Assembly: GCA_021818685.1 (NCBI GenBank)
Contig: JAKATP010000014.1
Span: 1 to 38,513, forward strand
DNA length: 38,513 nt
Direction of reading: 5' to 3'
From: Bacillota bacterium
GTDB taxonomy: Bacteria > Bacillota > Sulfobacillia > Sulfobacillales > JAIMBI01
Shown piece by piece: positions 1-38,513 of this stretch. A program made the position numbers and the translations under genes. The notes beneath the pieces were generated by a model that was not told the DNA's origin, made no database searches, and saw only the letters and a program-made list of their open reading frames with translations. Numbering within the stretch: position 1 is the first letter of the stretch; each line of letters begins with the position of its first letter.

Positions 1-13
1 ACGAATCGGGTCC

Positions 14-760
14 CTAAAACGTGGGCTTAAGCCGGTACACCACTAACGCCGCTGCCACCGTGCTGGTGAAGTCGAGGGCCAGCAGCGTCTCAAACCGGGG
101 GGCGCAGGACGGGATGGTCCGCGACCGACGATCCTCCGGAGCAGAGTGTGGAAACGAGGGCCACGCCGCATGTCCCGATCGAGAGACTCGGTCAGTACAC
201 ACGTCCATGGCAAGAGGCCAATCGGGATGGCCCAGGAGCCCGTTTAGGCCCAGAGCGGACAAGATGTGGTCCGAGGCCAGGGCGAGTATGGCGGCGAGTG
301 GCTGATGACGGTCGTCGCCGCGGAGAGCGTAGTCAGCGTGGCCGGCGACGCCGCCGCCTCGCGCGGAAACATGATGGGCTCGAGTCTCGCCGGTCCGGTC
401 AGCAGGACAGTCGCCCCGGTGCCGACGCCGACGAGAAAACTAGCTGATGCCGTCCACAAGTCCCACCTAGACCCCCGTCTATCAGACCCGGCGGCCAGAG
501 AGACTGCTGACAGACGTTTGTAACAGGAGTGCCCCCACGAGAGTTCGTCGAAGAGGTCGACCAAGACGCCCCCGGCCGGCACGAGCCGTACGGGCCTCGC
601 ACGCGACCGCGAGCGCGATCGACAAGCCCGGCCCCGTAAGACAATCGACGACGAGCGGTCGTACGACCGCGTAGCCGGCGTTCCCAACACGGACGAGGGA
701 GTTGCCGACCGCGTGGATCCAAATTCGGCGCGGCCATATCGTCGAGGCGTCTCCCAGAGC
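14..760 (-). pseudogene. Degenerate MFS transporter remnant
   Basis: MFS-like pieces are split over minus-strand frames: NSLVRVGNAGYAVVRPLVVDCLTGPGLSIALAVACEA and RRTLVGALLLQTSVSSL in ORF 482..862, and AGGVLVDLFDE plus SFLVGVGTGATVLL in ORF 244..1014. No single frame encodes the whole protein and the total span is too short for a 12-TM protein. Confidence 0.5.
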
Positions 761-1373
761 TCGCGTGCCGGAAGTTTTGGGCGTACGGGAACAAGGCGCA
801 TCCGGACCGGCGGTGCCCCGATCGTCCTCCCGCACCATCGAAGGCGCCGTAATGAGCGGCAAGAGCCGCCATCCGCCGCGTGCATGTTGTTCAGGAAAAC
901 AGCTCCCGCCAGACTTGAATGCCGGGACCGGTTAAGGATGTCGCTTGTGGCCACCCCCCGCGTAGAGGCCGACAGTGCCCCCACATCGGTCCCCGCTCCG
1001 AATCTGGGACACATCCGGAAGAACCGCGCGCGTACATCCCCACGCCCACCGTGTTCGGATAGACGCCGGATAGGGACCGCCCGGCGTGGGGATCCATAGC
1101 TCTCGGCATGCGTGACCCCGGAGCTTTAACCGACGAACCTGGCACTCGCCCTACGGTTGTTCCTCATACGCGGAGCGATAACCCAAACCGCCCGACATCC
1201 GGAGGCCGCTGACGCTCTGATCGCCGGGGCGGGGAAATTATGGCCCAGGAAGCCGGATGCGCCTATGCGCATGAGTCTACCGTCCTCGGCCCCGAGGACC
1301 ACCAGGCTGCGTCGCTCACCAACGCCGGCAGTCGGCGTCGCCGCGGCCATCCTCGCCCGACATGGTGCCGGAA

Positions 1374-2579
1374 TCAGCCGCTCGTGATTGTCCCGAGGGC
1401 CTGCTGCAGGTCCGAAACCAGGTCCGCTGTCTCCTCGATGCCGACCGAATACCGGACGAGCGCTTCCGGTATCCCGAGAGCCTCGCGGTCCTCGGCGCTC
1501 AGCTCCACGTGGCTCGTGGTACGTGGGGGTCCGGCTACCGTCTCGACCGACCCCAAGTTGGCGGCCAGGTGTGCGAGCTGCAGCGCCGGCAGGAACTGCC
1601 GCACCGCGTCAAAGCCCCCCTTGAGCGAGAACGACAGCACCCCGCCGAACCCCCCTCGCATCTGAGCGGTCGCCACATCGTGGCCGGGATGACTCATAAG
1701 TCCCGGGTAAAAGACCCGGCTGACAGCCGGATGCTTCTCCAATAGCCGGGCGATGACAAGCGCGCTGCGGCTTTGCTGCCGCACCCGGAGCGCCAGTGTC
1801 TTCATACCGCGGATCAGGAGATAGGCCGCGTCCGCTGATAGGGCCGCCCCGTTTATCTCCCGGTATTTGAAGACCGTGTCCACGAGGTCGCGGCGTCCTG
1901 CGACCACGCCCCCCAGCACGTCGGCGTGACCCCCCAGAAACTTGCTCGCGCTGTGCACCACGAGATCCGCCCCGAGGGCCAGAGGCTGCTGGATGATAGG
2001 GGTAGCAAAGGTGTTGTCGACGACCAGGATCGCGCCCGCGGCCCGCGCCGCCCGCGCGGCGCGTCGGAGATCCACCACCTTCAAGGTCGGATTGGTGGGC
2101 GTCTCGACGTACACAAGCCGGCAGCCCTGACCCACGGCTTTTTCCAGCGCGCCTGGGTCTCCAGTGGCAGCAAGGTCGGCCCTTATGCCGTATTTCGGAA
2201 GAAACTCCAGGAACAAGCGGCTTGTGCCACCGTAGGAGTCGGTAATGGACACCACCCGGTCTCCCGGTTTCAAGAGGGCCCACAAGGTATTGCTGATGGC
2301 GGCCATGCCACTCCCGAAACTGGCGGCCGCCTCGCCTCCTTCGAGACGTCGGAGCTTCTCCTCGAAAGCAGCCACCGTCGGATTGGTGTTGCGGGAGTAG
2401 ATGTGTCCGGCCCGCATTCCCAAGGCCACCTCATGCCACCGGTCAACGTCGTCGTAGCCGAACGCGACACTATTTACGATCGGAACCTGCGTCGCCCCGC
2501 CCGGCCAGGGACCCGCCTCGCCCCCTCGGACCGCGATCGTGCCAGCGCCCCAGACGGAATCTTTCGTCACTCCACTCAC
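1374..2579 (-). CDS. PLP-dependent trans-sulfuration family enzyme (cystathionine gamma-synthase / gamma-lyase-like)
   Basis: 401 aa; YSRNTNPT, SFGSGMAAI, VVDNTFATPIIQQPLALGADLVVHSASKFLGGH (PLP lysine motif), SVGIEETADLVSDLQQAL C-terminus; GTG start preceded by GGAGGAGG. Confidence 0.93.
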   Translation of the reverse strand: MSGVTKDSVWGAGTIAVRGGEAGPWPGGATQVPIVNSVAFGYDDVDRWHEVALGMRAGHIYSRNTNPTVAAFEEKLRRLEGGEAAASFGSGMAAISNTLWALLKPGDRVVSITDSYGGTSRLFLEFLPKYGIRADLAATGDPGALEKAVGQGCRLVYVETPTNPTLKVVDLRRAARAARAAGAILVVDNTFATPIIQQPLALGADLVVHSASKFLGGHADVLGGVVAGRRDLVDTVFKYREINGAALSADAAYLLIRGMKTLALRVRQQSRSALVIARLLEKHPAVSRVFYPGLMSHPGHDVATAQMRGGFGGVLSFSLKGGFDAVRQFLPALQLAHLAANLGSVETVAGPPRTTSHVELSAEDREALGIPEALVRYSVGIEETADLVSDLQQALGTITSG

Positions 2580-2754
2580 ACGCCGTCCTCCTCCGGAAGA
2601 TGGCGGAAGTCCCCGGGGCTCCCGCGCTTACCGGTCATCATGGCATGGACGGCATCCCGCTTGGACCTCCCGTGTCGTTTTTCGGGAACAATTCCCCCCG
2701 GGGGATCCCTCCCTTCCCTTGATTCTTTGTCCCTTTCCGGTTCATTCGGAAGGA

Positions 2755-2782
2755 AGTATGCGCCCCCAGGGGAAGTTGTCAA
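2755..2782 (-). promoter_or_regulatory. Candidate sigma-A promoter for the trans-sulfuration gene
   Basis: Minus strand reads TTGACA - N16 - CATACT, leaving a leader of about 170 nt before the GTG at 2579. Confidence 0.4.
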
Positions 2783-2830
2783 AAGGTAAGTCGCACAGGT
2801 TCATGCCCGTACAGAGTGGAGGAACCCCTC

Positions 2831-4417
2831 GTGGTCGATGCGGAGACGCTTAAAACCGTCGCCTGGAACTTCTTTGAAGAGCGCACCCCCGAGTGGTCGG
2901 CGTTTCACCAGCGCATCTGGGAATACGCCGAGCCCGCCTGGCGGGAATACCGGTCAGCCGACGCCTACGTTGACTACCTGCGCCGTGCAGGATTTTCGGT
3001 AGAGGCGCCCTCGGGAGGCATGCCCACCGCATTTTGCGCGCGGTGGGGATCGGGAAGACCGGTACTCGGTACCTTCGCCGAATACGACGCCGTCCCTCAC
3101 AACTCCCAGGCGGTCGTACCGCGCCGGGAGCCGCGGCCGGGATTTCACCCCTACGCTCCCGGTCACACCGACCCCCACTCCGCGCTCGGCGTGGCGGCCC
3201 TATCCGGGATCCTCGCCGCGAAACATGCCATGGAGCGGCACGGGACCGCGGGAACGCTCGTTCTGTTCGGGGAGCCAGCGGAAAAAGTGTGTGGCTCCAA
3301 GCCCGTTCACGCGGCCCGGGGCTACTATGACGACTTTGACGCCTTCGTGGTCTATCACCCAGCGTCGACCAATACGGTCGCCTGGGACACGCACTTTGCC
3401 TCGTACTGGAGCGCCGTGTTTACGTTTGAGTGCGATGACCAAGAGTCATGGTTTGACCCCGCCATCCTACCGTTCCAGGGTTCTTCCCATGTCGGCGTCC
3501 GCTCCCCCGGCGCTCTCGATGCGATGATGCTGATGTATACCAATACCAAGTACACCAAGGAGAATATGTTCCCCCATCTGGGAGCGTGGACGTTGAATGA
3601 GGCGGTCCTCGCTAACGGAACCGCCACCTCTGACAACCTGCCACCTCGCCTGGCGCAGATTCAGTACTCCTGGCGTGGGCCGACTTTGGCCGTACAGCAG
3701 CGTATCGCCAATGTTCTGGAGCAAAATGCCCGCGCCTCCGCGCTGGCCACCAATACCCGCGCCTACATCCGCTGGGTTACCAAGACCCGGGTCGGGCTTG
3801 CGAATCATGCACTCGCCCGGCTCACCTACGAGAACCTGGCTCGTGTCGGCGCGCCGGTGTTTCCGGAAACGGCACGCGCCTTCGCGCAAGAGATCCAGCG
3901 GACCGAGGGACTCACGCCCGACGGCGATCCTTTCACGGAGGCGTCACAAAGCCTTCTCGACCCGGAGGCCTACGAGCAGGCGTTCCGCCGGGACCTGCCA
4001 CCCTGGCAGACGCACGTCAGCGCCGACGATTACGTCGAGTACTGCTGGCACGCCCCCACGGCACGTCTGCACACAGCCAAGCCGCTCGTTCGGGGTCTCG
4101 GGGCCCGTGGCTACTGGGCCCACAATGCCCTGACCGGAATGGCCGCCGCCATCGACCCCACCTGGATCACGGCCGGCAAGACGATAGCCGCCACCCTCGT
4201 CGACCTCGCTACGAAACCCGACCGCCTAGCCGCGGCCCAGGCCGAGTTTCGCGAGCGGACGGGCGGAGGTGTCGGCGGCACCCGATGGGTGGCGCCGCTT
4301 CTCGACGCCGATTTCGATCCGCCCATTGAACTTCCTTGGCCGGAATATGTTACGACGCGGCGAGGATTCGGCTGGATGCTCCCCGACACGGCCAGTTTTG
4401 GCACGCCGCTCGCCTAG
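2831..4417 (+). CDS. M20 family amidohydrolase, AbgB-like
   Basis: GTG at 2831 follows GTGGAGGAA. EYDAVP, GHTDPHSALGVAAL, GEPAEKVCGSKPVHAARGYYDDFDAFVVYHP resemble aminobenzoyl-glutamate utilisation protein B. Confidence 0.85.
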   Translation: MVDAETLKTVAWNFFEERTPEWSAFHQRIWEYAEPAWREYRSADAYVDYLRRAGFSVEAPSGGMPTAFCARWGSGRPVLGTFAEYDAVPHNSQAVVPRREPRPGFHPYAPGHTDPHSALGVAALSGILAAKHAMERHGTAGTLVLFGEPAEKVCGSKPVHAARGYYDDFDAFVVYHPASTNTVAWDTHFASYWSAVFTFECDDQESWFDPAILPFQGSSHVGVRSPGALDAMMLMYTNTKYTKENMFPHLGAWTLNEAVLANGTATSDNLPPRLAQIQYSWRGPTLAVQQRIANVLEQNARASALATNTRAYIRWVTKTRVGLANHALARLTYENLARVGAPVFPETARAFAQEIQRTEGLTPDGDPFTEASQSLLDPEAYEQAFRRDLPPWQTHVSADDYVEYCWHAPTARLHTAKPLVRGLGARGYWAHNALTGMAAAIDPTWITAGKTIAATLVDLATKPDRLAAAQAEFRERTGGGVGGTRWVAPLLDADFDPPIELPWPEYVTTRRGFGWMLPDTASFGTPLA

Positions 4418-4445
4418 AGACTCCATTCAGAAAGGATGTGCACGC

Positions 4446-5768
4446 GTGGCTGAGGTACCGGCGCTTTGGGGTCCCTTTACCTCCCTGCATGACGTGATGG
4501 CGCAGGGCCCGCTCGTGATCGAGCGGGCGGAGGGGGTCCGGGTTTATGACGGAAGCGGACGAGAATTCATCGACGCCCACGGCGGGCTCTGGCTCGTGAA
4601 CGTGGGTTACGGACGCGAGGAAATTGTGGAGGCCATGTTCCAGCAAGCACGGGCCCTGACCTGGTTCCCGTCGTTCGGCGGTTTCGCCAATCCCCCGGCC
4701 TTGAAACTCGCCGAGAAGCTTCGGGACCTCTTCGACGAGGACGGAATGGCCACGGTCTTCTTCAGCGGCAGCGGTTCGGAGGCCAACGAGACGGCCCTCA
4801 AACTGGTCCGGCAGTACTGGCGGATACGGAAACCGTCCAAGTTCAAGCTCATCGGTCGCCGGCAAGCTTACCACGGTGTCACGCTGGGGGCGCTTTCGGT
4901 GGCTGGCATTCCGGGCAATCGGGAACCGTTCGAGCCGCTCTTGACCCAGGCACGGCACATCCCCGCGCCGGATCATATGCACTGCCCTTTTCATGCCGAT
5001 GGGGCGCCCTGCACGGCCGCCTGCGCAGACGAATTAGAGCGAACTATCCTGTTTGAGGGCCCAGACACGGTCGCCGCTTTCATCATGGAGCCGGTGCAGG
5101 GCGCGGGCGGCGTCATCATCCCTCCCCCGGATTATATGGCCCGCGTGCGCGCCATCTGCGACCGCTACGACGTCCTGCTCATCAGTGATGAGGTCATCTG
5201 CGGCTTCGGCCGCCTGGGCACCTGGTCCGGGGCCCGCTTTTACGGGGTCCAACCGGACCTGATGACGTTCGCCAAGGGGCTTACCTCCGGTTACTTTCCC
5301 CTCGGGGCCACAATGGTGCGGGCCGAGATGGCAGAGGCTTTCCTGGAGCAGCCAGTTTCCGGCCCCGAGTTTCGCCACGGCAATACATACAGCGGCCACC
5401 CAGTCGGGGCCGCCGCCGCGTTGGCCAACATCGCCATCTTGGAGAACGAGCACGTGCTCGAGCATGTGCGACGCCTAGACGACCCGCTCCATGAAGCACT
5501 GAAGGTCGTCGGCGACCGACATCCTCACGTGGTGGCCGATGCCGACAGTGTGGGTCTGCTCGGCCGGGTCGAACTGTGTGGAACGCCCGGCGGGCCGTCC
5601 GCCGTTGCGCGGGCGTCCGAGGTGGCGTCTGCCATGCGCGCCGACGGGGTTATCGCGCGGCCTGCCGGGGCTGTCATCACGCTGTCGCCGCCGCTCATCA
5701 TCTCGGAGGCAGATCTCTTGCACGTGGTGGAGGTCATGGACCGCGCGATCGGGACACTCGAGCCATAG
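4446..5768 (+). CDS. Class III PLP-dependent aminotransferase
   Basis: GTG start after AGAAAGGATG; FSGSGSEANETALKLVRQYW, RRQAYHGVTLGALSVAG, LLISDEVICGFGRLGTWSG, FAKGLTSGYFPLGA, GNTYSGHPVGAAAALANI. Confidence 0.93.
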   Translation: MAEVPALWGPFTSLHDVMAQGPLVIERAEGVRVYDGSGREFIDAHGGLWLVNVGYGREEIVEAMFQQARALTWFPSFGGFANPPALKLAEKLRDLFDEDGMATVFFSGSGSEANETALKLVRQYWRIRKPSKFKLIGRRQAYHGVTLGALSVAGIPGNREPFEPLLTQARHIPAPDHMHCPFHADGAPCTAACADELERTILFEGPDTVAAFIMEPVQGAGGVIIPPPDYMARVRAICDRYDVLLISDEVICGFGRLGTWSGARFYGVQPDLMTFAKGLTSGYFPLGATMVRAEMAEAFLEQPVSGPEFRHGNTYSGHPVGAAAALANIAILENEHVLEHVRRLDDPLHEALKVVGDRHPHVVADADSVGLLGRVELCGTPGGPSAVARASEVASAMRADGVIARPAGAVITLSPPLIISEADLLHVVEVMDRAIGTLEP

Positions 5769-5879
5769 GACCCTGGTGTTCGGTCTCGGAGCGAGGTGCC
5801 ACAGCATCCGCCGCGCTGACGGTGAGCACGGGGCTGCAGAAGAACACGACAGCAGGATAAAAGAAAGAAGGTGGTTCCC

Positions 5880-6845
5880 ATGGCCGAACGCCGTCGGATC
5901 CGACCGCTTGACGCCCTGGTGTCCCCACGATTCACCCAGATCGCCACCTTTGCCCGCCTGCCCCACGATCGGGATCTCAGCGACGTGGATGTGGCCTTTG
6001 TCGGCATCCCGTTCGATGACGGCACGACGTATCGTACGGGAGCTCGCGTGGGACCGAGCGCCATTCGGGAACAATCGCGGCTCTTGCGCCCTTACAACAT
6101 GATCCTGGATGTGAGTCCCTTTGAGGTGCTGAATGTTCTCGACTACGGTGACGTGGACGTAGTCCCGGGCTCCCACGCCAAAACGGCTCGTGCCATTGAG
6201 GAGACCCTGGCCACGCTCTTGCAAGCACGGGTGGCGCCACTCATTGCCGGCGGCGACCACTCGATCACCCTACCGGTCCTGCGGGCGCTCCATCAGGTCC
6301 ACGGCCCTATCCATCTCCTCCACTTCGACTCCCATTTCGACTTCTGGGACCAATACTGGGGTGAACGGTACACGCACGGCACCTGGCTCAGGCGCTCCTT
6401 GGAGGAGGGACTCTTGGGCCGCGTAGGTCAGCTGGGTATTCGTGGGCCCCAGTTTACCCCGGACGACCTTCGCTACGCTCGAGAGCACCATCTCCACGTG
6501 GTACCCATCGCCGAGCTGGTCGGGAACCCCAAGGCGGTACTCGAGCGCGTCCTGGAAGCCGTCCCGGTTCAGGAGCCCCTGTACGTGTCATGGGACATCG
6601 ACGTGGTCGATCCCGCCTATGCCATGGCCACAGGCACGCCGGAGGTTGGGGGTCTCACGAGCCGGGAGGCGCTCGACGTCGTGCGGGCGCTTACTGGCCA
6701 CCGTCTCGTGGGGGTTGACATCGTCGAGGTGTCGCCTCTCTACGAGGGACCCGGGGCGGTGACGTCGCTCCTGGCCGCCAATCTGTTCTATGAGTTCCTG
6801 TCGGTGATGGCCAAGAATGCGGCGCAGGGACTGGCCCCATTCTAG
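5880..6845 (+). CDS. Ureohydrolase (arginase/agmatinase family)
   Basis: GGDHS, HFDSHFDFWDQYWGERYTHGT, SWDIDVVDPAYAMATGTPEVGG metal-binding motifs; ATG preceded by GAAAGAAGGTGG. Confidence 0.92.
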   Translation: MAERRRIRPLDALVSPRFTQIATFARLPHDRDLSDVDVAFVGIPFDDGTTYRTGARVGPSAIREQSRLLRPYNMILDVSPFEVLNVLDYGDVDVVPGSHAKTARAIEETLATLLQARVAPLIAGGDHSITLPVLRALHQVHGPIHLLHFDSHFDFWDQYWGERYTHGTWLRRSLEEGLLGRVGQLGIRGPQFTPDDLRYAREHHLHVVPIAELVGNPKAVLERVLEAVPVQEPLYVSWDIDVVDPAYAMATGTPEVGGLTSREALDVVRALTGHRLVGVDIVEVSPLYEGPGAVTSLLAANLFYEFLSVMAKNAAQGLAPF

Positions 6846-7347
6846 TCCGAAGAAGGGGGCCTTATGGCCGTAGCCCGTAGTCGGGTGTGTACGAAAGAGT
6901 GGGACCAGGGGCTCCCGCCACATCGGGCGCCGGGGCGGTCCCGTGGCGCTATTCCGCGGATCGGGCCGCGAGGGCTCACGGGGTGCACCGCGCAACGGGG
7001 CGCCCAGGCCGTGGGCATCCCCCTGTCGTCTCGCATCGAGGAGACGGTCGACGTCAACAGCGCCAGCCAGCGAGCGGCCAACCCGAGCAGAAGATGCTGC
7101 ACGGCCCGGTATATAAGCCTCCCCTGACTGATGCCTGCCGGCCGGGGAGATCAACGCTTTTGGCCCAAGGAGGCGCCCGCCGTTCAGGAGGAACACGAAG
7201 ACGCGGCTGATGCGCACCGATCTTGGCGGGTCGGCACGCGCGTGACACCGCGGGCCGCCCGGCCGCTGGTCTCTCACGACAGGGGCTTCGTGGACGGTCA
7301 CGAACTCAGGACCGAGGGCGCCGACATCATCTGGTAAGGAGCCACGC

Positions 7348-8634
7348 ATGAAGCGTATTCGGATCGACGAGAAGGTCCTGGGCGACGATCTCCGGCACCT
7401 GGCCCGCTTTACCCTTCCCGGCGAGGTGAAGGGGGCCGTGTCCCGACTCCCCTGGACACCCGAGGACCGTGCAGCGGTTGAATGGCTTCGGGGACGGATG
7501 GAGGAGCTGGGACTGGTTCCTTCCCTGGATCCGCTGGGCAATCTCTGGGGCGTGTGGGACGTAGACGCCAGCGAAAGTCTGGTCCTCGGATCGCACCGCG
7601 ACAGCGTGCCCCAGGGCGGCGCGTTCGACGGAGCCCTCGGCGTGATGGCGGCCCTGGCTGTGATACGCGCGCTCAGAAAGGCCGGCCACCGTCCCCGCCA
7701 CAACCTTGAGGTTGTGGCCTGGAACGACGAAGAGGGTGCACGATTTGGCACCACCCTGTTCGGCAGTCGGATGTACGTCGGCGCGCTTACCCCGGAGGTC
7801 GTGGTCAACATGCGGGATACCGCCGGTGTGCGCCTCGCAGATGCCGTCCAGGCAGCGGGCTATGATCTGCAGCGCATGCGGCCCTCCGCCACGCTCGCGC
7901 GCATCGCCGCCTATCTTGAGCTCCACATCGAGCAAGGACCTGTGCTGGAACGTGAGCACCAGGAGATCGGCATCGTCACCGGCGTCGGCGGCATTATCCA
8001 AGAGCGCATCACCCTCCACGGCACCCGGGTCCACGCCGCATACTCGGGCGGTGACCGCCACGACCCGGTGCTGGCGGCGGCCCGGGTCCTCCATCGGTTG
8101 GCCGTCGTGGAGGCGGACCGAAACCGGATGCGTCCCCGCGCGGTCCTCGGTGTAACCGTCGGGCGGGTAGAGTTGAGCTCGGCTCTCGTCAACGTAGTAC
8201 CGGAGTCCGTCAGCTTCACGGTGGACAGCCGTGCCCCCGACCCGCGCGACGCTCTCGCAGCGCTTGAGAGCCTGCATGAGGAGTTGGCGGCGGTATCGAC
8301 GTCCGGCGGCCTCTCGATGAAGACCGCTCCCCTAAACGACCACACCACCCTGGCCGGGGCCGGGGTCCGCACCGAGCCCATCCGCTTTAACGCCGACCTG
8401 GGTGCCGTGATCCGCCATGTCAGCCACGATCTCGGTTACCGCGCCATCGACCTCCCAAGTTGGGCGGGCCATGACGCCATGGCGCTGGGGCCACGGGTCC
8501 CCACGGCTATGATCTTTGTGCCGAGCGTACGTGGGCTCAGCCACACCCCGTCGGAGTTCACCTCCGACCTCGACGCCGGGCGTGGGGCCAACGTGCTGCT
8601 GCATACACTTCTGGCGCTCGACGCGGCCCCTTGA
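7348..8634 (+). CDS. Zn-dependent amidohydrolase of the hydantoinase/carbamoylase (AllC/HyuC-like) M20 family
   Basis: GSHRDSVPQGGAFDGALGVMAALAVI, EVVAWNDEEGARFGTTLFGSR, LELHIEQGPVLE, VVPESVSFTVDSRAPD, SWAGHDAMALGPRVPTAMIFVPSVRGLSHTPSEFT. Confidence 0.93.
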   Translation: MKRIRIDEKVLGDDLRHLARFTLPGEVKGAVSRLPWTPEDRAAVEWLRGRMEELGLVPSLDPLGNLWGVWDVDASESLVLGSHRDSVPQGGAFDGALGVMAALAVIRALRKAGHRPRHNLEVVAWNDEEGARFGTTLFGSRMYVGALTPEVVVNMRDTAGVRLADAVQAAGYDLQRMRPSATLARIAAYLELHIEQGPVLEREHQEIGIVTGVGGIIQERITLHGTRVHAAYSGGDRHDPVLAAARVLHRLAVVEADRNRMRPRAVLGVTVGRVELSSALVNVVPESVSFTVDSRAPDPRDALAALESLHEELAAVSTSGGLSMKTAPLNDHTTLAGAGVRTEPIRFNADLGAVIRHVSHDLGYRAIDLPSWAGHDAMALGPRVPTAMIFVPSVRGLSHTPSEFTSDLDAGRGANVLLHTLLALDAAP

Positions 8635-8696
8635 TCAGTGCAGGCACCGGGCCGTACGCTTTCCGTCACTATAGAAGGAGAAGGGTTGAACAGGAC

Positions 8697-9485
8697 ATGA
8701 GCTCGAGGACATCGATGACGGATGATGCGGTCCGAATTGCCGTTCCCATCCGACGCGGTCTGTCAGAGTACGAGCCCGCGATTGTCGACTTGGTGAACGC
8801 CTTTGCAGAGCGGGCGCTATCCGCGCTGGCGGCGGCGGGCGCGGAGGTGCTGGTGGTGGCTGCGGATGACTTTGAGGAAGGGCGCAGCCCCTGGCGCTCG
8901 GAGTTTGATGGGCTCCTGCTCCTCGGGGGCGGGGATGTCGACCCCGGCCTCTATGGGGATCCGGTGCGGCATCCGACGTTATGGGGCGTAAACGAACAGG
9001 TCGACCGATTCGAGCTCTCTTTGGTGCGTGCGGCCCAGGACGCTAAAGTACCGACCTTCGGCATCTGCCGCGGGCTCCAGGTGCTGAACGTGGCGCGCGG
9101 GGGCACGTTGTTGCAACATCTCCCCGACGCGCCGCTGGCACACCGGGGCCTCCCACCAGGTCCGCCCATGGCGGAACACGCGGTCCGTATTGCCTCCGAC
9201 TCCGAAATCGGCCGGGCACTCGGCGTGAGCACCGCCACCGTGCGCACCGGTCATCACCAGGGCATCGACCGCATCGGGACCGGACTGAGGCCGGTCGCGT
9301 GGGCCGCCGACGGCCTGGTGGAAGCACTCGAGGAGGCCGGGACCGGCACGTTTGGGGTGCAATGGCACCCGGAAGACCCGGCGGCCGACGCCGAACCCCT
9401 CGCGCGACTCTGCCGCTACTTCGTCGGCCGGGTTTATGCCGTTAAGCGTGGGGATGGGCCGCCTAACACTCCTCCGCCGGCGTGA
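8697..9485 (+). CDS. Gamma-glutamyl-gamma-aminobutyrate hydrolase-like protein (class I glutamine amidotransferase, peptidase C26)
   Basis: LLLGGGDVDPGLYGD, FGICRGLQVLNVARGGTLLQHL (nucleophile elbow), GTFGVQWHPEDPA; ATG at 8697 in the 8631 frame. Confidence 0.9.
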   Translation: MSSRTSMTDDAVRIAVPIRRGLSEYEPAIVDLVNAFAERALSALAAAGAEVLVVAADDFEEGRSPWRSEFDGLLLLGGGDVDPGLYGDPVRHPTLWGVNEQVDRFELSLVRAAQDAKVPTFGICRGLQVLNVARGGTLLQHLPDAPLAHRGLPPGPPMAEHAVRIASDSEIGRALGVSTATVRTGHHQGIDRIGTGLRPVAWAADGLVEALEEAGTGTFGVQWHPEDPAADAEPLARLCRYFVGRVYAVKRGDGPPNTPPPA

Positions 9486-9888
9486 AGGCCGGCAGGACGA
9501 CATCCCCCTCTTCAATCCATGTGACGGTGACGCGCTGACCGATGCGAAGGGCCGACGGGTCGGTCGTGATAATTTCGGAAAACATGCGAAAGCCCTCGTC
9601 CAGATCCACGAGGGCCACCGCCACCGGAAGCCGCGCGCGGAAGGCGGGATGGCTGTGCTGGCGCATGACGGTGACGCTGTAGATGAGACCCCGCCCCTCG
9701 GAGTCGTGCCACTGAAGCTCGGTCGCCGTACAGCGCGTGCAGTGCGAGCGCGGGTAGAACACGATGGCGCCGCAGCTCCGACAGGTCTGATAGGAGAGAC
9801 GGTGCTCACGGCATCGCGCGTAGAAGGGCTCCGTGTCGGGCTCCGGAAACCGCGGCACTGGTCGGGCGGGCTCGATGTCAGATGCCAT
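9463..9888 (-). CDS. DUF35 Zn-ribbon / OB-fold protein
   Basis: CRSCGAIVFYPRSHCTRC zinc ribbon followed by an OB-fold-like region (GLIYSVTVMRQHSHPAFRARLPVAVALVDLDEGFRMFSEI); adjacent to a thiolase-like gene, the usual pairing. Confidence 0.92.
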   Translation of the reverse strand: MASDIEPARPVPRFPEPDTEPFYARCREHRLSYQTCRSCGAIVFYPRSHCTRCTATELQWHDSEGRGLIYSVTVMRQHSHPAFRARLPVAVALVDLDEGFRMFSEIITTDPSALRIGQRVTVTWIEEGDVVLPAFTPAEEC

Positions 9889-9893
9889 GGTGC

Positions 9894-11087
9894 TTAATCC
9901 CTCCCCAAAATGATGGTGGATGCGGCATGGCGCGTGCCCAACTGGCCCCCGTTGCCGTGCGCGACGGCATATCGGGCGTCCGGTACCTGGCTTGTGGAGT
10001 CACCGCGGAGCTGACGGACCGCCTCGATGAGCAGGAACAGACCGCGCATGCCGGGGTGGTTCGATGAGAGCCCGCCTCCATCGGTATTGAGGGCGGGACC
10101 GCCCGGGCGGTCAAACCGGAGGCGGCCCCCGGCGACGTAGGCCCCGCCCTCTCCTTTGGCACAAAAGCCCAGGTCCTCCAGAATAGCCAGGACCGTGATG
10201 GTAAAAGAGTCGTAGATCATGGCGATATCCATGTCCTCCGGGCGGAGTCCTGCCTGTGCAAAAGCGATCGGGCCCGACTGTGCCCCCGCCGTCACCGTGA
10301 TGTCCCGTGCGTTTTCGGGGTATCCCACGGCCTCCCCGCTGCCGAGGAGCCACACGGGCCGGTGGCGGGTGTCACGGGCCACCGCCGCATCGGCGATGAC
10401 GACGGCGCCGCCGCCGTCGGACACCATGCAGCAGTCAAGCAGATGGAGCGGGTCCGCAATCAAGCGGGAGCCGGTCACGTCGCCGGTCGTAATCTCGCGG
10501 ATGTCCCGGAAATGGAGCGCCTCAAGCGCCCGCACGGCCTCGGGATTCCGCATGGCATGGTAGCGGGTCGTCACGGCAATCTCGGCCAGCTCCTCGGCTG
10601 TGGTACCGTACTGGTGCATGTGGCGCGCCGCCACGAGCGCGTAGCTCCCGATGAGGGTGAGACCCCAGGGAGTCTCCATGTTGGCAGCCGGTGTGGGGCG
10701 GTCAAGGCGCGGGCCCCCGATGCCCGACGGCATGCGGCTGTCGCTTTTAGCCGTCGATCCGTACGTGAGGAGCGCGACCCGGGCCTTTTTTTCCCGGATC
10801 GCGGCCAGTGCATGGGCGGCATGAAATTCGTAGGAGCTTCCCCCCACCCCGGTCCCGTCCACCACCCGCGGGTGCAGATTCAAGTATTCCGCCATCACGA
10901 CGCCGGCCATGCCCGGCGTCGTCTCTCCCGCATCGTAAAGCGCGTCCACATCGCTCCACCCGAGCCCTGCATCCTCCAGGGCGCGGGCTGCCGAGTGCGC
11001 CTTTATCTGCATGGCGCTTACTCCCTCCACCTTGCGGTCGGGGTACTCGTGGATCCCCACGATGGCCGCCGTCCTGTCGCTCGCCAT
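9894..11087 (-). CDS. Thiolase-like / lipid-transfer protein (SCP-x / Ltp2-like superfamily)
   Basis: AIVGIHEYPDRKVEG, GGSSYEFHAAHALAAIREKKARVALLTYGSTAKS, MIYDSFTITVLAILEDLGFCAKGEGGAYV, AHGNGGQLGTRHAASTIIL. Confidence 0.92.
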   Translation of the reverse strand: MASDRTAAIVGIHEYPDRKVEGVSAMQIKAHSAARALEDAGLGWSDVDALYDAGETTPGMAGVVMAEYLNLHPRVVDGTGVGGSSYEFHAAHALAAIREKKARVALLTYGSTAKSDSRMPSGIGGPRLDRPTPAANMETPWGLTLIGSYALVAARHMHQYGTTAEELAEIAVTTRYHAMRNPEAVRALEALHFRDIREITTGDVTGSRLIADPLHLLDCCMVSDGGGAVVIADAAVARDTRHRPVWLLGSGEAVGYPENARDITVTAGAQSGPIAFAQAGLRPEDMDIAMIYDSFTITVLAILEDLGFCAKGEGGAYVAGGRLRFDRPGGPALNTDGGGLSSNHPGMRGLFLLIEAVRQLRGDSTSQVPDARYAVAHGNGGQLGTRHAASTIILGRD

Positions 11088-11091
11088 GGTC

Positions 11092-13254
11092 CTACCTCCC
11101 TCCCGCCTGTGGGTCCTCTTCCTCGAAGACCATCAGAGCGTCCAGAATCTCGATCACGCGTCCGGATACATAAAGCGGGTTCACCTCGAGCGCCAAGAGC
11201 CGCGGCCCGAACCCGAGTGCCGTCGCCGCGATGTCGGCGATGACAAGCGCCAGCTGGTTCATGTCCGCCGCTTCGCCGCCCCGCACACCCTCGAGGAGGG
11301 CCTGTCCCCGCAGTTCGGCCAACATCCGTCGGACCTCTGCGGCCGTTACCGGCAAGAGGCGAAGGGCACGATCCTGCAGAACTTCCACCAGCACGCCTCC
11401 GGTGGCGACGGTAAGAACCGGTCCCCAGCTCGGATCCCGGGTCACGCTGACCAGAAGCTCGGTCCCGCCGGAGCGCATAGGGGACACCACCACGCCGCCC
11501 AGCACCGCATCTGGTCGCGCCGCAGTCACGTGTTGCACGATGTCCTGGTACGCGGCAGCGACTTCTGTGGGACCGCGAAGGTTAAGTCGTACACCGCCCA
11601 CGTCCGTCTTGTGCAGCAGGCCATCGGCCGCCGCCTTGAGTGCGACGGGGCCGCCGAATTGAGCCGCCGCCTGAACGGCCTCGGTGGCGGAGTGCGCGAG
11701 CTGGCTTGGGACCAGGGGCAGACCCCACGACTGCAGGAGGCCGCGGGCCGCCTGTTCTCCGAGGACACCCGCGGGGAAACCCTCCGGTGACGCCCCCCGG
11801 ACCGTCGGCGCCGCGTTATCCGTGGGCGGCCGGTGCGCGATCTCACGCCACCAGAGCGCGTGCCCGAGAGCCGACATGCCATGCTCGATACCTCCCAGAG
11901 GCCGCAGGTGAAGGACGTCTGCCCACCCGGCCCCTTCCTGGGGGATGTCCTGGAGGGTCTGGGTGGCCGGATACACGGGATGGGGCGAGCGTGCGGCAAT
12001 GGCCGCGAGCGCCTCCCACTGCGCCTTCAGACGGCTGTTCTCGTTGCCCTCCGTCGGCACGCTTAAGAAGGTCAGGAGAAAGTCGAAGGCCGGGTCGTCG
12101 ACGGCGATGCCTAGGGCGCGTTCGGTCAGGCTCCCGTCCACGACCACGTAACCCGTGACATCCAGGGGATTGTGCGCGCTGCCAAACGACGGCAGCAGCT
12201 CCGTGAGCCGCGCCCGGGTGGCCGCGGAAAAATCCGGAAGTTCAACGCCTTCTGCAGCCGCCCGGTCGGCCAGGATCTCCGAGGCCCCGCCCGACGCGGT
12301 AATCACCCCCGCCCGCGGTCCCGGAGGCGCTCCGTAGTATCCGAGGAAGCCAGCCGTCACCATGAGATCCTCAAAGGAGCGCACCCGGATGACGCCTGCG
12401 GACCGAAACGCTGCGTCATTGACCGCGTCGTCGCCCACGAGGGCACCCGTATGCAAAAGCGCCGTACGGCGGCTCACGGCCGTCTGCCCGACTTTGAGGA
12501 CCACCACCGGCTTTTGAGCCGCCAGGGCCTCCCGGGCTACCCGCAAGAAACGCCGCGGATCCCGGATAGATTCGAGAAAGAGGGCAATCACGCGGGTTTG
12601 GGGGTCATGCACCAGATAGTCCATGACGTCCGTGGCCGTGATCTGCATCTCGTTGCCCATCGAACAGAGAAGAGATAACCCCATCGCATGCTGGCGCACA
12701 AACGACACGGCGGTCGAGGCCAGCGCCCCGCTCTGGAGCATGACGCCGATAGGCCCGGACCGAAGCGGGGGGGTGATGGGGAGGCCATAGGGCACGATAC
12801 CGGCCGGGGCATTAATGAAACCGTTCCCATTCGGACCCAACACGGTGATCGCGTGGGCGTCCGCAAACGTTTGCAGCGCCATCTGCCGTCGCACGCCCTC
12901 CTCCCCCACCTCCCCGTAACCAGCCGTTAGCACGACGGCGTTTCGGATGTGAAGCTCGGCCGCCTCCTCCATGACCGACATCACAGCGGTGGTCGGAACC
13001 ATGACGTAAACCAGGTCCGGGGGCTCCGCGATGTCGGACAGGCGCCGCACGGCCGGGACGCCATGCACGATTTCACGCACAGGGTGCACGAGATGCACCG
13101 GGCCCGGAAACCCTCCCTGGCGAAGATTGTGATAGGTGTTGCTGGACCAGCGGGAGTTGTCCGTGGCCCCCACCAGCGCAATGGAGCGGGGATGGAACAG
13201 GGCTCTTAGTGCCGACCTGCGGTCGGCCGCCGTCGCGTCCGTTAAGTCCGCCAT
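11092..13254 (-). CDS. Acyl-CoA synthetase (NDP-forming), fused alpha/beta subunits
   Basis: 720 aa; CoA-binding N-terminus (ALFHPRSIALVGATDNSRW), HTGALVGDD region, ATP-grasp C-terminus (ALKAAADGLLHKTDVGGVRLNL, LALEVNPLYV). Confidence 0.93.
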   Translation of the reverse strand: MADLTDATAADRRSALRALFHPRSIALVGATDNSRWSSNTYHNLRQGGFPGPVHLVHPVREIVHGVPAVRRLSDIAEPPDLVYVMVPTTAVMSVMEEAAELHIRNAVVLTAGYGEVGEEGVRRQMALQTFADAHAITVLGPNGNGFINAPAGIVPYGLPITPPLRSGPIGVMLQSGALASTAVSFVRQHAMGLSLLCSMGNEMQITATDVMDYLVHDPQTRVIALFLESIRDPRRFLRVAREALAAQKPVVVLKVGQTAVSRRTALLHTGALVGDDAVNDAAFRSAGVIRVRSFEDLMVTAGFLGYYGAPPGPRAGVITASGGASEILADRAAAEGVELPDFSAATRARLTELLPSFGSAHNPLDVTGYVVVDGSLTERALGIAVDDPAFDFLLTFLSVPTEGNENSRLKAQWEALAAIAARSPHPVYPATQTLQDIPQEGAGWADVLHLRPLGGIEHGMSALGHALWWREIAHRPPTDNAAPTVRGASPEGFPAGVLGEQAARGLLQSWGLPLVPSQLAHSATEAVQAAAQFGGPVALKAAADGLLHKTDVGGVRLNLRGPTEVAAAYQDIVQHVTAARPDAVLGGVVVSPMRSGGTELLVSVTRDPSWGPVLTVATGGVLVEVLQDRALRLLPVTAAEVRRMLAELRGQALLEGVRGGEAADMNQLALVIADIAATALGFGPRLLALEVNPLYVSGRVIEILDALMVFEEEDPQAGGR

Positions 13255-13268
13255 CGGCCGTCTCCCCC

Positions 13269-14468
13269 CTAGCTGCGCTGGTCGCGCGGAAGCCCGAGCA
13301 CGCGCTCCGCGATGACGTTTCGCTGGATCTGGGAGGTGCCGGCAAAAATGGTCTCCGCCCGCGCCTGAAAGAAGGCCCGGTGCAGGGTGCCCCCGCCCAC
13401 ACTGTCCATTCCGCTCGCATACGGCATCGCGGCCCCCAGGATGTCCATCCCCAAGTCGCCGAGCCGCTTGTGCATCTCACTGTAGAAGAGCTTCAGCATG
13501 GAGGCCTCGGGTCCCAGCTTGTCCTGCTGCTGGAGCTGCGTAATGACGTTGTAGCCATGAAAGCGTAGGATCTGAATCTCGGACCATAGGGCCACCAGCC
13601 GCTGGCGGAAGTGACTATCCTCGATAAGCGGTCCCCGCTCGCCCGTCTGGGTCCGGGCGGCCTCCACGGCTGCCTCCCACTCGCGCATGAAGTGGGCGTA
13701 GCGGCCTACAATGGTAACGCCACGCTCGAACGAGAGAATGGTGTTAGCCACGCGCCAGCCATCGTTCACCTGCCCCACGACGTTTTCACGGGCGGTGCGC
13801 GCCCCGTCGAACGAGACCTGGTTGAAATGGGCTTCCCCGGTTAACTGCACCAGGGGTTCCACCTTCACCGCGGGCTGCCGCATGGGCACCAGCAGGAACG
13901 TGATGCCGCGGTGCTTGGGCACGGTCGGGTCGGTCCGCGCCAGCACAAAGCACCAATCTGCCAGATGTGCGTTCGATGTCCAGATTTTCTGTCCGGTGAT
14001 GACCCAAACGTCTCCTTGAAGTTCGGCCCGCGTGCGCAGGGAGGCGAGGTCCGAGCCGGAATTCGGCTCCGAGTAGCCCTGACACCAGACTTCGTCGCCC
14101 GCCAGGAGCGGAGGGAGGAAGCGGCGCTTTTGTTCATCGGTACCCTCCACCAGCAGGGTGGGGCCTAAAAGGCCCTTCCCGAGACCATTGATGCCGGAGG
14201 GGGCGCCAGCGCGTGCGCATTCCTCGGCGAAGATGACCTCCTCGACCCAAGAAAGGCCCTGCCCGCCATACTCTCGGGGCCACGACAGACCGGCCATGCC
14301 GTGCGCGTAGAGGGTCTTCTCCCACCAGAGCCCGACCCGCGCCCGTTCCTCGGCGTCGGCCGGAACCGGGTGGGCGGGTGTACCCCATCCTGGTGGCAGC
14401 ACCGTTTCCAGGAAGTCCCGGCACCGGATCCGAAACGCCTCTTCCGCCTCCGTGTAGGCAATATTCAC
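13269..14468 (-). CDS. Acyl-CoA dehydrogenase
   Basis: EEVIFAEECARAGAP, WCQGYSEPNSGSDLASLRTRAELQGDVWVITGQKIWTSNAHLADWCFVLART, TIFAGTSQIQRNVIAERVLGLPR. Confidence 0.95.
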   Translation of the reverse strand: MNIAYTEAEEAFRIRCRDFLETVLPPGWGTPAHPVPADAEERARVGLWWEKTLYAHGMAGLSWPREYGGQGLSWVEEVIFAEECARAGAPSGINGLGKGLLGPTLLVEGTDEQKRRFLPPLLAGDEVWCQGYSEPNSGSDLASLRTRAELQGDVWVITGQKIWTSNAHLADWCFVLARTDPTVPKHRGITFLLVPMRQPAVKVEPLVQLTGEAHFNQVSFDGARTARENVVGQVNDGWRVANTILSFERGVTIVGRYAHFMREWEAAVEAARTQTGERGPLIEDSHFRQRLVALWSEIQILRFHGYNVITQLQQQDKLGPEASMLKLFYSEMHKRLGDLGMDILGAAMPYASGMDSVGGGTLHRAFFQARAETIFAGTSQIQRNVIAERVLGLPRDQRS

Positions 14469-15619
14469 GCGTCTCCTCCTCCCACCGGCGCGCCTACCCG
14501 GCGGGGTGTAGCCCCGTCCAGCACCACGCGCGCCATTTTCTCCCGGATCTGAACCGGGGTGCCGAGTTCAGCGGCGATTCGCCACCCGCGCTTGAAGTAC
14601 AGATGCATGTCGCTATCCCAGGTGTAGCCGATGCCACCGTGTAGCTGAATGGCATCACTCGTGACCGTACGCGCGGTATCGGACGCGTAGGCTTTGGCCA
14701 GGGCGGCGTACAATTCGGCCTCGGCGCCGCCCTGGGAGATCGCCCAGGCGGCGTAGCGGTTCGCCACCCGTGCACTTTCCACCAGCAGATAGTCGTCGGC
14801 CGCCGTATGCTTGACCGCCTGGAAGCGGCCGACCGGCTGGCCGAACTGCTCGCGCACCTTCACGTACTCGACCGTCGCCGAGAACGCCTGTTCGGCGGCC
14901 CCGAGCGCTTCGGAGGCCAGGGCGGACCAGGCGGTGATCCGCATCTCCTCGAAAAGCTCCCTTCCGTAGCCAATCACGGCATCGTCCGCCAGCACTGCCC
15001 CGTGAAACTCGAGGGCATAAAGCGGGTAGGACCCGTCAAGGCTCTCAAGTGCCACCATCTCGGTGCCGGCCGCACGCGGATCCACCAGGACCAGGGCAAT
15101 ACCGCCCGCCTGCTTCCACTCCACCGGCATCACGACCACGGTGGCGGCGGCGGCGTACGGGACAAACGTGCGCCGCCCGTACAGCCGGACCGGTCCCGAG
15201 CCCACCGCCTGCACGCCGGCTCCCGTCCAGAGCCCGTCCGGACTTCCCCACGCCACGGTGGCCGTCTCGCCGCCGGCGGCCAGCGCCGGACCCAGGCGCT
15301 CCTGCCGCGGGGATGCTGGCCGACGCGAAAGGGCCCGCGCAGCCACGTACGTCTCCAGCAAAGGAAAGGGCAGAAGTGCCGCCCCGCTGGCCTCAAAGAT
15401 GAGGGCCATATCAAGGGGGCTCAGAGCACTTCCTCCCTGCTCCTCGGGGACGCCGGCACCGAGCATCCCCTGCTCCGCCAAGGGGCCGCGCAGGCGCTCG
15501 ACCACTGCGGATTTCTCCCGATACGCGCTGCGCGCGCCCGCCGGGCCCGCGATGGCCGAAAAGAGATCGCGGGCGGCGTCGCGCAGCAGATATTGCTCGG
15601 ATGAAAAATTGAAGTCCAT
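14465..15619 (-). CDS. Acyl-CoA dehydrogenase (second, partner-type)
   Basis: MDFNFSSEQYLLRDAARDLFS, YVKVREQFGQPVGRFQAVKHTAADDYLLVESAR, SDAIQLHGGIGYTWDSDMHLYFKRGW; 4-bp overlap with the next acyl-CoA dehydrogenase. Confidence 0.94.
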   Translation of the reverse strand: MDFNFSSEQYLLRDAARDLFSAIAGPAGARSAYREKSAVVERLRGPLAEQGMLGAGVPEEQGGSALSPLDMALIFEASGAALLPFPLLETYVAARALSRRPASPRQERLGPALAAGGETATVAWGSPDGLWTGAGVQAVGSGPVRLYGRRTFVPYAAAATVVVMPVEWKQAGGIALVLVDPRAAGTEMVALESLDGSYPLYALEFHGAVLADDAVIGYGRELFEEMRITAWSALASEALGAAEQAFSATVEYVKVREQFGQPVGRFQAVKHTAADDYLLVESARVANRYAAWAISQGGAEAELYAALAKAYASDTARTVTSDAIQLHGGIGYTWDSDMHLYFKRGWRIAAELGTPVQIREKMARVVLDGATPRRVGAPVGGGDA

Positions 15620-15631
15620 GCGTCCCCTCCC

Positions 15632-16405
15632 CTAATGTCCGAGGAACGTTACCCCACGCTTCTCCACCTGGGCCGCGAGCGCCTCTCGATGATCGTGACT
15701 GTCATGCAGGGATTCCGTGGCCCGCCCCTCGGCCGCCATGGCTGCCCGAAGGCCGAGCGCCGACGAGCCGCGCACCAGATCGCGGGCGAGGCGGATCGCG
15801 GCCGTAGGCCCTTGAGCGAGGCGTCTGGCCCACTCCTCCACCGTCGGCCAAAAGTCGTCCTCGCCCGTCAGCACATGCACGAGGCCCATGCGGGCCGCTT
15901 CCTGGGCGGCCACCTCCCGCCCCGTGATGATCATTTCTAGTGCGCGCGCTTCCCCGACAATACGCGGCAGGAGCCAGGTACCCCCGACGTCGGGAGGGAT
16001 CGCGAGACGAATGTACGCCTCCGAGAAGACGGCCCGGGGATGCGCGATGCGGATATCCGAGGCCAGCGTAAAGTCGCAGCCGGCACCATACGCGAGGCCG
16101 TTCACCGCCGCAATCTTGGGTACGGGAAATTCGTAGTACGCCACCATCAGCGCATGAGCCAGGTCGGCCCACGAAGGCGCATCGGGGTCATTGACCGTCG
16201 ACGCCCATTCCTTCACGTCGGCCCCCGCCGAGAAAGCCCGGCCGGTCCCGGTCAGGACGATGGCGCGGACCTCCTGGTCACGAAATCGGGCCAGTGCCCC
16301 CTGAAACTGGCGCAGAACGTCAACAGACAGGGCATTCAAGCGCTCTGGGCGGTTGAGCCGCAGTACCCCGACTTGGTCTTTCACCTCAATGTCGACAAAC
16401 GCCAT
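15632..16405 (-). CDS. Enoyl-CoA hydratase/isomerase (crotonase) family protein
   Basis: GRAFSAGADVKEW, AAVNGLAYGAGCDFTLASDIRIA, FSEAYIRLAIPPDVGGTWLLPRIVGEARALEMIITGR. Confidence 0.93.
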   Translation of the reverse strand: MAFVDIEVKDQVGVLRLNRPERLNALSVDVLRQFQGALARFRDQEVRAIVLTGTGRAFSAGADVKEWASTVNDPDAPSWADLAHALMVAYYEFPVPKIAAVNGLAYGAGCDFTLASDIRIAHPRAVFSEAYIRLAIPPDVGGTWLLPRIVGEARALEMIITGREVAAQEAARMGLVHVLTGEDDFWPTVEEWARRLAQGPTAAIRLARDLVRGSSALGLRAAMAAEGRATESLHDSHDHREALAAQVEKRGVTFLGH

Positions 16406-18513
16406 CAGCTGCTCCTTTCTCGTGCCGCCGGCGCCTCCTCGAGGAGGAGGACGTCGGCGGCCACCGCCCCCTCACCCACCCTTCCAACCAACAGCGGGTT
16501 CACGTCCACGGTGATCCGCCGTTCGCGGTGATGTCCCAAAAAGTCGGACAGCGCCACCACGGCCCTTATGAGTGCGTCGACGTCATAGCCCGCGCGACCG
16601 CGATAGCCCGCGAGGATCCGGCTCCCCCGCGTCTCCGACAGCGCCTGGCGCACCTCCTCCGGAGACGCGCCGATCAAAACGGGGACCGTGTCCCGCCAGA
16701 TCTCCACGTCAACACCCCCGAGGCCCGTCACCAGGACCCCGCTCACGGTCGAGCCGCCGACGAACCATTCCAGGCGCCGAGGCAGGTACGCCTCCACCAG
16801 AAATCTGCCCGCCCCGAGGCCGGCGTTTTGAAGCCGGCGCCCCATCTCACGCGCCGCCTGCACGAGCTCGGCCTCAGAGCCCAGGTCGACCACCACCGCA
16901 CCCACGTCAGACTTGTGCCGGATGTGCAGGGCTTTCAGTACGACCGGATAGCCCACCGCGGCTCCAGCGCGCGCCACGTCCGCCAGCGAGCCGGCGCGCG
17001 CTCCGGGCGGATGACACAGGCCCCAGGCGGCGAGCGTCTCCTTGGCCTCCCACTCGTCCCACGGGCCCTCCGCGAGCGGACCCGCGGCACTCGGGAGGCG
17101 CTTCCGCGGAGGGACCCAGGATACGGCCTCGCGCCCGACGCGCGTCACCTCGGCGAGGGCCGCCATGGTGGGACGGAGGCCGGCAAACACCTGGACGCCC
17201 ACATCCCGCGCCCGGTGATAGTAGCGGTCCGGCACGCCGCCCATCGTGGTCATGACCAGCACCGGTTTTCCGGTGCGGTGATGCGCGTGGGCCGCACCGT
17301 CCATCATCGTCTCCCACGGCCCCACGTGGTCCGGGTTACCGGGAAAGTCCTGCACGACCCCCAACAGGTCCACTTGGGCGTCAGCCGCGATGCCTGTCAC
17401 CACCGTCGTGTAGGGCTCCTCGGTACCCCAGGTGCTGGCCCCGTAATCGAGCGGATTCTGCGGGTGCACGTAGACCGGCAGGGCCTCCTCCAGGCGCGCC
17501 CGGCTCTCTTCGGTGAGTTCCGCCAACTGCACTCCTAAGCTGTCGGCCAAGTCGGCCATGAGTCCACACTCGCCGCCGGAACTAGCTGCGAGGCCCACCT
17601 GGAGACGTCCCGGCTCTCCTATCCGCGCCAATAGCTTCAAGGTGGCCACAAACTCTTCCAGATCCCCTGCTTCGGCGAAGGGCACCCGCCTGCGCATCGC
17701 CCTCCACCACTCGTCCCCGGCGGCCAGAGCACCCGTGTGGGCCTGGGCCATCGCCCGTCCAAGCGCGCTCCGCCCGAGGTGGAGCACGCACAGCGGCTTT
17801 CCCGCCCGCCGGGCTTTCTCGGCCATGGCCAGAAACCCGTCCGCATCCGGCCGGCCCTCGATGATGGCGCCCAGAACGTGCACCTCCTCGCGCGGCAGGA
17901 GCCACTCGAGAAACTCCATGGGGCTCACACCCCAGTGATTGCCGGAGGAGATGACATAACTGAAGGCCTGCCCTACGAAGCAGTTGACGAGATGGTTCGC
18001 GAGATTGCCGCTCTGCGACACCACGGCCGCCCCCGCGGCCATAAAAGGCCGCTCGGGCAGACCGATGGACCACGCCCCGGTCAGGCCACCCGCCATCCCC
18101 ACGTATCCGAGACAGTTCGGGCCCAGCACGGCCACACCCGATCCCCGTGAAATCTCCTCGATACGGCCCCGATAGACGTCAGGAACATCCGCAGCCAGGA
18201 CGATGGCCCCGCCGGCGCCTGCCGCCTGGGCCTCCTCCAGGACTGTGAGCACCGCCGATCCGGGCGTGGCAACCACCACCAGATCGACCGCTTCCGGGAG
18301 TTCGCGGAGGCTCGGAAAACACGGATGGCCGGCGACTTCCTGGTAACGGGGATTCACCCCATAGAGGCGCCCCTGCCAGCTGCGCCGAGCCAGGTTTCCC
18401 AGGATACGCATCCCGTAGCGCGAGTTGGGCGACGCCCCCACTACCGCCACCGACGAGGGTGTCAGGAGACGGGTGAGCTGGCGCGCGCGGTCAGACTCCA
18501 CCGCCGCCCTCAC
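16405..18513 (-). CDS. Acyl-CoA synthetase (NDP-forming), second paralogue
   Basis: 702 aa; LTPSSVAVVGASPNSRYGMRILGNL, VAVLGPNCLGYVG, AHTGALAAGDEWW, ATP-grasp VVLKALHIRHKSDVGAVVVDLG, ITVDVNPLLVG. Confidence 0.93.
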   Translation of the reverse strand: MRAAVESDRARQLTRLLTPSSVAVVGASPNSRYGMRILGNLARRSWQGRLYGVNPRYQEVAGHPCFPSLRELPEAVDLVVVATPGSAVLTVLEEAQAAGAGGAIVLAADVPDVYRGRIEEISRGSGVAVLGPNCLGYVGMAGGLTGAWSIGLPERPFMAAGAAVVSQSGNLANHLVNCFVGQAFSYVISSGNHWGVSPMEFLEWLLPREEVHVLGAIIEGRPDADGFLAMAEKARRAGKPLCVLHLGRSALGRAMAQAHTGALAAGDEWWRAMRRRVPFAEAGDLEEFVATLKLLARIGEPGRLQVGLAASSGGECGLMADLADSLGVQLAELTEESRARLEEALPVYVHPQNPLDYGASTWGTEEPYTTVVTGIAADAQVDLLGVVQDFPGNPDHVGPWETMMDGAAHAHHRTGKPVLVMTTMGGVPDRYYHRARDVGVQVFAGLRPTMAALAEVTRVGREAVSWVPPRKRLPSAAGPLAEGPWDEWEAKETLAAWGLCHPPGARAGSLADVARAGAAVGYPVVLKALHIRHKSDVGAVVVDLGSEAELVQAAREMGRRLQNAGLGAGRFLVEAYLPRRLEWFVGGSTVSGVLVTGLGGVDVEIWRDTVPVLIGASPEEVRQALSETRGSRILAGYRGRAGYDVDALIRAVVALSDFLGHHRERRITVDVNPLLVGRVGEGAVAADVLLLEEAPAARERSS

Positions 18514-19768
18514 CTTCTGCGACGGAATCAGCCGTCGGCCAGGCGGTCAGAATTGGTCGCACGGCCTCGAAGAAGGCATCCGGCTGCTCCCACTGGCAAA
18601 AGTGGGCCGCACGCGCGATGACCCGTTGGGCGACACCAGGCAGCACGCGTGCGCACGCCGCCGCCCATTCTGCCACCGAGGGTTGGCAGAAGGCATCTCC
18701 CTCTCCCCACACCATCAACGCCGGGATGCCCGACAGCCGCTCCACGACTTCCAGCATCGGCATGAGATTCGGGGTGGCCCGAAGGCGACGGGGACTGAGG
18801 CGCGTAAAAAACACACTCTTGTACGTCATGGCCACGAGCCGGTCGTCCACGACGCTCGGATCCGCCACGTGCCAGCGGCGAAGGTTGTCGGCCAGCACCG
18901 CGAGTCGATCTTCCAGGCTCGAAGGGTGGACAAAATGCCGCTCGTCTACGCGGTGATGCGTCGCAGGATCGCCCGTCCGGCCCACCAGCGACACCAGGAG
19001 CAGCGCCCGCACCAAGTCCGGGTCCGCGATCGCGAGGCGCGCTGCCAGGCTGGCGCCGAAGGAATAGCCGCCGAGCACTACCGGCGGAGTCACCAGAGTG
19101 CGGATGGCGCGTCCCAGAAGTTTCAGATACGCCTTGTGCGAGAAGTCGCCTGGCACATCGTCGGAGTCGCCGAAACCTGGCAGATCAATCGCGTACACGT
19201 CGGCCGCTGTGGCCAGCTGGTCGAGGTTGCGGCGCCAGTGGGTCCAGTCCCCATACGCCCCATGCAGGAGGATCAGGGGTGCCCCCGGGCCCTTCCGGTG
19301 GACCCCGGCCACCCGCACGCCGTCGATGTTCACCGTGAAAGCTGCCTCGACGTGCGTCGGCGAGAGCAACTCCACGGCCAGGTCATCAAGCGTCCGGTCG
19401 AGAGCCGCCGCCGGATGCGCTTCGGGACGCCGTTCGCGCACGACCCGGGCGGCATCCGCCCGGGAAAGACCCGACAGCATGAGATACAAGATAGCCACGG
19501 CCGCGGTTCTGGAAACCCCGGCCTGGCAGTAGATTCCCACCGTCTCGCCGGCGGCGGCCAGCACCTGCACCCGACGCGCCGCCGCCAGCAGCATTTCGTG
19601 CTGCCCATCGCGCAGATCCGCAAGCGGAAAATGCTCCACGGGCACCCGGTACGCGGGCGGGGTCGTCTCGCCCCGCAAATCCAATAATCGGGTCACGCCC
19701 TCCGCCATCATGGCAGGCCCATCGCCCGAGTCGCCAAGATAGACGGACGGGTTAAGTCGGGTAAGCAG
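18491..19768 (-). CDS. Fusion protein: N-terminal dual-specificity phosphatase-like domain + C-terminal alpha/beta hydrolase
   Basis: DSP region VYLGDSGDGPAMMAEGVTRLLDLRGE...FPLADLRDG...IYCQAGVSRTAAVAILYLMLSGLSRADAARVVRERRPEA (C-X5-R); hydrolase region LILLHGAYGDWTHW, GGYSFGASLA nucleophile, GEGDAF, RAAHFCQWEQPDAF. The tracked ORF starts at 19711; a CTG at 19768 with GGAGGAGGAGACGGT upstream extends the DSP N-terminus in frame. Confidence 0.85.
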   Translation of the reverse strand: MLTRLNPSVYLGDSGDGPAMMAEGVTRLLDLRGETTPPAYRVPVEHFPLADLRDGQHEMLLAAARRVQVLAAAGETVGIYCQAGVSRTAAVAILYLMLSGLSRADAARVVRERRPEAHPAAALDRTLDDLAVELLSPTHVEAAFTVNIDGVRVAGVHRKGPGAPLILLHGAYGDWTHWRRNLDQLATAADVYAIDLPGFGDSDDVPGDFSHKAYLKLLGRAIRTLVTPPVVLGGYSFGASLAARLAIADPDLVRALLLVSLVGRTGDPATHHRVDERHFVHPSSLEDRLAVLADNLRRWHVADPSVVDDRLVAMTYKSVFFTRLSPRRLRATPNLMPMLEVVERLSGIPALMVWGEGDAFCQPSVAEWAAACARVLPGVAQRVIARAAHFCQWEQPDAFFEAVRPILTAWPTADSVAEGEGGGGV

Positions 19769-19837
19769 ACCGTCTCCTCCTCCAGCTCACGTCTTAAACC
19801 AGCCTTAGCCGGGAGCGTCTTCGAGGCCCGCACCCTG

Positions 19838-20593
19838 TTACGGGCCGCCCCGGACATAGATGACCTGTCCGGTCACATAGGCTGCTTCCTCCGAGCACAA
19901 GAACGCCACCACGTTGGCGATGTCGCGAGGCTGACCGACCCGGCGCAGGGGGATGCGGGCGGAGGCGGCCGTCTTCGAGGCCTCGAAGTCGAGTCCCTGT
20001 CGTTCAGCCGTGGCTCGCGTCATGTCCGTCTCGATAAAGCCGGGGGCCACGGCGTTGACGTTGATGTTGAACGGGCCCAGTTCAATGGCGAGGGTCTTGG
20101 TGAACCCCTGCAGGCCAGCCTTGGCGGTTGAGTAGTTGGCCTGGCCACGATTTCCGAGGGCTGAGGTCGAAGATGTATTGACAATCTTCCCCCAGCGCTG
20201 CTCCACCATGTAGCGCTGCGCCGCCCGCGAGCACAAGAACGTGCCTTTCAAGTGGGTCGCCATGACCAGATCCCAATCATCATCCGTCATCTTGAACAAC
20301 AGATTGTCGCGCAGGATGCCGGCGTTGTTGACCAGAACCCCGATGGGACCGAGGCGCGTCGCGCACGCTTCCAGCGCTTTATCCACCTGGGCCCGATCCG
20401 TCACGTCCGCGACCAGTCCCTCCGCATGCCCGCCCCTTTCACGAATCCGGCGCACAGTCTCGGCTACGTCCTCCTCTCGGAGGTCGAGCACAGCGACGCC
20501 GGCCCCCTCCTCCGCCAATCGCTCGGCCTCCGCCCGGCCGATGCCCCGCCCTGCCCCGGTGACCACCGCCACCCGCCCGTCGAGCTGCCCCAT
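19838..20593 (-). CDS. SDR oxidoreductase, 3-oxoacyl reductase (FabG-like)
   Basis: VAVVTGAGRGIGRAEAERLAEEG, LVNNAGILRDNLLFKMTDDDWDLVMATHLKGTF, IVNTSSTSALGNRGQANYSTAKAGLQGFTKTLAIEL, VAPGFIETDMT. Confidence 0.95.
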   Translation of the reverse strand: MGQLDGRVAVVTGAGRGIGRAEAERLAEEGAGVAVLDLREEDVAETVRRIRERGGHAEGLVADVTDRAQVDKALEACATRLGPIGVLVNNAGILRDNLLFKMTDDDWDLVMATHLKGTFLCSRAAQRYMVEQRWGKIVNTSSTSALGNRGQANYSTAKAGLQGFTKTLAIELGPFNINVNAVAPGFIETDMTRATAERQGLDFEASKTAASARIPLRRVGQPRDIANVVAFLCSEEAAYVTGQVIYVRGGP

Positions 20594-20649
20594 GTGCTAT
20601 TCCTCCCGGGATTGTCTGTGCTGTGTCCGTCCCTTCGGTCTTGGTCCCA

Positions 20650-21036
20650 AAGCTGACTCCGCCTGTCCGGTCACGACCCTCAAGCCGCGCCCGTCGTGAG
20701 AGCCATGGCCAGCGTGGTCTGGGTGCGCGCCCGCCTGCACGCTGTCCGTCACCCGCGCGGCCATGCCGATCTGTTGCCGGGACGAACCTTCGCCCGAAAC
20801 CTTCCACCGTATTTGTCAACGCGCCCATCGGCGGGAAGGGTTGCGGTCCGATCGCGCGCGCTGAGGCCCACATTCAGCATCCCCGGGGCCATCATCACCC
20901 CGTGGAGCCCAAATGCGCGCGCCGGCTTCTCGTCATCGTGAATAGGGTCGCAGTCGCCCGAAACCCTGAGGCAACGCACCCGCCGCTCGTGCGCAATGTC
21001 GTGCCAATATGGCCCCAGACGTTCCCCCACCTTCAT
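20650..21036 (-). pseudogene. MaoC-like dehydratase (hydratase motif half), frameshifted
   Basis: ORF 20749..21036 has MKVGERLGPYWHDIAHERRVRCLRVSGDCDPIHDDEKPARAFGLHGVMMAPGMLNVGLSAR...FRAKVRPGN then stops. Another frame continues a MaoC-like C-terminus (IGMAARVTDS...GLRVVTGQAE). Confidence 0.75.
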
Positions 21037-21479
21037 CGTGGGGCCTCGTTGGTGACGATGGGGCCCGTCCGCGCGCGAACGGCGGTCATCTCATCGTGGT
21101 TCGCACCCTCTGTCGGCCCTGTGACCAGGGTCATGCGGTCCCAACTTCCGCTCCGCACCCGGGGGTGTTTGAGCCAGCGTCTCACGGAGATGTGAGCGTG
21201 AGCCACGATCGGGGCACCGTGAACGACAGGCCGCAGATCGTGGATCGTGCCTGCGCGCGGCATCATGCGACAAAAAGGGGGATTCCGTCCGAGCGTGCCC
21301 GCGAACGTGGGAGGCGCCCGCCGGCTCCGATAGCCGGCGGTGCGCCCAGCCTCTTCGTCCAGACAACAGGCTTCGGTGTCCGCGTGAGCCAGAGCCAAGC
21401 GCCGCACCGCACCCTTTTCGGTCTCGGTTAACACGGGTTGTGGCCGAAGGTCCATCGAAGTCTCGTCCACCGCAAACAT
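21033..21479 (-). pseudogene. MaoC/FAS1-like dehydratase N-terminal-type protein, degenerate
   Basis: ORF 21033..21536; TETEKGAVRRLALAHADTEACCLDEEAGRTAGYRSRRAPPTFAGTLG and RSGSWDRMTLVTGPTEGANHDEMTAVRARTGPIVTNEAP resemble MaoC_dehydrat_N, with a scrambled middle. ATGA overlap with the next ORF is retained. Confidence 0.65.
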
Positions 21480-21730
21480 GGCGGCCCCTTTCCCGGGTCG
21501 AAACCCCCGAGGGCCTCTCAAGGAGGCGACTGGCACGCGGGACGCGAATCTGGGATCCTGAATCGGTGAATCAAAGGCGGTATCATCATGCGGGCCGCTC
21601 CAAACGCGTAGCCGTCCCCGCTGGAGATGGGCATGGATGCCGCTCGGTTTGATGTTAGCATGAGAGATTCAGGAGGGAACGGAACGGGCTCACGCCCGCC
21701 CGAAACATCTCGCGACCAGGAGGAATCGTG

Positions 21731-22018
21731 ATGGAGACCCTGCAGGTGGGCTCGCCGCGCATTGCGGCCGTCGTGGACATGGCCCTGTACTCACGCCGAC
21801 TCCCCGAGGCGGACGGTACGCACTGGGTTCTGGGAACCCCGGACGGGGGCGTACTGCACGTGAACCTGAGCGAGGTGGCCGTCGCGCGCACCCAGACCGA
21901 ATGGGAACAGCTTCGGCAGCGTGGCCAGGGTGCCATCATCGTCGTCGAGGGCCGGCTCGTCTTTCGCCGGCAGGAACTTTGGATTGGGGAGGCTGCGATC
22001 CGCTGTCGGCCCGTGTGA
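21731..22018 (+). CDS. Hypothetical protein, 95 aa
   Basis: ATG with AGGAGG 7 nt upstream; convergent with the DNA glycosylase gene; protein METLQVGSPRIAAVVDMALYSRRLPEADGTHWVLGTPDGGVLHV... not recognised. Confidence 0.6.
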   Translation: METLQVGSPRIAAVVDMALYSRRLPEADGTHWVLGTPDGGVLHVNLSEVAVARTQTEWEQLRQRGQGAIIVVEGRLVFRRQELWIGEAAIRCRPV

Positions 22019-22057
22019 ACGCCCGGACGAGAGCCGCCCGCCCCGCGGGGTGGGCCC

Positions 22058-22834
22058 TTAGGCGAGCAGACTGGCGGTGTCGGCCTGGCGGCCGCGCTTT
22101 TCCTTGGGCCGCTCCCAGAACATGACCCCGTCCGGGTCGTTCGATGCCGCCGCCTCCATGGCAAGCCCCCGTGACGGGCACAGGTCAGCCAGCGGACAGG
22201 CGAGACAAGAGGGCTTGCGCGCACGGCAGACGGTGGCGCCGAGATCCATGAGTGCCTGGTTGAATTGCCAGGCATCGTTCTCTGGCACCACCGCCTCTGC
22301 AAGGGCCCAGAGCCGGTGCAGGCGCTCAGCACCCCCCGGTTCCGAGCTCACCCGAAAGAGGCGCGCCAACACCCTTGCCACATTGGTGTCGAGAATTCCC
22401 GCCGGACGGCCATACGCGAAGCTGAGCACGGCTCCGGCCGTGTACCGGCCGACGCCCGGGAGGGCCATCAAGTCCTCCAGGCTGTCTGGAAAATGTCCCG
22501 CCCACTCCTCCACGACCACCCGGGCGATGGCGGACAGCCACGCACCCCGGACCTTGTAACCGAGCGGGTCGGTGATGGCCTTCACCTCCCTCAAGGGAGC
22601 CTCCGCCAGGTCGGCCACGGTCGGAAACCGCAACATGAACCGCTCATACACCGGCGTCACGGTCGCGACGGTCGTTTGATGGAGCAGGATTTCCGACACC
22701 ACGATCGCGTACGGATCGCGCGTTCGGCGCCAGGGTAGCGGCCTGCCCTCCCGCGCAAACCATGCCGGAAGCCGCTCGTGCAGCGCCGCGAGGCGCCGTG
22801 CGTCAATGACGGCCCAGTATTTCAACCGCTTCAT
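22058..22834 (-). CDS. HhH-GPD DNA glycosylase, MutY-like (short form)
   Basis: SEILLHQTTVATVTPVYERF, LPGVGRYTAGAVLSFAYG...ILDTNVARV, Fe-S motif C-X6-C-X2-C-X5-C (CRARKPSCLACPLADLC). About 258 aa from ATG at 22834; the longer ORF start is unsupported. Confidence 0.85.
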   Translation of the reverse strand: MKRLKYWAVIDARRLAALHERLPAWFAREGRPLPWRRTRDPYAIVVSEILLHQTTVATVTPVYERFMLRFPTVADLAEAPLREVKAITDPLGYKVRGAWLSAIARVVVEEWAGHFPDSLEDLMALPGVGRYTAGAVLSFAYGRPAGILDTNVARVLARLFRVSSEPGGAERLHRLWALAEAVVPENDAWQFNQALMDLGATVCRARKPSCLACPLADLCPSRGLAMEAAASNDPDGVMFWERPKEKRGRQADTASLLA

Positions 22835-23655
22835 TCCACCGGCACCGCGATCCGCACCTCCCGCCAGCGCAGGCTGAGGGCTCCCCGACCGACCGCATTG
22901 TAGAGGACGGCCAATAGCTGGAACCAAAGTCCGAGCACCACAGCGACCGGGAACCCAGCTACGGCCACCGCAAATCCGACGAACAGTGCCACCCCGAGGC
23001 CAAAGTATCCGGCCGGCACATGGTGCACCAGGACAAACAATCCGACCAGAAGTGTCAGGATGAGGACCACCGCCCCACACACGATCCAGGCGTAGACCAA
23101 CGTGCCGGCCACCGTACGCGTCGAACCTGGCAGCATGCGCGCGACACGGTGCGACTGCGCATCGTGCGCGGCCCCTACGAGCCGGAGCGGGCGGCTCATC
23201 GAGACGACGAGCCACGTGTAAAGCCAGGCCGTCCCGAAAAGAAGCAGAGTCTGGGCCAGCGGCACCCCAAGCAGGACCGCCCACAACCACCCGCCCGGCG
23301 GCGTTCCAAAGAGACCGCTCACAGCAGCACCCGTGCCCAAAAGGACACCGGCGGGCCAGAGCCACAGGCCGACCACGATCCCGCGGCGCGCGTTAACTTC
23401 CATGACTTGCCCGCCCGCTGTAAAACACTGCCACCCTCCATAGCGGCCGGCCGTCCAGGAATACCAGGCGGCCGCTAGGTAGCGTGTGACCACGAATAAA
23501 CCAAAAAAGCCAGCAGCTCGTATCCACTCCTCAGGCGCTCCGAGGCGTGCGCGGACCCACCACAGGACGAACGCGTAAGGCAGCAACGCGGCAAGGCCGC
23601 ACCACACCGCCCAGCCGAGCGGCGCCACCCCCACCACCCGCCGATATTGCCACAT
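22831..23655 (-). CDS. Multi-pass membrane protein of unknown function
   Basis: 274 aa from ATG at 23655 (MWQYRRVVGVAPLGWAVWCGLAALLPYAFVLWWV...); several hydrophobic helices; overlaps the glycosylase start. Confidence 0.7.
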   Translation of the reverse strand: MWQYRRVVGVAPLGWAVWCGLAALLPYAFVLWWVRARLGAPEEWIRAAGFFGLFVVTRYLAAAWYSWTAGRYGGWQCFTAGGQVMEVNARRGIVVGLWLWPAGVLLGTGAAVSGLFGTPPGGWLWAVLLGVPLAQTLLLFGTAWLYTWLVVSMSRPLRLVGAAHDAQSHRVARMLPGSTRTVAGTLVYAWIVCGAVVLILTLLVGLFVLVHHVPAGYFGLGVALFVGFAVAVAGFPVAVVLGLWFQLLAVLYNAVGRGALSLRWREVRIAVPVE

Positions 23656-23677
23656 AAAAAACTCCCCGCCTTTGTGC

Positions 23678-23875
23678 CTAAGGCCCGCCGAAGAAGGCCC
23701 GGTACAGCGTCGCGTTGGTAGCCAGAAGATAAACCAGTCCCGCCGTAGCCGCCGCCAAGAGGGCCGTGAGCCACCAAAGCCACCGGGCCACACGCCAGTC
23801 GGCGTCTCGTAAGAAGAACGCCGCCAGTGCAAACACCCCCGCCACTGCCATCACTGTCCCGTACACGAGGGCCAC
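23678..23875 (-). CDS. Small two-helix membrane protein
   Basis: 65 aa, two hydrophobic segments (ALVYGTVMAVAGVFALAAFFL, WLWWLTALLAAATAGLVYLLA); placed between mltG and the membrane protein in the same direction. Confidence 0.55.
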   Translation of the reverse strand: MALVYGTVMAVAGVFALAAFFLRDADWRVARWLWWLTALLAAATAGLVYLLATNATLYRAFFGGP

Positions 23876-23885
23876 GGATTGCCGC

Positions 23886-24935
23886 CTACGAACTGCCTTT
23901 GGTCATGGCGGCTACTTTCGCCACATTTTGCTCGTGTTGCTGGTAGGTAGTGGCAAACAGATCGCCTCCGCTCGGGGTGCCCACAAAATAAAGATAGCCG
24001 ACATGAGCGGGATGTAGAGCGGCGGCTAGCGCCACGAGGCCCGGGCAGTCTATCGGACCCGGGGGAAGCCCCGTGTGCAGGTAGGTATTGTAGGGTGAGT
24101 TTACCGTCAGATCCTGGAGGCTCAGACCCCCTTTGACTCGGTTGAAGAGCGCGTAGCGGACAGTGGCATCCGACTGAAGCGGCATCCCTGCCCGCAGTCG
24201 ATTCGCGAACACCGCGGCAATAAGGGGGGCGTCGACGGGTTTTTGATCTTCGGCCTGCACAATGGACGCCAAGGTCACCCACTGCCAGACGCTCTCGCCC
24301 CGTGGCAGCTCCCGTCGAAGGGCTTTCGTGCGCACGAGAAAATCGTGCCGCATCATCGCTATGACGGCCTTGGGCGGTGTGCCGTAGGGGATGAAATAGG
24401 TATCAGGAAACAAGAACCCCTCGGCCGGGTCCCGCACACCTGCCGGTACGGGCCCTGCGGGCGCGCCTTGGCGTATCGCGGATGCCACCGCCGCGCGACT
24501 CCCGATGCCGGCAGCGACGAGCCGGGCCGTGATTTCGGCCACGGTAAACCCTTCGGGTATGGTCACCCGGATCACCAGGATGTCGTTGTGAGCCAGGTGG
24601 CTCAGAACCGTCCGCAGCGGCCACGCGGGCGACATCCGGTAGGGGCCCGGGCGCAGGCGCGCGTCCAGCTGATCGGCTCCCGCCAGAATCAGAAAGGCCC
24701 ACGCGCTCCGGATCACGCCAGAGCGCTGCAAGAGGCGGGCAATCTCCGTGGCGGAGGCCCCGGAAGGAATGGTAACGACCACCGTATGCCGCGCATGCGG
24801 CATCGGCGCACCGGTCATATAGCCCCACCACAGAAAAGCCGCCAGTGCCACCAGCAGCGCCGCCCCCAGGGCGGCGCCCATCACCCGGCGCACGCCTCGG
24901 CGAGGTCTTGGCACCCCACGCGTGAGAGGCGTCAC
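23886..24935 (-). CDS. mltG: Endolytic transglycosylase MltG (YceG-like)
   Basis: VTIPEGFTVAEITARL, EGFLFPDTYFIPYGT, VTLASIVQAEDQKPVDAPLIAAVFANRLRAGMPLQSDATVRYAL, SPYNTYLHTGLPPGPIDCPG, YLYFVGTPSGGDLFATTYQQHEQNV. Confidence 0.96.
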   Translation of the reverse strand: MTPLTRGVPRPRRGVRRVMGAALGAALLVALAAFLWWGYMTGAPMPHARHTVVVTIPSGASATEIARLLQRSGVIRSAWAFLILAGADQLDARLRPGPYRMSPAWPLRTVLSHLAHNDILVIRVTIPEGFTVAEITARLVAAGIGSRAAVASAIRQGAPAGPVPAGVRDPAEGFLFPDTYFIPYGTPPKAVIAMMRHDFLVRTKALRRELPRGESVWQWVTLASIVQAEDQKPVDAPLIAAVFANRLRAGMPLQSDATVRYALFNRVKGGLSLQDLTVNSPYNTYLHTGLPPGPIDCPGLVALAAALHPAHVGYLYFVGTPSGGDLFATTYQQHEQNVAKVAAMTKGSS

Positions 24936-24947
24936 CCCCTCTCGCCT

Positions 24948-25262
24948 CTACTCGCCGTCGTCGCCCTCCTCATCGAGGACCGCTTCGTAGGCGTCCACCA
25001 CGGCCTGCCATTCTGACTCATCCTCAATCTCCACCAGCTGGTCTTCTCCATCGGCGGCACGCTCGAGTCTCAGGATGACGGCCTCTGCTTCTTCCTCTTC
25101 GGCTGTTTCGTACGGAAGCAGGATGGCGTATTCGTGCGCGTTGACCTCAATCACATCCACCACGACAAAGTCGTGGTCTTCCCCGTTCTCGTCGGTTAGC
25201 GTGATGACTTCGTCCTCGTCGCCATCTTCGCCCATTCCGTGCATGCGGTCCTCGTCGCTCAT
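24948..25262 (-). CDS. DUF1292 family protein (YrzB-like)
   Basis: Acidic protein EDEVITLTDENGEDHDFVVVDVIEVNAHEYAILLP; typical position between ruvX and mltG. Confidence 0.9.
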   Translation of the reverse strand: MSDEDRMHGMGEDGDEDEVITLTDENGEDHDFVVVDVIEVNAHEYAILLPYETAEEEEAEAVILRLERAADGEDQLVEIEDESEWQAVVDAYEAVLDEEGDDGE

Positions 25263-25702
25263 GCGTCACCCCGTTCCTGGCCCGCCGAGCGGCGGGCCAA
25301 ATATGTCTCCAGGATGCCCGCCGCCGCCAGCCCATCTCGAAGCTCCCGGCGCCGGCGGCGGCGCACATTTTGATCGAGCAGGATCCGCTCGGCTGCGCGG
25401 GTCGTGAAGCGCTCGTCCACAAGTTCCACCGGCCACGCCACAGCCTGGCGGAGATGCTCCACAAACGCCTCCACCCGCTGCGCCTGCGGCCCCACGGTCC
25501 CATTCAAACTAATCGGCCACCCCACCACAATCCGGCGCACTTGCAGTTCCTCGCCAAGACTCCGGATGCGGGCCAAGTCATGGGCGAGGTCCCGCCGCAA
25601 GAGGGGATCGCGGGGAGTGGCAAGGGTGCCGGTCTCGTCGCTGACCGCGACACCAACCCTCTTTTCCCCGACGTCCAGGGCCATTATGCGTCCCGACATC
25701 AC
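25259..25702 (-). CDS. ruvX: Putative Holliday junction resolvase RuvX (YqgF)
   Basis: [63 protein letters not shown]. Confidence 0.96.
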
Positions 25703-25971
25703 CGGAGCGGCTGGCTCTCCAGCCTCTCGACGAACTGCCGCAGCAATTCTTCGACCAGTTCGTCCCGTTCCACCCGGCGGATGAGGCTTCTCGCCTCCTG
25801 GTGGCTCGTGATGAACGCGGGATCGCCCGACAGAAGATAGCCTGCCAGTTGGCTGATAGGATTGTAGCCACGATCCTTCAGCGCCTGGTAGACGGCCTGC
25901 AGGATGGCGTCGGCTTCATTGGCGACATCACCCCGGGCGCTTAGCCTCCGGGTCTGATCCATGTCGCTCAT
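25699..25971 (-). CDS. ireB: IreB family regulatory phosphoprotein
   Basis: [11 protein letters not shown]...[55 protein letters not shown]; syntenic with alaS and ruvX. Confidence 0.93.
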
Positions 25972-26091
25972 CAGGGCCCCCTCTCCAATATGTTCGCCTC
26001 CGTCGACCGCAATCGACCCACTGGGCGCACCAATCGTTACACGTCGGCTCGCCATTCATACCACAATCGGCGGCCTCTCGTGTTTCGCGTC

Positions 26092-28713
26092 TTACGAGGG
26101 GATGTCCTGCAGGGCGCGCTTCTCGACTGCGGTCCGGGCGGCCGCGAGCGCGCGTGCCGCTCCGGCCGCATTCTTGCCCCCGGCTTGCGCGAGGTCCGCG
26201 CGTCCGCCGCCCCCGCCCTCTACCAGCGGGGCCAGCTCCCGCACGAGCTCGCCGGCTTTCAGCCCCAGCCGTTGAGCCCGCGGTCCCGCCAGAACCGTCA
26301 GATTCACACGGTCTCCCACAATGGACGCTACAACCGCCACGTCCACCCGTTCGCGCAGATGGTCCACCAAAAGCCGGACCTCCTCGGGAGTGCGCTCACG
26401 CACTTCGGCCCGCACCACCCGGAGTCCCGCCACATCCTCAGCCACCTTCAGGAGCTCCGCGGCTGCCTGTTGCAGCGCCGCGCGCTCGGCTTCTCGTACC
26501 CGACGCTCCAGTTCGCGGACCGTCTCCATGACATCGCGCGCTCGGTCTCCCAGGGACTGACGGGTGGTGCGCAGCGTAGCCGCAGTCTCTTCCAAAAGGG
26601 CCTCCTGCGTCCGCGACCACTCCAGGCTCCCCAGGCCCGTGACCGCCTCCAGCCGCCGCGTCCCGCTGCCGATGCTCGTTTCCTCCACAATCCGGAACAG
26701 CCCTATCTGACCGGTCCGGCGGCAGTGTGTACCGCCGCACAGTTCCTTGGAAGCACCCGGCACCTCCACCACCCGCACCCGCTCACCATACTTGTCGCCG
26801 AAGAAAGCGATCGCGCCCGCGGCCCGCGCCTCCATCAGCGAGGTCTCGACCGTTTGCACCGGCCGGTCTTCCAGGATCCACTGGTTGACCCGGTCCTCCA
26901 CCTCCCGCAGTTCAACTGGGCTCAGTGGTTCCGGGTGGCTGAAATCAAACCGGAGACGGTCGGGGGCCACCAGGGAGCCGGTCTGGCGCGCTCCGTCCCC
27001 CAGCACCTCGCGCAGCGCCGCATGCAGGAGATGAGTGCCGGTATGATTACGCATAGCGCCTGCGCGCAGGTCCTGGTCGACCACCGCCTGCACGATATCC
27101 CCCCGCCGGAGGCGGCCCTCTTCCACCCGCCCGAAGTGCCAGATGGCACCGCTCTCCTTCTGGGTATCCTCAACGAACATCGCACCTTCGGGACCGACGA
27201 GTCGGCCCCGGTCACCCACCTGTCCCCCACCCTCGGGATAAAAGGGCGTCGTCGGAAGGTATACCATCACCGCATCGCCGGCCACGGCCTCCTCCACCGG
27301 TTCGCCGTCCCGCCACAAGACGTCGATGGGTGCCTCATCCTCGAGCGTCTCGTAGCCCCGAAAACGGGAAGGCGGCATGGATGGCAGGTCGCGCACCCGG
27401 ACCGGACGCTCCCGGCGCGCCCGCGCCCGCTGCTCGGCCATGAGGGCGGAGAACGCATCGATGTCGACCTGCACGCCCCGTTCGCGGGCGACATCCACCG
27501 TAATGTCAATCGGAAAGCCGTGCGTGTCATACAGCCGAAATGCTGCCTCCCCGCCGAGCCGCTCGCCTTCACGGAGCCCTCCCAGCATCTGCCCCAGCAG
27601 CCGCAGGCCGCTTTCCAGTGTCTGGTGAAAACGCTCCTCCTCACCCCTGATGGTAGCGGCAATCGTGCCCTGCCCGGCCAGCACCTCCGGATAGGCTTCT
27701 CCCAGAATCTCTCCCACCACAGGCACCAGCTGGAATAAGAACGGCTCGTGCAGGCCGATGACCCGCCCGTAACGGACAGCGCGGCGAAGAATCCGGCGCA
27801 GGACGTATCCGCGGCCCTCGTTCGAGAACAGCACGCCGTCCGCGAGCAGCATTGTCACCGCCCGGACATGGTCCGCGATGACCCGGTAGGGCAGACCCGC
27901 CACGCTCGGGAGCGCCTCATAGCGACCGCCCGTCATCTGCTCAACCCGATGGATGAGAGGCCAGAACAGGTCGGTCTCGAAAATTGAAGGCTTGTCGTTC
28001 AGGATGGCGGTGACGCGCTCAAGCCCCATCCCGGTGTCTACGGTTGGATGCCGCAGGGGTGTCAAGGAGCCGTCCTGACCCCGATCGAATTGAATGAAGA
28101 CCAGATTCCAAAACTCCTGAAAGCGATCGCATTCGCAGCGTCCGATGCCACAGTCCGGACCGCAGGCAAACTCCGCTCCCCGGTCCAAGAACAACTCCGT
28201 GTCCGGTCCGCACGGTCCGGTGTCTGCCATCTCCCAGAAATTATCTTTCTCGTCCAACCGCACGATCCGCTCGGGCGGCAGCCCGGCCTCTTCCTGCCAG
28301 AGCGCGTATGCTTCGTCGTCGTCACGAAACACGGTAACCCAAAGCCGGTCACGTGGAAAACCGAGTTCCTCGGTTACGAAGTCCCACGCGTAGCGAATGG
28401 CCTCCCGCTTGAAGTAGTCCCCAAACGACCAGTTGCCCAGCATCTCGAAGAACGTCCCGTGCCGTGCCGTCCGGCCCACCTGCTCGAGATCGTTGTGCTT
28501 GCCTCCCGCGCGGACGCATTTCTGCACACTGACGGCCCGTCGGTAGCTCCGCGGTTCCCGCCCCAAGATGACATCCTTGAACTGGTTCATGCCCGCGTTG
28601 GTGAACAGGAGGGTTTTATCTTCGGCCGGCACCAGGGACGAGCTTGGTACCACCGTGTGCCCGCGGCGGGCAAAGAATTCGATATAACGGCCTCTTAGCG
28701 TGTCCGCGGTCAC
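26092..28713 (-). CDS. alaS: Alanine--tRNA ligase
   Basis: GTG at 28713 with GGGGGAGG upstream; RGRYIEFFARRGHTVVPSSSLVPAEDKTLLFTNAGMNQFKDVILG, MRNHTGTHLLHAALREVLG, CGGTHCRRTGQIGLF. Confidence 0.98.
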   Translation of the reverse strand: MTADTLRGRYIEFFARRGHTVVPSSSLVPAEDKTLLFTNAGMNQFKDVILGREPRSYRRAVSVQKCVRAGGKHNDLEQVGRTARHGTFFEMLGNWSFGDYFKREAIRYAWDFVTEELGFPRDRLWVTVFRDDDEAYALWQEEAGLPPERIVRLDEKDNFWEMADTGPCGPDTELFLDRGAEFACGPDCGIGRCECDRFQEFWNLVFIQFDRGQDGSLTPLRHPTVDTGMGLERVTAILNDKPSIFETDLFWPLIHRVEQMTGGRYEALPSVAGLPYRVIADHVRAVTMLLADGVLFSNEGRGYVLRRILRRAVRYGRVIGLHEPFLFQLVPVVGEILGEAYPEVLAGQGTIAATIRGEEERFHQTLESGLRLLGQMLGGLREGERLGGEAAFRLYDTHGFPIDITVDVARERGVQVDIDAFSALMAEQRARARRERPVRVRDLPSMPPSRFRGYETLEDEAPIDVLWRDGEPVEEAVAGDAVMVYLPTTPFYPEGGGQVGDRGRLVGPEGAMFVEDTQKESGAIWHFGRVEEGRLRRGDIVQAVVDQDLRAGAMRNHTGTHLLHAALREVLGDGARQTGSLVAPDRLRFDFSHPEPLSPVELREVEDRVNQWILEDRPVQTVETSLMEARAAGAIAFFGDKYGERVRVVEVPGASKELCGGTHCRRTGQIGLFRIVEETSIGSGTRRLEAVTGLGSLEWSRTQEALLEETAATLRTTRQSLGDRARDVMETVRELERRVREAERAALQQAAAELLKVAEDVAGLRVVRAEVRERTPEEVRLLVDHLRERVDVAVVASIVGDRVNLTVLAGPRAQRLGLKAGELVRELAPLVEGGGGGRADLAQAGGKNAAGAARALAAARTAVEKRALQDIPS

Positions 28714-28794
28714 AAAGCGCCTCCCCCTTGCGAATAAAAGTCCTGGGCGTTCTCTCCACAATAGCACGGACATGCCGCCCGAATCTGTCTGCGC

Positions 28795-30972
28795 TTAGCC
28801 CCGCGCGTGCAGATCGCGGATCGCCTCCACCACCTCGGGATTGGACAGGGTCGTGACGTCACCCACGTCCGCACTGTCGTTGGAGATGGCGGCCAGAATT
28901 CGGCGCATAATCTTGCCGGAACGCGTCTTCGGCAGGTCCGGGACGATCCACACACTGCGCGGACGCGCAATCGGACTTATCTCGGTCGCGATGGCGCCTG
29001 CAATACGCCGCCGGAGCTCCTCCGTCGGCTGTACGCCTGGCTGGAGGGACACGTACAGGTCGGGCATGATGCCCTTGACGGGATCGCGGACCGCCACCAC
29101 CGCCGCCTCCGCGACTTCATCCACCGTCAGAGCCGCCGATTCCAGTTCCTTGGTGCCGAGACGATGCCCTGCCACGTTGATGACGTCATCGATGCGACCG
29201 AGAATCCGAAAGTAGCCGTCACGGCTCTGTACAGCGCCGTCGCCGGCGAAGTAGGGCCAATCCCGCCAGTCGCTGCTCTCAGGATCGCGGCAGTATTTGG
29301 CGAAATAAGTGTTCACAAAACGGTCCGGATCTCCCCAGATGGTCTGAAAGATGCCGGGCCAGGGATGGAGCAGCACGATATTGCCGGCACGGCCCGATCC
29401 CGGGGGAATGGGATTCTTGTCCTCATCGAGGATGGCGGCATGGATCCCGGGCACGGTGGGTCCGGCACTGCCGGGCTTCATGGGGTCCAAAGCCGGCAAG
29501 GTTGTGCACAGAAACCCGCCCGTCTCGGTCTGCCACCAGGTATCGACAATCACGGCCTCCCCCTTGCCGATCGTCTCGTAGTACCACTTCCAGACCTCGG
29601 GCTCGATGGGCTCGCCGACGGTGGTCATGTGCTTGAAGTGGTAACGGTAACGGTCCGGAGACCCACCGCCGGCCTTGCGCAGGCTCCGGATCGCCGTGGG
29701 CGAAGTGTGGAAGATGTTGACGCCGAGTTCTTCGGCAATGCGCCAGGGGCGGCCGGCATCAGGATAGACGGGCGTGCCTTCATATACCACGGTGGAAGCC
29801 CCGAGCGCCAGGGGACCATACACGATATACGAATGGCCGGTAATCCACCCGATGTCGGCCATGCAGAAGTACACGTCTTCGGGATGGATGTCCTGCACCA
29901 TCTTCGACGTCCAGGCCACGTAGGCGAGATACCCGCCCGTGCCGTGCTGGGCTCCCTTCGGCCGACCGGTGGAGCCGCTCGTATACATCAAGAATAGGGG
30001 GGCCTCGGCCGGCATCGACACGGGATCAACGCGGCGACCGCGATAGGTCTTCAAGACCTCCGTCATAAGGACGTCGCGCCCTTCTTTCAGCGGGCTCGCA
30101 CTCCGGTACTGACCGGGATATCGCTCGAATACCAGCACGCGCTCGACCTGGACGCCCTGTAAAGCGGCTTCCTCCACCGCTACATCAGCCTTCTCTTTGT
30201 GCTCCAGAAGTTTTCCGCTCCGCCAGTAAGCGTCCATCGTGACCAGCACCCGGCTTTGCGAATCGGCGATCCGTTCGCCGCAGGCCTTTCCGCTGAAGCC
30301 GGCAAAGACGACGGAGTGTATGAGTCCGAGTCGAGCGGCCGCTAGCATGGCGATAGGAAGCTCCGGCACCATCGGCAGATGAATGGTGATGCGGTCACCG
30401 GCCTTCAGGCCGATGTCTTGATAGTACGCCGCCAACTCATTCACCCGCACGAATAGCTCCTGGTAGGTGACGTGCCGCACAGGCTCATCTTCGGGCTCGG
30501 GGACAAAGTGAATGGCAGTCTGGTTGCGGTGAGCCTCGAGGTGACGGTCGATGCAGTTGTAGGCCGCGTTAAGCCGGCCACCCACAAACCACCGGTAAAA
30601 CGGTGGATGCGAGAGGTCGACTACCTCGTCCCAGTGGCGGTCCCAGTCCAAAAGGGTCGCGAAGTCTTCAAAATATGCCGGAAACTTGTCCATGCTGTAC
30701 CGATCCCGAATCGTCGGGTCGGTCAGATTGGCCTGTTCCCGAAATTGAGGCGGGGGCTCGATATAGCCTTCCTCGCCCCAGTGAACGGCAATCTGCGCCT
30801 CGGTCAGAATCTCGTCGTCTTCGTGAGCCACCGGCGGTCCCTCCTCGCATGTGCGCGGCTTGCGGATCCCCTCCAGCACAACGTCCATGAAGGCCCATTT
30901 CTCGTCGATCCCGGTCTTGGAAGCCCATAGGCACTTGCGGATGATTATCAAACTCATGGGCCCGCTGTTCAA
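28795..30972 (-). CDS. AMP-forming acetyl-CoA synthetase / acetate--CoA ligase-like
   Basis: MYTSGSTGRPKGAQHGTGGYL, VDTWWQTETGGF, YFAGDGAVQSRDGYFRILGRIDDVINVAGHRLGTKELESA, LPKTRSGKIMRR. N-terminal start uncertain. Confidence 0.93.
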   Translation of the reverse strand: MNSGPMSLIIIRKCLWASKTGIDEKWAFMDVVLEGIRKPRTCEEGPPVAHEDDEILTEAQIAVHWGEEGYIEPPPQFREQANLTDPTIRDRYSMDKFPAYFEDFATLLDWDRHWDEVVDLSHPPFYRWFVGGRLNAAYNCIDRHLEAHRNQTAIHFVPEPEDEPVRHVTYQELFVRVNELAAYYQDIGLKAGDRITIHLPMVPELPIAMLAAARLGLIHSVVFAGFSGKACGERIADSQSRVLVTMDAYWRSGKLLEHKEKADVAVEEAALQGVQVERVLVFERYPGQYRSASPLKEGRDVLMTEVLKTYRGRRVDPVSMPAEAPLFLMYTSGSTGRPKGAQHGTGGYLAYVAWTSKMVQDIHPEDVYFCMADIGWITGHSYIVYGPLALGASTVVYEGTPVYPDAGRPWRIAEELGVNIFHTSPTAIRSLRKAGGGSPDRYRYHFKHMTTVGEPIEPEVWKWYYETIGKGEAVIVDTWWQTETGGFLCTTLPALDPMKPGSAGPTVPGIHAAILDEDKNPIPPGSGRAGNIVLLHPWPGIFQTIWGDPDRFVNTYFAKYCRDPESSDWRDWPYFAGDGAVQSRDGYFRILGRIDDVINVAGHRLGTKELESAALTVDEVAEAAVVAVRDPVKGIMPDLYVSLQPGVQPTEELRRRIAGAIATEISPIARPRSVWIVPDLPKTRSGKIMRRILAAISNDSADVGDVTTLSNPEVVEAIRDLHARG

Positions 30973-32051
30973 GGTCCCGAGGGCGGCGCATGAAGCTTTG
31001 GGCGCGGGCGCGACGCTACCAACAGGCGGTACAGGTGACGGGCCAGAACGTTCAAGCTGGCTCCGACCGGGACGGCCGCCAGCATCCCTGGGATCCCGGC
31101 CGTTTCAGCACCCACCAGAATCGCCAGCACCACCAGCAGGGGATGCAATTCGACGGCGTCGCCAATGATCTTGGGGGCGAGCACGGCACCCTCCAGCTGA
31201 TGGATGAGCGCGAACCCCCCCACCACCCAGAGAGCACTGTAGAAGCCGTGCGACAGGGCTAGGAGCACGGCCGGCAGGGCCCCCACGATCGGACCGACGT
31301 AGGGAACCACGTCTGTCAATCCCACCACCACCCCGATGAAGAGAGAAAACGGGACCCCGATAGCGGCACAGTAGACCCCCGCCAGGACTCCCACCAGGAG
31401 TGCGACCAGAAGCTGTCCGCGCACGTATCCGGACAGGACCCGGTCAAGGTCGCGGCCGAGCCGGTAGACGACCCTGTGCCAGCTGTAGGGCAGCAGATGC
31501 CAGAAGCGACCCTGGATGCGCCGGAGGTCTTTCAGGAGATAGAACGCCAGCACGGGGGAAATCACCACGGCAATGAGGCCCGGCACGAGACCGATGATCA
31601 TGCCGACGCTCGCCCGCAGGTTCCTCGTGAGCAGCGTCTCGCCCCCCCGCACCGAGTCCGTGAGGGCCCGGCGCATGGACAGTGGCATCGGTGCTTCATG
31701 AAACGCCTTTAGAAGGTGGTTCCACCCCATCTCGGCCTGTCTGACGAGCTCCGGCAGAACCCCGGTGACCTCGGTAGCTTGTCGCACCGCCTGCGGCAGG
31801 ATATAGAGCGCCGCACCGAGGACGACGCCCGCAAGAGCCATATAGGCGACCAAGATGGCGAGCACGCGAGGAAGGCCGGCCCGTTCCCCCCGGTCGACCA
31901 GTGGCGCCAGCAGATAGGTGATGAGAGCGGCCAGGACGAACGGCAGAAGGACGTTCCAGGCCAGAACCACGAGGAGGCCCAGTATGAAGAGCACGGCCAC
32001 CAAGTACGCGAAGCGCAGCGCACGAGGCCCGGCATGGCCGCCGCCCGGCAT
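30969..32051 (-). CDS. AI-2E family transporter (UPF0118, YrrI-like) membrane protein
   Basis: VVLAWNVLLPFVLAALITYLLAPLVDRGERAGLPRVLAILVAYMAL, GVPFSLFIGVVVGLTDVVPYVGPIVGALPAVLLAL, GGFALIHQLEGAVLAPKIIGDAVELHPLLVVLAILVG. Confidence 0.93.
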   Translation of the reverse strand: MPGGGHAGPRALRFAYLVAVLFILGLLVVLAWNVLLPFVLAALITYLLAPLVDRGERAGLPRVLAILVAYMALAGVVLGAALYILPQAVRQATEVTGVLPELVRQAEMGWNHLLKAFHEAPMPLSMRRALTDSVRGGETLLTRNLRASVGMIIGLVPGLIAVVISPVLAFYLLKDLRRIQGRFWHLLPYSWHRVVYRLGRDLDRVLSGYVRGQLLVALLVGVLAGVYCAAIGVPFSLFIGVVVGLTDVVPYVGPIVGALPAVLLALSHGFYSALWVVGGFALIHQLEGAVLAPKIIGDAVELHPLLVVLAILVGAETAGIPGMLAAVPVGASLNVLARHLYRLLVASRPRPKLHAPPSGP

Positions 32052-32055
32052 CCCT

Positions 32056-32250
32056 TCAGCGATAGCGGCGGGCGAGCTTCACCAGGCGGACCGGCGTGGC
32101 CTTCATGGTTCGGGTCGAGGCGCGAAGCGTGTGCCGGGCCTGACCCAGCATGCGGCGCCAGGGGCTGCGGGAGCGCCGTCCGTACATAACCGTAGCGGCC
32201 ACGGCCCCGAGGACCAGTCCCGCCATAATGCCTCGCAGGTATGTTCTCAT
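32056..32250 (-). CDS. Small protein with N-terminal hydrophobic helix, 64 aa
   Basis: MRTYLRGIMAGLVLGAVAATVMYGRRSRSPWRRMLGQARHTL...; AGGAGG upstream of ATG 32250; its ATG overlaps the stop of the upstream zinc-ribbon ORF. Confidence 0.65.
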   Translation of the reverse strand: MRTYLRGIMAGLVLGAVAATVMYGRRSRSPWRRMLGQARHTLRASTRTMKATPVRLVKLARRYR

Positions 32251-32420
32251 CAGCCGACACCTCCTGTACGCCGCTCCAGCTCCCCGTCGGCCGAGACGTC
32301 GTAGAGGCGCACCCCGCGGGCGGTCACGGCAAACTCGATGAAACAGTCCCAGCAGTAGTACTGCCCCGTACCCACCTTGCCGACATTCTTGCCCTGACAA
32401 CCGGGACATCGAAACTCCAT
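32250..32420 (-). CDS. Small zinc-ribbon protein, 56 aa (missing from ORF track)
   Basis: Own translation: MEFRCPGCQGKNVGKVGTGQYYCWDCFIEFAVTARGVRLYDVSADGELERRTGGVG*; CPGC...CWDC pair; ATGA overlap with the next gene; same strand and operon order. Confidence 0.75.
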   Translation of the reverse strand: MEFRCPGCQGKNVGKVGTGQYYCWDCFIEFAVTARGVRLYDVSADGELERRTGGVG

Positions 32421-32433
32421 TGCGCGCCCCCCA

Positions 32434-32904
32434 TCAGTGAGGAGCGTGCCCGCCGCATCCGAAGCTTATGCGATCGCCATGGGCCACCAGGGCACGAAAA
32501 TCGGCGAGCCACATCCCGTCCCAGAGGTCGGCCAACACGCCTCGCGAGATTAAGACGGCACCGATCTCCCCCGTGTCGCACGAAAACTCCACGTCGCGCA
32601 CCAAACCCAGCACCTGCCCGGTGGCGTCCACCACTGGGCGGTCGGCCCAATCGTTCGCGCGCGCCCGCCGGCACTCATCCCGGCCATCCCGTCTGATGAG
32701 GTCAGCCTTGGCCACCCATAATCCCCGGTCCTCGATCTCGACCCCAGGCCCATATCGAACGAGCGGCCAGGACCAGCCCGCATGGAGCTGCAGGAGGGCC
32801 AGCATGCCGCGATCCCAGTCGAAATACGCGGCCGCCACCTCCCAGCGCGGGTGGCGGTCGCCGCCGATCCGCACCGGCAGCCGTGTGAGCTCAAAGCGGG
32901 TCAT
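32434..32904 (-). CDS. PRC-barrel domain protein (YrrD-like)
   Basis: ADRPVVDATGQVLGLVRDVEFSCDTGEIGAVLISRGVLADLWDG; located next to mnmA. Confidence 0.8.
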   Translation of the reverse strand: MTRFELTRLPVRIGGDRHPRWEVAAAYFDWDRGMLALLQLHAGWSWPLVRYGPGVEIEDRGLWVAKADLIRRDGRDECRRARANDWADRPVVDATGQVLGLVRDVEFSCDTGEIGAVLISRGVLADLWDGMWLADFRALVAHGDRISFGCGGHAPH

Positions 32905-33965
32905 GCGCGCCGGATGTCGCGAGTGATGCGGCCGCCGGCGCGCAGGCGATCACCCTCGTAGAGCACCGCCACCTGTCCCGGCGTCACCCCCCACTCGGGT
33001 GATTCGAACCGGATTTCCGCGCCCTCTTCCCCCGGCGTCCAGGACGCCGGACGGTCATGCCCGTGGGCACGAACCTGCACGTGGCCCTGGGCGATGCTGG
33101 CGGGCACGTCCGGACCGACCACATCACGAATGGTCATGCCCGTCGCGAGGCCCTCTTCACGTGGACCGACCACGACTTCATTGTCCTCGGGATTCACGCC
33201 CAGCACATAAAGCGGTACCGGCGCCTGCACCCCAAGGCCACGCCGCTGTCCCACCGTGTGGAAGGCGATACCCTGGTGGCGGCCCACCTCCCGTCCGCCA
33301 CTGTCCACGATGCGGCCTTCTTGGACGGCCTCGGGGCGGTGCGTACGAAGATATTCCCGATAGTTGTTCTTCGGCACAAAGCAGAGCTCCTGACTGTCTG
33401 GCTTCCGGGCCGTCGCGAGACCGCGTGCCTCCACAAGGTCGCGCACCATCGGCTTTTGCAGATGGCCGATAGGAAACAACACGTGCCGCAGATCGTCCTG
33501 CGTCAGCGTGTAGAGGATGTAGCTCTGATCTTTGTCCCGGGACGCTCCCCGCCAGAGCTCGAGTCCCTGTTCCCCTGCCCGAATCTGCGCGTAGTGGCCC
33601 GTCGCCATATAATCGGCCCCCTGCCCCCGAGCCCACTCCCACAGCTTTCCGAACTTGATGTGTCGATTGCACAGGGCACAGGGGTTCGGGGTCACACCCC
33701 GCAAGTAGGCGTCCTCGAAGGGTTCGATGACGTCGTGCCGGAACGCTCCCTCCACATCCACCAGATAGTGGGGGATCCCCAGTTTCTTGGCCACGCGGCG
33801 TGCGTCCACCACCGCCTCCAGGGAGCAGCAGCTATTGGCCGCCTCGGCCGGCAGGTGCCGCATGGTCACGGCGATGCACTCATATCCCGCGTCCAGCAAC
33901 AAAGCGGCGGCTGCCGAGGAGTCGACGCCGCCGCTTAGCCCTACTGCGACCTTGCCTCGACTCAT
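32901..33965 (-). CDS. mnmA: tRNA-specific 2-thiouridylase MnmA (TrmU)
   Basis: MSRGKVAVGLSGGVDSSAAAALLLDAGYECIAVTMR, TPNPCALCNRHIKFG, DYMATGHYAQI, DKDQSYILYTL, TVGQRRGLG. Start placed at ATG 33965. Confidence 0.97.
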   Translation of the reverse strand: MSRGKVAVGLSGGVDSSAAAALLLDAGYECIAVTMRHLPAEAANSCCSLEAVVDARRVAKKLGIPHYLVDVEGAFRHDVIEPFEDAYLRGVTPNPCALCNRHIKFGKLWEWARGQGADYMATGHYAQIRAGEQGLELWRGASRDKDQSYILYTLTQDDLRHVLFPIGHLQKPMVRDLVEARGLATARKPDSQELCFVPKNNYREYLRTHRPEAVQEGRIVDSGGREVGRHQGIAFHTVGQRRGLGVQAPVPLYVLGVNPEDNEVVVGPREEGLATGMTIRDVVGPDVPASIAQGHVQVRAHGHDRPASWTPGEEGAEIRFESPEWGVTPGQVAVLYEGDRLRAGGRITRDIRRA

Positions 33966-34420
33966 GTGCCTCCTCCTGACGCCTGCAGTACCACCGCGTC
34001 CGGGCTCGGTTCCTTCTGGGCCACCAAGGTACCAAAGCTCATGCTGTCCATGCTGGCCACCAGTACCTCCTGCACCCGTGACCACACATCGGGTCCAATA
34101 CAGCGGGACAGCTCCGGGCAGTCGTGAGGATCGTCGCTCGTGCACGTCGTCAGCATGATGGGCCCTTCCAGCGCCCGGACCACATCGCCGACACTCACTC
34201 GCGACGGCGGACGGCTCAAGGCATACCCCCCCTGGCTGCCGCGCACGGCCTCCACCAGCCCCGCTCGTTTCAAGGCCGGCATCAGCTGCTCCAGATACGG
34301 TTCGGCGAGACCCTGCTCCCGGGCGATCAGCGACAGGGATACGGGACCCTCGCCAAACCGGCGGGCCAGTTCAAAGACAGCCTTGACGCCATAGCGTCCC
34401 CGCGCCGATACGCGCAGCAT
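33962..34420 (-). CDS. Rrf2 family transcriptional regulator (IscR/CymR-like)
   Basis: MLRVSARGRYGVKAVFELARRFGEGPVSLSLIAREQGLAEPYLEQLMPALKRAGLVEAVRGSQGGYALSRPPSRVSVGDVVRALEG; three-Cys segment CTSDDPHDCPELSRC. Confidence 0.93.
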   Translation of the reverse strand: MLRVSARGRYGVKAVFELARRFGEGPVSLSLIAREQGLAEPYLEQLMPALKRAGLVEAVRGSQGGYALSRPPSRVSVGDVVRALEGPIMLTTCTSDDPHDCPELSRCIGPDVWSRVQEVLVASMDSMSFGTLVAQKEPSPDAVVLQASGGGT

Positions 34421-34470
34421 AGTCTCACCGTCCTCCTGTCAAAGATGCGATCCCCATCAATGTGCGAATT

Positions 34471-34511
34471 GTTAACACGATAAGCGTAACACCGCCCGGG
34501 TCCCCGGGTCA
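34471..34511 (-). promoter_or_regulatory. Candidate promoter/operator of the Rrf2 gene
   Basis: TGTTAACA palindrome, TAACAC repeated with 14-nt period (34473 and 34487), upstream TTGACC; short AT-rich patch in a GC-rich sequence. Confidence 0.35.
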
Positions 34512-34562
34512 ACGACGCCCCGTCCGCAAACGAACCGGCGCCAATGGCAGGACATCCCCGCG

Positions 34563-35936
34563 TCACCCTGGCGGCAGGTCGCCGCCATCAGCATCCGGGT
34601 CCCGCGACGGCGGCCGGGCGGCCGCGCGGGCAAAGGCTTCTCGCGCGGATCGCCAGGCGCTTACCCGCGCCGTCGTCAGCGGCTCCTCGCCCTGATCGCT
34701 TCCGCGATAAAGACCAAGCTCCCCCAACTCCGGCGGTAGATGCGCGTCGGGCAAGAAATGTCCGGGTGCATCATGCGGATAACGGTATCCGGCCACCGCA
34801 CCGCCTTTATACTGCGGACTTTGCAGGGCGAGCGGCACCGCGGCGTCGGGATGTTTGCTCACCGCCTGGTCCAGGCGTGCCAAGGCGTCCACCACACTGT
34901 TGGATTTGGGCGCCGTGGCGATGTAGATGAGGGCTTCGGCCAAGGGGATGCGTGCCTCCGGCAACCCCACCGCCATTAGCGCCTGATGGGCCGCCACCGC
35001 CACCAGCAGCGCACGCGGGTCGGCCATCCCCACATCTTCGGCCGCGTGAATCATGAGCCGTCGGCTCACAAATTCCGGGTCTTCGCCCCCCGCCAGCATG
35101 AGCCCGAACCAGAATAGGGCGGCATCGGGATCCGAACCGCGTAGGCTCTTGATGAGGGCCGAAATACGATCGTAGTGGCGATCCCCCGCACGATCGTGGT
35201 AGTGCGGCGCCTCTTTCCACACCCGGCCCACCCGCTCCTCGTCCGCCACCTCGCCGGGAGGGGTCAGAAGGAACGTCCAGTCCAGCAGATTCAACGCCAG
35301 CCGGGCATCTCCGCCGGCCCGGTTGGCGATGGCGGTCAGCACATCCTCTGCCACCTGCGCATCGGGCCGCCACTCCGCCCGGCGCTCGAGCGCTCGCCGC
35401 AGGACCACGACCACGTCGTCGCGCGTAAGCGGCTTCACCTGAAGCAATAGGCAGCGAGACAATAACGCCGGGATAATCGTGACCCAGGGGTTTTCCGCAG
35501 TGGCTCCCATGAGGGTGAGCGTACCCGTCTCCACATGCGGCAGGAGGACGTCCTGCTGAGCCTTGTTGAACCGGTGGATCTCGTCGAGAAAAACAACCGT
35601 ACCGCGTCCTTCGAGACGCCAGCGTTCCCGCGCTCCCTCCACGACCCGCCGCACCTCGGCCACCCCGGCCTCCACCGCCGAGAGCGGGACAAAGGCACTC
35701 TCTACGGCCGCCGCCAGAAGCCGCGCGATGGTCGTCTTGCCGGACCCCGGCGTCCCGTACAAAACCAGAGAGCGCAGCCGCCGTTCTTCGGCCATGCGCG
35801 TGAGAACCTGGCCCGGACCAACCAGATGGTCCTGGCCCACGACCTCACCGAGGGCCCGAGGACGCATGCGGTCAGGCAGGGGCGCCGCGCGAGCGCGGTC
35901 GCGCTCGCCCGCCGTCCCGAAGAGATCCGTGCTCAC
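34563..35936 (-). CDS. rarA: Replication-associated recombination protein RarA (MgsA)
   Basis: DRMRPRALGEVVGQDHLVGPGQVLTRM, LYGTPGSGKTTIARLLA, VVFLDEIHRFNKAQQDVLLPHVETGTLTLMGATAENPW, LIKSLRGSDPDAALFWFGLMLAGGEDPEF. Confidence 0.97.
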   Translation of the reverse strand: MSTDLFGTAGERDRARAAPLPDRMRPRALGEVVGQDHLVGPGQVLTRMAEERRLRSLVLYGTPGSGKTTIARLLAAAVESAFVPLSAVEAGVAEVRRVVEGARERWRLEGRGTVVFLDEIHRFNKAQQDVLLPHVETGTLTLMGATAENPWVTIIPALLSRCLLLQVKPLTRDDVVVVLRRALERRAEWRPDAQVAEDVLTAIANRAGGDARLALNLLDWTFLLTPPGEVADEERVGRVWKEAPHYHDRAGDRHYDRISALIKSLRGSDPDAALFWFGLMLAGGEDPEFVSRRLMIHAAEDVGMADPRALLVAVAAHQALMAVGLPEARIPLAEALIYIATAPKSNSVVDALARLDQAVSKHPDAAVPLALQSPQYKGGAVAGYRYPHDAPGHFLPDAHLPPELGELGLYRGSDQGEEPLTTARVSAWRSAREAFARAAARPPSRDPDADGGDLPPG

Positions 35937-35937
35937 G

Positions 35938-36963
35938 TCACGCGCCCCGACGCTCGCGGGCGAACTTCATAAAGAAGTCGGCCGCCGCGAGGATGCCCGC
36001 GTCGTCGACGTCGAGATGGGTCACGAGCCTCAAGCGCTGTGGTCCCATGGCGCCAAACAGGACGCCCACCCGTCGCCCCGCATCCACAACGGGCCCGGCC
36101 GGACCATCGAGGTCCACCATCACCATATTGGTGGGAACCTCCGGCTCCTGCACACGCAGACCCGGAAGCCCGGAGAGTGCCTGCGCCAGCATCCGGGCCC
36201 GCCGATGGTCGTCGGCCAGCCGCTCCACGTGGTGACGAAGCGCGAAAAGCCCACCCGCTGCGACGATTCCTGCCTGGCGGAGTCCACCGCCGAGGGCCTT
36301 CCGGTAGCGGAGGGCACGCTCGATGAATTCGGAGGAGCCCGCGAGCAGCGCTCCCATCGGCGCCCCCAGACCCTTGGACAAGCAGACCGTGACACTGTCC
36401 ATCGGCTCGACAAGCGCCCGGGCGGGAAGGTTCAGGGCCACAGCGGCGTTAAAGAGACGCGCTCCGTCCAGGTGGACGCGAAGTCCGCGGGCGCGCGCAA
36501 CCGCCACGGTGGCGGCGAGTCGATCCGGGTGGATCGCCGCTCCATTGTGGGTATTCTCCAGGCACAGCAGGCGCGGGCGCGGGTGGTGGATGTTCGGCGG
36601 CCGGATGGCCGCATCCAGCACCCCGGCCGGAACCACTCCACCTGTGGCCGGAAGCGTCCTGCACATGACCCCCGCCAGCATCGCCGGCGATCCGACTTCT
36701 GCGCCATACACGTGGGCGTCCTGGTCACAGAAGAGCTCATCGCCCCGTTCGGTGTGGGCCAGCACCGCTACCTGATTGCCCATGGTGGCGCTCGGAAGAT
36801 AGAGCGCTCGCTCTTTACCGAGGAGGGACGCGGCAAATTCCTGCAGTTCATTCACGGTCGGGTCCTCACCGTACACGTCATCGCCCACCGGCGCCCGCGC
36901 CATGGCCTCGCGCATGGCACCAGTGGGCCGGGTGACTGTATCGCTCCGCAGATCAACGCTCAT
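35938..36963 (-). CDS. Low-specificity L-threonine aldolase
   Basis: DLRSDTVTRPTGAMREAMARAPVGDDVYGEDPTVNELQ, LLCLENTHNGAAIHP, VHLDGARLFNAAVAL, VTVCLSKGLGAPMGALLAGS. Confidence 0.95.
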   Translation of the reverse strand: MSVDLRSDTVTRPTGAMREAMARAPVGDDVYGEDPTVNELQEFAASLLGKERALYLPSATMGNQVAVLAHTERGDELFCDQDAHVYGAEVGSPAMLAGVMCRTLPATGGVVPAGVLDAAIRPPNIHHPRPRLLCLENTHNGAAIHPDRLAATVAVARARGLRVHLDGARLFNAAVALNLPARALVEPMDSVTVCLSKGLGAPMGALLAGSSEFIERALRYRKALGGGLRQAGIVAAGGLFALRHHVERLADDHRRARMLAQALSGLPGLRVQEPEVPTNMVMVDLDGPAGPVVDAGRRVGVLFGAMGPQRLRLVTHLDVDDAGILAAADFFMKFARERRGA

Positions 36964-37002
36964 AGCCGCCCGCCTTTACGTCGCGTACTTCGCCTGCACA
37001 CG

Positions 37003-37026
37003 AAAAACGCGGGGCCGCGCCCCGCG
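37003..37026 (-). terminator. Intrinsic terminator of the 6S RNA gene
   Basis: Minus strand CGCGGGGC-GCG-GCCCCGCG followed by TTTTT: perfect 8-bp stem and T-tract. Confidence 0.85.
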
Positions 37027-37208
37027 AAATTCCCCCACAATGCCGTGGGCTCCGACGTTTTGAACCTGCCGCTGGCAGGTGGGTGCCTCCTCCGGGCTTT
37101 CGCAGTCCCCGATGACGGGGCAGGACGGCCGCACGGACGGATCAGGCTCCCTAGGTCTTGGTGTTGGCTCAAAACCTATCGAACCACCGCACGAACACCG
37201 CAGGGACT
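37003..37208 (-). ncRNA. ssrS: 6S RNA
   Basis: About 206 nt between a consensus sigma-A promoter and an intrinsic terminator. Closing stem CCCUGCGGUG/CAUUGUGGGG (with wobbles), inner stem GUUUUGAGCC/GGUUCAAAAC, 3'-bubble hairpin CCUGCC-AGC-GGCAGG, apical CCCCG-UCAU-CGGGG. Position near rarA and hisS fits the Bacillota 6S locus. No good ORF. Confidence 0.85.
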
Positions 37209-37214
37209 GGTCAC

Positions 37215-37243
37215 ATTATAGCCGGGCGGCGGCGCGGTCGCAA
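37215..37243 (-). promoter_or_regulatory. Sigma-A promoter of the 6S RNA gene
   Basis: Minus strand TTGCGA - N17 - TATAAT (37243..37238 and 37220..37215), predicted start near 37208. Confidence 0.85.
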
Positions 37244-37284
37244 TCGCGCCCACCGCCCGGCCCTGACGAGCCCAGCGTGGTCCG

Positions 37285-37536
37285 CTAGCTGAGTTCAGCG
37301 TCTTCTTTGGCCATCCGCGCCACCATATCGGCCAGCAGTCGCTTCTCATGAGGCTGGCTGACCTGCCAGGCATGTTTGGCGACCTTGTCCTGGGGCGAGT
37401 GGGCCTCGACGCCGTTTTGCATCATCGCGTCGCCCATCGCCATGATGTCGTCCGACACATTCGGTTCGCCCCGGCGAATCTTCTCCGCGGCGCGCTTTTT
37501 CAGCTCGTCGAACGAGTTCGGCACTTCGTTTGCCAT
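37285..37536 (-). CDS. DUF3243 family protein
   Basis: MANEVPNSFDELKKRAAEKIRRGEPNVSDDIMAMGDAMMQNGVEAHSPQDKVAKHAWQVSQPHEKRLLADMVARMAKED; GAGGAGGTGG RBS. Confidence 0.75.
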   Translation of the reverse strand: MANEVPNSFDELKKRAAEKIRRGEPNVSDDIMAMGDAMMQNGVEAHSPQDKVAKHAWQVSQPHEKRLLADMVARMAKEDAELS

Positions 37537-37666
37537 GGACCGCCACCTCCTCGTCAAGTCCGGCCCAAGGGCCGACATCGTTAGCCTCTCTCCCCGGGTC
37601 CTCGCTATGCGAGGTATAAAGCCGGGCCAGATTCGAACACTACCGCGAAGAGAGGCGGTGTGTGCC

Positions 37667-37999
37667 ATGAAATGGGTGGGCGTAATCATACGCTTCATCG
37701 TAGCCGCGATTGTGCTGATGTTGCTCGGTTACGTGGTTCCCGGGTTCTCCCACCTGGGGTTCGGCTGGGCCATCCTGGCAGCGGTCGTCATCGCTGTCAT
37801 CGGGTACGGGCTCGAGACGCTGTTCGGCAAGAACGTGTCCCCGTACGGCCGGGGCATTGTGGGATTCCTCGTCTCTGCGGCCGTCATCTGGGTGACCCAG
37901 TATATCGTGCCGACCATGCACGTCACTATCTTGGGGGCGTTGATTGCGGCACTGGTCATCGGCCTCGTGGACCTCTTCGTGCCAAGCGCCATCCGCTAG
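37667..37999 (+). CDS. Phage-holin-family-like small membrane protein
   Basis: 110 aa, about four hydrophobic helices: MKWVGVIIRFIVAAIVLMLLGYVVPGFSHLGFGWAILAAVVIAVIGYGLETLFGKNVSPYGRGIVGFLVSAAVIWVTQYIVP. Confidence 0.75.
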   Translation: MKWVGVIIRFIVAAIVLMLLGYVVPGFSHLGFGWAILAAVVIAVIGYGLETLFGKNVSPYGRGIVGFLVSAAVIWVTQYIVPTMHVTILGALIAALVIGLVDLFVPSAIR

Positions 38000-38026
38000 G
38001 ACCCATCTGGCCACCTCCTCCAGGGC

Positions 38027-38057
38027 ACCCGGGCCCCGCCCCGGACGGGGCCCGGGT
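38027..38057. terminator. Inverted repeat between convergent genes, possible bidirectional terminator
   Basis: ACCCGGGCCCCG-ccccgga-CGGGGCCCGGGT, perfect 12-bp arms, between the holin-like gene and hisS 3' ends; no T-tract. Confidence 0.45.
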
Positions 38058-38333
38058 CTGGAGCCGCCCGTACGAGGGGGCTCGGGAGCGCCCCTCTTCG
38101 TGCTGCGTGGGGGCGGTCCTCTCCCCGGTGGACGCGGTGCAGGGGCGAACGCCTCCCCTCCTCCTATGAGAGTCCTGAGGACAGAGCCGGGTCCATTCCA
38201 CGCCCGCGCAGACGGATCGCCGTGTCCTTTCTATAGCGACTGGCGGCCCGTTTCGGGTAACAAGCGCACCCCGCCCGCACGGGGTCTTCCGCAGGAGCGC
38301 CAGACCCGCTCGCTTAAGGGGGGATGGCCCGGA

Positions 38334-38513
38334 TCAGGCACCACCCGCGCCCAGGCGTTCCGTCAGGTAATGGACAAGTTCCTCCCGCGGCACTTCCTCG
38401 GTGGTCCCGGACGTCAGATCCCGCACCGGTGCCCGTCCTTCAGCCCACTCCCGACCGCCGACGATGACGACCCACGCTGCCCGCCGAGCCGCATCCTTCA
38501 TCTGGGCCTTGAG
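38334..38513 (-). CDS. hisS: Histidine--tRNA ligase, C-terminal part (truncated by window edge)
   Basis: Own translation: LKAQMKDAARRAAWVVIVGGREWAEGRAPVRDLTSGTTEEVPREELVHYLTERLGAGGA*, matching the anticodon-binding C-terminus of HisRS. Confidence 0.88.
   Translation of the reverse strand, partial: LKAQMKDAARRAAWVVIVGGREWAEGRAPVRDLTSGTTEEVPREELVHYLTERLGAGGA

Follow-up and report, generated by a model that had tools for sequence, protein, structure and literature searches.

Chains that combine a phosphatase with an alpha/beta hydrolase are, to our knowledge, known mainly from soluble epoxide hydrolase. The phosphatase of the mammalian enzyme, EPHX2, is of the HAD type, and the nucleophile of its hydrolase is an Asp. 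In EPHX2 the N-terminal phosphatase and the C-terminal alpha/beta hydrolase share one chain in lipid metabolism, and the phosphatase half has been called poorly examined (PMC10433125). Dual-specificity phosphatase (DSP) domains have likewise been joined to metabolic or binding domains, as in the PTP-NADK family of Pfam (PF22741) and in the ADP-ribosylglycohydrolase-DSP and CBM20-DSP fusions that we observed in the bacterial genomes searched; their partners differ from the one described here, and none of the other bacterial DSP fusions found has an alpha/beta hydrolase partner. The atypical phosphatases DUSP28, DUSP10 and DUSP14 share the fold and P-loop of our DSP domain, DUSP28 even having the same Tyr before the Cys, but they are eukaryotic and have no hydrolase domain. 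RsbQ-RsbP also pairs an alpha/beta hydrolase with a phosphatase, but these are two proteins, the phosphatase is of the PPM type, and a PAS sensor is present. Finally, the ChsE-ChsH1/H2-Ltp2 and Shy-Sal systems share with our operon a dehydrogenase pair, a MaoC hydratase, a thiolase-fold aldolase and a ChsH2-type OB domain; we know of no DSP-hydrolase in steroid or bile-acid side-chain clusters.

The window, a 38,513-nt stretch of a Bacillota contig, contains a single gene joining a DSP to an alpha/beta hydrolase. The preliminary description knew of no system with this fusion, and we found none described in the open-access literature; the DSP-alpha/beta-hydrolase combination is apparently undescribed, phosphatase-hydrolase fusions as such being already known from soluble epoxide hydrolase. 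In place of the HAD phosphatase and Asp nucleophile of EPHX2, the fusion has a DSPc domain and the Ser of GYSFG, so the shared layout would be convergent. Here, then, is a bacterial protein with an EPHX2-like layout made from unrelated parts, for which natural variants missing either half exist. Its features are as follows.

18491-19768, minus strand: DSP-alpha/beta-hydrolase fusion gene, 425 codons plus stop (stop codon at 18491-18493)
19774-19783, minus strand: ribosome-binding site GGAGGAGGAG, 5 nt before the CTG, from the sequence
19766-19768, minus strand: probable CTG start codon, from sister-genome comparison, alignment and selection on codons 1-19
19364-19768, minus strand: N-terminal dual-specificity phosphatase domain, residues 1-135, from Pfam DSPc, PDB profile match, AlphaFold and Foldseek
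19616-19618, minus strand: D51, candidate general acid, invariant in 6/6 members with an intact site
19505-19531, minus strand: P-loop Y80-T88, YCQAGVSRT, with C81 and R87, from the sequence and family alignment
18545-19342, minus strand: C-terminal alpha/beta hydrolase domain, residues 143-408, from Pfam Abhydrolase_6 and Abhydrolase_1, with boundaries from the alignment
19061-19063, minus strand: S236, nucleophile (GYSFG), invariant in 7/7 fusions
18695-18697, minus strand: D358, catalytic acid (GEGD), invariant in 7/7 fusions
18602-18604, minus strand: H389, catalytic base (AAH), invariant in 7/7 fusions

Both domains had been placed in one open frame of unstated strand; the frame is indeed there, on the minus strand, and holds every motif quoted for it (FPLADLRDG, YCQAGVSR, AILYLM...ADAARVVRERRP, GYSFG, GEGD and AAH). 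At the given composition, a 425-codon open frame has a chance probability of ~7e-5, and comparison with the nearest relative, sister genome G001, gives dN/dS values of ~0.14 for the DSP and ~0.09 for the hydrolase. We regard the long plus-strand ORF at 18425-19687 as a shadow on the antisense strand. The window has no in-frame ATG, GTG or TTG before 19711, a position inside the DSP domain, and an ORF limited to these three start codons begins at 19711 and is missing the first DSP strands. G001 has the same CTG, with an in-frame stop two codons upstream; selection on codons 1-19 is purifying (dN/dS ~0.1, window versus G001), and other relatives start with ATG or GTG at most one alignment position from the CTG of the window. 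These observations lend good support to the CTG start; programs that accept only ATG, GTG and TTG will clip the DSP domain.

The N-terminal half matches Pfam DSPc (PF00782) at 42.1 bits, against a cut-off of 33.5. PDB matches to a profile of six such domains span the whole DSP domain, the best being 2hcm (4.8e-13), followed by DUSP28. The AlphaFold model of residues 1-136 (two sequences; pLDDT 78) has the DSP strands and helices, and Foldseek aligned it with DUSP10, DUSP14, DUSP28 and others at a probability of 1.00, with TM 0.73-0.82 among the matches listed. Pfam, PDB profile and modelled structure thus agree on the DSP fold that had been claimed. No Pfam match to the BLH-type phosphatase-like domain (PF04273) was obtained on the fusion at E 0.001.

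The Cys-x5-Arg-(Ser/Thr) loop of the DSP class is present as C81-x5-R87-T88, with Tyr80 instead of the usual His. D51, in FPLADLRDG, lies 30 residues ahead of C81 and would be the general acid of the site. All six members with an intact site share C81, R87, D51 and most of the P-loop without change. Residues 80-92 are invariant at 12/13 positions versus 34/120 in the remaining DSP domain (p ~1e-5), so DSP catalysis seems to be selected where the motif is kept. In DUSP28, the Tyr before the Cys was shown not to be key to the low activity of that enzyme, the residues that matter being Asn105 and Arg107 (PMC5679558). The corresponding positions of the window DSP are Ala83 and Val85 (Val, Leu or Asn at position 85 in the family). 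Because the low-activity residues of DUSP28 are replaced here and the Tyr is not the cause there, the window site would be expected to be competent, the DUSP28 result for Tyr being no proof for this protein.

The C-terminal half matches Pfam Abhydrolase_6 at 78.2 bits (cut-off 26.3), which together with the invariance of S236, D358 and H389 in the seven fusions bears out the earlier reading of a hydrolase with a Ser-Asp-His triad. The assignment of this fold rests on sequence profiles; the AlphaFold model of the whole protein (three sequences) had a mean pLDDT of 48.5 and was not used. The hydrolase half also has a weak sequence match to soluble epoxide hydrolase (PDB 1cqz). Membership in the aromatic meta-cleavage C-C hydrolases (BphD/HsaD) is not supported, with scores of 36 and 42.3 bits against family cut-offs of 462 and 400. 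Hydrolysis of C-C bonds, one of the options first offered for this domain, found no specific support, no family cut-off being reached.

In the order to which the window belongs, seven fusions are spread over six genomes, alongside one stand-alone DSP. Identity of the full-length fusions to that of the window is 80% for G001, 44-49% for G039, G037, G009 and G010, and ~40% for a further copy within the genome from which the window comes (G000:C199). G009 seems to be Sulfobacillus acidophilus DSM 10332, which would place the fusion in a cultured type strain. The presence of full-length fusions across six genomes rules out a sequencing or frame artefact, and seven fusions against one stand-alone DSP rule out that the domains are always separate in homologues. 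The fusion is a real, conserved combination of one group of Sulfobacillus-related bacteria. A profile of the DSP half matches 7/42 genomes of the order and yielded one further, weak match (44 bits, G130) over 154 genomes of the class; in the same phylum and in the phylum of a Streptomyces genome (~400 genomes sampled each), matches were weak and short (29-45 bits), and the five whose long frames were read, in the second of these samples, lack a hydrolase partner. The fusion was not found in the remaining class, in the samples of the two phyla or in plasmids, and no DSP was found in the viral contigs scanned; this sampling covers the order well and other groups thinly, and several of the assemblies are draft.

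The genes around the fusion run from the SDR gene to the OB_ChsH2 gene with intergenic gaps of -23 to 69 nt, the MaoC remnants lying at higher coordinates.

20749-21536, minus strand: remnants of a MaoC hydratase pair, eroding in the window copy
19838-20593, minus strand: SDR, FabG-like, upstream gene, from profile matches
16405-18513, minus strand: NDP-forming acyl-CoA synthetase, overlapping the fusion gene by 23 nt, from Pfam
15632-16405, minus strand: enoyl-CoA hydratase/isomerase family, from Pfam
14465-15619, minus strand: acyl-CoA dehydrogenase, small partner (ACADsmall), from profile and PDB matches
13269-14468, minus strand: acyl-CoA dehydrogenase, large partner (PimC-like; ACADlarge), from profile matches
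11092-13254, minus strand: second NDP-forming acyl-CoA synthetase, from Pfam
9894-11087, minus strand: thiolase-fold protein like the Ltp2/Sal aldolases, with PDB 9myr and 6ok1 among the best matches
9463-9888, minus strand: OB_ChsH2 / zf-ChsH2 (DUF35-type) partner, from both ChsH2 Pfam domains

With synthetases, a hydratase, a dehydrogenase pair and the thiolase-fold and OB genes surrounding the fusion, the acyl-CoA degradation operon originally proposed is supported. The thiolase-fold protein has PDB matches to 4u4e, 9myr and 6ok1, the last of which is Ltp2; the small dehydrogenase matches Tcur3481 (6wy8) and 4x28, both heteromeric steroid dehydrogenases. Retro-aldol cleavage is the reaction of both Ltp2 and Sal, each of which associates with a DUF35 (OB) partner (PMC11321319). 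The steroid side-chain gene set (aldolase, ChsH2-type OB protein, dehydrogenase pair and MaoC hydratase) occurs together here, with the MaoC pair eroded in the window, and by sequence resemblance, which is moderate, the neighbours apparently form a steroid-side-chain-like module for bulky acyl-CoA compounds. The order MaoC-MaoC2-fusion-ACADsmall-ACADlarge is constant in four loci (G000:C199, G009, G037 and G039), and in the window and its sister this gene set is interrupted by insertions. Because Sulfobacillus produces both omega-alicyclic and branched fatty acids (PMC4378227), an alicyclic or branched acyl-CoA may be as likely a substrate as a steroid. No kinase gene is present in the operon.

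The two halves of the fusion evolve separately. In G000:C199 and G010, the DSP motif is gone (replaced by VFSETSGPSR and ICGHGQKDA, respectively) and Pfam DSPc is no longer detected, while all three residues of the hydrolase triad are kept; since 2/7 fusions are thus without the site, phosphatase activity is dispensable in some of them. Branch lengths for these two copies are 2.4 and 2.2 in the DSP tree versus 0.62 and 0.73 in the hydrolase tree. The stand-alone DSP, of 146 aa and with an intact site, is found in G002 between dehydrogenase genes: it directly follows an ACADlarge orthologue (70%), and only 81 nt separate it from the next gene, too few to encode a hydrolase. It groups with the DSPs of the window and G001 among the fusions (support 94/94, in domain trees that are short and have most branches unresolved), which suggests that the hydrolase half was lost in G002. 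We propose that linkage of DSP and hydrolase is useful, not obligatory.

Pfam DSPc matches exactly 6/42 genomes of the order, once in each and always in the window DSP family. An ACADsmall orthologue (at least 53% identity) occurs in the same six genomes, the other 36 being without one. If the two were unlinked, this coincidence would be expected ~1 time in 5 million, a figure that ignores common descent; operon inheritance and descent explain part of it. In G002 the ACADsmall orthologue and the DSP are on different contigs (C2 and C19), and G010, with its wrecked DSP, has no ACADsmall orthologue. On balance, the association of the intact DSP with the dehydrogenase pair is no looser than its association with the hydrolase, the co-occurrence, like the trees and dN/dS values, resting on few genomes.

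Whether both domains are enzymes of the same pathway, one carrying out serine ester or thioester hydrolysis and the other acting as a Cys-phosphatase, we judge to be an even call; both activities, both substrates and the pathway role are what we infer from the data above. The fusion would be an enzyme of two domains, encoded in a CoA-linked operon that breaks down bulky acyl compounds, whether branched, alicyclic or steroid-like. Its C-terminal domain, a serine hydrolase built on S236-D358-H389 and most likely acting as an esterase or thioesterase, would feed acids into the pathway or free products from it. The N-terminal Cys-dependent phosphatase, with C81 as nucleophile, R87 binding phosphate and D51 as general acid, would have a task tied to the acyl-CoA dehydrogenase pair, and might remove phosphate from a pathway substrate (compare the lipid phosphatase of soluble epoxide hydrolase) or from the dehydrogenase or hydratase proteins. 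Only tentatively do we suggest that a eukaryote-like DSP dephosphorylates a CoA-pathway metabolite or an acyl-CoA dehydrogenase and gates the dehydrogenase step, with the hydrolase acting on the same substrate chain, in convergence with soluble epoxide hydrolase. "Bifunctional", as the protein was first called, remains plausible but is not a general label, two of the seven fusions having lost the Cys-x5-Arg site; the companion idea of a phospho-regulated hydrolase is weakened by G002, where a DSP without a hydrolase stands beside an acyl-CoA dehydrogenase.

The degenerate copies bear on two other explanations. The DSP half might be a binding or docking module, in effect a pseudo-phosphatase, recruiting the hydrolase to the dehydrogenase complex and performing no phosphate chemistry. 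Destruction of the DSP site beside an intact triad in G000:C199 and G010, and the long branches of the DSP tree, fit such a module, but across the six other members the catalytic residues and most of the P-loop never vary, and the fast change in the two degenerate copies resembles lost constraint, not a kept scaffold; we find this account doubtful. The same events, with the hydrolase half lost once and the DSP site wrecked twice among eight loci, would also suit domains fused without joint function, the DSP being lost piecemeal. That is quite improbable given the low dN/dS of both domains between window and sister, and the presence of intact DSP and ACADsmall in the same six genomes.

The presence of a phosphatase within a catabolic operon suggests regulation, and an alpha/beta hydrolase is coupled to a phosphatase in RsbQ-RsbP (PMC3183031); the hydrolase might turn over a small molecule and so control the output of the phosphatase, as RsbQ does for RsbP. 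Such a pair is a poor fit, since either half can persist alone, the hydrolase where the DSP is dead and the DSP where the hydrolase is gone; there is also no PAS or other sensor domain, and RsbP belongs to the PPM phosphatases and not to the DSPs, making this unlikely. Rhodanese and DSP loops are alike, and the Cys-x5-Arg loop might do other Cys chemistry (persulfide or rhodanese-like), in line with a proposal for the DSP-like BLH domains that are joined to metallo-beta-lactamases. S. acidophilus oxidises mineral sulfides (PMC3558970), but the fusion has no BLH or rhodanese Pfam match, its fold and Asp loop are of the DSP type, and no sulfur gene was recognised among the scanned operon genes, which leaves very little room for chemistry of this kind. 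The half-loss variants and the cultured type strain apparently carrying the fusion make the role of a phosphatase in acyl-CoA degradation directly approachable.

A scan of genome contigs for short peptide patterns retrieved nothing beyond the sister MAG and a Streptomyces hydrolase; it missed the relatives found by the genome search, and its negatives therefore carry little weight. Among plasmids, hydrolase matches were numerous but always covered less than 80% of the protein, and the DSP had no match. The three nearest plasmid hydrolases gave no function; they lie near genes for acyl-CoA dehydrogenase, CoA ligase or enoyl-CoA hydratase.

The MaoC hydratase pair of the window is eroding: compared with the sister genome its two genes have identities of 53% and 45%, where the adjoining operon genes reach 79-94%. 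In-frame stops occur in the second MaoC of this copy, and the pair is intact at G000:C199, the second copy of the module in the same genome. The features discussed here are:

Window 20749-21536 (-), eroding MaoC hydratase pair
Window 19766-19768 (-), CTG, probable start codon of the fusion, common to the window and the sister species
L033 7108-7818, truncated acyl-CoA synthetase and partial OB_ChsH2 gene, second module copy
L036 9461-10471, hormone-sensitive-lipase-type esterase adjoining the G010 fusion
L057 310-1833, ADP-ribosylglycohydrolase domain plus DSP-like domain, from PF03747 and DSPc scores
L059 520-1731, CBM20 starch-binding domain plus DSP

In the second module copy (L033) the synthetase ends early, at ~149 residues, and the remainder of the OB_ChsH2 gene follows directly, with no thiolase-fold gene between them; this junction is an apparent deletion. 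The esterase lies immediately after the dead-DSP fusion of G010, a hint that esters may be entry compounds of the fusion's pathway.

Other bacterial DSP fusions came from the sample drawn from the phylum to which a Streptomyces genome belongs: the L057 protein (PF03747, 177.8 bits; DSPc, 32.1 bits, slightly below cut-off), and the L059 protein, which has the same domain layout as laforin.
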